Shown one piece after another: positions 1-64,000 of a stretch of 64,000 bases of DNA. Numbering within the stretch: position 1 is the first letter of the stretch; each line of letters begins with the position of its first letter. This stretch comes from Fervidobacterium thailandense (GTDB taxonomy: Bacteria; Thermotogota; Thermotogae; Thermotogales; Fervidobacteriaceae). The stretch spans positions 1-64,000 of the forward strand of contig NZ_LWAF01000003.1 in assembly GCF_001719065.1 (NCBI RefSeq), in the 5' to 3' direction. A program made the translations under genes and the position numbers. The notes beneath the pieces were generated by a model. It did not search any database. It saw only the letters and a list, made by a program, of their open reading frames with translations, and was not told the origin of the DNA.

Positions 1-30
1 GTCTAGTGAATTTAGATGGAGGTGGACGTG

Positions 31-795
31 ATGAGAAGGACTTACGATGAAAGGTTGACGGTAAGACACCTTTTTGCCTTCCTCATCGTGCTCGCTGTAA
101 TCTTAACGGTTTCGGCAACAACGCGCGTTTATAAGGACGGCACGTTCTCTGGATTCTCCCAAGGTGACAGGTACGGGTACGTGAAAGTCGAAGTCACGGT
201 GAAGAACGACAAGATTGAAAATGTAAAGATCTGGGAATACGACGGCCTCGGGATCGAAAAACTGCCAGAAACATATGGTAAACGATTTCCTACCTTGTTT
301 GAGATGCACAAGGAGATGGTCAAAAGAATTGTCTCGAAGAACACCTGGGACGTTGACGTTTACACCGGTGCAACGATTTCCTCGAATAAAGTTCGAGAAG
401 CCGTAAAATTCGCGCTTGAGAGAGCGAAGGCTCAAGAGTCCAAACACAAATATTTCGATGGTACCTTCATGGGAACGTCAAATGTCACCGCACGTGGATA
501 TGGAATTGCATGGGTGACAATAAAAGACGACAAAATAATCAACGTTGTGCTCGAGGAGACAAGACCCAAAACACAAGATGGCAAGACGGTGCTTGATGAA
601 GCCGGGAGACCAGTGTTTGAACTCAAGCCGGCAGACTACCAATGGCAAGCTTACCACGAAGCGAAACGGGAGATGCCAAAGAGGTTTATAGAAAAACAAT
701 CCACAAAAGTCGACGTGTACACCGGTGCAACGAGTAGTTCGAGAAACTGGATCCAAGCTGTCGAGAAAGCACTTGAAGCAGCAAGTACGAAGTAA
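31..795 (+). CDS. Membrane-anchored protein with two FMN-binding (FMN_bind) domains
   Basis: A single N-terminal hydrophobic segment (about residues 14-31) is followed by two copies of an FMN_bind module. Each ends in the flavinylation motif D-V-Y-T-G-A-T-x-S-S, with the Thr-Gly-Ala-Thr near residues 112-115 and 231-234. In this family the last Thr receives FMN covalently from ApbE, and the protein moves electrons outside the membrane. An in-frame ATG lies at 16, but the ribosome site GGAGGTGG (18-25) overlaps it and sits well in front of the ATG at 31, so 31 is chosen. The gene is monocistronic here, closed by a terminator at 855-890. No ApbE or Rnf/NQR partner lies in the window. The family call is firm; the redox partner is unknown. 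Confidence 0.85.
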   Translation: MRRTYDERLTVRHLFAFLIVLAVILTVSATTRVYKDGTFSGFSQGDRYGYVKVEVTVKNDKIENVKIWEYDGLGIEKLPETYGKRFPTLFEMHKEMVKRIVSKNTWDVDVYTGATISSNKVREAVKFALERAKAQESKHKYFDGTFMGTSNVTARGYGIAWVTIKDDKIINVVLEETRPKTQDGKTVLDEAGRPVFELKPADYQWQAYHEAKREMPKRFIEKQSTKVDVYTGATSSSRNWIQAVEKALEAASTK

Positions 796-854
796 CGAAG
801 CACCGAAGCATCGACTCAGTAGAATGGGGAATAGTCAAACTGTTCAAAGTTATG

Positions 855-890
855 AAACTCCCGCTAATCCGCGGGAGTTTTTATTTTTTA
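855..890 (+). terminator. Intrinsic terminator after the FMN-binding protein gene
   Basis: A perfect 10-bp stem (855-864 with 871-880) and a 6-nt loop are followed by a T-rich run (881-889). It lies 60 nt after the stop codon and separates this gene from the xylose operon. Confidence 0.9.
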
Positions 891-959
891 ACCCCTCGCT
901 TGTGGCAAAAAATTTACAAAATTCTGAGAAAGCGAGAGAACAGATGAGTATAAATTGGC

Positions 960-984
960 AATTTCTTTCAGAAAGAAAGAAATT
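960..984. promoter_or_regulatory. Palindrome upstream of the xylose operon, candidate XylR operator
   Basis: TTTCTTTC-A-GAAAGAAA is a perfect 8+1+8 palindrome at 962-978. A longer version has arms of 10 nt at 960-969 and 975-984. It lies about 45 bp upstream of the likely -10 of xylF. The operon encodes its own ROK repressor, so this is the best operator candidate seen, but the assignment is inference. Confidence 0.4.
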
Positions 985-998
985 CCCCGTAAACTTAT

Positions 999-1027
999 TT
1001 TCCTTTTGAAAAAAATTTTGCTATACT
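999..1027 (+). promoter_or_regulatory. Probable promoter of xylFGHR
   Basis: An extended -10, TGC-TATACT, lies at 1019-1027. At 17-bp spacing the -35 position reads TTTCCT, which is poor. The transcript would start near 1034 and carry a leader of about 55 nt with a strong ribosome site (GGAAGGAGGG) before the ATG at 1088. Confidence 0.5.
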
Positions 1028-1087
1028 GGTGGTCGAAGAAATTGAAAATTGTTACTTCCCATACTTTTTGGAAGGAGGGCCTAAGTT

Positions 1088-2170
1088 ATGAGACACGTGG
1101 TACTTCGCGGTATTTTTCTCATGCTCGTTTTGTCAGCAGTTTTAAGCTTCGCGGTTGACATTGGTGTTGTTTTACCAACCAACGTTGAGCCCCGATGGGT
1201 GCAGGATGAAACAAGATTCAGGGAAGCACTGAAAGGGACCAAGTATTCAGTTGAGATTCTTTTTAGCCAGGGTTCACCAGCTAAAGAACGTGAAAATGTC
1301 GAAGCACTTATTGCTAAGGGAATCAAAGTACTTATAATTTGTCCACATGATGCCGTTGCAGCTGCTGCTTCAGCGGAACTTGCTAAGAAAGCGGGTGTCT
1401 ACGTCATCTCTTACGACAGGTTAATTATGAACACGGATGCAGTTGACTACTATGTTACCTTTGACAGCGTCGAAGTTGGAAGACACATGGGTAGATTTCT
1501 CGTCTCAAAAGTGAAACCTGGAACGAAGAACAATCCACTGTACCTTTATGCTGGTGCACTCTCTGATAACAATTCCTTCCTGTTTTTCCAAGGTGCTTGG
1601 GAAATCTTACAACCAAAAATAGCTGATGGAACATTCAGGATTATTAATTCAAGCGAAGCTGAAAAATTGAAAACCAAGAAGAATTTAACAAGAGATGAAA
1701 TGGCCAGGATAATTTCTCAGGTAACAACGAACTGGGACTTCAACGTGGCAAAGAAAAAAGCTGAGGATGATCTAACAAAAGCTAAACCTACTGACAAAGG
1801 AACGGTGTACATACTTGCTCCGAACGACGGTACCGCCAGAGCAATAGCCGATGCATTCAGGGCTGACAAAGCGGTAAAAGAGTACTTTATCACCGGCCAA
1901 GATGCTGAGAAAGCATCCGTTCAATACATCATTGATGGCAAACAATCGATGACTGTTTTCAAAGATGTTCGTAAGTTAGTCAAAGATGCGCTCGCTGCTG
2001 CACAGTTACTCCTCGAAGGCAAAAAGCCAAATACCACCGCTACGTACGATAACGGAAAGAAGCTTGTACCTGCCATCCAGTCCGAAATCATTACCGTAAC
2101 GAAGGAAAATGTAAAATCAGTTCTTATTGACTCAGGTTACTATTCCGAAAAGGATTTCATTTGGAGATGA
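1088..2170 (+). CDS. xylF: D-xylose ABC transporter, substrate-binding protein
   Basis: A 360-aa exported sugar-binding protein of the XylF/RbsB type (periplasmic-binding fold class I). An N-terminal signal peptide of about 20 residues (MRHVV...SFA) precedes a mature domain that starts with the typical V-x-L-P-T-N segment and carries an N-D-G-T-A-R-A-I-A-D-A motif late in the second lobe. It captures sugar outside the membrane and delivers it to XylH. ATG is preceded by GGAAGGAGGG. It is the first gene of xylF-xylG-xylH-xylR, and its mRNA 3' end carries a hairpin at 2225-2252. Xylose is the most likely ligand from family and gene order; a related pentose cannot be excluded. Confidence 0.88.
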   Translation: MRHVVLRGIFLMLVLSAVLSFAVDIGVVLPTNVEPRWVQDETRFREALKGTKYSVEILFSQGSPAKERENVEALIAKGIKVLIICPHDAVAAAASAELAKKAGVYVISYDRLIMNTDAVDYYVTFDSVEVGRHMGRFLVSKVKPGTKNNPLYLYAGALSDNNSFLFFQGAWEILQPKIADGTFRIINSSEAEKLKTKKNLTRDEMARIISQVTTNWDFNVAKKKAEDDLTKAKPTDKGTVYILAPNDGTARAIADAFRADKAVKEYFITGQDAEKASVQYIIDGKQSMTVFKDVRKLVKDALAAAQLLLEGKKPNTTATYDNGKKLVPAIQSEIITVTKENVKSVLIDSGYYSEKDFIWR

Positions 2171-2224
2171 CCGTTTTTCATTGGAAAGCTTCCCGATCAG
2201 AACCTTCTGACGTTCAAAATACGG

Positions 2225-2252
2225 GTAAGGTGGCGTGAAAGCGCCACCTTAC
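2225..2252 (+). other. Intercistronic hairpin between xylF and xylG
   Basis: A perfect 11-bp stem (2225-2235 with 2242-2252) with a 6-nt loop lies in the 121-nt xylF-xylG gap. No T-run follows, so it is not a standard terminator. Such hairpins often stabilise the 3' end of the upstream mRNA, which would favour excess binding protein over the ATPase and permease. Confidence 0.6.
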
Positions 2253-2291
2253 GTTAAGTAAATGGTGATATAACAGGGGTGGGTGATTGAA

Positions 2292-3815
2292 ATGGGCGAC
2301 TTTATTTTGGAAATGAGAGGAATAACAAAAGATTTTCCTGGTGTTAGGGCACTCGACAACGTTGAACTTAAGGTTAAGAGAGGGGAGATTCACTGTCTCG
2401 TTGGTGAAAATGGATCCGGAAAGTCTACGTTAATGAAAATACTCAGTGGCTTTTACCCATACGGTGAATTTCAGGGTCAAATAATTTTTGAAGGCAAAGA
2501 ACGGCGATTCAAAAACATTCACGACAGCGAAGCTGCCGGAATTGTAACCATATATCAGGAGTTAGCTTTAGTTCCTGAAATGACAGTATACGAGAACATA
2601 TTCCTTGGTCACGAAATACGGAACGGTCGATTTATTGACTGGAATAGAACGATAGCGGAAGCTAAGCGAGTTCTCCAAGAGCTAAAACCTGACCTTGACG
2701 TTTCCTTGAAAGTCAAAGATCTTGGAGTAGGTCATCAACAAATCGTTGAGATAGCAAAAGCATTGAGCAAAAATGTCAAGCTTTTAGTCCTGGACGAACC
2801 TACATCTTCACTTAACGAGGACGATAGCGAACATCTTTTAAGGATAATTAAAGAGTTAAAAAACAGAGGTATTACCTCCATTTTAATATCTCATAAGTTG
2901 AAAGAAGTTTTAGAGGTAGCTGACACGATAACGGTATTGCGAGATGGTAAGTTAGTCGCTCGTCTCGAACGCAAGGAGGATTTCAAGGAAAGTGTGATCA
3001 TAAAGCACATGGTTGGAAGAGAAATTGAAGACATTTACCCAAAGAGAAAGAAAAGGGAATTCGGAGAGAAAATATTTGAAATCAGGCATTGGAGGGCTTA
3101 CGACAAGAAACTGGAACGTTACGTAGTTAAAGAAGCTAATATGTACGTGAGAAAAGGAGAGATAGTCGGAATTGCTGGGTTGATGGGTTCTGGTAGAACA
3201 GAGCTCGCCCTGAGCCTTTTTGGAAACGTAAGGGACTACGTAGTTGATGGGGAAATGTACTTCGAAGGTAACAAAGTAAGATTCCAGAACCCGACAGAAG
3301 CAATAAAAGCCGGACTGGCTTATCTCTCCGAAGATAGAAAGGGAAATGGGCTAATTTTGAACTTTGACGTAAAAACGAATATAACAATAACGGGCTTGAA
3401 AAAATTGAAAAAGGGCTTATTTATTGATGAGAACAAAGAGATAAAAATTGCCGAAGGTTTCAAGGAAGCGTTAAGGATAAAGACATCCTCATTAGAGCAA
3501 AAGGTACTAAATTTAAGCGGTGGAAATCAACAAAAGGTAGCTATCGCCAAGTGGCTGTTTGTAAAGCCTAAACTTTTAATCTTAGACGAGCCAACCCGCG
3601 GAATAGATGTTGGTGCAAAATACGAAATTTACTCTTTGATGAATCAGTTGGTTGAAGAAGAGGGAATGAGTATAATTATGATATCTTCAGAACTGCCGGA
3701 AGTTCTTGGAATGAGCGACAGAATTTACGTGATGGCTGGCGGAAAAATCGTTGGTGAACTTGATCGTTCGGAGGCTACACAGGAAAAGATAATGGCTATG
3801 GCCATAGAATACTAA
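2292..3815 (+). CDS. xylG: D-xylose ABC transporter, ATP-binding protein (two ATPase domains)
   Basis: About 507 aa with two tandem ABC domains, as usual for XylG/RbsA/MglA. The first has Walker A G-E-N-G-S-G-K-S-T (near residue 37), and its signature region is degenerate (V-G-H-Q-Q). The second has a weakened Walker A (G-L-M-G-S-G-R-T-E) but an intact L-S-G-G-N-Q-Q-K signature and L-I-L-D-E-P Walker B; this asymmetry is normal for sugar importers. A GTG at 2283 is possible. The ATG at 2292 is preferred because GGTGAT (2282-2287) sits just before it and would overlap the GTG. XylH follows after 20 nt. Confidence 0.9.
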   Translation: MGDFILEMRGITKDFPGVRALDNVELKVKRGEIHCLVGENGSGKSTLMKILSGFYPYGEFQGQIIFEGKERRFKNIHDSEAAGIVTIYQELALVPEMTVYENIFLGHEIRNGRFIDWNRTIAEAKRVLQELKPDLDVSLKVKDLGVGHQQIVEIAKALSKNVKLLVLDEPTSSLNEDDSEHLLRIIKELKNRGITSILISHKLKEVLEVADTITVLRDGKLVARLERKEDFKESVIIKHMVGREIEDIYPKRKKREFGEKIFEIRHWRAYDKKLERYVVKEANMYVRKGEIVGIAGLMGSGRTELALSLFGNVRDYVVDGEMYFEGNKVRFQNPTEAIKAGLAYLSEDRKGNGLILNFDVKTNITITGLKKLKKGLFIDENKEIKIAEGFKEALRIKTSSLEQKVLNLSGGNQQKVAIAKWLFVKPKLLILDEPTRGIDVGAKYEIYSLMNQLVEEEGMSIIMISSELPEVLGMSDRIYVMAGGKIVGELDRSEATQEKIMAMAIEY

Positions 3816-3835
3816 GAGTAAGAGGAGGGCACATT

Positions 3836-5008
3836 ATGAGCTTTTTTGAAGAACTGAAGATTTTGGTCAAAAAGAATATCAGAGAATATGGTATGTATAT
3901 TGCGCTCGCAGTAATAATGCTTGTATTCACGATTCTCACCAAGGGACTCTTCTTTTCGTCGCGAAATCTAAGTAACTTATTTAACCAAATGGGCTACATA
4001 GCTGTTTTGGCAGTTGGAATGACGTTAGTAATTGTAATTCGTCATATTGATCTTTCAGTTGGTTTTATGGCTGGATTCCTCGGTGCTGTCGCGGCTCGAC
4101 TTTTAAAAGAGGGATTCCCGCTCCTTCCAACTATCCTTGTGGTATTGCTTCTTGGAACAATTTTTGGCTTGGTAAACGGTTTTTTGGTTGCGCAAGTTGG
4201 CCTTCCTGCCTTTGTTGCAACCCTTGCTGGAATGATGATATTCAGAGGAGCACTCTTACTTTTTACACAGTCAACTGGTACCATAATTGTTATGAACGAG
4301 AAATTCAACGCAATTGGAAATGGATACATTCCGGATCTAATTTCCCATGGAGGGGTCCACATTTTAACGATCCTGCTTGGACTTGCCGCGATCATAGCTT
4401 ACGTTATATCAGAAATTAGAACAAGAAAAAGTAAACAAAGTTACGGATTCGAAGTTCTCTCTACGAGAATGTTCGTTCTCAAAATTATCTTTGTAAGTGC
4501 CATAATCTTTTACGTATTTTGGACCTTGGCAAATTATAACGGTCTTTCCTGGACGTTGGTCATCACACTCTTAGTTACTTTTGTTTACCACATCTTAACA
4601 ACAAAAACCATTTTGGGAAGACACATCTACGCAGTCGGTGGAAATCCAGAGGCTGCACGTTTAAGTGGTATAGACGTGAAGAAAATAACACTATTTGTGT
4701 TCGGTTCTATGGGATTTTTGACAGCGGTGTCAAGTATTCTGTATACATCGAGACTTCAGTCAGCCACGCCTGATGCTGGAACTTTGTTTGAACTTGACGC
4801 TATCGCTGCCGCATACGTTGGTGGCGTGTCTGCCGCTGGTGGTGTTGGAAAGGTAGTAAATTCGCTTGTTGGAGCATTGGTTATGGCATCACTCATAAAC
4901 GGGATGAACCTTTTGGGTGTCGGTATATCATTACAGTACGTGATCAGAGGTCTTGTTTTGGTCGCAGCTGTAGTCTTTGACATAAGAACACGTAGTAAAG
5001 CAGTCTAA
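3836..5008 (+). CDS. xylH: D-xylose ABC transporter, permease
   Basis: A 390-aa polytopic membrane protein of the branched sugar permease family (XylH/RbsC/AraH), with roughly ten hydrophobic segments. The conserved G-G-N-P-E-A-A-R-L-S-G-I segment is the cytoplasmic loop that contacts the ATPase. A more hydrophilic stretch around residues 190-215 matches the longer XylH subgroup rather than the shorter RbsC. ATG has a clear GAGGAGGG site. It lies between xylG and the regulator gene in one operon. Confidence 0.9.
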   Translation: MSFFEELKILVKKNIREYGMYIALAVIMLVFTILTKGLFFSSRNLSNLFNQMGYIAVLAVGMTLVIVIRHIDLSVGFMAGFLGAVAARLLKEGFPLLPTILVVLLLGTIFGLVNGFLVAQVGLPAFVATLAGMMIFRGALLLFTQSTGTIIVMNEKFNAIGNGYIPDLISHGGVHILTILLGLAAIIAYVISEIRTRKSKQSYGFEVLSTRMFVLKIIFVSAIIFYVFWTLANYNGLSWTLVITLLVTFVYHILTTKTILGRHIYAVGGNPEAARLSGIDVKKITLFVFGSMGFLTAVSSILYTSRLQSATPDAGTLFELDAIAAAYVGGVSAAGGVGKVVNSLVGALVMASLINGMNLLGVGISLQYVIRGLVLVAAVVFDIRTRSKAV

Positions 5009-5023
5009 TCTTTGGGGGAGTTA

Positions 5024-6139
5024 ATGGTGAAAAAAATATTGCATTCGGAAATGAAGGAAAATAACTATACACTTATTCTTAGAAGCATCTTTCACAACAA
5101 ACGCATCGAGCGTGTAAATCTGGCAAAAGAAACTGGTTTGTCACCAAGTACGGTAACTCGGTGCGTTTCTAAATTGGTGGAAAAAGGATACATATTAGAA
5201 ACCGGTTTTTCCGAAGGTTTATCTTCCGGGCGAAAACCAATTAGCTTGGAGATAAACCCTGATGCAATTAGAGTTTTGTTGGTTGATGTTGGTGCACGTA
5301 TAACAAATTTTGCACTCGGTAAAGCTAATGGGTTAATTGAGAAACTCGAAAGTATTGCTACACCGATCACCTTCGAAGAACTTTTAAGAGAAGTGTATTA
5401 CCTACTGGACTGTTTTCGAAATATAGACATTATTGCATTTTCCATACCGGGGATGGTTGATGTAAACTCGAATAAAATTATCTTTGTTCCAAGCCGTGGA
5501 TGGAGAAACCTCGAGGTTTCCATTAGAGGTGTTGAGGTTTTTCTAGACAACGAAGCGAATCTGGCTATCATCGCCGAAGCGTTTAGTCACGAAGAAATAA
5601 GAAAGTCACAATGTTCAGTTTTTGTGACAGTAAGGGAGGGATTTGGGACAGGACTGTGGATCAACGGTAGGATATACAGGGGACCAAGTTACACGGCTGG
5701 TGAGTTTGGTCATACGACAATAGATGTCAAGAGTACAAAAACATGTCATTGTGGAAACAATGGATGCATCGAAGAATACACATCCGTGACAAGTTTTTTC
5801 AACACTTACGGTGAACACCTGAGAAGAGAAATTAATTCACTACTTCAAATGAGAGACAAAAAAATAGATGAGTACCTCGAAATCTTGGCCAGAGCAGTTG
5901 CGAATATAGTCAACGCCTTAAACCCTGAGTACGTGATCGTTGGTGGGGAATTGGCAGGTTTGAAGGATGAGTTCTACGAAGAGTTAGAAAGGCGTGTAAA
6001 AAAATACTCACTTTTCCCAGCTGCTCATATCTTAAAAGTTAAGCCTGCTACTTTCAAGACTGATACTTACTTGTACGGCGCGCTATATGCAGTTATTCAA
6101 GAAGTTTTTATTCCGAGAGTCATTGAGAGCATCAGCTAA
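5024..6139 (+). CDS. xylR: ROK-family transcriptional regulator, probable xylose repressor
   Basis: About 371 aa. An N-terminal winged helix-turn-helix (N-L-A-K-E-T-G-L-S-P-S-T-V-T-R, about residues 30-45) is followed by a ROK sugar-binding domain with the zinc motif C-H-C-G-N-N-G-C-I-E-E. The glucokinase-type D-x-G-G-T phosphate loop is replaced by D-V-G-A-R-I-T, so this is a repressor rather than a kinase. An upstream TTG at 5012 lies in front of the ribosome site GGGGGAG (5014-5020) and is rejected. ATG 5024 or GTG 5027 are both plausible. As last gene of the xylose operon it probably autoregulates it, with the sugar as inducer; the ligand is inferred from context. Confidence 0.82.
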   Translation: MVKKILHSEMKENNYTLILRSIFHNKRIERVNLAKETGLSPSTVTRCVSKLVEKGYILETGFSEGLSSGRKPISLEINPDAIRVLLVDVGARITNFALGKANGLIEKLESIATPITFEELLREVYYLLDCFRNIDIIAFSIPGMVDVNSNKIIFVPSRGWRNLEVSIRGVEVFLDNEANLAIIAEAFSHEEIRKSQCSVFVTVREGFGTGLWINGRIYRGPSYTAGEFGHTTIDVKSTKTCHCGNNGCIEEYTSVTSFFNTYGEHLRREINSLLQMRDKKIDEYLEILARAVANIVNALNPEYVIVGGELAGLKDEFYEELERRVKKYSLFPAAHILKVKPATFKTDTYLYGALYAVIQEVFIPRVIESIS

Positions 6140-6147
6140 AGCCATTA

Positions 6148-6831
6148 TCAGTGGGGATTTTCATTCAACGTGCCAGTTGCCTCACTCTCAATGATCGTGA
6201 ACGACCAAATCGGCCCGTCGGTTTGAGCGAGTTTGTCGTCCCGTGCTACGACCTGCCAATAATAAGTCACACCTGTTTTTAGTGTTCTTGGATCGAGAAC
6301 GAACTCGGTTTTCTGTACTCCGGATGCGACCAACTGCATGGATCCCATTTCGCCAAAGTACACATCGAAGCTCAGCTTGTCACCGTCCGGATCCTCGCAA
6401 CTCCAAGTTAGGAGCGTGGGAGTCTCGGTGAGGGTTTCTCCATCTTGAGGCGTTGGGCTGGATGGCTTCAACGGTGCATTCGTCGTCTTAAAACTCCAAA
6501 CGTCACTTTCGTATTTGCGCTTGTTTTTTGATATCGCAATGACCTTCCAGTTGTATGCCGTTGCGGGATGAAGGTCAGACACATCCACGAAGGTCTGACC
6601 TGTGATTTTCGTATAGGGAGTAAGCTTTTCCCCTTCACCGATGAAGACTTCAAAAGTATAATCTTTCGGATTTTTGGAAAACTGCCAACTGAGTTTTAAC
6701 TCGAGTGGTAAGTTTTTTGCCCCATTTTTAGGGGTTAGCAAAGTTACTTTTGGCTTGGAACATCCCTGAATGTGGAGTATTATAATTATCAGTGAAATGA
6801 TTAGCCAAAGAACTCGTAGCGGACTTCTCAA
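6148..6831 (-). CDS. Lipoprotein with two fibronectin type III-like domains
   Basis: A 227-aa predicted lipoprotein. The signal peptide ends in the lipobox L-H-I-Q-G-C, so Cys25 would be lipidated. Two Fn3-like repeats follow, each with the pattern L-S-W or L-T-W, then Y-x-F/F-D-V-F/Y, then A-Y-N-W-K-V or T-Y-Y-W-Q-V. The open frame extends upstream to 7038, into the neighbouring gene. The likely start is the TTG at 6831, which follows the ribosome site GGGGGGAT and a good promoter (6865-6893) and begins a clean signal peptide. Its stop lies 8 nt from that of xylR in convergent orientation with no terminator between. A cell-surface binding or structural role is likely; no enzymatic domain is seen. 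Confidence 0.7.
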   Translation of the reverse strand: MRSPLRVLWLIISLIIIILHIQGCSKPKVTLLTPKNGAKNLPLELKLSWQFSKNPKDYTFEVFIGEGEKLTPYTKITGQTFVDVSDLHPATAYNWKVIAISKNKRKYESDVWSFKTTNAPLKPSSPTPQDGETLTETPTLLTWSCEDPDGDKLSFDVYFGEMGSMQLVASGVQKTEFVLDPRTLKTGVTYYWQVVARDDKLAQTDGPIWSFTIIESEATGTLNENPH

Positions 6832-6864
6832 ATTTATCCCCCCAATTTGGCACCTTACAAGGAG

Positions 6865-6893
6865 ATTATACCACAAATAAACTGGGAAGTGAA
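6865..6893 (-). promoter_or_regulatory. Promoter of the Fn3-like lipoprotein gene
   Basis: On the minus strand, TTCACT (6888-6893), a 17-bp spacer and TATAAT (6865-6870), with an extended TGG before the -10. It points at the TTG start at 6831. Confidence 0.7.
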
Positions 6894-6896
6894 ACC

Positions 6897-7784
6897 TTGG
6901 AGGTATGTTGCATAGGCAAATTGAACGTGGACTACGTTTTCCCCGTAGAGGAATTGAAAATTGGCGAAAATCACAATTCTGAGACATTGCTCGTGAACTT
7001 GGGCGGTAAAGCAACGAACGTTGCAGTGGCTTTGTCAAAACTCGGTGTTGAAACCTGTCTGATCGTTCCTATCGGTGATGACGATGTTTCGACAATGGTC
7101 TCAAGAGTGATGTCCCATTTCCATATAGATTTTCGGCCGGTTGTCAAGCAAGGTGCGCGTACTGGTATGACCTTTGTTGTCGTCGAACCCAACGGCACTA
7201 ACACGATGTTCAACCACCTTGGGGCTAATTCTTTGCTAAGCGTTGAGGATCTGAAGGAATTTGAGAACATAATCAAGGCAAGTAAAATTGTGTACTTTCA
7301 AACAGGACTAAACATCAAGATACTTGAATACTTGCTGAGTCTGGACGTTCCCGTTTTCGTGGAGGCGTCGCATCGAGTTGAGCTGAGTATATTGAAGTAC
7401 GCGTTTGCCGTCTCGCTGAACGAATCGGAATTACTCGGGTTAACATCCTCGGGAACTCTGGAAGATGCCTTGCGGGTGTTGGTTAGTTGCGGAGTGAAGA
7501 AAATCTTCCTAAAAGTTGGTGAACGTGGTTCCTACTATGTGGAGAATGGTGTGCTCGTCTTCAAAGAGGCTTTCAAGGTGGATGTTGTTGATACCACAGG
7601 GGCTGGTGATGCGTTCAGCGCAGGTTGTATCTTCGGTATGCTGAAGGGATTACCGGAAGGTTCGATTCTCGAATTGGCCAACGCGTGCGGTGCCATCACG
7701 TGCACCAGGTTTGGTACCACGCTTGCTTTTCCCACGTTCGATGAGGTTGCTCGGTTTCTCGAGAACCAAAGGCATCAAAAATAA
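6897..7784 (+). CDS. PfkB-family carbohydrate/nucleoside kinase
   Basis: A 295-aa ribokinase-like kinase. It has the N-terminal G-K-L-N-V-D and G-G-K-A-T-N-V-A-V-A segments (PfkB signature 1) and the C-terminal D-T-T-G-A-G-D-A-F-S-A-G motif (signature 2, with the catalytic Asp and anion hole), and it binds ATP and a sugar or nucleoside. The best in-frame start is TTG 6897, which gives the expected short N-terminus; the ribosome site is weak. It is divergent from the lipoprotein gene with only 65 nt between them. Ribokinase, fructokinase or a nucleoside kinase are all possible; the substrate cannot be read from sequence. Confidence 0.8.
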   Translation: MEVCCIGKLNVDYVFPVEELKIGENHNSETLLVNLGGKATNVAVALSKLGVETCLIVPIGDDDVSTMVSRVMSHFHIDFRPVVKQGARTGMTFVVVEPNGTNTMFNHLGANSLLSVEDLKEFENIIKASKIVYFQTGLNIKILEYLLSLDVPVFVEASHRVELSILKYAFAVSLNESELLGLTSSGTLEDALRVLVSCGVKKIFLKVGERGSYYVENGVLVFKEAFKVDVVDTTGAGDAFSAGCIFGMLKGLPEGSILELANACGAITCTRFGTTLAFPTFDEVARFLENQRHQK

Positions 7785-7813
7785 AAAAGGTGAGGCAACG
7801 TTGCCCTCACCTT
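7775..7813 (-). terminator. Intrinsic terminator of the HD-minC-M42 operon
   Basis: Minus-strand stem AAGGTGAG / CTCACCTT (7806-7813 with 7787-7794), with further inner pairing of GCAAC/GTTGC, is followed by T-rich sequence. It lies just after the stop of the leftward M42 gene at 7824. On the plus strand the same hairpin follows the PfkB gene but has no good T-run. Confidence 0.8.
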
Positions 7814-7823
7814 AATAATCTCA

Positions 7824-8828
7824 TCAGTGTTCTTCTTCCAGAAACGCCTTTAATAATTTGACGGTGTTTTCGTAATCGGACTTTTTTATCACCGAAACCG
7901 GGCTGTGTATGTATCGTGCTGGAACCGAAACGACACCTGCGGGTATCCCGGTTAGTGCGTATCTCCTTGCATTGGTACCGCCAACAGTTCGCATTTTGTA
8001 CTGGAATGGAATACCATATTTCTTTGCAACCTCCACGAGTTTATCAAAGATGAATTTAGAGACAACATAACCGCTGTGCATGAATGTAATCGCGGGTCCA
8101 TCACCCAAGTGCGTTGACCATAACGGTTTTTCCAGCTCGGGGTCGTCACCACTTGTGGTAGTTTCCACCGCGATAGCCAGATCCGCTTTCAATTGTTCGG
8201 CAAGGATCGCCGGGCCCCTCAGGCCTGTTTCTTCCTGGACCGTGAACGCAAAATACACATCATGCTTGGTGTTTATCTCACTGTGAATTAAATCCATCAA
8301 GACACTACAACCGCATCTGTCGTCGAGCGCCTTAGCAACAACGAAATCACCAACCTCTTCGTAACTCGTAGCAAACGTCACTTGATCGCCGATTTTAACG
8401 ACCTTCTCCGCTTCGGCTTTCGACTTCGCACCTATATCGATTCTGAGTTCGTGGTACTTCGGTGTGTTCAAATAGCCATCCCTCTGGATGTGTATGGCTT
8501 TGTAACCAATCACACCCTCAACATCTTTTCCGACGATTACCTTTTTCCCAAGAACCACCCGTGGATCGACACCGCCAACCGGTGAGAAAGATAAAGTGCC
8601 ATCCTCGTTGATGTTCGTTACCATGAAACCCACTTCGTCCATGTGTGCATCGAGTAAAATCCGTTTACCCCTACCGCTCCCTTTCTTAAGCGCGATAAGG
8701 TTCCCTATTCGATCTACGAAGACTTCGTCAACTTTGTCCTTTATTTTTTCCCTGATAAATTCTCTAACATCATCCTCAAACCCAGATACTCCTTTCAACT
8801 CGGTCAGTTTTTTTAGAAATTCGAGCAT
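7824..8828 (-). CDS. M42-family aminopeptidase (first of a tandem pair)
   Basis: A 334-aa cytosolic metallo-aminopeptidase of the M42 (FrvX/PepA/TET) family. Metal and catalytic features are D-A-H-M-D-E-V-G (first zinc His), A-L-D-D-R-C-G-C (bridging Asp), Q-E-E-T-G-L-R-G (catalytic and zinc Glu) and the C-terminal Y-I-H-S-P. TET-type members form dodecamers that degrade peptides. The frame is open upstream to 8906, but the ribosome site AGGAGGG just before ATG 8828 fixes the start. It is the last gene of the HD-minC-M42-M42 operon, paralogous to its upstream neighbour. Confidence 0.88.
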   Translation of the reverse strand: MLEFLKKLTELKGVSGFEDDVREFIREKIKDKVDEVFVDRIGNLIALKKGSGRGKRILLDAHMDEVGFMVTNINEDGTLSFSPVGGVDPRVVLGKKVIVGKDVEGVIGYKAIHIQRDGYLNTPKYHELRIDIGAKSKAEAEKVVKIGDQVTFATSYEEVGDFVVAKALDDRCGCSVLMDLIHSEINTKHDVYFAFTVQEETGLRGPAILAEQLKADLAIAVETTTSGDDPELEKPLWSTHLGDGPAITFMHSGYVVSKFIFDKLVEVAKKYGIPFQYKMRTVGGTNARRYALTGIPAGVVSVPARYIHSPVSVIKKSDYENTVKLLKAFLEEEH

Positions 8829-8902
8829 CGCATTCCCTCCTAGAGGTTGACGTTTTTCCAACGCATAAGTACACGTTACAAGAAGAGTTCGTGAATTCAA
8901 GT

Positions 8903-9919
8903 TCACTCAAGTCCTAAAGTGCTGAACGCGAGTAACTTTGCTGTATCCTCAACATCTTTGACAATCACTTTCTCGTAAGGGTTGTGCATGTACTTCAGTG
9001 GTATCGAAACTAAGGCTGTCTTGATACCTACTCGTGTCAGCTGAACATCGTCCGTATCCGTTCCGGAACGTCCCGGAATAGGCTCGATCTGGAGCTTTAT
9101 GTTAAACCTTCCAGCAACGTCTCTGATGTGTTCCACAAATGCCCTGTTGGTTACGGGACCGACGGCAAGCGCCGGACCATCTCCCATCTTTATCTTGGGG
9201 AACCCGGGAATATCCTCGTCTCCGTGAGTCACATCGATCACTATCGCGTACTCAAGTTCTGCAATGTACGCAGCACTTCTGGCACCGGGGCCGCCGATTT
9301 CTTCCTGGGTTGAGAAAATGTAGTATACCTGTGCTTTGCTACCGATCTTTTTAAGTAACTCGGCTGCCTTGATGATGGCCACACAGCTTGCCCTATTGTC
9401 CAAAGCGGGAGCAAACACCGTTCCGTTTTTTTCAAATCCTTGGACGTCGATCGTCACCAAGTCGCCCACTTTGATTTTGTCCCATCCAGGGTTCATGCTG
9501 ACATCGACGAACAAGTGGTCGTAATCAGGAACTTTCTTCGATTCTTCAGTCGTCTGCAGATGCGGTGGCATAAACCCCACAACGCCCCTGAACTTTCCGT
9601 GTTTCGTATGCACCCAGACTTTCTGACTCGCAATCACTTTCGGATCCCAACCACCGATTCCGGACAATCTAAGAAAACCATCTTCGTACACCTTCACCAC
9701 GAGGAAGGCAATCTGATCCGCGTGCGCAAAGAACCCGATCCTCGGTCCATCACCTTTTTTGACACAGACGAGACTACCCATCGGTGTTCTGAAGCACTCA
9801 TCGGAGAGATCTCTCATTATCTTCTCTATCTCTTCAAGCACTTCGTCCTCGAAACCTGAGGGTCCTGGTATGGACGAAAGCTTCAAAAGAAGTTCCTTAG
9901 TATCCAACTCTTTACTCAA
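8903..9919 (-). CDS. M42-family aminopeptidase (second of a tandem pair)
   Basis: A 338-aa M42 metallopeptidase paralogous to the gene at 7824-8828. It shares F-F-A-H-A-D-Q-I-A (first metal site), A-L-D-N-R-A-S-C (bridging Asp), Q-E-E-I-G-G-P-G and a C-terminal Y-M-H-N-P. The start is a TTG with GGAGGGG upstream, and its first codons overlap the end of minC by 8 nt, so translation is probably coupled. Divergence between the copies suggests two substrate specificities, as in organisms with several TET peptidases. Specificity cannot be assigned here. Confidence 0.87.
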   Translation of the reverse strand: MSKELDTKELLLKLSSIPGPSGFEDEVLEEIEKIMRDLSDECFRTPMGSLVCVKKGDGPRIGFFAHADQIAFLVVKVYEDGFLRLSGIGGWDPKVIASQKVWVHTKHGKFRGVVGFMPPHLQTTEESKKVPDYDHLFVDVSMNPGWDKIKVGDLVTIDVQGFEKNGTVFAPALDNRASCVAIIKAAELLKKIGSKAQVYYIFSTQEEIGGPGARSAAYIAELEYAIVIDVTHGDEDIPGFPKIKMGDGPALAVGPVTNRAFVEHIRDVAGRFNIKLQIEPIPGRSGTDTDDVQLTRVGIKTALVSIPLKYMHNPYEKVIVKDVEDTAKLLAFSTLGLE

Positions 9920-10556
9920 CGCTTACCCCTCCAATCTCCGTATCGTACTCACCAATCTCAATTCTACCAGATTTGACGTATAAAACACAAGGACGATTTA
10001 CTTTCTCCGTGAACGTTCGCTTCAGATCCGAGATCTGCACGAACGGTGTTTCAAGCGAAAGCACCGCGATAATGGCCTCACGTCCCTCGTTGATACCTGC
10101 CCTGACGATTCCCTGGCATCTTCCAAAAATCAACACACTTCCACCTGCCACAATTTCAGCACCCGCGTGTAGATTGCCAATCAGCATAACATCCCCCGAA
10201 TGGATTATACTTTGTCCACTCCTCAGGTTTTTCTTAACAACCTTTGTACCAGAGCGTGTGTCTCCCTGGTTTACCATGTCAACCTTCTTCTTTATCACCA
10301 CATCCTTGGTACCCTCGGAACCCATGAGGACGTGGGAAATGGTCAAACCAAGTTCCTGGACCCTGGCCACAATCTTTGGAATGTCGGAGATGTGCTTCTC
10401 GTGTTCCTCAACAAGGAGCATGATCTTATCACCTTTGGCAAAAAAGTTTCCCATGCTCTTTATCTTGTCCTCGATTTTTTGTAATACGTCGTATACGTCT
10501 GTATAGTCTTTTACATACAACACAAGCCCATCCTTGGTCATCTTGAAATCCACCAT
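9912..10556 (-). CDS. minC: Septum site-determining protein MinC
   Basis: A 214-aa protein with an N-terminal MinC_N-like region and a C-terminal beta-helix domain with the hallmark R-S-G-Q-S-I, G-D-V-M-L-I-G-N-L-H-A-G-A-E-I and G-S-V-L-I-F-G segments. MinC blocks FtsZ polymerisation at wrong sites, normally together with MinD. The frame extends to a TTG at 10580. The ATG at 10556 is preferred because AAAGGGG lies 8 nt upstream. The gene sits between an HD hydrolase and two peptidases, with no minD or minE in the window. Function is firm; the missing partner is presumably elsewhere. Confidence 0.88.
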   Translation of the reverse strand: MVDFKMTKDGLVLYVKDYTDVYDVLQKIEDKIKSMGNFFAKGDKIMLLVEEHEKHISDIPKIVARVQELGLTISHVLMGSEGTKDVVIKKKVDMVNQGDTRSGTKVVKKNLRSGQSIIHSGDVMLIGNLHAGAEIVAGGSVLIFGRCQGIVRAGINEGREAIIAVLSLETPFVQISDLKRTFTEKVNRPCVLYVKSGRIEIGEYDTEIGGVSVE

Positions 10557-10583
10557 ACTGGTAGCCCCTTTCATCGACAATGG

Positions 10584-11639
10584 TCAACGAAGTATCAGCG
10601 CCTCAATTTCATCAATCCAATCGGAAACATCGATTGGTGACGTCTCTTTAATAAGTTTCTTGAAACTAAAAAAGCTTGTTCTAAACACTTCAAGCTTATT
10701 TCCGGAGTAAAGCTCCAATCCGCATTCAAGGAGCGAGGCAAAGTAGTCCGCCGTTCGTACTATCAAGCCCGCATCCCCATCGAAAGGTTCGACGCAGTAG
10801 TCCAGGTATTTGTTTAGTACTGAAACCTTCGGATGACCGTTGATCCACTCCGAAACCATCTCTCTTTCGACTTCAGAAACCAACTTATCCAAGCCGGGGA
10901 CTTTCTTTTTCGTTGGCGTGATGACGTCCCCGGTGAACGCTTCTGGAAAATCGTGTAACATTGCCCTTAAGATGACTTCCTCAATTCTATCAAATTCTGT
11001 AAGCTTAGCGATAGCGTAAGCAATCGTCAGTACGACAAAGGAATGTCCCGAAACTGACGTTCTAACGTTTCTATGCGTCCTGTTCCATCGAACCATCGAA
11101 GTTAAGTTCAAGAGTGGTATCCAAACGTAGCGGGCGACCTCGTAATACTGGTTTTCAAAATCGCTCGACAGATTTAGAACCTTTTCTCTCAGTTCCATCA
11201 ACGGCTGGTTGTAATCAAAGAGTTTACCGTTCTCGTAAGCCTCCAGATAACTGATGTACAGATCAGCGAGGCGGTCGTATGGTTCTTGCGAAACGTCCTT
11301 ATCAAAAAATAACTCCACAAACTCCCAATCCGCAATGCTCTTAAGATCGTTGATAGCCCTGTCCGCGACCTCCTTCCATACGCTCGGAGAAAACCGTTCG
11401 ATACGCTCCTTAAGCTGAAGTGAGATGTCCGACAACACAACCTTTGGAAGCTCGCGGGAAAAACGCCATCTGAGGGCTGGCTCAAGAGGGCTTCCGATGT
11501 CCAACCTGTAGATCGCGTTCAAGAAAAAGGTGTTGAATGCATTATCCGCTTCGGTAAACCGCACGAGTGCGGGCCTGTTGTTCCAGCGTTGGATTGTAAA
11601 AAGGTTTGTTAGGGCAAACAGGAAGGCACCTCTACCCAA
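10584..11639 (-). CDS. HD-domain phosphohydrolase, YfbR/HDIG-like
   Basis: 351 aa. An HD domain in the second half has S-G-H-S-F-V (first His) and the H-D pair in M-L-H-D-F-P-E-A-F-T-G-D, resembling YfbR-type nucleotidases (HD_3). The first roughly 180 residues are alpha-helical and not recognised. The start is a TTG with GGTAGGGA upstream. It is the first gene of the operon leading to minC and the two M42 peptidases, behind the promoter at 11682-11710. Dephosphorylation of deoxynucleoside monophosphates is possible by family resemblance, but the substrate is not established. Confidence 0.7.
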   Translation of the reverse strand: MGRGAFLFALTNLFTIQRWNNRPALVRFTEADNAFNTFFLNAIYRLDIGSPLEPALRWRFSRELPKVVLSDISLQLKERIERFSPSVWKEVADRAINDLKSIADWEFVELFFDKDVSQEPYDRLADLYISYLEAYENGKLFDYNQPLMELREKVLNLSSDFENQYYEVARYVWIPLLNLTSMVRWNRTHRNVRTSVSGHSFVVLTIAYAIAKLTEFDRIEEVILRAMLHDFPEAFTGDVITPTKKKVPGLDKLVSEVEREMVSEWINGHPKVSVLNKYLDYCVEPFDGDAGLIVRTADYFASLLECGLELYSGNKLEVFRTSFFSFKKLIKETSPIDVSDWIDEIEALILR

Positions 11640-11651
11640 CGTTTTCCCTAC

Positions 11652-11698
11652 CTTTCGCAGCTTTTAAATTTTTACGCCAATATTATACCATGCGAAAG
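11652..11698. repeat. Inverted repeat flanking the -10 of the HD-minC promoter
   Basis: CTTTCGCA (11652-11659) and its perfect complement TGCGAAAG (11691-11698) lie 31 nt apart, one on each side of the -10 and start site. They could be two operator half-sites. Confidence 0.45.
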
Positions 11699-11710
11699 CG
11701 GAGGAATGAA
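11682..11710 (-). promoter_or_regulatory. Promoter of the HD-minC-M42-M42 operon
   Basis: Minus strand TTCATT (11705-11710), a 17-bp spacer and TATAAT (11682-11687), preceded by TGG (extended -10). It lies about 45 nt upstream of the TTG start. Confidence 0.7.
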
Positions 11711-11753
11711 ATCGCTGAAGGGATTGCCGGAAGCTTTTTCAAACTTTCATAAA

Positions 11754-12557
11754 CTACAGGGACGATTTTCTAACCTTTTTTGTATCGTACATCCGTCTGT
11801 CAGCAATTTCCAAAAGTTCTTTCAGACTCTCGGCTTCCTTCGTTGAAGCGATACCGTAAGAAAAGCTAACGGGTGAGTTATTCAAAAGTCGCTCCACAAC
11901 TATCTCAGGTGATGCGGTTTCCAAGAAGAGAACGAACTCATCGCCACCATAACGAATGAAGAGGTCGTGTTGTCTAAGATTGGTGCGGACGTGTTCCCCG
12001 AATTTTTCAAGTAACTTGTCCCCTTCGATATGACCGTAAGTGTCGTTGAAGTGCTTGAAATTGTCGAGGTCTAAGAAAACTACGAAGGTTTCCGTACCCT
12101 GACGTTTTGAACGTGCTATCTGGGCCTTTAGTATGTTCAATCCCACACGCTTAGTGTACGCTCCAGTGAGTGGGTCGTAACTGACGAGCTTTTCATAACT
12201 TTCCATCCGCTTGACAGCGTTGTAAATATTGTCCGCCACAAACAGACAGATCTTCACAAATTCACTTTCCTGCTGATTTTCGCAAGTGAAGTAAACCGTC
12301 GAACGGATGTTATCGAAGGTGTAATCGCGCTTAACTTGCGAGCTTTTCCCGTATATTTTTATGTAAGATCTCGTCATCAACCTCAACCCAACTACGTTTG
12401 TTGTGTTCGCAAAGATGCTCTTGCAAACTTTATCCACAAAGGTTGCCGTGTTTTGAGCGTTAGCAATATCGGCAACGAAAGTTCCAAGCAAAGTCATGTA
12501 AAGTTGGCTCTTCTCGTAGGGGAAGAGTTGCCCCAAGTATCCCGCGAGTCGTTCCAT
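11754..12557 (-). CDS. Diguanylate cyclase (GGDEF domain)
   Basis: A 267-aa cytosolic protein. The first roughly 120 residues form a GAF-like or helical sensor region. From D-P-L-T (128-131) a complete GGDEF domain follows, with the active-site G-G-D-E-F at 204-208 and the product-inhibition site R-Q-H-D (195-198), spaced as in functional cyclases. It makes cyclic di-GMP from two GTP. The ATG has GGGTGAC upstream. The gene is divergent from a three-gene pseudopilin cluster, so control of pilus assembly or adhesion is a reasonable but unproven role. Confidence 0.87.
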   Translation of the reverse strand: MERLAGYLGQLFPYEKSQLYMTLLGTFVADIANAQNTATFVDKVCKSIFANTTNVVGLRLMTRSYIKIYGKSSQVKRDYTFDNIRSTVYFTCENQQESEFVKICLFVADNIYNAVKRMESYEKLVSYDPLTGAYTKRVGLNILKAQIARSKRQGTETFVVFLDLDNFKHFNDTYGHIEGDKLLEKFGEHVRTNLRQHDLFIRYGGDEFVLFLETASPEIVVERLLNNSPVSFSYGIASTKEAESLKELLEIADRRMYDTKKVRKSSL

Positions 12558-12650
12558 GTTGTCACCCTTTCCACATCTTCACGTTTTTTGACATATTCTA
12601 ACTTTATTATCGTTCATCTTGTGAAAAAGTTTAGCGTTCCGAAAGAACAG

Positions 12651-12659
12651 TGGTAAAAT
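12651..12659 (+). promoter_or_regulatory. Extended -10 element of the pseudopilin cluster
   Basis: TGG-TAAAAT lies 22 nt upstream of the ATG at 12681. At 17-bp spacing the -35 reads TTAGCG, which is weak. A small inverted repeat, GTTC-CGAAA-GAAC, lies in the spacer at 12636-12648. Confidence 0.5.
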
Positions 12660-12680
12660 ATTGGTGAGGGGTGGTGAGGC

Positions 12681-13055
12681 ATGCGTGGCTTTTCCCTGAC
12701 GGAGGCACTCATTGGGCTCTTAATGGTTTCCATCGTGTTTGCGATCGTTGGCAGTGGCTTGTCGGTTGTATTACAGAGTTTGAACGCTACCACGAACATG
12801 CAGAAAGTTGTTGAGCTTCAAAACTTTGCGAGTCGTTACATAAACGTTGTTGGAACAAGCGTCACCGCCGAAGTAATAAACTTAGCGTTCCACAACGGTC
12901 GAGTCGGTTATCCAAGACTTGCTCCAATAAACCCTTCGACAGACGTTCAGACTGGTACGTACTATGTGAAATATCGTCTAAGAATACAGTCCTTCGAAGG
13001 CCAAAAACCTGAAAATTTCGTTACATTTTACGTGTACCGATACAGGCAGTATTGA
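12681..13055 (+). CDS. Type IV pilus / type II secretion pseudopilin
   Basis: A 124-aa prepilin-like protein. A short basic leader, M-R-G, is followed by F-S-L-T-E-A-L-I-G-L-L and a hydrophobic helix. This gives a prepilin peptidase site after Gly3 with Phe+1 and Glu+5 both present. The C-terminal globular part is small and not recognised. A strong ribosome site (GGGGTGGTGAGG) precedes the ATG. It is the first of three genes that all begin with a pilin-like helix, consistent with a minor pilin set. Confidence 0.8.
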   Translation: MRGFSLTEALIGLLMVSIVFAIVGSGLSVVLQSLNATTNMQKVVELQNFASRYINVVGTSVTAEVINLAFHNGRVGYPRLAPINPSTDVQTGTYYVKYRLRIQSFEGQKPENFVTFYVYRYRQY

Positions 13056-13097
13056 CGTACCTGTGTATAATTCACCGATAACTACGAGGTGATAGGC

Positions 13098-13595
13098 ATG
13101 GATTTTTCTTTAACTGGCATATTGAGTGCGCTGGTAGTTTTGATCATCCTGATGGCACTTTTGGGTGTGTTGTTCAATCTCGTCCTATCCAACCTTGAGC
13201 AATCGAGACTTCAAATGAATTTTTACTCTGAAGCCCAAAGAATCGTGAATTTGTTGAACCTGAGGCTCACGAACGCTGTTTGGACTGATCCAAATAGTAT
13301 GGGACTGGCCACGCGAGATGAAACTTACAGCTTCAGACTGGCGTTCTACAATCCTGAGACACTGACGTTGCAGTACAAAACGCTATCTTACGATAGAAAT
13401 TCCAGAACACTGAGGCTGGACAATCAAACACTACTGAGCTTGTCAAGTGATATAGAGAGTTTATCGTTCAGACCATTTTACAGGGATGAACGATTACAAA
13501 CTCCCGAGTGCGTACTGATGATCGTGAGACCACGGTTGCCAAGACTTCGGGAGTACACCTTCCCGATTTTGACCTATCTGTCGGGTAGTTATTAA
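13098..13595 (+). CDS. Pilin-like membrane protein, probable minor pseudopilin
   Basis: 165 aa starting M-D-F-S-L-T-G-I-L-S-A-L followed by a long hydrophobic helix and a roughly 130-residue soluble part. It resembles a pseudopilin with almost no leader: the residue before Phe is Asp rather than Gly, and position +5 is Gly rather than Glu. Cleavage by prepilin peptidase is therefore uncertain. An in-frame GTG at 13089 overlaps the ribosome site GAGGTGATA; ATG 13098 is correctly spaced behind it. It lies 42 nt after the first pseudopilin gene. Confidence 0.65.
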   Translation: MDFSLTGILSALVVLIILMALLGVLFNLVLSNLEQSRLQMNFYSEAQRIVNLLNLRLTNAVWTDPNSMGLATRDETYSFRLAFYNPETLTLQYKTLSYDRNSRTLRLDNQTLLSLSSDIESLSFRPFYRDERLQTPECVLMIVRPRLPRLREYTFPILTYLSGSY

Positions 13596-13628
13596 TTTCA
13601 AAAAGCGGGGAGACTACGAGGTGAGGAA

Positions 13629-15326
13629 ATGAAAAAAAGAAAAGGTTTCATGATCGCAATAGTGTTAATTATGCTCATAGTGGCGAGCGTCATTCTACTT
13701 ATCATATACGAAGGAATAGGAATTTACAGGACAAACATCGAGGCCGGACTGAAAAGAAATCAAGTTGACCTACACGCGATGAACGTGTTCAACGTTGCCA
13801 TTGGTTTTCTACGCGTTCGCATGGCTGGTATACTTGGAGTGAATCTAACCTTTATCGATACCAGCGAATCGGTTTTGACATTTTTGAGAAATTTCACCCA
13901 GAGACTTACCAACGAGTGGAGAACATTTTTCAGCACAACGGTCGACACGGGAAAGTACGTCGAGGTTTTTAGTTACGATGCTTTAACTAACCGAATTTCC
14001 GGTTTGTTCGATTCAACGGTAACAAGTGAGCTATGCAATTACGCAACTGAAAACGGTTTGAGAAGGATCCAGATCTTCGCCTTCCGATTGCGTGATGCCA
14101 GGAGTTCAAACGTACTAGTTGTTGCATCAGCTGAAAGTGTATTTAGAGGCAGAAACTTGATAAGTTATGTTTTTGGAATGGTTGGGCCGAAGAACCTGAA
14201 CGAATACATCTACTTTACCAACAGAGAAGTTAGACCCGGTGGCTCAACGATCTACTTTGTTGGTGCCGATTACATAGATGGTCCTCTAAGAACTCACGAT
14301 TACATAAACATCAACAACGTGGGTGGTAATCCGACCTTCAAAGGGACCATAGAAATGGTGGGCATTCGCGATCGAAACGGAAACATTGTAAACCCGGCGA
14401 ACTACAACCAAATTGCGAATTTGCAAGGTACACCGCCTTACAGACTGTTAACCCAGGATGATATTAACAGTCTCAGTTTCCAAACTATCAGGGATGAATA
14501 CGACTCAAACATTCAACGCCTGGTGAACACTTACGATTGGGTTAAGGCTAACACTGGTATCCAAACCGGCTTGAAGTTCACCGGTGACGTCACTATAAGT
14601 TTCAACCACGGTCAAGGTGCAAGTAACTACGACATTAAGATTTCTCAAGGTAACGTCGATTACATCATAACCTGGAATCCGAACCCACCGTTTGCAAGGA
14701 TGAGGAAGCAAGGTGAAGGACCAGCTGAAGAGTTCAGCTTTCTCTTCAACGGTGTTGTCGTTGCGACGGGAAACATTACAATTGATGGCCCCACGGCACT
14801 TTCCACGTACGCGGGCAATTACACACTTTACGCTCAAGGAGATGTGCTCGTAAAAGACAGGTTGATTCCAAAGTCCACTTATGACAAATTTTTTGCTTCT
14901 GATTCACGCGAACATTCCACATCCGCTGGAAGGGAGGTCTCTTCAACCGAGATATCGAGTATCAAAGATTACCTCAGTTCAGCTGAAAAATCTTCGTTGA
15001 ATATAGTTGCAAGAAATAACGTGAGAATTGCGGAACGATTGAACAATATGAAAATCTTCGCCAGTCTGTTCGCGTTCGATGGTTCCTTCACGGTGGATAA
15101 TTACAACCTCGGAAGCGCGAATGGGCAGCTGCTAGTTTTTGGTAGCATAATGCAGAACTACAGGGGACCAGTCGGAACATTTAATCCGTCAACAGGTCAG
15201 ATTATCACAGGTTACAAAAAAGCTTACGTTTACGATCCGAGGATCGTCACCGGTGCGTATCAACCAGTTGGGACCCCCACAAAGAGTCAAACGCTGACGA
15301 TAAAAATGCTGGGGATGGCTAACTGA
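13629..15326 (+). CDS. Large PilX-like pilus-associated protein
   Basis: 565 aa. The leader M-K-K-R-K-G is followed by F-M-I-A-I-V-L-I-M-L and a hydrophobic helix (about 7-28), a prepilin-like start that lacks Glu+5, as in PilX/GspK-type minor subunits. The rest is a long extracellular region rich in Asn, Tyr and beta-strand patterns, including D-G-P-L-R-T-H-D-Y-I and a later Y-A-Q-G-D-V-L-V-K-D segment. It resembles large PilX-type proteins of Thermotogota and Deinococcus, though I cannot confirm the domain. The ribosome site GAGGTGAGG fits ATG 13629. Its stop lies 52 nt from the convergent subtilase gene with no terminator seen. Confidence 0.65.
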   Translation: MKKRKGFMIAIVLIMLIVASVILLIIYEGIGIYRTNIEAGLKRNQVDLHAMNVFNVAIGFLRVRMAGILGVNLTFIDTSESVLTFLRNFTQRLTNEWRTFFSTTVDTGKYVEVFSYDALTNRISGLFDSTVTSELCNYATENGLRRIQIFAFRLRDARSSNVLVVASAESVFRGRNLISYVFGMVGPKNLNEYIYFTNREVRPGGSTIYFVGADYIDGPLRTHDYININNVGGNPTFKGTIEMVGIRDRNGNIVNPANYNQIANLQGTPPYRLLTQDDINSLSFQTIRDEYDSNIQRLVNTYDWVKANTGIQTGLKFTGDVTISFNHGQGASNYDIKISQGNVDYIITWNPNPPFARMRKQGEGPAEEFSFLFNGVVVATGNITIDGPTALSTYAGNYTLYAQGDVLVKDRLIPKSTYDKFFASDSREHSTSAGREVSSTEISSIKDYLSSAEKSSLNIVARNNVRIAERLNNMKIFASLFAFDGSFTVDNYNLGSANGQLLVFGSIMQNYRGPVGTFNPSTGQIITGYKKAYVYDPRIVTGAYQPVGTPTKSQTLTIKMLGMAN

Positions 15327-15377
15327 GCGTTGTGAGTTGGGAGTAAACAAGATAATTCGGGCATCTCGGGGAGGATA

Positions 15378-16946
15378 CTATAGTTCAACTTCAATTTGCA
15401 CGTCCGAATTTATGTTTACTTCTTGCTCGAAGCATTTTTCCTGGCTTGAAACAATCATTCTGTACTCTCCAACATCGATTCCCAGGAACTTCGCGATTCC
15501 CACATCGGTCAACGCAAAGTACCTACGTGCGTAACTTATCCCGTTTTTTCCTAACAACGAAACAATGGCACCGGTTACTACTTTTCCATTGACTTTCACC
15601 TTTACCACCACGTTTGCCGCTCCATTCTCAGGAAGCTCAAGCCCCACGGAACGGGCATTCAGTAAACCGTAGCCGGAATGTTCGTCCAAGCCAGGTAAAT
15701 CTATATCCCGTGCACCGTTTTCGATCAGTTTTCTGATTTGCCAAGGTTTTGCGCTGGGAAACTTTTGAAGCAAAAGCGCAGCCATTCCGGAAACATGTGG
15801 TGTAGCCATCGACGTACCACTCATGAACCCGTAGTAACCACCGTTCTCGGAAGAATACAAAGAACCACTCTCGTAACCAGCCGATCCGCGCATCGGCATG
15901 GTTGAGAGCACCAATCTACCAGGTGCTCCAACCGAAACCAAAGGGCTCCTGTTTGAAAAACTCGTAGTGAACGGAGGTTCACCGTTTTCAACGGCGCCAA
16001 CTTGGATAACGCCCGGATAATTCGCGGGATACAATGACGATTGGTAAGCCGAACTGTTTCCAGCGGCGGCGACGACAACTACACCGTTCTCCAACGCATA
16101 GTCAATCGCCCGTTTTAGCGTCATCGAATAACCCATCCCACCCCAGGAGTTGCTCAACACTTTGGCCCCGTTTTGTACCGCCCAGCGGATAGCCTCTGCA
16201 ACTTTATCATCGCCGACGTACCAACTCCCGAAAATCACCACTGGCATGATCTTCGCTTTCGGTGCAACGCCAACAACTCCCTTTCCATCCAAAACGGCGG
16301 CAATCGTACCGGCCACATGTGTTCCGTGTGCACCACCTATCGAACTATCAGTTGACGGTGCAATCTCGCTTCCGTTGACCGCGTTGTAACCTTTTATCAC
16401 GTTTGGTGCGAGATCTGGATGTGTACCGTCTACCCCCGTGTCCAAAACCGCGACGATTACGCCGTCACCGGTAAATCCAAGCTCCCACGCCTTCTTGATT
16501 TCCGTTACTTGCAAGCCCCAAAGGTATTTACTCTCGTTCTCAAGAATTTTCAGGTCGGTGCCAGCATCGGTTACTCGCGGAGTGGGAAGCTCCAGAACGG
16601 ATGGAATAGTTCTGACATAACTCGGTTCAACGTACGTCACACCTTCGATTCTTAAATTCTTCAGTTTAGCGTAAACCTTATCCAGTTCTTCGCGCACACC
16701 GAGTGCCGCAAATTTTAAAACCTTATCCACACCCAAAACCACCGCACCAAGTTCGCGTGCAAGTTCGTAAACCGCAGCTTCTTCGGAAAATCCAACCAAG
16801 AGTTTACCTTGCTCGTGCGGATGATCGAGACTGTTCAGGAACACTTCTTCACCAGCGGTTTTGGTATCTGGAAACTTCACGCAGGAAAACGTGGCTACGA
16901 TGGAAACCAAAAAAACCAAGATTAAGACGTTAACGGGTCTACGCAC
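15378..16946 (-). CDS. Subtilisin-family serine protease, predicted lipoprotein
   Basis: 522 aa. The signal peptide ends in T-F-S-C (Cys22, lipobox-like). An inhibitor I9-like propeptide spans about 48-112, then the S8 catalytic domain with Asp169 (V-L-D-T-G-V-D), His207 (A-H-G-T-H-V-A-G), Asn297 (A-A-A-G-N) and Ser379 (G-T-S-M-A-T-P-H-V). A C-terminal beta-sandwich of the carboxypeptidase-regulatory type starts near 440. All catalytic residues are present. It is likely an extracellular or surface-tethered protease, related in layout to fervidolysin-type keratinases but shorter. GTG 16946 follows directly on the upstream lipoprotein's stop, with GGGAGGG upstream. Confidence 0.87.
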   Translation of the reverse strand: MRRPVNVLILVFLVSIVATFSCVKFPDTKTAGEEVFLNSLDHPHEQGKLLVGFSEEAAVYELARELGAVVLGVDKVLKFAALGVREELDKVYAKLKNLRIEGVTYVEPSYVRTIPSVLELPTPRVTDAGTDLKILENESKYLWGLQVTEIKKAWELGFTGDGVIVAVLDTGVDGTHPDLAPNVIKGYNAVNGSEIAPSTDSSIGGAHGTHVAGTIAAVLDGKGVVGVAPKAKIMPVVIFGSWYVGDDKVAEAIRWAVQNGAKVLSNSWGGMGYSMTLKRAIDYALENGVVVVAAAGNSSAYQSSLYPANYPGVIQVGAVENGEPPFTTSFSNRSPLVSVGAPGRLVLSTMPMRGSAGYESGSLYSSENGGYYGFMSGTSMATPHVSGMAALLLQKFPSAKPWQIRKLIENGARDIDLPGLDEHSGYGLLNARSVGLELPENGAANVVVKVKVNGKVVTGAIVSLLGKNGISYARRYFALTDVGIAKFLGIDVGEYRMIVSSQEKCFEQEVNINSDVQIEVEL

Positions 16947-19022
16947 TCAGTTCCCTCCCGTTACAAACAGGTAGTACCTTTCCGGCGGAATCTGGTAAGC
17001 TCCAAACTTAGAATTGTAGTCACAGTTGAGTGAGATCGAAATGGACGAATTACTTTCATCTCGCCACTCAGCAACGATCAGTTCAAGTCCCCACTCGTAC
17101 GGGTGGCCTACTAAAAGCTCGCTTATCGTTTCTCCGCTAGGCCTTTTCCAAACAAAGTCTTCGAAACGCACACTAACCGTTTCGGATTTAGTCGTGAAAA
17201 TGCTTTTGTCACCCGCGTACGCTTCGTAGTACTTCCTATCCACGATGGTGTCGTACAGCCAGAGATCGTAGTAATATGTTACCTTTCCCCTGAGCGCCTC
17301 CAGTCCGGTAAATTTCCACGAAAACGTCGGTTTAACGGACACGCCCGTAGCGTTATCCGCCGGTTGAACGCCGGTAATGTTAACCATCGGAAGAGGGACA
17401 ACACTTCCAAGAACCGTGCGCGGTGATTCACCAAAATCGTAAACCGAACTTACCGCGTACCAAACACGCCGACCGGGGAAAAGTTCCGGAGAGCTGTCCC
17501 TGAAAAGATTCGTTGACGAAGGTACAATACCTATCGGGAAGAAGTTTTGGCCATCCGATGAGCGGTAGATTCGGTAGGCAACCGGTTTAGGACTCTTACC
17601 AAACTGGGTACTTTCTTCCCATTTTCTCCAGGAGACTTCGACGTAAAGATTCGTTCCTGGAGGTGCACCGAGGGGACTGGGTAAGCTTCCTGAGGTTGTG
17701 GAATAGTAACGCACGTCCTGCCTGATGGTGAAAGACTTGATGGCAAAATCTCCCGGTTTTTCAACGGTGTAGTAATTTCCGAGGCTACCCCAGGACCTGG
17801 TAATTCTCAGTGGAACTACAAGCGTATATCTATTATCGTTCGCATCGTAAGCTTCGATGAAAAGTGGAACGATCCCACAGAAACTTGCAAGATCAACCTC
17901 GGCAGTTAGCACGGATCCTTGAACGTACACGCGCGGACTTGTGAAAAACTCCGCCCCTGGAGTCGATCCAAGCTTCAGGTACATGTGACTTATTTCGAAC
18001 GTTTCCGAATACGCACTCGCCTTCACTTTGATCACGGGAGACGAGGAGTAATCAACTTCGTACACTCCTTCGGAGTTTGGCATCATACGTTGATCGGAGA
18101 GATTCAAGATTTCGTAATCGATCGAAATGTTACCACCGGTGGGCGAGAATTTGCACCTTCTCAAGGTAGTGTCGAGTACGATTGGAAAAACTGGGCCAGC
18201 GAAGTCGATAACAGTGGTTGCGTGTCCAGGTTTCGTTATAACAACACGTTTCGGAGTTTTGTTGAAACAGACCTTCCCCTCCGCCGTCGTGTACGCCTCG
18301 TCAATCTTCTCACCGCTGTTGTCAAAGAGTAGAACACACGCACCTTCAACACTCGGTCCGGAGTTATACTCCGAGACGTTGAGAGTCAGAAGGTGTTCGT
18401 AAACGAATATGTTGAGTAGTTGGAATCCCAGGATCAACCCATTGCGCTTTATCAGAAAAACGCACTGGTAGGTCCCCGGTGAATTTGCCGTGAAGGAGAA
18501 GATTCCATCCTCGAGGATACCAACGTTGGTAATCTGCTCTACAGACATACCCTCCTCATTTTTTAAGTACTGCTTCAGATCAACCTTGATGTCCTGCCCC
18601 GTGGTTATGCGAAGATCCGGTATCCTCGACACTTTGGACGATTTTATAACAACCACTTGAAAGATCGTATCCGAAATGGCTCCGAAATTATCGACCGCGC
18701 GAATTCTCACGCGAAAGGTTTTAATTGGGAGTGCTCCGAGAGCCTCTTCCTCAAACTTGCAGTAGTACGTCCTATCCCGAATCTCACCGGGACCTTCGAG
18801 AAGGAGAAACTTACTCACAGTTCCGTCCCTGTCAACAACATAGCTATCCAGTCGAAGAAAAAACTCTTGACCAGTGAACGTAACCTGTTCTGGAATGGTA
18901 AACCAGTACGGTTTCAAGTTCACAACACAGCTTGGCAGAAGCAAAGTCAGGAAAACTATGGCCAAGATCAGAATGGAAGACGAAGGTAGGTTTGAAAACC
19001 TTTTTAGGGCCCTTTTTTTCAA
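16947..19022 (-). CDS. Large lipoprotein with Ig/fibronectin-like beta-sandwich domains
   Basis: About 691 aa. A basic start (K-K-R-A-L-K-R-F) and hydrophobic core end in L-L-L-P-S-C, a lipobox. The mature part is beta-rich: an N-terminal Ig/cadherin-like region with D-R-D-G and R-V-R-A-V-D-N-F-G-A-I, a carboxypeptidase-regulatory-like repeat around A-Y-T-T-A-E-G-K-V, and Fn3-type repeats toward the end. The frame is open to GTG 19031 with ATG 19028. TTG 19022 is favoured because GGGTGAT lies just before it and it begins a clean signal peptide, but any of the three is possible. It is translated between a diguanylate cyclase and the subtilase. A surface scaffold or adhesin role is inferred. 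Confidence 0.7.
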   Translation of the reverse strand: MKKRALKRFSNLPSSSILILAIVFLTLLLPSCVVNLKPYWFTIPEQVTFTGQEFFLRLDSYVVDRDGTVSKFLLLEGPGEIRDRTYYCKFEEEALGALPIKTFRVRIRAVDNFGAISDTIFQVVVIKSSKVSRIPDLRITTGQDIKVDLKQYLKNEEGMSVEQITNVGILEDGIFSFTANSPGTYQCVFLIKRNGLILGFQLLNIFVYEHLLTLNVSEYNSGPSVEGACVLLFDNSGEKIDEAYTTAEGKVCFNKTPKRVVITKPGHATTVIDFAGPVFPIVLDTTLRRCKFSPTGGNISIDYEILNLSDQRMMPNSEGVYEVDYSSSPVIKVKASAYSETFEISHMYLKLGSTPGAEFFTSPRVYVQGSVLTAEVDLASFCGIVPLFIEAYDANDNRYTLVVPLRITRSWGSLGNYYTVEKPGDFAIKSFTIRQDVRYYSTTSGSLPSPLGAPPGTNLYVEVSWRKWEESTQFGKSPKPVAYRIYRSSDGQNFFPIGIVPSSTNLFRDSSPELFPGRRVWYAVSSVYDFGESPRTVLGSVVPLPMVNITGVQPADNATGVSVKPTFSWKFTGLEALRGKVTYYYDLWLYDTIVDRKYYEAYAGDKSIFTTKSETVSVRFEDFVWKRPSGETISELLVGHPYEWGLELIVAEWRDESNSSISISLNCDYNSKFGAYQIPPERYYLFVTGGN

Positions 19023-19053
19023 GCACATCACCCTTTTAGTGGAGGTTCTGAGT

Positions 19054-20535
19054 TCAGTCGTTCAATTTTCGATTCACCACTCGGGCCTTTTTCATCTCGT
19101 ACATCTTCGCGTCGACTTCCCTGTAAATCTCGTCGATGCTGTCAAACTTTGAAGCATCGATAATTCCGTACGAAATGGAAATGCCGTATTCTTTCAATGC
19201 TTCAACGATCCTGTACATCACGCTCCCGGCATGGGTTGGATCGGTGTTTGGAAGTACGATTACGAACTCATCACCACCGTACCTGGTGATCAGGTCCATC
19301 GCCCTGATATTCTTTTTTGCAACCCGCACGAGTGTCTGGAGTACTCTGTCGCCGTAAACGTGTCCGAACCTGTCGTTTATTTCCTTGAATTTGTCAACAT
19401 CGAGGAAAACGATAGAAATCGGACTGCCCGTGCGTTTGGACTTGCTTAGTTCTTTCTCCAAGAATTGCTCGAGAAACATACGGGTGTATGCTTCAGTAAG
19501 GTAATCACGTATCGACATCTCGAAGAGCTTTTGCCTTTCGGCGCGAACCTCGTTGTAGGTTTCTACGAAACTGAGGGCAAGTGTGATCATACCAGCTACT
19601 TTATCGAAAAGTGCAACGGTTAACTCCGAAAACTGATCCTCTCCTTGCTTTTCAAAAAGTACCGCACCACGCGTCAAGTGTCTGTAAACGATTGGAACAG
19701 CGTAAATTGTGAACACTTCTCCTCTGATCCTTTGTAACCTGTAACCGTCTGGAAATTCCTGCTCTTTTTCGGAGTTTCGGATCCAGATTTTTACAGATTT
19801 GTCGATAACGAATCGCGTAACATTCTTAACATCCGGCGAGACTCTCATGCCACTTCTGTCGTCTTCGTCCGAGTACTTAAAGTACGGATAGTAAATCGTA
19901 CCCCCAGGCTCAAGTAGGGCTATTCCGAATATATCGACAAGCCCGTACTCTGTGAGAAGTGTTCGTACCTGTTCCCCAAGCTCGTAAAGGTCGACTTCCT
20001 CTTTGGAAAGCTCGGTGACCAAAACATCCACGAGCGCCGTTAAAATGTTGTGTTCCACAGAGGTGAACTCGAATGAAAAATCACGTGTTATGACTATACC
20101 GTAGAAGTCGTCGTTCAATTTCTTTCTCACGTATTTGATTTCAACGTATCTCTTCCCCAATTCTTTTCGCCACGTGCGTTCAACTTCCTCTTGCTTCACA
20201 CGGTACTCCCGCACAAAGCTAAGGATGTCAAACAACGGCAACTTTTCTTCAGGATGCCGGATCAAGTATTCCATCTGCTCTCTGTCCCGAAGGTTCAACC
20301 CTATGGAATCCGCGTGTTCGATGATCTTTGAGTTTATGTAAACCAGTTCTCCAGATTTCCACACGGCAAGTCCTATTTCCGTTTTATCAATCACAGCTCC
20401 GAGCACCGAGAGAAAGTGCTCTAAACTTCGCAACTCTTCGCCCATTTTCTTCAAGTGTCTGCGGTACCAAACGACAATCAAACTAATAACGACGACAAAA
20501 GCAGTGAGTATAACTGGTAAAACTATTCTAAGCAC
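19054..20535 (-). CDS. Membrane-anchored diguanylate cyclase with PAS/GAF-like sensor region
   Basis: 493 aa. One N-terminal transmembrane helix (about 4-24) and a short coiled stretch lead to a PAS-like region (about 38-150), a GAF-like region (about 165-320) and a GGDEF domain. The active-site G-G-D-E-F is at 420-424, with the inhibitory site R-A-M-D at 411-414, so catalysis with product feedback is expected. The GTG start has GGGGAGCG upstream. It heads a leftward operon with the two surface lipoproteins that follow, linking cyclic di-GMP with cell-surface proteins. The sensed signal is unknown. Confidence 0.87.
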   Translation of the reverse strand: MLRIVLPVILTAFVVVISLIVVWYRRHLKKMGEELRSLEHFLSVLGAVIDKTEIGLAVWKSGELVYINSKIIEHADSIGLNLRDREQMEYLIRHPEEKLPLFDILSFVREYRVKQEEVERTWRKELGKRYVEIKYVRKKLNDDFYGIVITRDFSFEFTSVEHNILTALVDVLVTELSKEEVDLYELGEQVRTLLTEYGLVDIFGIALLEPGGTIYYPYFKYSDEDDRSGMRVSPDVKNVTRFVIDKSVKIWIRNSEKEQEFPDGYRLQRIRGEVFTIYAVPIVYRHLTRGAVLFEKQGEDQFSELTVALFDKVAGMITLALSFVETYNEVRAERQKLFEMSIRDYLTEAYTRMFLEQFLEKELSKSKRTGSPISIVFLDVDKFKEINDRFGHVYGDRVLQTLVRVAKKNIRAMDLITRYGGDEFVIVLPNTDPTHAGSVMYRIVEALKEYGISISYGIIDASKFDSIDEIYREVDAKMYEMKKARVVNRKLND

Positions 20536-20565
20536 AAACAGTCGCTCCCCGAAGCGGACATCGGC

Positions 20566-20592
20566 TCGGTAACTTTCGGTACCCGTTACCGA
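20566..20592. repeat. Inverted repeat in the gap between the ABC exporter and diguanylate cyclase genes
   Basis: TCGGTAAC (20566-20573) and GTTACCGA (20585-20592) form 8-bp arms with an 11-nt spacer in the 59-nt gap. No T-run follows on either strand, so it is not a terminator. It could be an operator or an mRNA hairpin in the cyclase leader. Confidence 0.4.
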
Positions 20593-20594
20593 TA

Positions 20595-22322
20595 TTATAA
20601 CACATCTCCCATCTCCGCAACCAACTGTTTTTTGAACATCCTCGCGTACAACCCATCCTTTTGGATGAGCTCAAAGTGCGTACCTTTCTCAATGATTCGA
20701 CCATCATCGAAGACGTATATCACATCGGCGTTCTGTAACACCTTCAACCGATGTGTGATAATTATCATCGTTGTACCTCTCATCTTTTCTCTCAGGGTTC
20801 TGATTATCTCTTCTTCCGTTTCCGGGTCGACGGCAGAAAGACAATCATCGAATATGTAAACATCTGCCTTTCTCATCAGGGCCCTTGCTATAGTTAATCT
20901 TTGCTTCTGTCCACCAGAAAGCATCACACCCCTCTGACCAACCACGGTGTCGTATTTGTTAGGAAACTTTTCCACATCCTCCTCCACCGCGGCAAGTTTT
21001 ACCATCTCGCGGACCTTCTCAAAATCGAAGGTGGACATCGCGAAGGCTACGTTCTCAGTTACGGACGTTGAGAAGAGAAACGTCTCCTGCGGCACGTACG
21101 ATATCAAACGTCTGATATCTTTGGAATTGAGATCGTTTATGTCAATACCGTTGATAAAAATCCTTCCACGCTCCACCGGGTAAAGCTTGCTTATCAATTT
21201 GACCAGCGTGGACTTACCACTCCCAACCGTCCCAACAATACCAACGAATTGTCCTTTCTTGACCTCAAAATCCACACTTTTAAGCACTTCCCTGTCGGTG
21301 TTCGGATAGCGGAACGTCAGTCCTTGGACGCGTATCTCCTCTATTCTCTTCAAAGGTTGCGGATTTTCCGGTTCTTTTACGAGTGGTTCAATCGATAGAA
21401 GTTCGTTTAGGCGTTGCAAGGATGCACGTCCTTGTTGGATGACGTTCATCACCATTCCGTACGCGGTCAGCGGCCATATCAACATGCCGATGTAGCTGTT
21501 GAACGCTATGAAATCTCCTAACGAAACGGTGCCTTTCACAACCATCGGTCCGCCCACAGTTAACGCCAAAAAGTACGCAAGCGTACCAACGAAGTGTATG
21601 AGTGGCCACATGATTCCCCAGACGCGAATCAATGAAATTGTTGCCTTGAAATGCTCCTTTGCCTTTTCGGAGAAGATTTGCTCGATCTTCGGAAGTATGG
21701 AAAAGCTTTTGATAACGCGGATACCGTCGATGGTTTCCTCGGTGAATCCACTAAGATCCGAGTACACGTCTTGGACTTTTCTGGAACGTTTAAAGATGAG
21801 CCTACCGAAGGTTGAGGATATCAGTATGATTCCCGGAAGTGGTGAGAGCGCCGTGAGAGTCAAACGCCAGTTGGTAGATGAAGCCATGAAGAAAACGGTT
21901 GTGAACGTCATAAACAGCGCGTCGGTGAGTTGTACAACACCGATACCGAGCATCCTCTCAACCATGGAAACGTCGTTTGTGAAATAAGCCATGATGTCCC
22001 CCGAACGGTGCTTGTCGAAGAAGTACATGTCAAGACTCAGGATTTTATCGAACAAGAAACGTTTAGCCTCGTAGTCGAAGAATCTCGAAGAACCCATTAT
22101 AAAGTACCGCCACCAAAATCTTCCAACGAGCATTCCGAGGGCCAGACCCAAGATAGAGTACACGAACACCTTGATTTCGTCGACGCTTTTGACCACTCTT
22201 AAAGTGTTTACCGCTTTCGATATCACTTTGGGAACGAAGAGCTGTAGTAAATCGATGATTATTAAAGCAACGATACCGAGTACGTAGAAATACCATCGTT
22301 TCTTCAAAAACCCCCGAAACAT
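20595..22322 (-). CDS. ABC exporter half-transporter (membrane domain fused to ATPase)
   Basis: 575 aa with about six transmembrane helices (roughly 1-315) followed by an ATPase domain with Walker A G-T-V-G-S-G-K-S-T, signature L-S-G-G-Q-K-Q-R-L and Walker B V-Y-I-F-D-D. It has the MsbA/LmrA/BmrA layout and functions as a dimer. The catalytic Glu after Walker B is Asp (D-D-C-L-S), typical of the degenerate partner in heterodimeric exporters such as TM287/288 or BmrCD, yet no second half-transporter is adjacent. The frame is open to 22496, but GGAGGGGT before ATG 22322 fixes the start. The substrate is unknown. Confidence 0.85.
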   Translation of the reverse strand: MFRGFLKKRWYFYVLGIVALIIIDLLQLFVPKVISKAVNTLRVVKSVDEIKVFVYSILGLALGMLVGRFWWRYFIMGSSRFFDYEAKRFLFDKILSLDMYFFDKHRSGDIMAYFTNDVSMVERMLGIGVVQLTDALFMTFTTVFFMASSTNWRLTLTALSPLPGIILISSTFGRLIFKRSRKVQDVYSDLSGFTEETIDGIRVIKSFSILPKIEQIFSEKAKEHFKATISLIRVWGIMWPLIHFVGTLAYFLALTVGGPMVVKGTVSLGDFIAFNSYIGMLIWPLTAYGMVMNVIQQGRASLQRLNELLSIEPLVKEPENPQPLKRIEEIRVQGLTFRYPNTDREVLKSVDFEVKKGQFVGIVGTVGSGKSTLVKLISKLYPVERGRIFINGIDINDLNSKDIRRLISYVPQETFLFSTSVTENVAFAMSTFDFEKVREMVKLAAVEEDVEKFPNKYDTVVGQRGVMLSGGQKQRLTIARALMRKADVYIFDDCLSAVDPETEEEIIRTLREKMRGTTMIIITHRLKVLQNADVIYVFDDGRIIEKGTHFELIQKDGLYARMFKKQLVAEMGDVL

Positions 22323-22370
22323 TGGCACCCCTCCGTAAGTCTCCAGAAGTCTCCAGTATTCTCGAGCAAC

Positions 22371-22389
22371 TGGTTCGTATTCCGAACCA
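22371..22389. promoter_or_regulatory. Palindrome at the ABC exporter transcription start, candidate operator
   Basis: TGGTTCG-N5-CGAACCA is a perfect 7-bp inverted repeat just downstream of the -10, covering the expected start site. This position suits a repressor. No regulator gene lies next to it. Confidence 0.45.
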
Positions 22390-22417
22390 ATTATATCACT
22401 TCCGTGACCATTCACAA
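22390..22417 (-). promoter_or_regulatory. Promoter of the ABC exporter gene
   Basis: Minus strand TTGTGA (22412-22417), a 16-bp spacer and TATAAT (22390-22395), about 70 nt upstream of the ATG at 22322. Confidence 0.7.
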
Positions 22418-22456
22418 GGGGCTCAAACCGATACATGTGGCAAAAAAGGCCGGGAC

Positions 22457-22490
22457 CAAAAAATAACGGGTGCCGAAAGTTGGCACCCGT
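22457..22490 (-). terminator. Intrinsic terminator of glutamate dehydrogenase gene
   Basis: On the minus strand a perfect 9-bp stem ACGGGTGCC / GGCACCCGT with a 7-nt loop is followed by TATTTTTT. It lies 40 nt after the stop of gdhA. Confidence 0.9.
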
Positions 22491-22529
22491 GTTCACGTAG
22501 GTTTGAAATTTTGGTCAATTCGTTAACTA

Positions 22530-23813
22530 TTACATCGGGTAATATCCTCTTTCCCTTACTGCGTTCGCAACTCTGCTGATTGCAACGATGTAAGCCGCGG
22601 TTCTCATGTCGGTGTTGTACTTTTCCTTGGTCTTGTAGACTTCGGCAAAGGCGTTGACCATCATCTTCGTGAGCTTCTTCCTGATGTCGTCGATATCCCA
22701 GAAGAACGTCTGGAGGTCTTGTACCCATTCAAAGTACGATACCGTAACACCACCAGCGTTAGCAAGAATGTCGGGGACGATCAATGTTCCTTTGCTGAGG
22801 AGTATTTCTTCCGCTTCTGGTGTTGTTGGACCGTTTGCACCCTCGACGATGATCTTCGCCTTAACGTCTTTCGCGTTCTTTTCGGTGATCGCGTTTTCAA
22901 GTGCTGCCGGGATGAGTATGTCCACATCGAGTGTTAGAAGTTCTTCGTTCGTGATCGGTTTACCCTTCGGGTAACCCTTGATCAATCCTTTGTTCGAGTC
23001 ACGGTACGCGATGAGGTCGTTGATATCAAGCCCATCCTCGTTGTAGATTCCTCCACTTACGTCACTAACTGCAATTATCTTAGCACCGTACTCTTCGCTG
23101 AGAATCTTTGCCGAGTAGGAACCCACGTTACCGAATCCCTGGATCGCAACTGTAGCTTTGGAAATGTCCTTACCAAGGACTTTGCACGCTTCGTTTGCCG
23201 TTATTGCAACGCCGCGTCCCGTTGCTTCAGGCCTACCTTCGGAACCACCAAGGTCCAGTGGTTTTCCGGTGACGACACCGAGAGCAGTGTATCCGACGTT
23301 CATACTGTAGGTATCCATGTACCATGCCATTATCTTCGCGTTCGTGTTTACATCGGGAGCAGGAATGTCCTTGTGTGGACCAACCATCATTTGGATTTCC
23401 GAGAAGAATCTTCTGCTCAGTCTTTCGAGTTCCTTCTCAGAAAGCTGTGTTACGTCAACCTTGACTCCACCTTTACCTCCACCGTACGGTAGGTTCATAA
23501 CCGCACATTTCCACGTCATCCAGAAGGCCAAAGATGCAACCTCATCGAGGTTCGTGTCAGGGTGATACCTAATTCCACCTTTCGCGGGACCACGAGCAGT
23601 GTTGTGTTGAACCCTGTAACCTTCGAATATCTCCACCCTACCATCGTCCATTACCACTGGGAAGTGGACTTCCAAAATCCTTTGTGGCCAGAGGAGGAAG
23701 TTTCCTATGTTCGGATCCAGATCCATGAGGTCCGCTGCTTTGAGGAACTGCTTCTGCGCGTTTTCGTACAGAGGCCCAAATGGTTTCAGGTTTCCCATTG
23801 TACTGAGTTTCAT
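22530..23813 (-). CDS. gdhA: Glutamate dehydrogenase
   Basis: 427 aa, the usual length for the hexameric catabolic/thermophilic type. P-Y-G-G-G-K-G-G-V-K-V-D carries the catalytic lysine, P-A-P-D-V-N-T-N is the conserved active-site segment, and G-F-G-N-V-G-S is the Rossmann dinucleotide motif. It interconverts glutamate and 2-oxoglutarate plus ammonia with NAD(P)H. The frame is open to 23954, but GGGGAGGT followed by ATG 23813 fixes the start. It has its own promoter, a leader hairpin and a terminator, so it is monocistronic. Confidence 0.93.
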   Translation of the reverse strand: MKLSTMGNLKPFGPLYENAQKQFLKAADLMDLDPNIGNFLLWPQRILEVHFPVVMDDGRVEIFEGYRVQHNTARGPAKGGIRYHPDTNLDEVASLAFWMTWKCAVMNLPYGGGKGGVKVDVTQLSEKELERLSRRFFSEIQMMVGPHKDIPAPDVNTNAKIMAWYMDTYSMNVGYTALGVVTGKPLDLGGSEGRPEATGRGVAITANEACKVLGKDISKATVAIQGFGNVGSYSAKILSEEYGAKIIAVSDVSGGIYNEDGLDINDLIAYRDSNKGLIKGYPKGKPITNEELLTLDVDILIPAALENAITEKNAKDVKAKIIVEGANGPTTPEAEEILLSKGTLIVPDILANAGGVTVSYFEWVQDLQTFFWDIDDIRKKLTKMMVNAFAEVYKTKEKYNTDMRTAAYIVAISRVANAVRERGYYPM

Positions 23814-23841
23814 CACTTTAACCTCCCCGCTCTTTTTTGAA

Positions 23842-23874
23842 CCAACCGAAAGGCTCATCATCCCTTTCGGTTGG
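23842..23874 (-). other. Leader hairpin of the gdhA mRNA
   Basis: A perfect 12-bp stem (23842-23853 with 23863-23874) with a 9-nt loop lies between the promoter and the ribosome site. No T-run follows on the minus strand, so it is not a terminator. It may protect the 5' end or act as a regulatory element. Confidence 0.6.
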
Positions 23875-23901
23875 CAGCTAAATTCTGCGGTTTCCGATTT
23901 A

Positions 23902-23930
23902 ATTATTACCCACGGCGGGGAGTTTATCAA
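23902..23930 (-). promoter_or_regulatory. Promoter of gdhA
   Basis: Minus strand TTGATA (23925-23930), a 17-bp spacer and AATAAT (23902-23907). The leader would be about 80 nt. Confidence 0.65.
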
Positions 23931-24039
23931 CCTTTGTTTTGTGAAGAGTATCACTTTTTAGGTTCCAAAAAGTCTTTAAATCTTATTTTTTCACTCTTTT
24001 AGTCAGCTGTTTTCAAGTATGAATCTTTTCATGCGCCCA

Positions 24040-25701
24040 TCAGAACAGTCCGATGATTTCTCCGCTTTCGTCAATGTCTATGTTCACGGCCGCTGGTATT
24101 TTGGGCAATCCTGGCAACAACATTATTTCACCGGCAAGTGCCACAACGAAACCGGCTCCCGCACTTATTAAGAAGTCTCGAACGGTGAACTCGTATCCCC
24201 GAGGTGCGTTGATTTTCTTCGGGTCATCCGAAATGCTGTTTTGAGTTTTCGCGATTATAACCGGATAATTCCCGAATCCGTATTTTTTGATCATACTGAG
24301 TTTACTTCTGGCCGTGTCCGTGTAAACTACTCTACCAGCCCTGTAGATCTCCTTTGCTATGAGTTCGATTTTTTCCTCAACGGATAGATTCTGATCGACC
24401 AAGGGTTTGTAATTACTTGGTTGTCGCTGAATCGTATCAATCACCGTTTTCGCAAGCTCGATCGCTCCTTCAGAACCCTTTGAGTAAGCCTCGTTCACAA
24501 CGCACGTGACGGGACAATTTTCAATCACGGCCTCGATTTCGGCTTCTGTATCGGTTGCGAACTTGTTCAGTGCCACTACCACCGGGACCCCGTATTTTTC
24601 TAGGTTCTCGACGTGAACTTTCAAATTCTCCATTCCCCTTACCACCGCTTCGATGTTCTCTTTTCCAAGCTCGTCTTTGTTCACACCACCGTGGTATTTG
24701 AGCGCCCTTATCGACGCAACCACAACGGCAAGGTCCACGAATAGTCCTCCGGTAGGTGCAACAAAGTCCAGGAATTTTTGCGCACCGAGATCGGCTGCGA
24801 ATCCTGCCTCAGTAACAACGTAGTCGGCAAGTTTAAGAGCAAGTTTTGTAGCTATGAGTGAGTTTGTTCCGTGTGCGATGTTCGCAAACGGTCCACCGTG
24901 GACGAGAGCAGGTGTGTTTTCGATCGTTTGAACGAGGTTAGGATTTATGGCATCCTTCAACAGTACCGTAGCTGCACCTTCAGCCTTGAGGTCCCGGACA
25001 CGTACAAGTCCCTTTTCCTCACTTTGCGCAATAACGATTTCTCCAATGCGTCTCTTGAGATCCCCCAGGTCACTTGCAAGGCAAAGAACGGCCATCAATT
25101 CCGAAGCCGCGGTGATGATGAACCCATCCTCACGCGGATACCCATTCGCACTACCTCCCAACCCGATCACAATCTGCCTTAGCGCACGGTCGTTCATATC
25201 GATGGCACGTTTCCAAAAGATTTTCCTAATGTCGATCTTCAGTTCGTTTCCGTGGTTAACGTGAGCATCTATCATCGCCGCGATAAGGTTGTGGGCAGCA
25301 GTTACCGCGTGAATATCTCCAGTGAAATGTAGGTTGATATCCTCCATGGGAAGTACTTGAGAATACCCGCCGCCAGCCGCACCACCCTTAACGCCGAAGA
25401 CCGGTCCCAAGGACGGTTCTCTAAGGGTGACTATCGAACGCTTGCCAATCTTGTTGAGCGCCATCGACAACCCGATACTCGTCGTGGTCTTTCCCTCACC
25501 AGCTGGCGTGGGAGTGATCGCGGTAACGAGGATGAGTTTACCGTTTGGGCGTTCCGAAAGCTTCTTCAAGAGCCTGTGGTCGATTTTTGCGATGTATTTG
25601 CCGTACAACTTCACGTCATCTTCCTGTAGTCCGAGTTCCGCAGCTATCTTTCTGATATCCACCAATTTCGCATTCCTGGCGATTTCAATATCGCTCAGCA
25701 T
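24040..25701 (-). CDS. fhs: Formate-tetrahydrofolate ligase
   Basis: 553 aa, the normal size for the monofunctional bacterial enzyme. The ATP-binding loop reads [16 protein letters not shown] (near residue 63-80), followed by [19 protein letters not shown]. It makes 10-formyl-tetrahydrofolate from formate, ATP and THF, the one-carbon donor for purine synthesis and formyl-methionine. The frame is open to 25716; GGAGGTG before ATG 25701 fixes the start. It has its own promoter at 25737-25765. No clear terminator was seen downstream. Confidence 0.94.
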
Positions 25702-25736
25702 CCGGTTCACCTCCATCTTTCCGATAGTTCTTGTCT

Positions 25737-25765
25737 ATTTTACCACGACGGGGAAATTGTACCAA
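25737..25765 (-). promoter_or_regulatory. Promoter of fhs
   Basis: Minus strand TTGGTA (25760-25765), a 17-bp spacer and TAAAAT (25737-25742), preceded by TGG (extended -10). Confidence 0.65.
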
Positions 25766-25785
25766 TTTCAAATTCGTAGGATTTG

Positions 25786-25794
25786 TGGTAAAAT
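25786..25794 (+). promoter_or_regulatory. Extended -10 element for the PP-loop ATPase operon
   Basis: TGG-TAAAAT mirrors the divergent fhs promoter about 50 bp away. No good -35 is seen. Transcription would start near 25801, leaving a short leader before the ribosome site GGGGAGGT (25821-25828). Confidence 0.5.
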
Positions 25795-25835
25795 TTAAAA
25801 AAACAAGGTTCACAATCCTCGGGGAGGTAAGTATT

Positions 25836-26927
25836 CTGGAGGTAAGCGAAAGAATAAAAGGTATAATCGATGAAATCAAGTTAGTAGCTTCAGACTACGG
25901 GAATAAGGTTGTTGTAGCCTTTTCTGGAGGAATGGACAGTACCGCTGCAGCGATACTCTGTGCTCTGGCACTCGGAGCGGAAAACGTCGAGCTTGTGCAC
26001 GTTACGTACGGACCATACACCTACTCCAAAACACCTCTAATCGTCGAGAAGTTCGCACAAAAATTTGGACTAAAGTGCACCTTCATCGAAAATAGAGGTC
26101 AGGAAAAGATATGGAGATACGGGCCTTCGTGCAACATGTGCACACGTCAGGTAAAGATGGGTACAGTTCTCGCTTACGCAAACGGTCGGCTCGTCGTGAC
26201 TGGTTCGAACGCGTCTGACACCTGGGGTCAGACAGGTTTAAAGGTTTTCAATGGTATGTACGCTCCTCTTGGTAATCTGAGCAAGGCCGAAATAAAGGCT
26301 ATATTGGACTATTTGGGAATTAGCATCGAGAGGATTGGTGAAAATGCCAACCGTGAAGGTTGTAAGCTAAAGCATCTGTTAAAACCGTTAACGAATCCTG
26401 ACTTCCATGGGAAAGCTGTGGTTCTTGCAAATGAGCTCGTGTTGAAGTACTTCCCTGAAGGAAACGAAATTGCCAACGTTAAGATCGTGGGACCACTTTC
26501 CAAGAACGTGGCTGTGGTGAACGTCAAGCCGATGAGGGATGGTGTAGACAAACTCGTATGGGAACTCTCAAAAATAGACGTGATCGAAGAAGTGGTAGTT
26601 GCGGACAGACCTTTGAAACTCGTGGTCGTTGCCAATCCTTCCATTTACAGAGTTCCGGAATCAAGGTACTGGATCGTTGAAGGTAGGCTCAAACCGGAGT
26701 TCGCCGTACCGATCAATGTAGAATGGCACGAATCGAAGAACAACAAGCTTCGTACGTTTCACGTGGTGGAGGTGTCCGAATGGACGGATTACGCGACAGA
26801 GAACGAGCCCTGCTCGAGGAATTCGAACGAGTCATCGGTTACAAGTTCAACGACATCATGCTCCTGTACAACGCCCTCTGTCACTCCTCCTACGCCTATG
26901 AACTTGGTCAGTTGGGGAGACAGATAA
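25836..26927 (+). CDS. PP-loop ATPase (ATP pyrophosphatase family), atypical start and overlapping 3' end
   Basis: About 363 aa. The PP-loop A-F-S-G-G-M-D-S-T-A-A-A (near residue 30) marks the N-type ATP pyrophosphatases used in tRNA thiolation, LarE-type sulfur transfer and amidation. Downstream C-N-M-C-T-R-Q-V gives a Cys pair that could bind metal or carry sulfur. The strong ribosome site GGGGAGGT (25821-25828) is followed in frame by ATT and CTG but no ATG, GTG or TTG. CTG 25836 has the best spacing. GTG 25785 is in frame but overlaps the -10. The last roughly 48 codons overlap rnc in another frame and encode a Ser/Thr/Cys/Pro-rich tail. The family is firm, the substrate unknown. Confidence 0.7.
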   Translation: MEVSERIKGIIDEIKLVASDYGNKVVVAFSGGMDSTAAAILCALALGAENVELVHVTYGPYTYSKTPLIVEKFAQKFGLKCTFIENRGQEKIWRYGPSCNMCTRQVKMGTVLAYANGRLVVTGSNASDTWGQTGLKVFNGMYAPLGNLSKAEIKAILDYLGISIERIGENANREGCKLKHLLKPLTNPDFHGKAVVLANELVLKYFPEGNEIANVKIVGPLSKNVAVVNVKPMRDGVDKLVWELSKIDVIEEVVVADRPLKLVVVANPSIYRVPESRYWIVEGRLKPEFAVPINVEWHESKNNKLRTFHVVEVSEWTDYATENEPCSRNSNESSVTSSTTSCSCTTPSVTPPTPMNLVSWGDR

Positions 26928-27523
26928 AGAACAACGAACGTCTTGAGTTTTTGGGTGATGCGGTCGTCGAGTTGATAGTTTGTGACATCCTGTACCGCGA
27001 CTATCCTGATGCGACCGAAGGTGATATGGCTAAGGTAAAGGGAGCGGTTGCGAGCGAAGAGGTACTTGCCGAAATAGCCCAGCAGTATAATGTGGGTAAG
27101 TATCTTTTCCTGGGCAAAGGGGAAGAGAAGACCGGAGGACGCTCGCGGAGTAGTATCTTGGCCGACGCGATGGAAGCGATAGCGGCAGCGGTGTACATCG
27201 ACGGTGGACTCGACGCCGTGAAAAAAACGTTCGGCCCTATGTTTAAAAAGTACGTTGAAATCTTTCTGTCAGGTCAGAAAATCTTTGATTACAAAACGGC
27301 TTTGCAGGAATTCACTCAGGACAAATACAGGGAGTTACCGGAATACAGGGTTATTGGGATGGACGAGGAGAATAGGTACGTTGTGGAACTGTACGTGCAC
27401 GGTAGCTTGGTAGCTACGGGTACGGGGACATCGAAGAAAGACGCGGAGAAGGATGCGGCGCGGAAGGCTTTCGAACGTCTCGTCGAACGAAAGAACGAAA
27501 GTTGTCGCGAGAACGATTTGTGA
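26780..27523 (+). CDS. rnc: Ribonuclease III
   Basis: 247 aa. The catalytic signature N-E-R-L-E-F-L-G-D-A-V-V-E-L is near residues 55-67, the second acidic cluster is D-A-M-E-A-I, and a C-terminal double-stranded RNA-binding domain ends with G-T-S-K-K-D-A-E-K-D-A-A-R-K-A. It cuts double-stranded RNA, including rRNA precursors. The frame is open from 26723, but GGTGGAGGTG before ATG 26780 fixes the start. The upstream PP-loop frame continues through the first 148 nt of this gene. Confidence 0.93.
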   Translation: MDGLRDRERALLEEFERVIGYKFNDIMLLYNALCHSSYAYELGQLGRQIKNNERLEFLGDAVVELIVCDILYRDYPDATEGDMAKVKGAVASEEVLAEIAQQYNVGKYLFLGKGEEKTGGRSRSSILADAMEAIAAAVYIDGGLDAVKKTFGPMFKKYVEIFLSGQKIFDYKTALQEFTQDKYRELPEYRVIGMDEENRYVVELYVHGSLVATGTGTSKKDAEKDAARKAFERLVERKNESCRENDL

Positions 27524-27555
27524 AGCTCTCGTATGAACATTGGAGGGAGCGAGAT

Positions 27556-28413
27556 ATGGACAGACTCGTGGAAGCTTTTGAAGACTACCTCGGACACGTG
27601 AGACGATGTTCGGAAAACACACTCAAAGCGTATATGAAAGATGTGCGGAGGTTCTTGGAGTACACACAAAAACATCCACGCGACGTTTCAAGAAACGATG
27701 TGGAAGGTTTTATTAAAGCGCTATCGAAAGGGATGATAACCGGAGGGGAAGTTACCGAATCAACAATATCGCGTTATATCTCTTCCCTTAGGGTTTTCTT
27801 TGACTACCTCCACCTCATCGGTGTAGTCAGTGAAAACCCTATGGAGAAGGTTCGACACCCGAGGCTGAGGAAGAAGGTACCAAATTTCCTGTCGATCGAG
27901 GAAGTGCGTGCCATGTTGAACGCGTTTGATGAAAGAAAAATAAAATACAAAGCGATACTCTCACTCCTGTACTTTTGTGGTCTGCGTGTGGGTGAACTGT
28001 GTAACCTGAGGGTCGAAGATGTGTCCTTCTATCCGCCGTACGTCAAAGTTGTGATGGGAAAGGGAAACAAGGACAGAATAGTGCCCATAAGTGAATCGGC
28101 TTTAAACGTGCTGGAAGCTTACGTGGAACGTTACAGGCCGAGGATCTACTTCTTCGAAGGTCGGGCTGGGAAACCAATCCATCCGGCCACGGTCTTCAGG
28201 GTGGTGAAGAGGGCCGCAAAGAAAGCTGGTGTGACAAAGAACATCCATCCCCACACCCTCAGACACTCGTTCGCGACGCACTTGATAATGAACAACGTGA
28301 ACGTGAAAATCGTTCAAGAGTTACTTGGTCATGCAAACCTCAGCACGACGAGTATTTATTTACACGTTGCCGACAGGGAGAAATTCGAAGCGGTGAAGAG
28401 ACTGGTGATATGA
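27556..28413 (+). CDS. Tyrosine recombinase, XerC/XerD-like
   Basis: 285 aa, the length of Xer recombinases. An N-terminal SAM-like core-binding domain (about 5-90) precedes the catalytic domain with Arg144 (C-G-L-R-V-G-E-L), Lys172, H-P-H-T-L-R-H with His233 and Arg236, His259 (L-L-G-H-A-N) and nucleophile Tyr268. The role is presumably chromosome dimer resolution at a dif site, though no dif was found in the window. TTG 27502 opens the frame inside rnc, but GGAGGGA before ATG 27556 marks the likely start. It lies in the rnc-relA run and overlaps relA by 4 nt. No mobile-element context is visible. Confidence 0.85.
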   Translation: MDRLVEAFEDYLGHVRRCSENTLKAYMKDVRRFLEYTQKHPRDVSRNDVEGFIKALSKGMITGGEVTESTISRYISSLRVFFDYLHLIGVVSENPMEKVRHPRLRKKVPNFLSIEEVRAMLNAFDERKIKYKAILSLLYFCGLRVGELCNLRVEDVSFYPPYVKVVMGKGNKDRIVPISESALNVLEAYVERYRPRIYFFEGRAGKPIHPATVFRVVKRAAKKAGVTKNIHPHTLRHSFATHLIMNNVNVKIVQELLGHANLSTTSIYLHVADREKFEAVKRLVI

Positions 28414-30545
28414 TTGTGCAAACGCTCAGTAACTTGATTAGCGAACTGGAGCAATTGTTAGGTAGAGAGTTGAATGAGCGCGAAAAAGAATTAATAGCAA
28501 AAGCCTACGAAATCGCAGAAGTAGCTTACAGCGGACTTGTGAGAAAGTCTGGAGAACCTTTTATCACCCATCCGATAGAAGTTGCCAAGATAGTGGCGAG
28601 CCTCAAGCTCGACGTGGAGAGCATTGTCGCGGCTTTACTTCACGACGCCATCGAGGACAGTAATGGAAAAGTGACCTTCGAAACAATCGAAAAGCACTTT
28701 GGCCGTGAAATCGCCCTCATCGTAGACGGGGTTACTAAAGTTAGTAAGATAAATGCGCCAGTTGGGAACGTCGAACAGCGAAAAAAATTGGAGACAATCC
28801 AGAAGATGCTCTTTGCCATGGCTGAAGATGTACGAGTGATCTTCGTGAAACTGGCTGACAGGTTACACAACATGCGCACGATAGATTTTGTCGAAGATGA
28901 AGAGAAGAAACGCTACAAAGCCATGGAGACGTTGGAAATATACGCCCCCATAGCCCACAAACTCGGGATCAACGTCATCAAATCGGAACTTGAGGATATA
29001 TGCTTCAAGGTTCTGTACTACGACGAGTACCAACGGATCAAACAGATGATGGCCCAGAAAAAGGTCGAGCGCGAAGAGAGAATCAAAACGTACATACAAC
29101 AACTCAGTTCTGCCCTGCAAGAGCACAACATCGACGCGACTGTGGAAGGAAGGTACAAGCACTATTACAGTATCTGGAAAAAGATGATCCAAAAGGGTAA
29201 GGACTTCAACGAGCTCTACGACCTGATGGGACTACGCGCCATCGTGAAGGATGTAACCACGTGCTACACAACCGTGGGTATCGTCCACAATCTCTGGGTA
29301 CCGCTCCCCGGAAGGTTCAAGGACTACATTGCTGCTCCAAAATCCAATGGTTACCGCTCGATCCACACAACAGTGGTTACACAATTCGGTGAACCTCTCG
29401 AGGTTCAAATAAGGGACATTCAGATGCACGAAGAAGCCGAGTACGGTCTGATCGCCCACTGGGCGTACAAAGAGGGAGAAGGCAGGGTCGATGTTAAGCA
29501 AAAATGGATACTTCGCATCTCCGAATGGCGCAAAGAACTCGCCCAGGGACTCGCGAGTGTTGACGATCTCAAAAAGGAACTCCAAATGTCGGAGGTGTTT
29601 GTTCTTACACCAAAAGGAGAAATCGTGCACTTACCGTATGGAGCAACCCCTATAGATTTTGCTTATGCGATACACACCGAAATCGGCCATCACTACGCCG
29701 GTGCTAAGGTGAACGGTAAGATTGTGCCGATAGATTACCAGCTCAACAACGGTGATGTTGTCGAAATTATAGTAAACAAGTCTTCCCCGGGTCCGAGCTT
29801 GGACTGGCTCAGGTACGCAAAAAGCCCGCGAACGAAAGCAAAGATCAAGAGGTTCTTTAAAGAGAAGGAACGCGAAAAACTTATTGAAAGAGGCAAAGAC
29901 GTGCTACGTCAAGTGGCCAAACGATTGAACGTTTCCATTGACGAACTACTTCAGCGTGAAGAGATTAAGAAATACATGCAGTCCCACCAAATCGATGAAG
30001 AAGAGTTTATCACAAGACTCGGCGACCGCACGATAACGCAGGACGAACTACTCGTGATCCTCGGTATTAAGGAAGTACCCAAGAAAAAACAGGAACGAAG
30101 GCAGAAAAAATCCCCGACTTCACTAGTTCTGGTCGACGGTATCGACACACTTGATATCCATTTTGCCAAATGTTGCAACCCCATACCGGGCGATAAGATC
30201 GTTGCGGTATCGAGTAAACGTGGTGTGACGATACACCGCTCGAACTGTCAAAACGTCATCGGATTGGGTAGTGATCGAAAATTCCCGGCATTGTGGCGTG
30301 CCGATCTTACCGCACAGTTCGGTGTCGACCTGAAAATGGAACTTGACAGGAAGGAAAGGGTCCCTGATATACTTTCTAAGGCTATGGAACGGAAGTACGA
30401 ACTGAGGAACTTCAAATTCCTCGAAATCTCCTACGACTACGTAATTGTCTCCGTTACCGTGGCTGTTAAATCTTTGGAAGAATTGGAAAACATGATGCAC
30501 TTCTTCACCGGACTGCCAGGGGTAAGAAAGGTGGTGCGCGTCTGA
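28410..30545 (+). CDS. relA: Bifunctional (p)ppGpp synthetase/hydrolase, Rel family
   Basis: 711 aa with the full Rel/Spo layout. The hydrolase HD domain (T-H-P-I-E-V-A and L-L-H-D-A-I-E-D, about 48-85) is followed by the synthetase domain ([10 protein letters not shown] near 270), TGS (near 390-450), a zinc-finger-like C-C-N-P-I-P-G-D region and a C-terminal ACT domain. The intact HD motif indicates that it both makes and degrades the alarmone. The ATG overlaps the recombinase stop, and the next gene, dtd, overlaps by 1 nt. Confidence 0.93.
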
Positions 30546-30994
30546 TGAGGGCCGTTGTCCAGCGTGTTGATAGAGCAGCAGTACGTGTCGACGGTCAAGT
30601 GGTGGGTCAGATAGATCGTGGATTTCTGGTTCTGTTAGGTGTGGGCAAAGGCGATAGCCTCGAAGATGTTAAGTACCTTGCCGAAAAGATCGTAAATTTG
30701 CGTGTTTTCGATGACGAACAGGGTAAGATGAACCTCTCGTTGCTGGATGTGGGTGGGCAGATGCTCATTGTCTCACAGTTCACCCTTTACGGTGACTGTA
30801 GGCGTGGGCGAAGGCCATCGTACAGCGATAGTGCGCCTCCCGATGTTGCCAAGGAACTATACGAAGCGTTCATAGAGGAAGTCAAGAAATTCGGTGTCCC
30901 GGTCCAAACCGGTGTGTTTGCCGCTCACATGTTGGTGGAGATCCACAACAATGGACCGGTAACGTTGCTCCTTGATTCAAAAAAACTCTTCTGA
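30545..30994 (+). CDS. dtd: D-aminoacyl-tRNA deacylase
   Basis: 149 aa, the usual length. The active-site segments [16 protein letters not shown] and N-N-G-P-V-T are intact. It removes D-amino acids wrongly attached to tRNA. Its ATG overlaps the relA stop by 1 nt, indicating translational coupling; a relA-dtd order is common in bacteria. Confidence 0.93.
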
Positions 30995-31030
30995 ACGCAA
31001 CGACGTCGGTTAATGAGGTGGCATCCTTGA

Positions 31031-31588
31031 ATGTCATTGAAATGTCATCTACTCCACGTTTGTTGTGCACCGGACTTGGTTATCGCGTACTTGGCCGGTG
31101 CCAGAGGTGATGTGTTCTTCTACAATCCAAACATCCACCCGAAGGAAGAATACGAGAAGCGAAAACATGAAGTGTTGAAAGTTGCGCGGTTGTTCAACCT
31201 CGAGGTGGTAGAAGCCGAGTACGATCCGGAAAACTTCTTCAAGTCCGTGAGAGGTTTAGAACATGAACCCGAGGGTGGTAAGAGGTGCCGTGTCTGTTTC
31301 GAACTCCGTTTACGAAAAACCGCGTCGGTTGTAAAAGAACTGGGTTATGCCTCGTTTTCCACAACCTTGACAGCATCACCAAAGAAGGATGTTCACACCG
31401 TGAACGAGGTGGGTAAGACAGTTGCACTCGAGACCGGTACCGTGTATCTGGCCAACGTTTACAGAAAGAGTCCAACGTACAACGATGCACAACGTCTCAC
31501 TAAACTACTCGGCATATACAGGCAAAACTACTGTGGATGCACCTTTAGTAGGAGAGTGGAACAGGATGAAAATTCATCTGAGCGTTGA
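31031..31588 (+). CDS. queH: Epoxyqueuosine reductase QueH
   Basis: 185 aa. The paired cysteines C-C-A-P-D near the N-terminus, C-R-V-C-F-E-L-R-L in the middle and Y-C-G-C near the C-terminus are the QueH (DUF208) pattern that binds an iron-sulfur cluster and a second metal. It performs the last step of queuosine synthesis in tRNA, replacing QueG. The ATG is behind GAGGTGG with a 9-nt spacing. Its end overlaps the next gene by 23 nt. No other que gene is in the window. Confidence 0.9.
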   Translation: MSLKCHLLHVCCAPDLVIAYLAGARGDVFFYNPNIHPKEEYEKRKHEVLKVARLFNLEVVEAEYDPENFFKSVRGLEHEPEGGKRCRVCFELRLRKTASVVKELGYASFSTTLTASPKKDVHTVNEVGKTVALETGTVYLANVYRKSPTYNDAQRLTKLLGIYRQNYCGCTFSRRVEQDENSSER

Positions 31589-32399
31589 TACCGTGGACGT
31601 TGACAAAAGGGGTTACGCTGAGCTTTCCATCAAGTCAAACGTACCTGTGGAGTTCTCACTCGACGGAAAAACTTATTCTATAGTTCCTTACAGATTTGGT
31701 GATGAAACGGTACTGCTCGAGTACACCTACGAGGAATCCGACTCGATGATCCAAACGCTCACTAAAGAGTACGTACTCCAGCAGATCTTACGCAAAGATG
31801 TTTATCCAGATAGTCTCAAGAACATAGCGCACCATTTCAAAATTGGATTGAAAAAGTTCCGTATATTGGTGGTAAAATATAACGATGTGGAAGAGCGGGA
31901 GTTCTCAAGGTACAGCCTCTCGAATGTCACGTTTGGAGTTGTGGCCTCGGAGTTCGAAGGTGAGAGTGTTGACCTGCACTTACTACCTTCCAACGTGACT
32001 GTCAGGACGAAAGATGGTTACTTTCTCTCTGGTGTAACTGATACCGCCGAAGAGGGTCTTAGACAAGCATTACTGATTGCAAAATGGTTCCGTGGAGGAA
32101 GTTACGATGAACTAGTCAGCCTTGCATTGAGTGGTGGCTCCGAGGAGCCGAAATTGAGAAGGATGGTTAGCGACTGGGCGGGACTAATAAAACTCGTCAT
32201 CTCCGGCGAACTTGTTAAGGTGGCACGCGATCCCTCGAGAGAATTTTACCTTGGACAAATCCTGAAAAGGTTGAGGATGTTCAAGGCGGAAACACTGTTC
32301 AACCCGCTTAATCCACTCGAGATGGTCGCACTTGGTGTACTTTTTGCCAAGTACGGAGGAGGCGGTCACTTTGAACCAGATAGTTACGATATCTTTTAG
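31566..32399 (+). CDS. Uncharacterised protein upstream of an RsbW-like kinase
   Basis: I do not recognise this 277-aa protein. It has no signal peptide or transmembrane helix. It begins with a beta-rich region (M-K-I-H-L-S-V-D-T-V-D), has a helical middle, and its last third is helical with a G-G-G-G-H run near the end. The frame is open from 31422; the start at ATG 31566 is chosen because GGAGAGTGG precedes it. It overlaps queH by 23 nt and the RsbW-like gene by 29 nt, so all three are translationally linked. Partnership with the downstream kinase, as a sensor or antagonist, is a context guess only. Confidence 0.6.
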   Translation: MKIHLSVDTVDVDKRGYAELSIKSNVPVEFSLDGKTYSIVPYRFGDETVLLEYTYEESDSMIQTLTKEYVLQQILRKDVYPDSLKNIAHHFKIGLKKFRILVVKYNDVEEREFSRYSLSNVTFGVVASEFEGESVDLHLLPSNVTVRTKDGYFLSGVTDTAEEGLRQALLIAKWFRGGSYDELVSLALSGGSEEPKLRRMVSDWAGLIKLVISGELVKVARDPSREFYLGQILKRLRMFKAETLFNPLNPLEMVALGVLFAKYGGGGHFEPDSYDIF

Positions 32400-32808
32400 C
32401 GCGCTTACTGAGAACATAAAAATCGCGAGGGCGGTCATTCACACCTTTCTCACGTTTCGCGGTGTTTTCGATAAAGATATTTTCGATACCGAACTCGCGG
32501 TTAACGAAGCGATAGCCAATATCATACAACACACATATAAAGGCGAACCAAAGTACGTTGTCATGACGTTGAGGTGGACCGATCCCAATGTTCTTGAAGT
32601 GTTACTACGAGACTTTGGTCCGAAGGTGGATGTTTCGAAGGTGAAACCCCGCGATCTTGACGACATTCGCCCAGGTGGTTTGGGGGTTTACATCATCCAA
32701 CGCATCTTCGAAACGATGGAATTCAAAGATGTTGCCGACGGAAATTTGTTGTACCTTAGACGTACGTTCTTGATTCCTCCAAAAAAGGATGAGACGGGAG
32801 AAGCTTGA
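32371..32808 (+). CDS. RsbW-like anti-sigma factor / serine kinase (HATPase_c)
   Basis: 145 aa, the size of RsbW/SpoIIAB. GHKL ATPase motifs are present: V-N-E-A-I-A-N-I-I-Q-H (N box), D-F-G-P-K-V-D (G1 box) and P-G-G-L-G-V-Y-I-I (G2 box). Such kinases sequester a sigma factor or phosphorylate an STAS antagonist. The start TTG 32371 is chosen because GGAGGAGG lies 8 nt upstream; an in-frame start at 32332 has no such site. No sigma factor or STAS protein is adjacent, so the partner is unknown. Confidence 0.8.
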   Translation: MNQIVTISFSALTENIKIARAVIHTFLTFRGVFDKDIFDTELAVNEAIANIIQHTYKGEPKYVVMTLRWTDPNVLEVLLRDFGPKVDVSKVKPRDLDDIRPGGLGVYIIQRIFETMEFKDVADGNLLYLRRTFLIPPKKDETGEA

Positions 32809-32810
32809 GG

Positions 32811-33173
32811 ATGAAGTGGATAGCCGAACTGTTCAAAAACATTCCTTTCCTCTCGGCTTTCATTGGTTTCCTCTCGGCACAATTTGCGAAGGTTCTAATA
32901 TACAAGGATATAAAGGTTTTTGGAAGGTACGGAGGGATGCCCAGCGCACACGTCGCCACGGCCTCGGCACTTGCCTGGGCTGTTGGGTATACAACCGGTT
33001 TCAGCTCTCCGGAAACCGCGATTGCGGCAATTTTCCTTGCCATAACAACAGCTGACGCGGTGGGACTCAGAAGAAATGTCGACCCGAACAAGGGCCACAC
33101 GTTGATGGAGGTTGTATACGGTTTTGCATTGGGATGGCTGGTGGCTCTGTTGACCGTCAAGATCTTCAGATAA
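32811..33173 (+). CDS. DUF212 (divergent PAP2, YuiD-like) membrane protein
   Basis: 120 aa with about three or four hydrophobic segments. It carries G-R-Y-G-G-M-P-S-A-H-V-A, D-A-V-G-L-R-R and a C-terminal K-G-H-T-L-M-E-V-V-Y-G, the conserved DUF212/COG1963 pattern, a divergent relative of PAP2 lipid phosphatases. The substrate is unknown. ATG 32811 is chosen; TTG 32805 overlaps the upstream stop and is also possible. Confidence 0.8.
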   Translation: MKWIAELFKNIPFLSAFIGFLSAQFAKVLIYKDIKVFGRYGGMPSAHVATASALAWAVGYTTGFSSPETAIAAIFLAITTADAVGLRRNVDPNKGHTLMEVVYGFALGWLVALLTVKIFR

Positions 33174-33215
33174 CACACGTTTAACCCAATTTGAAAAAGA
33201 TGTCAAGGGGGAGGA

Positions 33216-33881
33216 ATGTTGAGGAAACCTTTAGTCATATCGCTTATCTTCTTGGTCTTTTTTATGTTACCGGCAGGTCTGTCTTTCGGTTCCAACGCCC
33301 AAGTTTCCCAACTACCGGGAAACCTCGACCGTTCGCAAGGCCAAGTGCCTTCTTCTCAGAACGCTATCTCGGAGAGTTACACCACTTTGACAAACTCGGT
33401 GCCGCCTGTACCAAAGTGGTTCCAGACCGAGGTTTCAAGGAGGAGGGCCGGGGCTGGAGAAAAAACTACCCCAGAGTTTACCGCAGAATTGTGGAACATC
33501 GTTTGGGAAGTCTCAACCCAATACGAAATTGACCCATTCTTCATTTCCGCAGTAATCGCAGTTGAGAGTAACTTCAGAAACGTCAAAGGACCCGGCGGTG
33601 TTTTAGGGATGATGCAAATCCTACCATCGACGGCACGAACAATAGCACAACTGCTTAAATTGGAACAACCAAAAGACTGGAACGAATTACTGACAAATCA
33701 TAAGTTAAACATCACCTATGGCACGGCTTACTTGTCTTACCTTTTCAAGCAGACTGGGAGTCTGTCAAAGGCCCTTGAACGTTACAATAACGGTCCGAAG
33801 AAAGAGACTTTCGCTCAGACCGTGATGGGAGTTTACGAGCGCTACAAAAGTTTGCACCTTCAGGAAACAGGACAAAAGTGA
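33216..33881 (+). CDS. Lytic transglycosylase (SLT domain), secreted
   Basis: 221 aa. An N-terminal signal peptide or anchor (about 1-24) is followed by a low-complexity linker, then an SLT/goose-lysozyme-like domain. The catalytic Glu is in A-V-E-S-N-F, followed by G-V-L-G-M-M-Q-I-L-P-S-T-A and A-L-E-R-Y-N-N-G-P. It cleaves peptidoglycan glycan chains. ATG is behind GGGGGAGG. It lies in the rightward run before an ABC ATPase gene, with 12 nt between. Confidence 0.87.
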   Translation: MLRKPLVISLIFLVFFMLPAGLSFGSNAQVSQLPGNLDRSQGQVPSSQNAISESYTTLTNSVPPVPKWFQTEVSRRRAGAGEKTTPEFTAELWNIVWEVSTQYEIDPFFISAVIAVESNFRNVKGPGGVLGMMQILPSTARTIAQLLKLEQPKDWNELLTNHKLNITYGTAYLSYLFKQTGSLSKALERYNNGPKKETFAQTVMGVYERYKSLHLQETGQK

Positions 33882-33893
33882 GGAGGGGCATAG

Positions 33894-34661
33894 GTGAGTT
33901 ACGCGTTGAAGATCGAGAACCTTTATTTTTCGTACGACACGAACTTCTCGCTGGAGGATGTGAATCTACAGATCCCAGAGGGTATTCTGTTTGGTATCAT
34001 CGGACCGAACGGTTCAGGAAAAACAACACTCTTATCGTTGATTATGAAATTCCTCAAACCCTCTCATGGGCGGATAGAAATCTTCGGCCACGATACACGC
34101 AAGCTTTCGCACAAATCTCTCGCACGCCTTGTAGCTTACATCGCACAAGACTTCAATCCCGCGTACGACTTTTCCGTAGAGGAAATAGTTGAGATGGGGG
34201 GCATCGCAAGACGCAGAAGCTTCTTTGAATCGGTTGTCTACGAAGAAGAACTACTCAGGGCACTTTCAATAGTGGACTTGGTGAACCTTCGCAAAAGACC
34301 TTTCTCAACGCTCAGTGGTGGGCAACAAAGGCGTGCACTGATTGCCAGGGCAATTTACCAAAACACCCCCGTGATCGTTGCCGACGAATTGACGAACCAT
34401 TTGGATTTGGGACAAGCAATAAAGGTAATGGATTACCTCAAATCGTTGACGAGGATGGGGAAGACGATCGTTATCACACTGCACGACTTGGGATTTGCCA
34501 CAAAGTACTGCGACATTCTTGCCTTGATGGACAACGGTCGAGTAATATCCGTTGGACGTCCCAACGAAGTTCTCACAGAAGAGACAATCTCTAGGATTTA
34601 CAAAGCTAAGGTACGCGTCATCAAAACATCGGACGTACCGTACCCGTGGGTGGTCTTCTAA
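33894..34661 (+). CDS. ABC transporter ATP-binding protein, FecE/BtuD-like
   Basis: 255 aa with Walker A G-P-N-G-S-G-K-T-T, signature L-S-G-G-Q-Q-R-R-A and a Walker B ending in A-D-E rather than the usual D-E-P. The Q-loop is I-A-Q-D. Sequence style fits the iron-siderophore, haem or cobalamin importers (FepC/BtuD). No permease or binding protein lies alongside, so the complex partners are elsewhere or missing. The GTG start is preceded by AGGAGGGG. It is the last gene of the rightward run and converges with the racemase gene. Confidence 0.8.
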   Translation: MSYALKIENLYFSYDTNFSLEDVNLQIPEGILFGIIGPNGSGKTTLLSLIMKFLKPSHGRIEIFGHDTRKLSHKSLARLVAYIAQDFNPAYDFSVEEIVEMGGIARRRSFFESVVYEEELLRALSIVDLVNLRKRPFSTLSGGQQRRALIARAIYQNTPVIVADELTNHLDLGQAIKVMDYLKSLTRMGKTIVITLHDLGFATKYCDILALMDNGRVISVGRPNEVLTEETISRIYKAKVRVIKTSDVPYPWVVF

Positions 34662-34667
34662 ATACGT

Positions 34668-35738
34668 TTAAATACGTTTAAACTCCTTTTCCACGTACGG
34701 ACTTGTGAAAGCCCTTAGAGCACAACCGTAACTCATCCTGAATCGTATTATATCACCAACTTTGAACTCGCGCTCGGAGTCCGTAACATCGACTATCAGG
34801 TGATCACTCGAAGCGTGCAAAACTTTGAGCCCCTTCTCCAATGGTTTCAATCCATCAGGCTTGACATCCTGTTCCCCAACGGCCAAGATTACCCTGCGTC
34901 GCCATCCACGATCTTCAAATACCGGCGTGCGACCAAACGCGTCTTTTCCGAGCTCTCCGTACGGAACGGAAGGTTTGTAATCAACCTCAACAACCTCAGC
35001 CTCGAGCACGACCGTATCCTGGGACAAGTACGGAATATCGCGATCACCAGTCGCATCTGTACCGAGGATGATACCCTCGCCCACTCGAAATTGGTTTATC
35101 CCTTGCGGAAGCGTTCCGTCCTCCAAAAGTTTGAGGGCGACCGTGCTACCACCACTAACCTTCAACTCGTAATCGAGTTGATTTTCCAGTTCGCGCTTGA
35201 TGTTGAGCAAGATGTTCATATTCTCAACGGTTGGTAAAACCCCTCCGTAGCACCCAACGTTCGTACCTATCCCAACGAGCCTAACGTTTTTCAACTTTCT
35301 CGCAACATCGAGGATTTCATTAACCGCCTTTTCGAACCACACTCCCTCACGCAAATCCCCAACATCTACCATGTATATAACCTGAAGGTTCCTTTGGTAA
35401 TAACCGGCAAGTGCATCAAGTTCGTAAGCCGTCTCGGGCATGGAGACCAAGACTTCATCGACGAAACGGACCACGAGCCCGAGTTCGGATTTCATCGGTA
35501 TCCTGAGAAGCTGATACGGTCCCGGGACACCACCTTCCCTGAGCTTTACTATGTTCTTCATCCTCGAATCTCCAAGTTTATCGGCACCACTGAACCTCAT
35601 CGTTTTCGCGATCGTCGAGTCGGCAAGTACGAGCTTTGTGACGGCAACGAGCTCTATTCCCCTTTGATGACACATTTGGGCCACCTTTTCCGTGTTCGAT
35701 GCGATCGCCTCAAGATCGATGACAAGTTTTGGGTACAC
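34668..35738 (-). CDS. PLP-dependent amino-acid racemase, Orr/YhfX type
   Basis: 356 aa, of the alanine-racemase N-terminal TIM-barrel fold (fold type III). M-Y-P-K-L-V-I-D-L starts the protein and A-V-T-K carries the PLP lysine. R-M-S-Y-G-C-A-L-R near the end belongs to the C-terminal segment of this subfamily (COG3457), which includes ornithine racemase. It may racemise alanine, lysine or ornithine, perhaps for peptidoglycan; the substrate is not readable. The frame is open to 35747. GTG 35738 is preferred because AGAGGTG precedes it and it gives the family's usual N-terminus. Confidence 0.78.
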   Translation of the reverse strand: MYPKLVIDLEAIASNTEKVAQMCHQRGIELVAVTKLVLADSTIAKTMRFSGADKLGDSRMKNIVKLREGGVPGPYQLLRIPMKSELGLVVRFVDEVLVSMPETAYELDALAGYYQRNLQVIYMVDVGDLREGVWFEKAVNEILDVARKLKNVRLVGIGTNVGCYGGVLPTVENMNILLNIKRELENQLDYELKVSGGSTVALKLLEDGTLPQGINQFRVGEGIILGTDATGDRDIPYLSQDTVVLEAEVVEVDYKPSVPYGELGKDAFGRTPVFEDRGWRRRVILAVGEQDVKPDGLKPLEKGLKVLHASSDHLIVDVTDSEREFKVGDIIRFRMSYGCALRAFTSPYVEKEFKRI

Positions 35739-35760
35739 GTCCAACACCTCTCGTTTTCGT

Positions 35761-35789
35761 TTGCATGAGTTGGAGACGTATGGTATAAT
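35761..35789 (+). promoter_or_regulatory. Promoter of the purine nucleoside phosphorylase gene
   Basis: TTGCAT (35761-35766), a 17-bp spacer and TATAAT (35784-35789), with extended TGG. The leader would be about 95 nt; no riboswitch fold was recognised in it. Confidence 0.75.
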
Positions 35790-35890
35790 TCAAGCGACAC
35801 CACAGGTATATTCTAACCTAAGTCAGGTGCGTTGTAAACAATAAAAAACGCCTCTTAGATTCATACGTGTTAACGTAGGAGGGACTGTAA

Positions 35891-36691
35891 GTGAACCGCG
35901 ACGTTTTACAGGCTGTCGAGTACATCAAACCCAAGTTGCACAAGCCTCCGAAAGTGGCACTCATCCTCGGTTCCGGGCTCGGTTTCCTCGCGAGTGAGGT
36001 CAAAGATGCAGTGGTGATTCCGTACACCGAGATTCCGAATTTCCCACGTTCCACAGCCCCAGGGCACGAGGGTAAACTGGTCATTGGTGAACTGTTCGGT
36101 AAGAACGTTCTCGTATTGAGCGGTAGGTTCCACATTTACGAGGGTTGGCATCCGAGTGAGATAAAGAAAGTTATCCATGTTCTCAAGGCAATCGGTGTTG
36201 AACGTATGTTGATCACCAACGCTGCTGGTGCAATAAACACCAACTACCAACCGGGAGATATCGTTCTGGTCAAGGATGTTATAAACTTCATGTTCAGGAA
36301 TCCGCTCCGCGGTCCGAATGACGATGAGATGGGCCCACGTTTTCCTGATATGCTCAGTGCGTTCGACCGCGAATGGATGACGCGTGTTAAAAACGCCCTC
36401 CCGGAGCTTAAGGAAGGAGTCTACATCGCCGTTACCGGTCCATCCTATGAAACACCTGCCGAGATAGTCGCCTTTAGAAAACTTGGAGCGGATCTGGTAG
36501 GTATGTCTACCGTTCCGGAAGTTATCGCCTGTGCGCACGTGGGTATAAAGGTACTCATTTTCTCGTGTGCTACAAACATGGCGGCTGGTATCCTGGCCCA
36601 ACCACTCTCCCACGAAGAGGTCATGGAAGTTGCCAATAAGGTCAAGGAGAGGTTTTCGAATATCGTCAAAGTCGCCTTGGAACAGCTTTAA
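35891..36691 (+). CDS. Purine nucleoside phosphorylase (trimeric type)
   Basis: 266 aa. I-L-G-S-G-L-G is the phosphate-binding loop, P-G-H-E-G and G-R-F-H-I-Y-E-G-W are active-site segments, and T-N-A-A-G-A-I-N carries the conserved purine-site residues. This is the PNP-I trimeric (inosine/guanosine) type. It splits purine nucleosides with phosphate for salvage. GTG 35891 has AGGAGGGA upstream. A long antisense open frame over this gene (35906-36613) is a codon-structure shadow. Confidence 0.9.
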   Translation: MNRDVLQAVEYIKPKLHKPPKVALILGSGLGFLASEVKDAVVIPYTEIPNFPRSTAPGHEGKLVIGELFGKNVLVLSGRFHIYEGWHPSEIKKVIHVLKAIGVERMLITNAAGAINTNYQPGDIVLVKDVINFMFRNPLRGPNDDEMGPRFPDMLSAFDREWMTRVKNALPELKEGVYIAVTGPSYETPAEIVAFRKLGADLVGMSTVPEVIACAHVGIKVLIFSCATNMAAGILAQPLSHEEVMEVANKVKERFSNIVKVALEQL

Positions 36692-36716
36692 AAAGCAAAC
36701 GTGAAAGAAAAGGAGA

Positions 36717-36745
36717 TTGACGCAAACCGCCGTTCGTAGTAAACT
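36717..36745 (+). promoter_or_regulatory. Promoter of the glycogen phosphorylase gene
   Basis: TTGACG (36717-36722), a 17-bp spacer and TAAACT (36740-36745). It gives a leader of about 110 nt before GTG 36864. Confidence 0.75.
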
Positions 36746-36863
36746 TTTTTATGGCCTTTTTGGTTGATGTTTGTTTCAATTCGCGTTTGGAAACGGTTCA
36801 ATTGTTAAAAGAAAAGATTTTCAAATAAACTTGCATCGAGAAAATCGTCAGGGAGTGACGCGT

Positions 36864-39335
36864 GTGCCAGCGACGAAAAGAACACAGAAGAGTTTGGAGA
36901 ACCTCGACGAAAGTTTCATTCATCATTTGAATCACACGTTGGCCGAGGATTCGGCAAGTGCAACCACGCTTGCAAAGTATTTCGCTCTTTCGTACGCCAT
37001 AAGAGACTTGATCGCGGATAGATGGCTTCACACAAAAAGTATAATTTTCAACCGAAGGGACCTCCGAATTGTCAACTACCTCTCGATGGAATTTCTCATC
37101 GGTAGGCTTCTCTATAACAACGTGCTGAACTTAAAAATCGAGAAGCACGTAGAGGAACTGCTCGAAAAGTACGGGCTCAGGCTTGAGGATCTGATACCGC
37201 TCGAAGAGGATGCAGCCCTCGGTAACGGTGGTCTCGGAAGGCTTGCCGCGTGCTTCCTCGACTCGCTTGCAACTCTTGGTTACCTTTCCTACGGATACAC
37301 CATCCGATACCAGTACGGACTCTTCAAGCAACTCATCGAGAATGGCTATCAGAAAGAGGAACCGGATGACTGGCAAAAAAACGGTTATCCGTGGGAGTTT
37401 CCAAAACCGGAAGAGGCGGTCGTTGTTAAATTCTTCGGTCGCTCGGAGGTTTACACAGACGAAAACGGATGGTTGAAATTTCGATGGGTCGATACGTACA
37501 ACGTTATCGCCGTACCGTACGACATTTACATAACAGGGTACAACAGTGAGATAGTGTCCGTTCTCAGATTGTGGCAACCAAAGGCTATCTCGGAGTTCAA
37601 CTTCGCTGAATTCGAGAAAGGAAACTACGAAAAAGCTGTTGCGGAGAAGAACTTCGCCGAGAAGATCTGTAAGGTCCTCTACCCGAATGATGCGTTCTAC
37701 CAGGGTAGAGAGTTAAGACTTATGCAAGAACATTTCTTCGTCAGTGCGGCGCTCCAGGATATCGTCAGGAGACACAAAAAACGTTACGGAACCCTGGACA
37801 ACCTTTACGAGGGAGAGGTCATCCAACTCAACGACACACACCCGGCACTGGCGATACCAGAGCTGATGAGGATTCTCCTCGACGAGGAAGGGTACGGTTG
37901 GGAAAAGGCCTGGGAGATCGTCAGCAAAACGATTGCTTACACAAACCACACGGTAATGCCTGAAGCATTAGAAAAGTGGGAAGCACCACTGTTGCAACAT
38001 ATGCTTCCAAGACATTACCAGATCATCGAGGAGATAAACGCAAGATTCTTGAAAGATGTTGCGGAAAAGTTCCCTGGTAACCTCCAAAAGATAGTCAACA
38101 TGTCGATATTCGAAGAAGGTCACATCAAAAAAGTCAGGATGGCAAACCTCTGCTCGGTTGCTTCCTTTTCCATCAACGGCGTCTCGCAGCTCCATACCGA
38201 AATCCTAAAGCAGAGCGTGCTGAAAGACTTCTACGAGATGTACCCTGAGAAGTTCAACAACAAGACGAACGGTGTAACCCAGCGAAGGTGGCTACTTGAG
38301 TCCAATCCGCCACTGGCAAGGCTTATCACCGAGGCCATCGGAGACAGATGGATAACGGATCTGTACGAGCTCAGGAAACTTGAGATGTTCTTGGATGATA
38401 CAAGTTTCCTCGAAAGGCTCGGAGCCGTGAAGCGGTGGAACAAAGAACGCCTTGCGAAGTACATCTCCGAAAAGCTCGGAATCACACTCGATGTTGATTC
38501 TATGTTCGACATTCAAGTTAAGCGAATCCACGAGTACAAGCGTCAACTCTTGAACATCCTCCACGTGATACACCTTTACAACGAAATCCGCGATGGAAAA
38601 CTTCCGGAAGTTCCGCGCACATTCATCTTCGCGGGTAAATCAGCTCCCGGATACAGGATGGCAAAGCTTATAATTAAGCTGATAAACAGCGTTGCTAAAG
38701 TTGTCAACGAGGATCCGGTTGTGAGTAAGTACATCAGAGTCGTTTTTGTACCGAATTACAACGTTTCGCTGGCCCAAATCATAATCCCGGCGGCGAACGT
38801 CAGCGAGCAGATCTCCACAGCCGGAACGGAGGCCTCCGGAACCGGTAACATGAAGTTCATGCTCAACGGTGCACTCACCATTGGAACGCTTGACGGTGCG
38901 AACATAGAGATGCTCGAAGAAGTTGGCGCTGAAAACATCTTCATCTTCGGGCTGAAGGCTGATGAAATAGAGGAAGCGAAAAGGAAAGGTAAATACAACC
39001 CGTTTGGGATATACATGGACAACGTGAAAATACGTAGGATTTTGGACATGATACGCACCGGCTACTTTAATCCGGACGAACCCGAACTCTTCGTGGATAT
39101 CTTTGAGAACTTACTCTACGGTAAGTACGCACCCATGCCGGATCAGTACTTCGTGCTTGCCGATTTTGAATCGTACGCTGAAACGCACAAGAAAATTGAA
39201 AAACTCTATCAAAACCCAGTCGAGTGGAACAAAAAATCTCTTCTGAACATCGCCCGTAGTGGTAAGTTTTCAAGCGATCGCACGATAGAAGAATACATTG
39301 CGGACATATGGAAGAGCAAAAAAGTTTACGAATGA
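36864..39335 (+). CDS. glgP: Glycogen/maltodextrin phosphorylase
   Basis: 823 aa, the normal size for the family. The PLP-lysine segment A-S-G-T-G-N-M-K-F near the C-terminus and N-D-T-H-P-A-L-A-I-P-E, N-H-T-V-M-P-E-A-L-E and K-R-I-H-E-Y-K-R-Q-L are intact. It releases glucose-1-phosphate from alpha-1,4-glucan. The frame is open to 36771, but the sequence before 36864 is leader-like. GTG 36864 sits 8 nt after GGGAG and begins the expected N-terminus. It has its own promoter and terminator. Confidence 0.92.
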   Translation: MPATKRTQKSLENLDESFIHHLNHTLAEDSASATTLAKYFALSYAIRDLIADRWLHTKSIIFNRRDLRIVNYLSMEFLIGRLLYNNVLNLKIEKHVEELLEKYGLRLEDLIPLEEDAALGNGGLGRLAACFLDSLATLGYLSYGYTIRYQYGLFKQLIENGYQKEEPDDWQKNGYPWEFPKPEEAVVVKFFGRSEVYTDENGWLKFRWVDTYNVIAVPYDIYITGYNSEIVSVLRLWQPKAISEFNFAEFEKGNYEKAVAEKNFAEKICKVLYPNDAFYQGRELRLMQEHFFVSAALQDIVRRHKKRYGTLDNLYEGEVIQLNDTHPALAIPELMRILLDEEGYGWEKAWEIVSKTIAYTNHTVMPEALEKWEAPLLQHMLPRHYQIIEEINARFLKDVAEKFPGNLQKIVNMSIFEEGHIKKVRMANLCSVASFSINGVSQLHTEILKQSVLKDFYEMYPEKFNNKTNGVTQRRWLLESNPPLARLITEAIGDRWITDLYELRKLEMFLDDTSFLERLGAVKRWNKERLAKYISEKLGITLDVDSMFDIQVKRIHEYKRQLLNILHVIHLYNEIRDGKLPEVPRTFIFAGKSAPGYRMAKLIIKLINSVAKVVNEDPVVSKYIRVVFVPNYNVSLAQIIIPAANVSEQISTAGTEASGTGNMKFMLNGALTIGTLDGANIEMLEEVGAENIFIFGLKADEIEEAKRKGKYNPFGIYMDNVKIRRILDMIRTGYFNPDEPELFVDIFENLLYGKYAPMPDQYFVLADFESYAETHKKIEKLYQNPVEWNKKSLLNIARSGKFSSDRTIEEYIADIWKSKKVYE

Positions 39336-39358
39336 ACAATCGTGCCAAACGAAAAATT

Positions 39359-39386
39359 AAGGAGGCCTCGGGCCTCCTTTTGATTT
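39359..39386 (+). terminator. Intrinsic terminator of glgP
   Basis: AAGGAGGCC (39359-39367), a 3-nt loop and GGCCTCCTT (39371-39379), followed by TTGATTTT. It abuts the next promoter. Confidence 0.85.
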
Positions 39387-39414
39387 TGAAAAATAAACAT
39401 CCGGGTGTTATAAT
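39386..39414 (+). promoter_or_regulatory. Promoter of the PatB-GNAT / EamA / ABC-F genes
   Basis: TTGAAA (39386-39391), a 17-bp spacer and TATAAT (39409-39414), about 45 nt upstream of ATG 39461. Confidence 0.8.
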
Positions 39415-39460
39415 GCTTGTACAGTTCGCATCTTCTTCAAAAAACTTTGGAGGTGCCGTG

Positions 39461-41056
39461 ATGATGCATCCGGACTTCGATCAAATAGTCGATAGAAGAA
39501 ACACGGCCTCGTTCAAATGGGATCTGGTTCATAAACTCTACGGAGACGACGTACTTCCCATGTGGATTGCGGACATGGATTTCGTTACCTGTCCAAAAAT
39601 CATAGAAGCTCTGAAACGCAGAATTGAACACGGGATATTTGGATACACTTTCCGTGGGCAGGAGTACTACAAAACTATCGTTGATTGGTATGCAAGACGA
39701 TACGGTGTGCAAATTGAACCTGATTGGATCGTAAACGGCCCAGGTGTTGTTCCCATGCTCTCCTTCTTAATCGAAAAGCTCACACAACCCGGTGATAAGG
39801 TAATAATCCAGCCACCCGTTTACCCGCCTTTTTTTAGAGTTGTAGAGAACAACGGCAGAAGACTTGTAAGAAACGATTTAATACGCGATATCGTGGACGG
39901 CAAACCTGTTTGGAAGATGGATTACGAGAAGCTCGAAAGCCTCATAGACGATAGAACCAAGATGCTGATAATATCAAATCCGCACAATCCTGTAGGAAGG
40001 GTGTGGACCTTCGAAGAGTTGGAAAAACTCTACAAAATCGCACGAAAGTACGATTTGATAATCCTGTCCGACGAAATTCACGCGGATATAATCTACAGAC
40101 CGGTCAAATTCACAAGCTTCCTCGCAGTCGGCCATGAAGGGGTTGTTGTACTGAACTCTCCAGGTAAAACGTTTAACATCGCCGGACTTACTAACTCTTA
40201 CGCAATAATCCCAGACCGAACGATTCGAAGGGAATACAAAAACTACATGGAAAACTTAGAACTGCTGGCAGGAAATGTCCTTAGCCTCGAGGCATTAAAG
40301 GCGGCGTATGAGTGTGACGACTGGGTTGATGCGCTACTAAGTTACCTTGAATCAAACAGAGATTTTGCCTACCATTATATCAAAACCAACATGCCCGCAT
40401 TGGTTCCTTCCCACCCTGAAGGTACCTACTTGTTGTGGATCGACTGTTCGGAGATGAACGTGGAATCACCGGCAAAGTTGTTCTTAGAAAGAGGACGGGT
40501 ATACTTGAACGATGGTGCCGATTTCGGTGCACCTGAATGTGTCAGGTTGAACTTTGCCTGCCCAAAAAGTGTTCTTCAAGAAGGTTTAGAGAGGATGAGA
40601 GTAGCTTACAACTCTGGTTTCGAGCTAAAAGAATGCCGTGTTGATAACGATGAATACGAGATTTGCAGGGAAATCCGTACGGAGGTATTCAACAAAGAGC
40701 AGGGTATACCTCTGGAGCTTGACTTTGATGAACACGAAAAAACCGCACGACACTTCTTACTTAAATTTTTCTCCCGACCTGTTGCCACGGCTCGGGCACG
40801 TCAAATCGAACCGGGGATTTGGAAAATCGAGCGAGTTGCGGTAAGACTCCAGGACCGTGGTAAGGGATTTGGGAAAAAACTGATGAGTCTGCTTGAAGAA
40901 AAACTATTCTCCGAAGGTGCACAAAAACTAACACTCAACGCACAGATACAAGTGAAGGACTTCTACGTTAAACTGGGTTACAACATTGTCGGGTCGGAAT
41001 TCCTCGAGGCCGGTATCCCTCATGTAAAATGTGAAAAGACCAGAGCGGAGGGTTGA
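39461..41056 (+). CDS. Cystathionine beta-lyase (MalY/PatB) fused to a GNAT acetyltransferase
   Basis: 531 aa in two parts. Residues 1-390 are a complete MalY/PatB aminotransferase-fold C-S lyase: W-I-A-D-M-D-F near 35-41, S-N-P-H-N-P-V-G-R, S-D-E-I-H-A-D and PLP Lys236 in S-P-G-K-T-F-N. Residues about 393-531 are a GNAT domain with the acetyl-CoA loop Q-D-R-G-K-G-F-G-K-K-L, resembling ElaA-type acetyltransferases. A lone PatB is about 390 aa, so this is a true fusion with no break in frame. ATG 39461 follows GGAGGTG; the frame is open upstream to 39308, inside glgP. The lyase cleaves cystathionine or cysteine; the acetylated substrate is unknown. Confidence 0.83.
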   Translation: MMHPDFDQIVDRRNTASFKWDLVHKLYGDDVLPMWIADMDFVTCPKIIEALKRRIEHGIFGYTFRGQEYYKTIVDWYARRYGVQIEPDWIVNGPGVVPMLSFLIEKLTQPGDKVIIQPPVYPPFFRVVENNGRRLVRNDLIRDIVDGKPVWKMDYEKLESLIDDRTKMLIISNPHNPVGRVWTFEELEKLYKIARKYDLIILSDEIHADIIYRPVKFTSFLAVGHEGVVVLNSPGKTFNIAGLTNSYAIIPDRTIRREYKNYMENLELLAGNVLSLEALKAAYECDDWVDALLSYLESNRDFAYHYIKTNMPALVPSHPEGTYLLWIDCSEMNVESPAKLFLERGRVYLNDGADFGAPECVRLNFACPKSVLQEGLERMRVAYNSGFELKECRVDNDEYEICREIRTEVFNKEQGIPLELDFDEHEKTARHFLLKFFSRPVATARARQIEPGIWKIERVAVRLQDRGKGFGKKLMSLLEEKLFSEGAQKLTLNAQIQVKDFYVKLGYNIVGSEFLEAGIPHVKCEKTRAEG

Positions 41057-41061
41057 TACAG

Positions 41062-41937
41062 GTGGTTCTAACCCGAAAATTTGTGGCTATCTTCTGGCTA
41101 CTGTTTCTAACCTTCATGTGGGGCCTTACGTTCCCGATACAAAAACTGGTATTAACAGAAGATATCAGCCCTTTTGGCTACAACGCTGTGCGTTTCTGGA
41201 TTGCGACGGTTCTATCATGGGCAATGTTTAGAAAATCGGACTGGAGACGTGGGACCGTTCTCGGGATCATCATGGGCATTGCTTACGCAACGCAAACGTG
41301 GGGGTTGACATTGACAACCGCAACAAAAAGTGGTTTCATCACTTCACTTTACATAGTCATCGTACCGTTCTTCGCCTATCTTATTGAACGTGAAAAGCCT
41401 ACGATTCCTCAACTGATCGGATTTGTTGGGGCACTCGTTGGAATGTACCTTCTCAGTGGGGGTATACGGGGATACAACTTCGGTGATTTCCTCACAACAA
41501 TTTGCGGTATAGCGTACGCTCTTCACGTGGTCCTGATAACGAAATATTCAAGAGAAACTGACGAGCTTTCACTGCTAACCCCTCAGTTCCTCACCGTAGC
41601 TTTGTTGAACACCATTTTCAGCTTGGTATCTTCGAACAATCCTTGGGTATTTTCAATGAACGCACTTTACGTTGCCACGTTCACAGCGTTGACCGCAACG
41701 ATACTTGCGATAATAATCCAAGCAAAATACCAGAAGGTCGTTGGCAACAACGTGACGGCCTTAATATTCGTCGGTGAGCCGGTTTTCGCACTATTGTCGT
41801 CAATGCTCATTCTCCACGAGCGTTTGAACTTACTACAAACAATCGGAGCGTTGCTAATGATTCTTTCAATTGCCGTTGGTATACTCCAAAACGCAAGCCA
41901 TGAAATAACGGAAAAGGGGAGCGCTGAGAGAACGTGA
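41062..41937 (+). CDS. EamA/DMT-family transporter
   Basis: About 291 aa with ten predicted membrane helices in two EamA repeats. The first opens with F-M-W-G-L-T-F-P and R-F-W-I-A, the second holds F-V-G-E-P-V-F-A-L. Members export amino acids or metabolites. TTG 41053 is in frame but abuts the ribosome site GGAGGG, so GTG 41062 is preferred. It lies just after the PatB-GNAT gene, which suggests, without proof, export of an amino acid or thiol derivative. It overlaps the ABC-F start by 4 nt. Confidence 0.82.
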   Translation: MVLTRKFVAIFWLLFLTFMWGLTFPIQKLVLTEDISPFGYNAVRFWIATVLSWAMFRKSDWRRGTVLGIIMGIAYATQTWGLTLTTATKSGFITSLYIVIVPFFAYLIEREKPTIPQLIGFVGALVGMYLLSGGIRGYNFGDFLTTICGIAYALHVVLITKYSRETDELSLLTPQFLTVALLNTIFSLVSSNNPWVFSMNALYVATFTALTATILAIIIQAKYQKVVGNNVTALIFVGEPVFALLSSMLILHERLNLLQTIGALLMILSIAVGILQNASHEITEKGSAERT

Positions 41938-43682
41938 TCTCGCTCAGAAGTGTATCAATTGAATTCCCAGGAAAAATGCTGTTTTCAAACTTTAACGCTA
42001 CAATTTTCCCAAAGGACCGGATCGGACTGATGGGAAAAAACGGCTCTGGAAAGAGTACCCTCATGAAAGCCATAGCCGGTGTTTTCAAGGACTATCACGG
42101 CGAGATAAACATCTCCGGCAAGGTCTTGTACATGGATCAGTACAGAACGTTCGATGCAAAAACACCGTTTGAGTACTACATGAACGTTGCCGACACCCCG
42201 GAGAAAGAAAAACAAGTGCGTAGCATCTTGAAGGGCCTTGGTTTCAACGAAGAAGATTGGCACCGGGATATCTCCACGTTCAGCGGAGGAGAGCGAACAA
42301 AACTCCAGCTTGGAAGACTCTTCGTGGAAGAACCGGACTTCTTACTCTTAGACGAACCCACAAACTTTTTGGACATCGAAGCCATAGAGTTCCTCAAAAA
42401 GCTACTGTTATCCTTCAAAGGTGGTTACATGATTATCTCCCACGACAGGGACTTTCTAAGGAGTGTTTGCAACAAGTTCTGGGAAATAAACAACGAAACG
42501 ATATGGACCTTCGATATGCCTTACGACAGATACCACGAAGAACGAAAACGCATAATCGAGACCCAACAAAGACAGGTGGCAAACCTTCAGAGAGAAATCC
42601 AAAGATTGAGGGAAATAATCGAACGTTACAAAAAATGGGGCAGAGACAAATTCCAAAAGCAAGCCAAGAGTCGAGAAAAGATGCTCGAAAGGATGCTCGA
42701 GGAACTTGAAAACATGCCCGCGCTGTACCTGGAAGAAGAAGAAAAGAGAATCGAAATTCCCGTACCCGAGAGTAGCGGGTACGTGGTACTCGAGGTAAAG
42801 AATGTCTCCTGGAACGGGTTGTTAAAAAACGTTTCGTTTACAATCCACCAAGGTGACAAGGTAGCGTTGATAGGTCCGAACGGTTCTGGAAAAAGTACCC
42901 TCTTGAAAATAATAGCCGGGGAGTTGCAGCATGAAGGAACCGTCACCTTCGGATATAAAGTTAATGTTGCTTACGTGGAACAGTTCGTCGATCAACTTGA
43001 CCTCGAGAATACGGTCTTCGATGAAATCTTCGAAGAATTGCCGGATCAACCCGATTACGTTATTAGAGCCTACGCGGGAAGGTTTGGGTTCAAAGGGGAG
43101 AACGTCTTTAAAACGGTAGCCGAGCTTAGTGGTGGAGAACGTCAGATTCTGGCACTGGCAAAGGTACTTTTGAGAAAACCGAACTTACTCATCCTCGACG
43201 AACCGACCAACCACATGGATCTTGAAACGGTCGAAGCACTCGAGGATGCTCTTAAGGAGTACAAAGGTAGCGTCCTGATTGTTTCGCACGACTTGGAACT
43301 CATTCGAAACGTGTGCAACCGGTTCTTGACGATAAAAAACGGAACATTGATCGAGGTTGAGGAACCGCTGTATTTTTCCAGAGAGAAGGAAAGACAAGAG
43401 AAACGAAAAAACTTTGAATTTGAAGAGAGGAAAAAGTTTAGAAATTTGGTGAAAAGTATTGGAATAAAACTCGAACAACTTGAAGAGAGGGAAAAAGAAC
43501 TTTCCAGGGCAATTGACGAAATTTCGAAACATATGCTCCATACAAACGATTATCAAGAATTGATGGCACTCCAGAGCAGCAAAGAAGAATTAGAAACTCA
43601 ACTTCTTGAAGTTATGGAGGAAATCGAGAAGTTGAAGTTGGAGTTGAAGCGGCTCACCGCTTCAAACGCTGATAATAGTTAA
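41934..43682 (+). CDS. ABC-F family ATPase (Uup/EttA-like)
   Basis: 582 aa with two complete ABC domains and no membrane region. Walker A is G-K-N-G-S-G-K-S-T and G-P-N-G-S-G-K-S-T; signatures are F-S-G-G-E-R and L-S-G-G-E-R-Q-I-L; both Walker B motifs end in L-D-E-P-T-N. A basic, coiled linker joins the domains and a C-terminal coiled coil (about 510-580) follows. ABC-F proteins act on ribosomes, in translation or antibiotic protection. The C-terminal coil favours Uup- or YfmR-like rather than EttA. GTG overlaps the preceding stop. Confidence 0.86.
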   Translation: MISLRSVSIEFPGKMLFSNFNATIFPKDRIGLMGKNGSGKSTLMKAIAGVFKDYHGEINISGKVLYMDQYRTFDAKTPFEYYMNVADTPEKEKQVRSILKGLGFNEEDWHRDISTFSGGERTKLQLGRLFVEEPDFLLLDEPTNFLDIEAIEFLKKLLLSFKGGYMIISHDRDFLRSVCNKFWEINNETIWTFDMPYDRYHEERKRIIETQQRQVANLQREIQRLREIIERYKKWGRDKFQKQAKSREKMLERMLEELENMPALYLEEEEKRIEIPVPESSGYVVLEVKNVSWNGLLKNVSFTIHQGDKVALIGPNGSGKSTLLKIIAGELQHEGTVTFGYKVNVAYVEQFVDQLDLENTVFDEIFEELPDQPDYVIRAYAGRFGFKGENVFKTVAELSGGERQILALAKVLLRKPNLLILDEPTNHMDLETVEALEDALKEYKGSVLIVSHDLELIRNVCNRFLTIKNGTLIEVEEPLYFSREKERQEKRKNFEFEERKKFRNLVKSIGIKLEQLEEREKELSRAIDEISKHMLHTNDYQELMALQSSKEELETQLLEVMEEIEKLKLELKRLTASNADNS

Positions 43683-43737
43683 GGAACTCCACTATCCACG
43701 GAGACCACGTTCCTTTGAATTGCTTGGATTAAATCAC

Positions 43738-43767
43738 CAAACTTCTTTTTTACAAACTTCTTTTTTA
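43738..43767 (+). repeat. Perfect 15-bp tandem duplication upstream of the Wzy/PglL-like gene
   Basis: CAAACTTCTTTTTTA occurs twice in direct tandem (43738-43752 and 43753-43767) in the 120-nt gap. No convincing promoter was seen in this gap. Confidence 0.85.
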
Positions 43768-43802
43768 AAACAGCTCAAAAAAACAAAAGTGGGGGTACGG
43801 TT

Positions 43803-46694
43803 ATGGATCCTATTAACGTTCTTTGGCTTATCACCATACCGATCGTTTCGCTATTTGCGCACCTGATTTATACCGAGAGCTATTCAGTACCCAAGCATTT
43901 CTTTTTGTCAGTTGCCGCTCTAACAACTTTCTTGATTCTGTATCTAAGAGCACTTAGAAAGAAAGAACCCATCGTGATAAACTTTACAGTTTTTCACATT
44001 CTTTTTGGTCTATTTTGGATTTCTTCCACTGCTTCCATTATAAATATCGCGAGGGATAACCCCTATTTGCTGAGGTACTCTCTTGATGTAAATCTTTATT
44101 TGCTAATTTTTGTTTTCCTTTCGTGGTTTTTCTCTAACTACATGAACACAAGAGAAAAGATTGAAAAGATATTTTTAGTCTTCTTGATCGTCAGTGTCGT
44201 AGTTGCTGCAAACGGTGTTTTAAACTACTACACCGGCTACGATGTTTTTGTAGGACTATCACCGGATATAACGTACAGGGGCAGAATTAGAAGCACGATA
44301 GGTAACGTTATTTTCGTTGCAAACTTTCTGAATATGCTAACTCCATTAGCTTTGTACTTTTACCTAAAGAGTGGAACTTCAAAACTTACCAAGATACTCT
44401 CGTTCGTTTTCATTACGCTTTCCTTCTACATACTCCTGGTGGGTCAGGTTCGGTCCGAGTACATTTCCTGGGTTGTTCAAATTTTGCTCGGACTTTCTTT
44501 CATCACTCTCGAATTCTTCAGCGACAGTCGTAGCACCCGTAAAAAAGTTAGCGATTTTCTCAGGTGCGGAGTCTGGCAGTTTATTATTCTGGTAATGGTA
44601 TTGCTTGTCGTGGCTATTCTTCTCTTAGCGTTCCCTAATCCCTTGAATCACTACAAACGAATTGGAGAAATAATCTTCTCGCCTATAGAGTCAAGAATTA
44701 CGGGAGAAGTCGTTCAGGAAGATTTCATCCGGCGGAAGGTAGCGTGGCTTGCAGCCGTAGAGATCTGGAAGCGTCACAAAGTTCTGGGGCAAGGCATCGG
44801 TAGTTACAGGTATTACGGAGGAAGTGCCGTCGCAAAAGTGTGTAACGAAAATCCAAAGTACAGATTTGCATGGCAACCTTTTGACACCGTTCATAACGAC
44901 TATCTACAAGTTCTTGCAGAGGTTGGTCTGGTTGGATTTGGGATTGTATTGGCATTGTTCGTTTGGCTTTTAACTTATGTCTTTCAGAATTATAGCAAAC
45001 TCAGCGAAGATAAAAAAACTCTCTTCCTCGTATTAACTCTCTCCTTCACCCCATTTGCAGTCCAAATGTTCTTCTGCTATCCAGTTCAAATTTTACCTAA
45101 CAGCCTTCTCGCGTTGATTCTTGTCTCCACCGGAATAGGTGAATACTTCAACATTCAAAAAAACACAAAGCTTCGCGTAAAAATTTCCGCTAGAATAGTT
45201 TTCTTAATTGGCTTTATCTTCGCAACTTTGTTGGTCGTGGGCGTATTTCTTAGAGCTTCGAAGTTTTTATCAGATGTTTATTCGAGACAAGGTAAGGTAG
45301 CACTATATTCACTAAGTAGCCTTATCGAAACTGAAGAACCAAAAAATGGCGAACTCTTGAAAAACAACAGCACTGTGAGCAATACAGCTTTACAATCCTA
45401 TCAGGAAGAAATCAAAAATAACATAACAACCGCCGTACTTTCGTTGTACAAAAGTATAAAAATTAACCCATCAAATGGAATTGCTTACTACTTACTATCA
45501 AACATGTTAGGATATGATAAAACTTTGTCTATGATTCACACGAACATGAAAGAGTTCTTCGACAAGCTTTTCAAGGAATTTTGCGAAGCTTCAGCAAAGG
45601 AATTCATAAATTCTCTGGCTCACACTTTAAAAACAGAGGAACTCTTAGAGCTAAAAAGCTTATACGTTAGCCTCTCCTTGTTAGACATTTCTGAGAAGGT
45701 TTCTCTATATCCTCTTGTCCAACTTGCTAAGACTGATCGAATTTCAAGAATTATGAATAGGCTTTCCAATATGGCTCTCAAAAGTGATTTAAGTGATAAG
45801 TTACGCGTCGCTCTAAGTAACGAAATCGAGAAAAAATTTGTAGAACTCGAAAAAACTGCTTTAAAGACTATTTATGAGTTTTCCGGTGGCTGGATCACGT
45901 ACATGCATGCGAAAAATCCGGATATCGAGACGGCAACAAGAAACAAGGAAGATATACACAGAGAAGTAATACACTGTGTACTGAATTCCGGAGAGCTAGA
46001 TAGCAAGAGACTCTCCCTTGTTAAACGCATATCGGATTTTGAACGTGAAGTATGCTTAGACTTGGAGAGAAACGGATATTGGGGTATACCGGATGCAGGC
46101 CTCACGTTTTTTACGACTTTTGCAAAGCAGCTCGCCGAGAAGGACAAAGACCGTGCTCGAGAAATTCTAAAGAGTACTCTTAGAGACTACAAAGAAATTT
46201 ACAACCTCGTGGTTCAGAAGCTTGAGAAAGACTCTCGGTTTGTCGAAGAATTCGAAACTGTGAAAAAGAACATCGCTACACTACTGAAGGCAGTCCTTTC
46301 CCGTGAAAGCGCTAATCTCAATGAAATTGTTCAGGACTCGTTCAATAAAGCCTATCGAAAAGCTCTTGAAAACTTTATTAATTACGACTTTTCGAGGTAC
46401 GTCGAGATTTACATCTCTGAACTTCGGGAATCAGAATTCGGTATTCGGAAAACAATCTACGCAACGAGCCCTTGGAAATATTTTGCTACCCCCGTTATTT
46501 TCGCAGTAATGAATAATCTACAGAATATCCAGGACGTTGGTATGATTAGTAGAATCTTTGGAATTGTCCGACTCTTGGTAGATCCGTCATTTGCAACGTC
46601 GATGTTCTTGTACGAAAGGTACCAAATTTTCAAACACATGTACGAGTACGCTCAGAAAATCTATCAGCTGCTCGGTCAAGATCTCCTTCACTAA
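43803..46694 (+). CDS. Wzy_C-type membrane protein, candidate pilin O-oligosaccharyltransferase
   Basis: 963 aa. The first 480 residues hold about 11-12 membrane helices and the Wzy_C/WaaL/PglL hallmark H-N-D-Y-L-Q-V-L-A-E-V-G-L-V-G starting at His364 in a long periplasmic loop. The last half is a helical, mostly soluble domain of about 480 residues that I do not recognise; ordinary Wzy and WaaL proteins end near 400-600. The gene is visibly more A+T-rich than its neighbours. It converges with the type IV pilin gene and shares a bidirectional terminator with it. O-antigen polymerase or ligase is the alternative; pilin glycosylation is favoured by context only. Confidence 0.7.
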   Translation: MDPINVLWLITIPIVSLFAHLIYTESYSVPKHFFLSVAALTTFLILYLRALRKKEPIVINFTVFHILFGLFWISSTASIINIARDNPYLLRYSLDVNLYLLIFVFLSWFFSNYMNTREKIEKIFLVFLIVSVVVAANGVLNYYTGYDVFVGLSPDITYRGRIRSTIGNVIFVANFLNMLTPLALYFYLKSGTSKLTKILSFVFITLSFYILLVGQVRSEYISWVVQILLGLSFITLEFFSDSRSTRKKVSDFLRCGVWQFIILVMVLLVVAILLLAFPNPLNHYKRIGEIIFSPIESRITGEVVQEDFIRRKVAWLAAVEIWKRHKVLGQGIGSYRYYGGSAVAKVCNENPKYRFAWQPFDTVHNDYLQVLAEVGLVGFGIVLALFVWLLTYVFQNYSKLSEDKKTLFLVLTLSFTPFAVQMFFCYPVQILPNSLLALILVSTGIGEYFNIQKNTKLRVKISARIVFLIGFIFATLLVVGVFLRASKFLSDVYSRQGKVALYSLSSLIETEEPKNGELLKNNSTVSNTALQSYQEEIKNNITTAVLSLYKSIKINPSNGIAYYLLSNMLGYDKTLSMIHTNMKEFFDKLFKEFCEASAKEFINSLAHTLKTEELLELKSLYVSLSLLDISEKVSLYPLVQLAKTDRISRIMNRLSNMALKSDLSDKLRVALSNEIEKKFVELEKTALKTIYEFSGGWITYMHAKNPDIETATRNKEDIHREVIHCVLNSGELDSKRLSLVKRISDFEREVCLDLERNGYWGIPDAGLTFFTTFAKQLAEKDKDRAREILKSTLRDYKEIYNLVVQKLEKDSRFVEEFETVKKNIATLLKAVLSRESANLNEIVQDSFNKAYRKALENFINYDFSRYVEIYISELRESEFGIRKTIYATSPWKYFATPVIFAVMNNLQNIQDVGMISRIFGIVRLLVDPSFATSMFLYERYQIFKHMYEYAQKIYQLLGQDLLH

Positions 46695-46796
46695 CCACAA
46701 CTTGTTGAGCATAACATCATTAACAACAAAAAATACCTAACGGCTGCGTTATAGAAACCTCAAGCAGAAAAGTTATAACTTTCCAACCCAAAAAAA

Positions 46797-46840
46797 CAAA
46801 AAATAAAAAAGGGACCTGGATTCCCAGGTCCCGCGTTTTT
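46797..46840. terminator. Bidirectional terminator between the Wzy-like gene and the pilin gene
   Basis: GGGACCTGG (46811-46819), a 4-nt loop and CCAGGTCCC (46824-46832). T-runs follow on both strands, strongest on the minus strand after the pilin gene. Confidence 0.88.
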
Positions 46841-46854
46841 CTTAAAAATTTTTA

Positions 46855-47250
46855 TTACCACCATTTCTGAATTTCGAATGTTAACGTTGTGCCGCTAACC
46901 TCAGAATAATATTCTCTAAGTTTTTCTTGATCAACATCTTTACCAGTGTAGGAAATTATAACTTTGAAAATTCCGTCGTTGTACGTTGCAGTTACATCGA
47001 AGTTAGCCGGTGCTGCCGATAGATATTTCTTATTAACAAGGTTCGTTAAAGTGATGTTGTTTGCATTCGTAGGTTTTTCTACGTTCACGTAATTTTCGAC
47101 CGCAGCCTTGACGTTTCTAAAGTTCTGCGCTACCTGGCTTGCTTTCGCGTTTTTCACAGCGTTCAGCGCCAACGGTGTTGCAACAGCCATAAGTGCCGCA
47201 ATAACCGCAAGGACGATCAAGAGTTCAACGAGCGTGAAACCTTTCCTCAT
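46855..47250 (-). CDS. Type IV pilin, probable major subunit
   Basis: 131 aa. M-R-K-G precedes F-T-L-V-E-L-L-I-V-L-A-V-I-A-A-L, a textbook prepilin peptidase site with Phe+1 and Glu+5. A C-terminal globular domain of about 90 residues follows; it ends in I-Q-K-W-W and has no cysteine pair. A strong ribosome site (AAAAGGAGG), an extended -10, an array of LytTR-type boxes and a good terminator all point to a highly expressed, regulated gene. This separates it from the minor pilin cluster at 12.7-15.3 kb. Confidence 0.88.
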   Translation of the reverse strand: MRKGFTLVELLIVLAVIAALMAVATPLALNAVKNAKASQVAQNFRNVKAAVENYVNVEKPTNANNITLTNLVNKKYLSAAPANFDVTATYNDGIFKVIISYTGKDVDQEKLREYYSEVSGTTLTFEIQKWW

Positions 47251-47307
47251 AGTACCAACCTCCTTTTAAAAAGTTTGTTTGGAAAAGTACTTTCACCCCA
47301 CATCTAT

Positions 47308-47316
47308 ATTATAGCA
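47308..47316 (-). promoter_or_regulatory. Extended -10 of the pilin promoter, no clear -35
   Basis: Minus strand TGC-TATAAT. The expected -35 position, around 47330-47336, reads CTCAAG or TCAAGT. The missing -35 suggests dependence on an activator. Confidence 0.65.
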
Positions 47317-47345
47317 CTAATCACGGAAAACTTGAGAGTATTTTC

Positions 47346-47417
47346 CCAAACAGTCAACAACTACAACCGAACGGATAATTTTCGGCGCTGTACGTTTTGA
47401 GAATCTCACCGAACGTA
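47346..47417 (-). promoter_or_regulatory. Array of four LytTR-type boxes at 21-bp period
   Basis: Compared with the LytTR consensus (T/A)(A/C)(C/A)GTTN(A/G)(T/G), the minus strand holds TACGTTCGG (47409-47417, full match), AACGTACAG (47388-47396, one mismatch), TCCGTTCGG (47367-47375, full match) and ACTGTTTGG (47346-47354, one mismatch). All three spacers are exactly 12 bp. The array ends about 10 bp upstream of the pilin -35 position. A plus-strand full match, AACGTTCAG (47420-47428), lies next to it, close to the lytS promoter. Confidence 0.6.
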
Positions 47418-47434
47418 GAAACGTTCAGCGTGGA

Positions 47435-47443
47435 TGGTATAAT
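47435..47443 (+). promoter_or_regulatory. Extended -10 of the lytS/lytTR operon
   Basis: TGG-TATAAT lies about 45 nt upstream of GTG 47488. The -35 is poor. The palindrome GAACGT-AGAA-ACGTTC (47411-47426) overlaps the -35 region and joins two LytTR-like half sites. Confidence 0.65.
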
Positions 47444-47487
47444 TGAACTTGAAAAGATCTCAATAATGTCCCTTTGGGGGGAACGAT

Positions 47488-48513
47488 GTGCGCTTCATCC
47501 TCTCACTACAAATCATCGGTGGCCTAATTTTCCTCTATACGGCTTTCATAATCCCATCAAATCTCTATTTCGCAGCTTTGTTATCGATCTTCATGCTTGT
47601 AAACACCGTCGGCATAGCTTATTACATAACGAGAAGCGTTGTGATCGGCGGCATTGGCGTTGGAAAGCCCGCGAGAAAGATACTCCTTCCAGCAGCCGTT
47701 CTGATTGCCGGAATTGTAATGCTCGCCTTCCTCATCCCGAGGATATACAAATTGTGGTCGGAAATTTACTCGTCAGAACTTTTTGTGCTTTTCATCAACA
47801 CCTTCGCCGGTGTTTCCGCGTTGTTGGTAGCTACGTTCGGTTTTGCTTATCTAAGTTTGAAAAGGGAATTTGAAGAGCAGTTGATCAAGATGCAAGAGCT
47901 CGAAAACTTGCGGATCAAGGCGGAATTGGATGCCCTAAAGTCCAAGGTAAATCCCCATTTCCTTTTCAACGCACTCGGTAGTGTGACCTCGATGCTCGAG
48001 CTCGACGCACCGAAAGAGGATGTAATCAATTATCTCAACTCTCTGGCCGGGCTTTTGAGGGCCACGGTTGATGCGCCGAGTGTATGGACTTTAAAAGCCG
48101 AGTGTGAAACCGCTGAAAAATACTTGAAAGTCCAAAAGTTTAGGTTCCAAGATAAACTATCGTACGAGATATTGCTTCCGGAGGAAATTTTAAATTTCAA
48201 AGTACCCTCACTGATTATCCAACCGCTTGTGGAGAACGCGGTGGTACACAACGTTGGTAAGGTTAACAGAACCGTTCACGTGCGAGTTAGTTGCGGTAAA
48301 ACGGAAAATGGAGTATTTATCTCGATCGAGGATAATGGATGTGGCATGAACGGAACGAGGAAAGGTTCCGGACTTACTCTCGTTGAAGAGAGGTTGAAGC
48401 ATTTTTCAAAAGGAGCAAGACTTTACGTTGAGAGTAACCCGGATGTTGGTACGACCGTCAAGGTGGTGATACCCTATGAGCAGAGTACTCAGGTGCGTCA
48501 TCGTGGAAGATGA
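47488..48513 (+). CDS. LytS-type sensor histidine kinase
   Basis: 341 aa. Four or more membrane helices (about 1-125) precede the His_kinase/HATPase region. The phospho-acceptor is His157 in N-P-H-F-L-F-N, the LytS/YpdA pattern; N-A-V-V-H-N and D-N-G-C-G-M are the N and G1 boxes. It has no 5TM-LYT or GAF domain that I could identify, so the signal is unknown. The GTG start is behind a GGGGGGAACGAT site. It overlaps the response regulator gene by 38 nt. Confidence 0.85.
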   Translation: MRFILSLQIIGGLIFLYTAFIIPSNLYFAALLSIFMLVNTVGIAYYITRSVVIGGIGVGKPARKILLPAAVLIAGIVMLAFLIPRIYKLWSEIYSSELFVLFINTFAGVSALLVATFGFAYLSLKREFEEQLIKMQELENLRIKAELDALKSKVNPHFLFNALGSVTSMLELDAPKEDVINYLNSLAGLLRATVDAPSVWTLKAECETAEKYLKVQKFRFQDKLSYEILLPEEILNFKVPSLIIQPLVENAVVHNVGKVNRTVHVRVSCGKTENGVFISIEDNGCGMNGTRKGSGLTLVEERLKHFSKGARLYVESNPDVGTTVKVVIPYEQSTQVRHRGR

Positions 48514-49255
48514 AAAGCTCCAGGCGCTCGTTTTGGAAAAGCTGCTCAAAGAATTGGGAGTCAAAGTTGAATCGATTGCTATGAACGCAAGGGAAGCGGT
48601 CGAGGTTATCAATAGCGTAAAACCTGATGTCGTCTTTCTGGATATCAACCTTGGGGATGCTGACGGTTTTTACGTGCTCGAACAAGTGTCTCACAAACCT
48701 TACGTAGTCTTCACAACCGCGTACTCCGAGTACGCCTTGAAAGCCTTCGAAGTTTACGCGATCGATTACATAGTCAAGCCTGTAACACGTGAAAGGATTG
48801 CAAAGACCATTGAGCGATTAAGAAATCTCTTGGAAAAAAGCGATGAGAGTTTCGAGGAGAGGCTACAAGAGCAGGTTCGAAGAGCCCTTGAAAGACTGCG
48901 AGAAGAGTTTTTTGGTCTGAAAAGACCGAGATTTTCGGTAGAGATAGGAGATGAGGTGGTTTTTTTGGACCCGTCGGACATACTTTACATCGAAGCCTTT
49001 GAACACGGAGCAAGGATTGCAACGAAATCCGCCGAGTACATTTCAAAAACACCGCTTAAGGAATTGGAGGAACAGCTCTCGAGTGAAGGGCTCGGACAGT
49101 TCGTTAGGGTTCACCGTTCTTACCTTGTTAACATGGACCACGTTAGGAAGATATCGAGAAATTACTTTGGGACGGTAGCACTGGTGTTATCGAATGATAA
49201 AACCATTCCGGTTGGACGCTCTTACAGAAAGGTGCTGGATGAGTACTTTTCTTGA
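48476..49255 (+). CDS. LytTR-family response regulator
   Basis: 259 aa. A receiver domain (V-E-D-E near 9-12, phospho-Asp in V-V-F-L-D-I-N, Lys in I-V-K-P) is followed by a coiled linker and a C-terminal LytTR DNA-binding domain from about 160, with F-V-R-V-H-R-S-Y-L-V-N and the closing V-G-R-S-Y-R. It is the partner of the overlapping LytS gene. LytTR proteins bind paired 9-mers 12-13 bp apart, and such sites occur in the region between lytS and the pilin gene, so pilin is the expected target. Confidence 0.88.
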   Translation: MSRVLRCVIVEDEKLQALVLEKLLKELGVKVESIAMNAREAVEVINSVKPDVVFLDINLGDADGFYVLEQVSHKPYVVFTTAYSEYALKAFEVYAIDYIVKPVTRERIAKTIERLRNLLEKSDESFEERLQEQVRRALERLREEFFGLKRPRFSVEIGDEVVFLDPSDILYIEAFEHGARIATKSAEYISKTPLKELEEQLSSEGLGQFVRVHRSYLVNMDHVRKISRNYFGTVALVLSNDKTIPVGRSYRKVLDEYFS

Positions 49256-49288
49256 AAAAGGCCCAAGAGCTCAAAACGGCCCTTGGGC
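49250..49288. terminator. Bidirectional terminator between the LytTR and purH-like genes
   Basis: GCCCAAGAGC (49261-49270), an 8-nt loop and GCCCTTGGGC (49279-49288) form a stem with one A-C mismatch. On the minus strand CTTTTTC follows, so it serves the purH-like gene best. Confidence 0.7.
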
Positions 49289-49310
49289 TTGTTGTTCTAA
49301 CCCAAAAAAC

Positions 49311-50621
49311 TTATCCCACAACGGAGATCCGATTTTCCTCACACGTTTTCATAAACATTCCATCCGGTTCCCCGTTTGTTGCGACCAAGGTGAACCTCTT
49401 TGGAACGGAAATTAAAAGTTTTTTGAGTGCATTCGTTGGATTAGAAGGATCGAGCTCGACATGGTAGAAACCGTCTTCCGCTTTTCCAACCACGGCAAAA
49501 GTTGGTAAAAATTCGAGAGCGGTACTTAAAATGATCCGCTCTTTAGAATCACTCTTGAGCACCACCTTCTTCCTGAGAACAAGGTTCGCAACTTGGCGAG
49601 CCTTTGTTAGAAATTCCACCTTTTCAAAGTCTTTGCCACAAACTCGTTCGTATCTCACGATTTTCTTACCTTTCAAAATCTCCAAAACCAAGTCTTCATC
49701 TTCGAGCACTTCGCAGGCTATAGTTGAGAATGTACCCTCGCGAAGCTTTCGTGCCATCTCGCCGTTAAGTCTTCTCAGAACAACGACGTTTCCCGATATG
49801 TCGCAGAGTCGACCACCCGACTCACGAATGTTGACCATAGAAACGACCGTTTCTGAATTTAGACCGACAATCAGGTTCTCTTCTATCGTTGTCAATATTG
49901 CACCTATCAATACACCGATGGTATTTTCATCGTAATTCGAGAGTTTGAAGATGCGTTCGTCAACGGAGTCAAGAATTTCGTAATTTTTCTGAGGGTGTGC
50001 GAACCTTTCGAAAGTGAGGTGCTCGTATTTTTCTGAGGCAAAGAGTTCCGAGAGCACGCGATGAATTGTCGCATCGTATCGCATCGTGTGGTAAAAGGCC
50101 TTGAGTGCAAGCATCCGTCTGTCGTGGAGTGGCACATCACCGCACGCATCGATTGAGTTTAGAATCTTTTTGTAATCCGCTGGATCGCAAACGACCACAA
50201 CGTTTCTGTGGTTCTTCGCAGCAGCCCTCAGTAGTGCCACACCGCCGATGTCAATGTTCTCAATCAGGACATCCTCGTCCCTCGTTTGACGTTGGACCAG
50301 GTCGAACGGGTACAAGTTTACAACCACCATATCGATCATTTCGATGGCGTTTTCTCTGAGATCTTTAACGTGCGACGGATCCTGCGTGTCAGCGAGGATA
50401 CCTCCGAAGATCTTCGGATGGAGGGTCTTTACCCTACCTCCCAGGATCTCCGGAAATCCCGTAACATCTGAAACCTGCCGAACGGGAATTCCCGCCTCAC
50501 TTAAGGTCTTTGCCGTTCCACCGGTGCTCAGTATTTCTACACCACGTTCATGCAAGGCTTTTGCGAACTCTACAAGCCCCGTTTTATCCGACACGCTAAT
50601 GAGCGCACGCTTGATGTTCAC
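49311..50621 (-). CDS. purH: PurH-like protein: intact IMP cyclohydrolase domain, eroded AICAR transformylase domain
   Basis: 436 aa; a full PurH is roughly 450-530. Residues 1-195 carry a complete MGS-type IMP cyclohydrolase domain: S-V-S-D-K-T-G-L, S-T-G-G-T-A-K, G-G-R-V-K-T-L-H-P-K-I-F-G-G and N-I-D-I-G-G-V-A-L-L-R-A-A-A-K-N. The AICAR transformylase half lacks R-Y-G-E-N-P-H-Q (a remnant F-A-H-P-Q-K-N-Y is seen near the expected place), the catalytic K-H-x-N-P-C-G and the late A-S-D-A-F-F-P-F segment. It should close the purine ring but probably cannot formylate AICAR. The frame is clean, so this is divergence, not a recent break. GTG 50621 follows GGGGGTG. Confidence 0.8.
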   Translation of the reverse strand: MNIKRALISVSDKTGLVEFAKALHERGVEILSTGGTAKTLSEAGIPVRQVSDVTGFPEILGGRVKTLHPKIFGGILADTQDPSHVKDLRENAIEMIDMVVVNLYPFDLVQRQTRDEDVLIENIDIGGVALLRAAAKNHRNVVVVCDPADYKKILNSIDACGDVPLHDRRMLALKAFYHTMRYDATIHRVLSELFASEKYEHLTFERFAHPQKNYEILDSVDERIFKLSNYDENTIGVLIGAILTTIEENLIVGLNSETVVSMVNIRESGGRLCDISGNVVVLRRLNGEMARKLREGTFSTIACEVLEDEDLVLEILKGKKIVRYERVCGKDFEKVEFLTKARQVANLVLRKKVVLKSDSKERIILSTALEFLPTFAVVGKAEDGFYHVELDPSNPTNALKKLLISVPKRFTLVATNGEPDGMFMKTCEENRISVVG

Positions 50622-50670
50622 AAGAACACCCCCACGTGAAGCTTTAAAACAAAATTGCGGTACCTTTGCC

Positions 50671-51315
50671 TCACCACTCTATCCTTCTGCCCGTGTAGTC
50701 CAAAAAAACACCCGTCTCGTTGAGGGTTCTCACCACACGAATGATGCCCTCTGCCGACTCTTCCGGTGTGAGCGGTGCGTTTGGACCTCCCATGTCGGTC
50801 CGGACCCAGCCTGGATGGATGGAGACAACAAAGTACTCCTTTAGCTTGTGGGCTAGAAGTTTGGTGACCATGTTCAATGCGGCTTTTGATATCGAGTACG
50901 GATACGACGCGGTTCCACCAGTGTTCGTTATACTACCGAGGATGCTCGAAATGTTCGCAATTTTTGCACCTGGTACGAACTTTCCAAGTTTGTACAACGA
51001 CTGGATTAGGAAATACGGTCCCATTGTGTTGACTTTGAATGAAAGTATCATGCCTTCCTCGGTAACTTCCGGAAACTTCTCTTCGATGAGTATCCCCGCG
51101 TTGTTGATAAGTACGTCGACTTTTTTGTCGATACGGTTAGCGAACTCGTCGATCGAGACCGGGTTCGACATATCCACAGTGAGAACCTTGAGTTTCGGGT
51201 GCTCAAACGGCATGGATGTTCTAATCCCAACGGTGACATCTTCTCCCATTTCCAGAAGTTTCTTAACAATCGCTAATCCTATCCCTCTGTTGGCACCAGT
51301 AACAACCCAGTGCAT
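50671..51315 (-). CDS. Short-chain dehydrogenase/reductase (SDR)
   Basis: 214 aa, classical SDR but on the short side. T-G-A-N-R-G-I-G is the NAD(P) loop at the N-terminus, N-N-A-G-I-L follows, and Y-P-Y-S-I-S-K carries the catalytic Tyr and Lys. The C-terminal substrate loop is shortened. The ATG start has AGAGGTGG upstream. The substrate is unknown. It lies in the leftward run upstream of the purH-like gene. Confidence 0.83.
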   Translation of the reverse strand: MHWVVTGANRGIGLAIVKKLLEMGEDVTVGIRTSMPFEHPKLKVLTVDMSNPVSIDEFANRIDKKVDVLINNAGILIEEKFPEVTEEGMILSFKVNTMGPYFLIQSLYKLGKFVPGAKIANISSILGSITNTGGTASYPYSISKAALNMVTKLLAHKLKEYFVVSIHPGWVRTDMGGPNAPLTPEESAEGIIRVVRTLNETGVFLDYTGRRIEW

Positions 51316-51361
51316 CGAACCACCTCTAGTAGTTAATTGTCGTTAAGTTAAACCTTGTGGT

Positions 51362-52729
51362 CTACTCCTCACTTTCGTTAGATTCAAGTTCTTCAAGCGA
51401 CTTGAATTCTTCGTCAAAGTTCATATAGTATGGATTTTCACCCTGAAGTTTCTCCAAATATTGACGGGCCCTGCCGTAGTCTTCGAGTGCTTTGTACATT
51501 CTGTAAAGATACTCGAGAGCTTTCTGCCTAACGGTTGGGTTAGGACTTGAAGAGAGTGTTTCAAGTTCCGAGAGGTTTCTCATAATGTACTGGAAGACGG
51601 AGAACGTATCCCCGGAAGAGATGTATTTTTCTATGAGGATTCTCGATAACAGAACGTTGTAATCCAGCATAACGTTTTCGGAATTATCCACTTCCCTCAA
51701 CCTGGCAAGTAGTGGCCATGACCTCACTTCGTTGTCGTAAAGGTATCTCAGAATGAGCTGGTAGTCGGACTTGTAAGAATCGACTATTCCTGCCTCTTCG
51801 AGAGCCACCACAAGTCCACTCAGCAACCAGGGATCTTTGGTTGTTATCTGTCCATTCACAGCTATGACCAAAGGTCTAAAGGTGTTGTAAAGCGCTGGAA
51901 GATCCCTATTCTCGACTATCCCAAGCCAGAGTCGATAGCCATCGGTCGTGACCACGCTTATTTTTAGTTCCTTCATCCTACGATCAACGTAAGCTTCTAA
52001 CGCTTTCTTTCCAAGCTCTTCTCGAACTTTTGTGTACTTCTCGGACTCTTTGAAGAGTTCGTAGGTCGACATATCATTGTATTTTCTGATGTTGAACACA
52101 AAGAAACCATCATCCGTTGCAAAGAACCTTAGGTTACTCGGGTGCGTTCCAAAGAGTATATCTTGGTACAAAGAACCCGTTTCCGACTTCTTAAGGCCAT
52201 CGTAGGAATCCGAGTTGACTGGCGAACTTTCGGATAAGGCTTTTTCGTAACCGAACTTTTGTGCCTTCTCGTAGAATTCGCGAGCTTTCTCTTCGTCATC
52301 GAAATACGCGTAGTCAAGGTCGATGTAAACTTCATCTTCCATTAGCTCTTCCCTGTTTTCTTCGTAGTATCTTTTCATATCGGCTTCTGTTACCAAAGAA
52401 TATTTCTCAACGAATGTTTCAACGTCCAAGTTCTCGTACTTGGCCAGGAAACTTCTAACACGTTCCTGGAGCGCCTCGTTCAAGATGTAGGCCCTAACAT
52501 AAGGTTCATCGAACACTGAATCGAATGGGCCATAGAAACTTGAGTAAAATTGGTAAATTTCGTCAATCTCGCTTGAAAGAATCTCTCCGTTCTCAATAAC
52601 CTTTCCGTCGGCTGTAATTCTGGCAACAACGTTGTCCGTTAGGACCTTACTCGGTACCAGGTTGGTTTCGGCCAGCGCTATAGCGAAAAAAAACAATACC
52701 AAAAGTACAGTTAGAAATCCCTTACGCAT
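51362..52729 (-). CDS. Secreted SurA/PpiD-like protein with C-terminal TPR-like repeats
   Basis: 455 aa. A cleavable signal peptide (M-R-K-G-F-L-T...A-L-A) precedes a SurA-type N-domain (about 30-150) and a degenerate parvulin-like region. The last roughly 110 residues are helical and TPR-like (Y-L-Y-R-M-Y-K-A-L-E-D-Y-G-R-A-R-Q-Y-L). It is paralogous to the larger membrane-anchored neighbour: both share a Y/F-V-F-N-(I/V) then T-Y/D-(E/V)-(L/F)-F-K pattern. It is likely an envelope chaperone. ATG follows GGAGGTG. Confidence 0.65.
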   Translation of the reverse strand: MRKGFLTVLLVLFFFAIALAETNLVPSKVLTDNVVARITADGKVIENGEILSSEIDEIYQFYSSFYGPFDSVFDEPYVRAYILNEALQERVRSFLAKYENLDVETFVEKYSLVTEADMKRYYEENREELMEDEVYIDLDYAYFDDEEKAREFYEKAQKFGYEKALSESSPVNSDSYDGLKKSETGSLYQDILFGTHPSNLRFFATDDGFFVFNIRKYNDMSTYELFKESEKYTKVREELGKKALEAYVDRRMKELKISVVTTDGYRLWLGIVENRDLPALYNTFRPLVIAVNGQITTKDPWLLSGLVVALEEAGIVDSYKSDYQLILRYLYDNEVRSWPLLARLREVDNSENVMLDYNVLLSRILIEKYISSGDTFSVFQYIMRNLSELETLSSSPNPTVRQKALEYLYRMYKALEDYGRARQYLEKLQGENPYYMNFDEEFKSLEELESNESEE

Positions 52730-52761
52730 AACGAAACACCTCCAAAGTTTTGGTTAACTAA

Positions 52762-52784
52762 ATCCCCCGCGGTATGCGGGGGAT
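52762..52784 (-). other. Intercistronic hairpin between the two SurA-like genes
   Basis: A perfect 9-bp, very G+C-rich stem ATCCCCCGC / GCGGGGGAT with a 5-nt loop. No T-run follows on the minus strand. It resembles the xylF-xylG hairpin in position and may set unequal expression. Confidence 0.6.
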
Positions 52785-52795
52785 GCTCGCGCACG

Positions 52796-54499
52796 TTATT
52801 TTTGAGCGTTGCTTTCCGTCTTGGTGCTTTCGCTTGTTTCCGTTGTTGGTGTTGCACCGTTTGTTGTTGAAGTGCTTTCTTTCGTTTCTTTGCTCTTAAT
52901 CATTTCATCAAGCTCTTTCTCGGCGCTCTCGAAGTTTATCTTGTAGTCCGGTTTCAGCGCTTTCAACTTCTGTAGATAACCTTTTGCAGTCTTTGGATCG
53001 TCGAGTAGTTTGTTCATTTCGTAGAGTTTGTAGAGAGAATCCGCTCTGATATCGATGGACACATCGGTAGCTTCGGCAAGTTCGCCGAAACCTTGGTACA
53101 CTTCGAAGAGTTGGTTCATCACGTAGAAAGCTCCACCAACCGAAAGATAGGGCTTAATATCATCGTAAAGTTTCGAGTAGTATTGGAAGGCAATGTCTTT
53201 CTTGGCCGGGTAGTACTCCTTCATTCTTCGGAGTATCTCGCGTGAAGAGCCTTTAATCTGATTGTATATTGAAAGAACTATCTTCTTCTCAAAGTTCTTT
53301 ACATCCTCTTTAACGTGCTCAAGAGTTGTATCTGTACTCGCAAGGATTCTGTCAGCAAGCACCAAAAACGCGGCCTTTTCCTCGTACGGGATGTTGGTCT
53401 TGACTTTATCTTTTTCGTCGAAGAATCTCTCGTAGAATTTTTTGTAAACATCGATAAGTTTACCTTCCTCGGTTATCAACGCCAGATACCAGGCCTTGTA
53501 CACAGGATCGCTGATTTCAAAATCGACCTTGTTCTTTTCCCTCCACTTTTTGAAGTTATCGGCAAATCTTTGGTTTCTGAATTCTTCGTACCATTCCGAG
53601 TAACCGGAATTCTGCTTGAAGACATCGTAAGTGTCGGCTTTCTCAACTTTTATTACGTTGAATACGTAGTACGTGTCTTGGTATGGAATCGATACCAATG
53701 AGGAGGTAGCTTCAAATATTTCCTTTTCTATTTCCTCAGGGAACGTACCTTTCTTCAGAGTGTAATCGGTTGGTGTCAACTTCAGCTCGCTGGCCGCATC
53801 GGTGAACCCTTTTTCCATTGCGAGTTTAATGAAGTTGTCAAGCTCTTCCTTTTTACTGAAAGTTACGTACTTTACTTCTGCTTTTGTATATTTTTCGATG
53901 ATTTCGTTCTTTTTCTTCTGGTATTCTTTCTTTAACAGTTCCTCAGTTACAGCGGCTACCTTATCCTTTGCGGTTTCGAGAATTAGTTTTTCCGTAATTT
54001 CTTGTTTTTTAACTTTCTCGTACTTGCTGAGGCTACCGTACTCTCTTTTGATCTGCTGCAGCTTGTTCTGATCCTTCTTTACCTCATCTATCTCCTTTCT
54101 TAATTCTTCTTCAACCTTTTTCTTGTCAGCTGTTATTTTCTCAACTTCAGCGTAATAGCTGAGCAATTTTTTATTGAGTTTGTCGACAAGTATCAATGTC
54201 TTTACGTACGGTACTTCAACGGCCGTATCGAGTTGTGGGTTTCCGTACATTGCAAGAAGATTCCCGTAGTATTCTTCAACCTCCTCTGGGAATACCCAGT
54301 ACTTTTCATTCTTAACCGGTGTACCTTCGACGGTAACGTATCCGATCGCTTCTTCTATGGTTCTCTTTACTCCGCTCCTCGAAGCCGGTGAATAGTTCAC
54401 CGCAAGTGCCCACAGCGCAATACCAGCAACGAAGGCAATAGCAACAACCCATATAAAGACTTCTTGCCACTTGGTCATAAACTTCCTTACCTTACTCAT
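52796..54499 (-). CDS. Membrane-anchored PpiD/SurA-like protein
   Basis: 567 aa. One N-terminal transmembrane helix (about 14-33) without a cleavage site anchors a large outward domain: a SurA_N-like part, a long charged coiled-coil insert (about 110-210, Lys/Glu-rich), a degenerate PPIC region ([12 protein letters not shown]) and TPR-like C-terminal helices. A Ser/Thr/Glu-rich tail closes it. This layout matches PpiD, a foldase at the membrane. It overlaps the lysS stop by 4 nt. Parvulin catalysis is doubtful. Confidence 0.68.
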
Positions 54500-56025
54500 G
54501 ACCTTTCTCTCCCTTCATCCGCGGATATTTCCAAAGCTTCATTTTCAACCAAATCCTCGATATCCACATCACCCTCGGGGCGCACCAATGGGAACGCAAT
54601 CACGTCTCTGATGTTCGGACTATCTGTCAGCAACATCACAAGCCTGTCGATTCCTATACCCAAGCCACCCGTTGGTGGCATCCCGTACTCGAGTGCCCTC
54701 ACGAAATCTTTATCGAGCATCTGCGCCTCTTCATCACCAAGGTCACGTAAGCGAAGCTGGTTCATGAACCTCTCAAGCTGATCCACTGGATCGTTGAGCT
54801 CGCTGAAAGCGTTCGCCATCTCGCGACCAAAAATGATGAGCTCAAATCTTTCCGTAACGCGAGGATCTTCCCTGTGACGCTTAGCAAGTGGGGATATTTC
54901 AACTGGGTGATCCAGGAGGAACGTGGGTTGCACCACCTCATCCTCAACAAGGTCCCAGAGCTTTTCGATCATGTGACCCCTGTCTTGGATGTCCACCTCA
55001 ACACCTTTTGACTTCAAGAAGCTCGCCATCTTTTCATCACTGTCTTCGAGGATATCTATGCCAAGCCTTTCCTTTATAAAGTCCCTCATCTTCACCCTGC
55101 GCCAAGGCCTTGTGAAATCTATCTCCTGACCCTGGTAGGTGATTTTAAGAGTTCCGAAGAGTTTTTCCACAACGTACGTTATGAGTTCTTCGGTCAGATT
55201 CATCATGTCCTCGTAGTCCGCGTAGGCTTGGTAGAGCTCGATGGATGTGAACTCCGGGTGGTGCTTGTAAGAAATACCTTCGTTTCGGAATATCCTTCCA
55301 ATCTCGTACACTTTCTCGAAACCACCTACGATGAAACGCTTAAGGTGTAGTTCGGTCGCTATTCGAAGGTACATGTCGATGTCAAAGACGTTTAGATGCG
55401 TAACAAACGGCCTTGCCGATGCTCCACCTGTGAGGTACTGCAAGATTGGGGTTTCAACTTCGTAGAAACCCTTAGCGTTGAGAAATTCCCTGATGAGACG
55501 GATGATTTCCGATCTCATCCTAAAACGCTTAATCGTCTCGTCGTTCGCGATCATATCAACGTAGCGTTGACGGTAAAGGATTTCTTTATCCTTTATACCG
55601 TGCCACTTCTCCGGCATCGGGCGTAAGGGTTTGACCAAAAGCTCGAACTTCTCTACAAGCACGGTAATTTCACCGGTGTTACTCTTGAATACCACGCCTT
55701 CTATACCAACGATATCGCCAACGGTGATGCGTTCTTTGAAGAAGTCAAAATTCTTGGTTTTATCCTTTCGGACGTAGGCTTGAATCCTTCCGTAGGTATC
55801 CTTAATGTGGAAGAACGCACTTTTACCGTGTTCCCTGATCGACATGATACGACCAGCGGTGGAAACCTTCTTATCCGTTACCTCGCCGTTTTGTAAGTAC
55901 TGGAACTGTTCTCTGATGTCCTGAGTGGTGTGCGTTTTGTTGTATTTGTACGGGTATGGATTGATTCCTGCTTTTCGTAGTTCTTCGATCTCTTTGAGTC
56001 TTTCTTCTCTGAACTTTCTTAACAA
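54496..56025 (-). CDS. lysS: Lysyl-tRNA synthetase (class II)
   Basis: 509 aa, standard length. An N-terminal OB-fold anticodon-binding domain (about 50-150) precedes the class II catalytic core with motif 2 [15 protein letters not shown] and motif 3 [12 protein letters not shown]. It charges tRNA-Lys. The frame is open to 56043, but GGAGGGA lies just before TTG 56025, which gives M-L-R-K-F-R as N-terminus. It follows greA in the leftward run. Confidence 0.93.
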
Positions 56026-56039
56026 ACGTATCCCTCCAA

Positions 56040-56513
56040 TCACTGTCCAGATATATCCACTATTTGATATTTTACGATTCCTTTTGGAGCTTTAATCTTC
56101 ACTGTCTGCCCTTTCTTCGCGCCGTTGATGCTCCTACCAAGTGGGGACTCAACACTAATTTTGTTTGAAAAGATGTCCGCTTCCTGCGGGTTTACAAGTT
56201 GAACTTTCAACTCTTCACCGGTATCGAGGTTCTTGAGGAGTACCCAGTCGCCGAGGTTGACGACAGAGTAATCACTGTTTGCTTCAGAGATGATCTCAGC
56301 GTTCATGAGCATCTGCTCGAGCTCGTTGATCCTTGAGGCAATCCTTCCCTGTTCGTTTTTCGCTTCTTGGTACTCCGAGTTCTCGGAAAGGTCTCCAAGT
56401 TCACGAGCTGCCTTTATCCTCTCGGGAATCTCAAACATCAGCTGTCTTTTCAGTTCATCAAGCTCTTGCTTGAGTTTTTCGTAACCTTGCTTTGTGAGTT
56501 TTACCTTTTCCAT
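56040..56513 (-). CDS. greA: Transcription elongation factor GreA
   Basis: 157 aa. An N-terminal coiled coil (E-L-K-R-Q...[10 protein letters not shown]) with the acidic tip, and a C-terminal FKBP-like domain with [14 protein letters not shown]. It stimulates transcript cleavage by backtracked RNA polymerase. ATG is behind AGGAGGGG. A greA-lysS order is common in bacteria. Confidence 0.95.
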
Positions 56514-56563
56514 ACTCCATACCCCTCCTGATGTATGAACCTATTGTGCTATTAAACTTTACG

Positions 56564-57073
56564 TTATTTACCTTCTTTTCCATATTCGTTGTCACTGTGT
56601 TCGCTGTGCGAACCGAGGAGTTCCATCCCCCTGAGTTCTTTTATTACCTCGATAAACTGATCTATCTCACGGAAATCCTTGTAAACGGAGGCGAACCTGA
56701 CGTAAGCAACTTGGTCCACGTTCTTAATCTCCTCCATCACCATTCTCCCTATTAGCTCCGTACTCACTTCGAGAACCCCAGTCTTTTGGAGCCTCGATAC
56801 CACGTTGTCCACGATCCGTTCGATATCTTCGGTTGTTACAGGTCGTTTTTCGAAGGCTTTCAGCAAGCCGTTGAGTATCTTGCGCCTGTCAAATTTCTCA
56901 CGTCTACCATCCTTCTTTATCACCGTAATAGGACCCGTTTCGTATCGCTCGTACGTGGTGAAACGCGCGTGACAGCTGGGACATTCTCTGCGTCTTCGAA
57001 CAACACGTCCTTCGCTAAGTTCGCGCGAATCAAGCACTCTCGTATCCTCAAATCCGCAAAAAGGACAACGCAT
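56564..57073 (-). CDS. nrdR: Transcriptional repressor NrdR
   Basis: 169 aa. An N-terminal zinc ribbon with C-P-F-C-G and C-P-S-C, separated by V-L-D-S-R-E and the R-R-R-R-E patch, precedes an ATP-cone domain ([11 protein letters not shown]). It represses ribonucleotide reductase genes according to bound adenine nucleotide. The frame is open to 57091; GAGGTG before ATG 57073 fixes the start. No nrd gene lies in the window. Confidence 0.93.
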
Positions 57074-57103
57074 CTTTTCACCTCGTACCAAAACCGACTG
57101 AAT

Positions 57104-58117
57104 TTACTCCGATTGGACCACCATATCCTCGCTACGAGTCTTTCTTTTCTTAGTACGCACAGTTCCGAGTTGCTTTAACAATTCGTCCAACTCTTGAGAA
57201 CTTCCAAGTTGCGCATTTTCCAAGTGCTTAGCGAGTCTCATTATCCTTCTCAATCTTGTGTAAACCATCGTCTTCGACAGAGGGGGATCAAGCTGCTGTC
57301 CGAGTTCCGAGAGTGGTAGATCCGCGAACTCGAGTCGAGCGAGTGCCACCTTTCTAAGTTCCTCCGGCAGTCGTTCCAATCCGATTTTTTCTTGGACGAG
57401 ATTGATCGCTTCTATTTGTTTTGCAGCACTCTCTCCGCTTCTCTTGGCATTGGCAGAAATGAAGTTCAAGCTCCGGTTTATGTCGCACTTTATTTCCCTT
57501 GAGCTGACTATCTTTTCAAACTGTGCCGCCGATCTTTGTGCTCCCATGAGTTCGAGTAATTCCTGTATATCCTTGCCGCGTTTTACAAAGTACCGATATG
57601 CGTAACTACCCATCCTCGTAACGTTACCGGAGATGCCCATGTACTCGGCCAACGTTTGATCAAGGTATCGTAGCAATTCCTCGTTCTGCGAGACAATTTC
57701 GAAGTGGTAATGCTTGGCCGGATCGGTCACAGAACCACAGGAAACAAATAATCCTCTCAAAAACGCACCGAGAAAGCCGATATCATCGCTGAGGAATTTT
57801 GGGATTTCGAGTACGGAAATTTCGAGTTTTTCCAAAATGCCCAGCGGAACGAATATCTGAACCCTTTTGCGTTTCATTCTGTTTTTAAGTAACGTCAGAC
57901 GTTTCTTATCTATCCCCAGAAAATGGAGTAAATTCATCACCCTCCTTGCCGCCGGTATGAAGCCAACCTCGAGGGTGACGTAAGAATCTACGTTACTCTT
58001 CACAATTAGGCCTCTACCTTTCAAATAACCAACAAGCTCAGCTTCCGCCTCCTCGGGGCTGAGCACCTCGACTTGACAAAGTTCACTTTTCACTTCTTCC
58101 GAAAAAGTGTACTTCAC
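57104..58117 (-). CDS. whiA: WhiA-family DNA-binding protein
   Basis: 337 aa. An N-terminal LAGLIDADG-type domain has G-A-F-L-R-G-L-F-V-S-C-G-S and the C-terminal helix-turn-helix L-S-E-L-G-Q-Q-L, the usual WhiA pattern. It links to cell division and chromosome segregation in Gram-positive bacteria. GTG 58117 follows GAGGTGGTCTA. It stands in the conserved rapZ-yvcK-whiA order. Confidence 0.92.
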   Translation of the reverse strand: MKYTFSEEVKSELCQVEVLSPEEAEAELVGYLKGRGLIVKSNVDSYVTLEVGFIPAARRVMNLLHFLGIDKKRLTLLKNRMKRKRVQIFVPLGILEKLEISVLEIPKFLSDDIGFLGAFLRGLFVSCGSVTDPAKHYHFEIVSQNEELLRYLDQTLAEYMGISGNVTRMGSYAYRYFVKRGKDIQELLELMGAQRSAAQFEKIVSSREIKCDINRSLNFISANAKRSGESAAKQIEAINLVQEKIGLERLPEELRKVALARLEFADLPLSELGQQLDPPLSKTMVYTRLRRIMRLAKHLENAQLGSSQELDELLKQLGTVRTKKRKTRSEDMVVQSE

Positions 58118-58180
58118 TAGACCACCTCGTGGGATTATTCAACGATACTCACAAGCGATCAATTGCCCATCTGGTGTGCG

Positions 58181-59134
58181 TTACTTCACGTTGACTTTGC
58201 GTAATGCTATGTTTACGACGGCCTGCGCCGTCAACAGTGGATCGTGTCTGATCCTGTAATCTTCGTCGAGCACTACGGAGGAAAAATGGCCGAATATAAT
58301 TCTATCATGAAAGACGTCAATTGTCACGGGTTCGGATCCCTTCTCCCGATATTTTTCAAGGACCTTATCATCTTTTGGGGGATAAGAGTGTATGATGTAA
58401 TCCATCGTGCATCCAGCGAATTTTTCCACCTCTTCGATGTGCTTTCTCAACGTGTATCCGGTCGTTTCGCCTGGTTGGGTCATGATATTTGAAATGTAGA
58501 TTTTAACCGCGCTGCTTTGCGCAACAACCTGGCTCAAACCTTCAACCAAGAAATTCGCAATGATGCTTGTGTACAAACTACCTGGACCCAGAACGATAAT
58601 ATCCGCTTCCTCAACAGCTTGTTTGACAGCCGGATTTAGCTTCAGTGGACTTTCAAGTGTTACGTTCTTTATCGCGAATCCCGTTTCCTTTCCGTAAGCA
58701 ACGATGTGCGTTTCACCTTTTACTATAGCACCATCCTCAAATTCCGCAACAAGCCTTCCCATATCGTTAGAAACGGGGAGTACACGACCTTTAACCGCAA
58801 GGATGTCTGAAACCTTCGCGATCGCCTCGGTAAAACTCCCCGTTATCTTCGTAAGTGCGGCAAGTATGATGTTGCCCACCGTATGGCCGTTTAGGCTACC
58901 ATTTTTGAATCTGTAATTGAAAACCTGGCCAAGAATGTTTTCATCACTCGCCAACGCCACCAAGTTGTTCCTTATATCTCCCGGAGGTGGTACACTCAAC
59001 TCCTCGCGTAGGATACCAGAACTACCACCTTCGTCCGTCACGGTAACAACGGCAGTTAGGTCCACCGAAAAGTTCTTTAGTCCACGTAGCAGGGTGGAAA
59101 GTCCAGTTCCGCCACCGATCGCAACTATCCTCAT
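58181..59134 (-). CDS. yvcK: YvcK/CofD-like protein (gluconeogenesis factor)
   Basis: 317 aa. G-G-G-T-G-L-S at the N-terminus, then T-V-T-D-E-G-G-S-S-G-I-L-R-E and a late L-G-P-G-S-L-Y-T-S-I motif, as in YvcK. It binds UDP-sugars and is needed for growth on gluconeogenic carbon in Bacillus. ATG overlaps the rapZ stop by 4 nt. Confidence 0.9.
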   Translation of the reverse strand: MRIVAIGGGTGLSTLLRGLKNFSVDLTAVVTVTDEGGSSGILREELSVPPPGDIRNNLVALASDENILGQVFNYRFKNGSLNGHTVGNIILAALTKITGSFTEAIAKVSDILAVKGRVLPVSNDMGRLVAEFEDGAIVKGETHIVAYGKETGFAIKNVTLESPLKLNPAVKQAVEEADIIVLGPGSLYTSIIANFLVEGLSQVVAQSSAVKIYISNIMTQPGETTGYTLRKHIEEVEKFAGCTMDYIIHSYPPKDDKVLEKYREKGSEPVTIDVFHDRIIFGHFSSVVLDEDYRIRHDPLLTAQAVVNIALRKVNVK

Positions 59135-59988
59135 CCCAAAGCCACATCCCTGTGGTCAAGAGTCACGGAATAGCCGGCGTTCCTGAAAAATTCCGCCAGC
59201 TTTTCCGCAAAGTACACGGACCTGTGTTTACCTCCGGTGCAACCTACGGCTACGGTTAACTCGTTTCGCCCCTCCAACTCGTACCGTGAAATCGCAAACT
59301 TGAGTACCATTTCGATACGGTTAAGGTACTCGTTCACTCCTTCCACACCGTCGAGAAAGTTTTTAACTTCCGGATCACGACCGTCCTTTTGACGCAATTC
59401 TGGAATGTAGAATGGGTTGGGAAAGAACCTGACGTCAAAAACAAAATCGGCATCGAGTGGGATGCCGTATTTAAAACCGAAACTGACAAGGTGCACAACG
59501 AAACTCTTAGCTGTTCCATGCACCGATTCGGTGAGTAATTTGGTGAGTTTTTCGCGCAACTGGTGAGGATTTAGGTGCGAGGTATCTATGACGATATCCG
59601 CAATTTCCATAACATCCTTCATCAACTCAATTTCAAGATCGATAGCTTCGTTTATGGAACTTGCCTGTTTCGACAAGGGATGGATGCGACGTGTGTGGGC
59701 AAACCTTTGGATGAGCACATCCTTCTTGGCGGTGAGAAAGACGATCTTGGCGAATTTGAACCTCTCTTTGATCTCTCTGACCGCGGCAGTTACATCACCC
59801 AGTAAATAGCTTCTCACATCGACAACGATTGCCAGTTTTTCGACACTTTGGGATACCAAGCTTGCAACCTGATAAGCAACTTCCGGTGGCAAGTTATCGA
59901 TGCAGAAGAACCCCAAATCCTCAAGCAGTCCCGCCGCTGTCGACTTGCCCGCTCCCGAATAACCGGTCAGTATCACAAGCTCTTTCAA
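59131..59988 (-). CDS. rapZ: RapZ/YvcJ nucleotide-binding protein
   Basis: 285 aa. Walker A is G-Y-S-G-A-G-K-S-T near residue 8, and the C-terminal domain has F-G-F-K-Y-G, D-x-R-F-x-P-N-P and G-C-T-G-G-K-H-R-S-V. RapZ senses or tunes amino-sugar precursor supply. The TTG start has GGTGATATAC upstream. Its first 68 nt overlap the 3' end of murI in a different frame, an unusually long overlap for this region. Confidence 0.92.
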   Translation of the reverse strand: MKELVILTGYSGAGKSTAAGLLEDLGFFCIDNLPPEVAYQVASLVSQSVEKLAIVVDVRSYLLGDVTAAVREIKERFKFAKIVFLTAKKDVLIQRFAHTRRIHPLSKQASSINEAIDLEIELMKDVMEIADIVIDTSHLNPHQLREKLTKLLTESVHGTAKSFVVHLVSFGFKYGIPLDADFVFDVRFFPNPFYIPELRQKDGRDPEVKNFLDGVEGVNEYLNRIEMVLKFAISRYELEGRNELTVAVGCTGGKHRSVYFAEKLAEFFRNAGYSVTLDHRDVALG

Positions 59989-60751
59989 AGTATATCACCT
60001 TCTGTTCAAGTTCGTGGATCTCAAGGTGCTTCACCTGGTATGGGTATTTGAAGCCTATCTTCTTCAATTTCCGTTCAAACTCCTCGGTTGAACCCGTGAC
60101 GTAGAACTCAACAAAGGTCTTGCCACTACCAACCAAGTGTGAAACTTCTTTGACAAGTTCATCAGCAGGATCGACAATCCTAACCCCTTCCATGACGCGC
60201 GCTATTATATCCTTTAAAAACGGAAAGTGCGTGCACCCCAGTATAAGTTCCTGAGGTTTGAACTTCCTGAACGGTTCCAAGTAAAACTTCACCACGGCTT
60301 CGACCATGTGACCGTAGAACAGTCCCTCCTCGACGAGGGACACGAAAAGCTGGGCCGGTCTTTGCATTACCTTTTTCCCACGTTCCTCGAGCGCCTGCTT
60401 GTACAAGCCACTCTGGACCGTTGTGTGAGTCCCTATCACGCCGACCCGTTCGTACTTGGAAGCGTTGACACCGGCTTGAATTATGCTGTGGTAAGGTATC
60501 TTAAAAGCCGGTCTGTACTTTGCAAGGGTGGAATCGGACGTATTGCAAGCCGCGAAGATACGTTCAACCTTTTTTTCCATCAAAAAACCGATGATCTCGC
60601 GGCTGAAGGTTTCTATCGTATCACGTGTCTTTGTACCGTACGGGGCCCGGAACGTGTCCGCTACGTACACGTAGTGCGCAGGTATGGTTTCTATGAGCTT
60701 CTTTAGAACGGAAAGGCCACCGATACCTGAGTCGAACAACCCGATCTTCAT
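59921..60751 (-). CDS. murI: Glutamate racemase
   Basis: 276 aa. F-D-S-G-I-G-G-L-S-V at the N-terminus, first catalytic Cys in A-A-C-N-T-S-D and second in L-G-C-T-H-F-P-F. It makes D-glutamate for peptidoglycan. The last roughly 22 codons extend into rapZ. ATG overlaps zapA by 4 nt. It lies with zapA and rapZ in one leftward unit that joins cell-wall precursor supply and division. Confidence 0.93.
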   Translation of the reverse strand: MKIGLFDSGIGGLSVLKKLIETIPAHYVYVADTFRAPYGTKTRDTIETFSREIIGFLMEKKVERIFAACNTSDSTLAKYRPAFKIPYHSIIQAGVNASKYERVGVIGTHTTVQSGLYKQALEERGKKVMQRPAQLFVSLVEEGLFYGHMVEAVVKFYLEPFRKFKPQELILGCTHFPFLKDIIARVMEGVRIVDPADELVKEVSHLVGSGKTFVEFYVTGSTEEFERKLKKIGFKYPYQVKHLEIHELEQKVIYFERACDTDRLFGSGQVDSGGTA

Positions 60752-61017
60752 TTAGTTCCTTCACCTTCCAATGTTTTTATCTTTATCCTCGTTTTTTCCA
60801 AAATCTCAACAAGCTTTTTTTCAAAATAGTATTCTCTCTCGAGCACGTCGCACAGCATGAGAACGAGTAATTCGTCGAACGACACCTCGTTGTACAAGGT
60901 TTTATAGGAACTCTGAAGCTCTTTGAGCCTCCTGTAAACGTGATTTATTGCTTCGTCCGGACTATCGGAAGCGAGCTCGTACTCTTGACCAAAGATACTG
61001 ATTTTAACCTTCTTCAT
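60748..61017 (-). CDS. zapA: ZapA-like cell division protein
   Basis: 89 aa, typical ZapA size. K-V-K-I-S-I-F-G-Q-E-Y begins the N-terminal beta region and a long C-terminal helix forms the coiled coil. It bundles FtsZ at the division site. ATG 61017; overlaps the following murI by 4 nt and the upstream coiled-coil gene by 14 nt. Confidence 0.82.
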   Translation of the reverse strand: MKKVKISIFGQEYELASDSPDEAINHVYRRLKELQSSYKTLYNEVSFDELLVLMLCDVLEREYYFEKKLVEILEKTRIKIKTLEGEGTK

Positions 61018-61255
61018 GGTCGCTCACTTCCAGTATGTTCATCAGGTCTTTAACCCTGATGATCAGTTTGTTTATGACTTCCTCATTGTTTCTGAGGAGT
61101 CGCTCGAGTTCGGATTTTTCCTTTTCAAGTTCGCTTATCCTTTCGATCGCACGGTTTAGCTCCTGCCACAGCTTTTCGTTTTCGCGTTTCAACTCTGAAT
61201 AGCTCGTCACCAAACCTTCAATCAAACGTTCCAATTCGTCAACCTTGTCCATCAT
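61004..61255 (-). CDS. Small coiled-coil protein, possibly ZapB-like
   Basis: 83 aa, nearly entirely heptad-patterned (E-L-E-R-L-I-E-G-L and E-L-E-K-E-K-S-E-L-E-R-L-L). The frame is open to 61414, but that part lies in the next gene's region and is not coil-like. ATG 61255 has GGGAGCG upstream, at the end of a TGGTATAATG run. It overlaps zapA by 14 nt. ZapB is a small coil that works with ZapA, so this is a fair guess but not proven. Confidence 0.6.
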   Translation of the reverse strand: MMDKVDELERLIEGLVTSYSELKRENEKLWQELNRAIERISELEKEKSELERLLRNNEEVINKLIIRVKDLMNILEVSDHEEG

Positions 61256-61275
61256 TATACCACGCTCCCTGCGTT

Positions 61276-61872
61276 TTACCAGTTTCCGAATACTATAAAC
61301 TTTGTTACGTTTGAAATAACACTTACGAACGGGCGCATTATCATGGGGAAAATCCAAAGAAGGAGTAAACCTATCATGAATAAGACTCCATAAAAGTTGA
61401 ACTTCAAATACCATTCGTAATAGCGGCTTGGCAATAGTCCCAGTAGTGCCCGACTTCCGTCAAGAGGTGGTAACGGAAACAGGGAAACGAACGCGTAGGT
61501 GAGACTCCACTTAGCTGAGTCGTAGAACACTTCAAAAAATCTGGAGTCTATAGATAGTCTGGCTAACAGACCGTAAAGGAAAAAGAGTATAAAACTTGCG
61601 GCTATACCGTAAAGTGAATACACGATCAGATCGCGCCGTTTGCTTTTGGGATAGTCGATGAACGGCGCGCGCGTCCATCCAAAATCGAAAAGGACAAAAC
61701 AGAGGAATCCCACGGGATCGACGTACCTGAAGGGATTAAAAATGTTGAGCTGAAAGCTAAAATTATTACGTATCGTCGCTTTGGTGAGTACGGTTCTCAG
61801 AATCTCCCGAGGCCAACTCACAAGTAAATAAGATACAAAGCCAAGTGTAATGCCCATCAAAAATGAAAACAT
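61276..61872 (-). CDS. M50/site-2-protease-like membrane protein lacking HExxH
   Basis: 198 aa with about five hydrophobic segments. N-P-F-R-Y-V-D-P-V-G (45-54), F-G-W-T-R-A-P (64-70) and F-P-L-P-P-L-D-G-S-R match the segments of small S2P proteases, including the N/L-F-P-x-P-P-L-D-G third-metal-ligand motif. The HExxH that should lie near residues 18-26 is replaced by S-W-P-R-E-I-L-R. Metal binding and proteolysis are therefore unlikely. No frame break is present, so this is a degenerate relative rather than a sequencing error. ATG 61872 is the chosen start. Confidence 0.7.
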   Translation of the reverse strand: MFSFLMGITLGFVSYLLVSWPREILRTVLTKATIRNNFSFQLNIFNPFRYVDPVGFLCFVLFDFGWTRAPFIDYPKSKRRDLIVYSLYGIAASFILFFLYGLLARLSIDSRFFEVFYDSAKWSLTYAFVSLFPLPPLDGSRALLGLLPSRYYEWYLKFNFYGVLFMIGLLLLWIFPMIMRPFVSVISNVTKFIVFGNW

Positions 61873-61931
61873 GAAAGTAACGCTCTCCCCTTCCCCATTT
61901 TGTACGCGTAGTAGAATACCATCGAATCAAT

Positions 61932-63290
61932 CTAAAGACTCAGCTCTGCTTTTTTTATTTTACCATACTCCTTTAAGAATTGTATCTGTTCAACCGACAT
62001 ATTTTTCCACCAGTAAGGAAGGACTGTATTGTTCAGGAGTAACGGATCCTCACGTCCAGTGAGCAAACCTTTGTTGACGAGTTCAATCCATATATCCGTA
62101 CCCACGATGGGTGTGAATTCGTTAATTGAATAGTCGATCCCAGCATCCACGCACACATCAACGGCGTTCATAACGTCTTCGACCGTTTGCCCCGGCAAAT
62201 TCACCATTATGTACGCACTAACTTCCTTGTGAGTGAAACCTGCGTTTTTCAAAATACGTGCCGCCCGGAGCAAATCCTCATCACGAATCTTGTCACCGGT
62301 GGTACGTTGCAACTTTCCAGCGGTCTCGTAGCCAAGTTTTATGGTCTTAAAATTTGCCTCGTATAGTAAATCGGCTATTTCCTGGGTGAGCAACCTGGCG
62401 TGGATCCCATTGGGGAGGTGAAACCTTAGCTTTTTGTTGAGTCCCCTTCTGATGATTTCTTTCAAGAGCGGTTTGAAATGGTTCTCTGCGTTCACCAAAA
62501 TCGCATCGTCGAAGAATACGATGTCTTGTACGTTCAGAATTTCGGAGAACTTCTCGATCTCCTCGAGCACCAATTCCACAGGTTTGAACCTCATACGCTC
62601 CCAGTTCCTGTGGGCAATACAATAAGTGCATCGGTACGGACAACCGAGGGTTGTGAGTAAAACAACGTACCCAACCTTCTCGTAAAGTTCGTAAGCTGGG
62701 GAAAGTTGTGTGAACCAATCGATGTCAACCTCCGGTAGTTCCCAACCGAGAGTTCTGTTTAAAAACCGCGGTAGGTATCTCAAATCGGTATGTGTGAAAA
62801 GAATCGTTCCACTTCGCTTTGCAACCGACGGCTGATTTCTAACGAAGAATCCGCCAAAGAAAATTGGAGCGTCCAGCTCCTCCTTGATTACCGATATCGT
62901 ATCGAAGTAACCCGGGTACCAATAGGTGAGTGTCGAGGTAACGAAAACCGCGTCGACACCATTTTCACGTTCGCGACGGAGTTTTTCCCTAAAAAGTTCC
63001 TCGGGCATTCCGTAGCGTTTGTACTTGCGTGGCATAAAACTGAGTATTGGAGGCTTGGCAATCTCGACGTGTGGAAACTTACCGGTACCGTAAAATTTGT
63101 CCCTTGGAACTTTGACCCTCGACTGTAGTTCCGGATCGTAGCGGTTCATAAGGTCTATGAGTGTTACTTCCAATCCAAGTGTTTTTAAAAAGCTCCCAAC
63201 GTACAAAAGCCCAACGGGTTTCAACCAGAAATCGTAGGCTGCAAAGTCCTCTATCCAAGGGTTAACGAGTAAGATTCTTTTTCGCCTCAT
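61932..63290 (-). CDS. Radical SAM protein with cobalamin-binding-like N-terminal domain
   Basis: 452 aa. Residues 1-180 resemble the Rossmann B12-binding region (I-L-L-V-N-P-W, P-V-G-L-L-Y-V-G-S-F-L) but lack D-x-H-x-x-G, so cobalamin may not be coordinated by His. The radical SAM cluster is C217-P-Y-R-C221-T-Y-C224, followed by a TIM-barrel segment with F-F-D-D-A-I. The class resembles BchE/B12-radical-SAM enzymes; reaction unknown. ATG 63290 lies inside coaX (29-nt overlap). Confidence 0.8.
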   Translation of the reverse strand: MRRKRILLVNPWIEDFAAYDFWLKPVGLLYVGSFLKTLGLEVTLIDLMNRYDPELQSRVKVPRDKFYGTGKFPHVEIAKPPILSFMPRKYKRYGMPEELFREKLRRERENGVDAVFVTSTLTYWYPGYFDTISVIKEELDAPIFFGGFFVRNQPSVAKRSGTILFTHTDLRYLPRFLNRTLGWELPEVDIDWFTQLSPAYELYEKVGYVVLLTTLGCPYRCTYCIAHRNWERMRFKPVELVLEEIEKFSEILNVQDIVFFDDAILVNAENHFKPLLKEIIRRGLNKKLRFHLPNGIHARLLTQEIADLLYEANFKTIKLGYETAGKLQRTTGDKIRDEDLLRAARILKNAGFTHKEVSAYIMVNLPGQTVEDVMNAVDVCVDAGIDYSINEFTPIVGTDIWIELVNKGLLTGREDPLLLNNTVLPYWWKNMSVEQIQFLKEYGKIKKAELSL

Positions 63291-64000
63291 AAAAGTAGTA
63301 CATCCCCCGCAGTGTCAGGTCTGGGTCCACAATACCATCCAGCCAACCTGCGACCAAGCTGGCCTGGCCTCCAGTGTGAACGATAACTGGATTTTCCCTG
63401 TATTCTCTCGATATATTTTCTACAAGGTACTTAACGGCACCAACGGTCGCGTTTATCGTACCGATCCTGATGTTTGAATCGGTATCCTTACCAACGAAAC
63501 CGTCGTACGGCTTCAATTCCACCTGCGGTAACTTCGCAGTACCACGAAACAGCGCGTGCACCATCATCTTGAAACCGGGGAGTATCGCACCACCTTCGTA
63601 ACGCCCTTCTTTTAAGACTTCGATCGTTATGGCCGTTCCATAGTCGACCACTATGCAATTTGGTCCGTATTCCTTGAAAGCGGCGATCACATCGCAAACG
63701 CGATCCGCGCCGATCTCCTTGGGATAATTGACCGCCCACACGATGCCATCGTAATCCTCCGCCTTGACAAAGTAGACCTCTCCCGAACCGTACTTTGAAG
63801 CGAAGTACTCGAAGATAATGTTGACCGACGGCACGACGGAGGAAACGACGATTGGCTTCGCGTTCACCATCTCTCCGAAGAGCGTTCTCAAAAACACGTA
63901 AAGTTCGTCTTCCGTCTCGTAGCGCTGCGTGGAAATGCGAAACTTTTTGAACTCCTTGCCATCACTCGTCAACGCCACGGTTGTGTGTGTATTACCCACG
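63262..64000 (-). CDS. coaX: Type III pantothenate kinase, 5' end cut by the window edge
   Basis: At least 245 aa are inside the window. The visible sequence begins at G-N-T-H-T, part of the N-terminal D-x-G-N-T phosphate motif, so a few N-terminal codons lie beyond 64000. V-V-D-Y-G-T-A-I-T and G-G-A-I-L-P-G are the conserved type III segments, and H-T-G-G-Q-A lies near the end. It phosphorylates pantothenate for coenzyme A. The GTG at the edge is probably an internal Val. Confidence 0.88.
   Translation of the reverse strand, partial: VGNTHTTVALTSDGKEFKKFRISTQRYETEDELYVFLRTLFGEMVNAKPIVVSSVVPSVNIIFEYFASKYGSGEVYFVKAEDYDGIVWAVNYPKEIGADRVCDVIAAFKEYGPNCIVVDYGTAITIEVLKEGRYEGGAILPGFKMMVHALFRGTAKLPQVELKPYDGFVGKDTDSNIRIGTINATVGAVKYLVENISREYRENPVIVHTGGQASLVAGWLDGIVDPDLTLRGMYYFYEAKKNLTR

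What the first reader, a model, noticed from the sequence alone, without database searches (positions are those of the whole stretch)
47346..47428. Four LytTR-type boxes at exact 21-bp period upstream of the pilin promoter, beside a lytS/lytTR pair
On the minus strand, 9-mers at 47346-47354, 47367-47375, 47388-47396 and 47409-47417 fit the known LytTR consensus with zero or one mismatch, and all spacers are 12 bp, the spacing known for LytTR proteins. The 8-mer ACCGAACG recurs 42 bp apart within it. The array stops about 10 bp upstream of the pilin -35 position, which lacks a -35, so activation by the adjacent regulator is the simple reading. A fifth match on the plus strand (47420-47428) could give autoregulation. 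The consensus is established knowledge; the control link is inference.
Basis: partly seen in the sequence, partly recalled or inferred. Interest (0 to 1): 0.78.

Follow-up and report, generated by a model that had tools for sequence, protein, structure and literature searches.

The report
Conserved LytTR boxes drive pilin promoter
In this heat-loving bacterium (a Fervidobacterium relative) four evenly spaced copies of a known docking site for a LytTR-type switch protein sit in front of a pilus-subunit gene, and at least seven related species keep the same layout, so the neighbouring sensor-regulator pair very probably turns on the pilus gene.

Summary
In detail: four 9-mers on the minus strand at an exact 21-bp step (12-bp spacers), with 1, 0, 1 and 0 mismatches to the LytTR consensus. 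It is the only such four-box array in the 64-kb window. Its three-box form occurs nowhere else in the 2.04-Mb genome, even at 3 mismatches, apart from one frame of the same array shifted by one step.

Pilin promoters of the sister species and of six independent Fervidobacterium-type genomes carry LytTR-like boxes at 21 bp. A leave-one-out motif test finds them in 8 of 8 genomes (p <= 0.004), against 0 of 9 relatives from genera without this regulator. The promoter-proximal box is locked 41-42 bp upstream of the -10, which is the published LytTR geometry. A motif search in relatives mostly returns pilin promoters, including second paralogues.

The array follows the pilin. lytS-lytTR is adjacent only in this genome and its sister. 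Three genomes with arrays encode a single LytTR protein, the orthologue of this regulator.

Best reading: phosphorylated LytTR regulator binds the array and activates an extended -10 pilin promoter lacking a -35. The fifth match is not conserved, so autoregulation is unsupported. Binding and activation are inferred, not shown.

The parts
47409..47417 (-). LytTR box 4 (distal), TACGTTCGG
   Evidence: 0 mismatches to consensus; sister has TGCATTCAG in the same place
47388..47396 (-). LytTR box 3, AACGTACAG
   Evidence: 1 mismatch; sister ACTGTGCGG
47367..47375 (-). LytTR box 2, TCCGTTCGG
   Evidence: 0 mismatches; sister TTCATTCAG, the same two C-to-T changes (plus-strand reading) as in box 4
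47346..47354 (-). LytTR box 1 (promoter-proximal), ACTGTTTGG
   Evidence: 1 mismatch; starts 41 bp upstream of the pilin -10, as in relatives
47420..47428 (+). fifth, plus-strand consensus match AACGTTCAG; probably not a conserved site
   Evidence: 0 mismatches but disrupted by a 4-bp gap in the sister
47308..47316 (-). pilin extended -10 TGCTATAAT, no -35
   Evidence: identical in sister
46855..47250 (-). type IV pilin-like gene, 131 aa, N-methylation signal MRKGFTLVEL
   Evidence: PF07963 30.3 bits over cut-off
46811..46832 (-). terminator hairpin directly after the pilin gene, T-rich tails on both strands; pilin is probably monocistronic
47435..47443 (+). lytS extended -10 TGGTATAAT; its -35 region overlaps box 4 and the fifth match
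   Evidence: conserved in sister
47488..48513 (+). LytS-type sensor histidine kinase, 341 aa, hydrophobic N-terminal part, NPHFLFN motif
   Evidence: PF06580 and PF02518 over cut-off
48476..49255 (+). LytTR response regulator, receiver + LytTR, 259 aa; carries FVRVHRS (209-215), the family's FhRhHRS motif
   Evidence: PF00072 and PF04397 over cut-off; alignment A3

Best explanation
The array is a cis-regulatory element of the pilin promoter, made of four LytTR-binding half-sites on one face of the helix (21 bp = two turns), i.e. two adjacent direct-repeat pairs. The membrane kinase LytS (47488-48513) phosphorylates the LytTR response regulator (48476-49255). The phosphorylated regulator binds the array cooperatively, with its promoter-proximal subunit about 9-10 bp upstream of the missing -35. 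It recruits RNA polymerase to the extended -10 and switches on the single-gene pilin transcript. Shown here: the array, its conservation, its fixed register with the -10, the domain content of the proteins, and co-occurrence with the regulator. Inferred: phosphotransfer, binding, cooperativity, the activating sign, and the unknown signal.
For: (1) Unique in window and genome. (2) With no motif assumed, 21 bp is the best of 22 candidate periods (12-33 bp) in the pilin promoters of G000, G012, G009, G002 and G016, and also of G006 once the first pilin of its cluster is used; it is never the best four-box period in 9 relatives of other genera. (3) Leave-one-out motif test: 8/8 genomes with p <= 0.004, 0/9 outgroup promoters. 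(4) The proximal box starts 41 bp (six genomes) or 42 bp (two genomes) upstream of the -10. Published LytTR promoters have 12-bp spacers and repeats about 10 bp upstream of the -35 (PMC6193735), which gives the same 41-42 bp. (5) TTG-type -35 starts occur in 9/9 outgroup pilin promoters but 1/8 arrayed ones. (6) A three-box pattern search over 11 genomes gives 8 hits, 6 of them upstream of pilins, including second pilin paralogues in G002, G017 and G016. (7) G006, G009 and G017 have one LytTR protein each, the orthologue of this regulator; genera without the orthologue lack the array. (8) Boxes 2 and 4 changed in parallel between sister species (CCGAACG to CTGAATG in both), while spacers drifted (boxes 23/36 vs spacers 14/36 identical, p = 0.06).
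Against: No binding or expression data. The sister species' array is weak when scored alone (self-similarity p = 0.14), and G015 keeps only two clear boxes. In Fervidobacterium-type genomes lytSR lies elsewhere, so the regulator-target link there rests on co-occurrence. The array-bearing genomes are one clade, so co-occurrence may be a single event. Box sequences in that clade are more T-rich than the canonical consensus. The matrix boxes were picked by eye in the 21-bp phase; leave-one-out testing reduces but does not remove that bias.
Confidence: 0.87

Rival explanations
1. The boxes are LytTR sites but the regulator represses the pilin, or mainly represses its own operon: bound at box 4 and the fifth match it would cover the lytS -35 region.
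For: Box 4 (47409-47417) and the fifth match (47420-47428) overlap the -35 region of the lytS promoter, whose extended -10 is at 47435-47443. The pilin extended -10 could work without an activator.
Against: The fixed 41-42 bp distance is to the pilin -10 and is kept where lytS is elsewhere. The sites lie upstream of the core promoter, not over it. Arrayed promoters have lost the TTG -35. The fifth match is not conserved.
Confidence: 0.08
2. The 21-bp repeats are intrinsic DNA curvature or an UP element (phased T-tracts) that helps RNA polymerase without a LytTR protein.
For: In several Fervidobacterium-type promoters the repeated cores are T-rich (TTTCAT) and lie on one helical face.
Against: In G000, G001 and G006 the repeats are GTTCGG, ATTCAG and GTTCAT, not A/T tracts. 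Positions 2 (C), 4 (G/T), 7 (C/T), 8 (A/G) and 9 (T/G) are constrained. Period 21, not 10-11, is selected (one search tested 12-33).
Confidence: 0.04
3. Another direct-repeat regulator (for example an OmpR/PhoB-type protein, or the second LytTR protein on contig C4) binds the array.
For: G000 also encodes a second LytTR regulator, 38-39% identical.
Against: G006, G009 and G017 have arrays but only one LytTR protein, the orthologue of the window's regulator. PhoB-type repeats step by 11 bp (own knowledge), while the period here is 21. The motif fits the LytTR consensus.
Confidence: 0.05

Closest known systems
AlgZ(FimS)/AlgR of Pseudomonas aeruginosa at the fimU-pilVWXY1Y2E promoter (PMC4064291)
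   Same: LytS-type membrane kinase plus receiver-LytTR regulator that activates type IV prepilin genes; AlgR binds CCGTTTGGC at fimU, close to the boxes here.
   Different: AlgR sites are often not 12-bp-spaced direct repeats and the regulon is broad. Here there are four strictly phased boxes, the motif searches find almost only pilin targets, and the phylum is distant.
LytTR direct-repeat promoters of LRS operons (HdrRM and relatives; PMC6193735)
   Same: 9-bp repeats, 12-bp spacer, repeats about 10 bp upstream of the -35, often with an extended -10.
   Different: LRS are membrane inhibitor + LytTR pairs without phosphorelay and mainly autoregulate. Here there is a kinase and a receiver domain, 3-4 boxes instead of 2, no -35, and a pilin target.
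AgrA of Staphylococcus aureus at agr P2/P3 (PMC4227749)
   Same: Receiver-LytTR activator binding direct repeats upstream of promoters with poor -35/-10 spacing, from a divergent intergenic region.
   Different: Paired repeats and a quorum-sensing signal; AgrA also controls its own operon.

Membership tests
LytTR response regulator | Receiver domain followed by LytTR DNA-binding domain | tested here: met
   PF00072 70.7 bits and PF04397 87.8 bits, both over cut-off; FVRVHRS fits FhRhHRS
LytTR response regulator | Cognate LytS-type (PF06580) kinase encoded with it | tested here: met
   PF06580 70 bits; genes overlap by 38 nt
LytTR-binding direct-repeat promoter | 9-bp boxes fitting [TA][AC][CA]GTTN[AG][TG] | tested here: met
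   mismatches 0,1,0,1
LytTR-binding direct-repeat promoter | Spacer of 12 (11-13) bp | tested here: met
   exactly 12 bp in G000 and in relatives
LytTR-binding direct-repeat promoter | Repeats about 10 bp upstream of the -35 position | tested here: met
   9 bp to the position of a -35 at a 17-bp spacer; 41-42 bp to the -10 in 8 genomes
LytTR-binding direct-repeat promoter | Bound by the LytTR protein | not testable with these tools
   needs gel shift or footprint
LRS (LytTR regulatory system) | LytTR regulator controlled by a membrane inhibitor, no kinase or receiver | tested here: not met
   kinase and receiver domains present
AlgZ/AlgR-type pilus control | Regulator activates type IV pilin genes | tested here: inconclusive
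   boxes upstream of pilin genes in 8 genomes; expression untested

The most novel reading that the evidence does not exclude
A pilin-dedicated LytSR system in the Fervidobacterium clade. Its regulon is almost only pilin promoters, it binds as an ordered four-subunit array at 21-bp steps, and its box sequence and regulator co-evolve: GTTCGG-type boxes with Arg at the AgrA N201-equivalent position (residue 214) in this genome, TTCAT-type boxes with Lys in relatives.
Probability: 0.3. Interest if true: 0.6.

Novelty: new member of a known kind. Interest (0 to 1): 0.48.

Why it matters
The searches of the held library returned no paper describing LytTR control of pili in Thermotogota; the library is incomplete. 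A transcription element conserved across about eight thermophile species predicts how these bacteria control type IV pilin, and hence possibly attachment or DNA uptake, from one signal. Natural sequence drift in a phased four-box array with a single regulator per genome gives a clean test of how LytTR specificity evolves and whether more than two subunits bind in tandem.

Tried and rejected
Exact consensus pair search genome-wide: 3 hits against 5 in the reversed-pattern control, so exact pairs are uninformative and missed this array, whose neighbouring boxes alternate 0 and 1 mismatch. Searching upstream of lytS in relatives for arrays: none outside this genome, which first looked like non-conservation until the pilin orthologues were checked. 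Fifth-box autoregulation: rejected on sister comparison. A GTDB-contig scan with the pilin alignment added names (sister contig JAUQPP010000034.1; G006 = Fervidobacterium sp. UBA5837) but no further genus members. Search of G001 with the LytTR family found nothing, because its regulator is cut by a contig end at residue 157. The two G015 pattern hits away from pilins lie in or next to coding frames with no -10, rejected as background. One multi-protein Pfam scan and one alignment failed on an in-frame stop and were not repeated.

Full report
On the minus strand four 9-mers lie at an exact 21-bp step with 12-bp spacers: 47409-47417 TACGTTCGG, 47388-47396 AACGTACAG, 47367-47375 TCCGTTCGG and 47346-47354 ACTGTTTGG. 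They have 0, 1, 0 and 1 mismatches to [TA][AC][CA]GTTN[AG][TG]. Single matches are common, but over periods 19-24 and both strands this is the only four-box array in the window with at most 2 mismatches in total, and shuffles gave none. A three-box pattern fitted to these boxes, searched over the 2.04-Mb genome with 3 mismatches allowed, finds only this array and one shifted frame of it.

Surroundings. The minus-strand gene at 46855-47250 is a 131-aa type IV pilin-like protein (PF07963). It has an extended -10 (TGCTATAAT, 47316-47308) and no recognisable -35 (2/6), and a terminator hairpin directly follows it (46811-46832). The divergent genes are a LytS-type kinase (PF06580 + HATPase) and, overlapping it by 38 nt, a receiver-LytTR regulator. 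The regulator's FVRVHRS matches the FhRhHRS motif whose residues contact DNA in AgrA (PMC4227749). lytS also has an extended -10 (TGGTATAAT, 47435-47443).

The pilin-lytS divergent pair exists only here and in one sister species of the same genus (G001), with the sister contig named. The intergenic alignment has no gap across the four boxes. Boxes 2 and 4 both change from CCGAACG to CTGAATG, boxes are 64% and spacers 39% identical (p = 0.06), and the fifth, plus-strand match is broken by a 4-bp gap. This pair alone is suggestive, not decisive; the sister array scored on its own is weak (p = 0.14).

The decisive step was to follow the pilin instead of lytS. Orthologous pilins in the neighbouring genus (one member is Fervidobacterium sp. 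UBA5837) lie far from lytSR but carry the same kind of array. With no motif assumed, the best repeat period among 12-33 bp is exactly 21 in G000, G012, G009, G002, G016 and G006 (G017 is nearly identical to G002 and not counted). It is never the best four-box period in nine promoters of three other genera. A position matrix trained without the tested genome detects three boxes at 21 bp in all eight genomes (p <= 0.004) and in none of the nine outgroup promoters (p >= 0.2). Pilin promoters of further Thermotogales score far lower: below 9, against 14 or more for every array hit reported.

Register with the promoter. The proximal box starts 41 bp (G000, G001, G002, G006, G012, G016) or 42 bp (G009, G015) upstream of the -10. 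Published LytTR operon promoters have a 12-bp spacer and repeats about 10 bp upstream of the -35 (PMC6193735), which is the same geometry. A -35 beginning TTG is found in 9 of 9 outgroup pilin promoters but 1 of 8 arrayed ones (Fisher p = 0.0004; this comparison was chosen after seeing the sequences). That fits an activator replacing the -35.

Target specificity. A three-box pattern searched in 11 genomes with one mismatch gave 8 hits, and the reversed control gave 2. Six hits lie upstream of pilins, including second pilin paralogues in G002, G017 and G016, whose boxes sit 41-43 bp from a -10. The two others are in G015, in or beside coding frames with no -10.

Which regulator. All array-bearing genomes hold the orthologue of the window's regulator. 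In G006, G009 and G017 it is the only LytTR-domain protein. The other genera of the family have no LytTR protein or a different one, and no array. The paralogous LytTR protein on contig C4 of this genome is therefore a less likely binder. Because the array-bearing genomes form one clade, this co-occurrence may be a single evolutionary event.

Mechanism. The best-supported model is activation: LytS phosphorylates the regulator, which binds four half-sites on one helical face and recruits RNA polymerase to an extended -10 promoter without a -35. Phosphotransfer, binding, sign and signal are inferred. Repression of lytS through box 4 is possible but not conserved.

Comparison with known systems. 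It works like LytTR direct-repeat activation (AgrA, LRS operons) and most resembles AlgZ/AlgR control of type IV prepilins in Pseudomonas, where AlgR binds CCGTTTGGC at fimU (PMC4064291). It differs in having three to four strictly phased boxes, an apparently pilin-focused regulon, and a Thermotogota host. No paper on LytTR pilus control in Thermotogota turned up in the held library, which is incomplete. I file it as a new member of a known kind.

A speculative extension: residue 214, equivalent to the DNA-contacting AgrA N201, is Arg here and Lys in the relatives with TTCAT-type boxes, which may reflect co-evolution of specificity. It is one change on one branch and untested.

Noticed in passing
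window 43803-46694 (+): A 963-aa membrane protein with an O-antigen ligase (Wzy_C) domain ends convergently beside the pilin and is kept next to it in the sister species; it could be a pilin glycan ligase.
   Followed up: partly
L193, L109, L197 (G002, G017, G016): Second, divergent pilin paralogues in the same clusters carry their own 21-bp LytTR-like arrays 41-43 bp upstream of a -10 (TAAAAT).
   Followed up: yes
L113:3470-3500 (Fervidobacterium sp. UBA5837): The first of two near-identical tandem pilin genes, the one behind the array, has ACG where the second copy has its ATG start; it may be a silenced copy, an unusual start or an assembly error.
   Followed up: no
G000 contig C4:130553-131849 (L001): A second LytS/LytTR pair, 38-39% identical in the regulator, without a LytTR array in the stretch fetched.
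   Followed up: partly
window 48476-48513: lytS and lytTR reading frames overlap by 38 nt, suggesting translational coupling.
   Followed up: no
window 48476-49255, regulator residue 214 (alignment A3): Arg in this regulator, Lys in all aligned relatives, at the position equivalent to DNA-contacting N201 of AgrA; box sequence also differs between these groups.
   Followed up: partly
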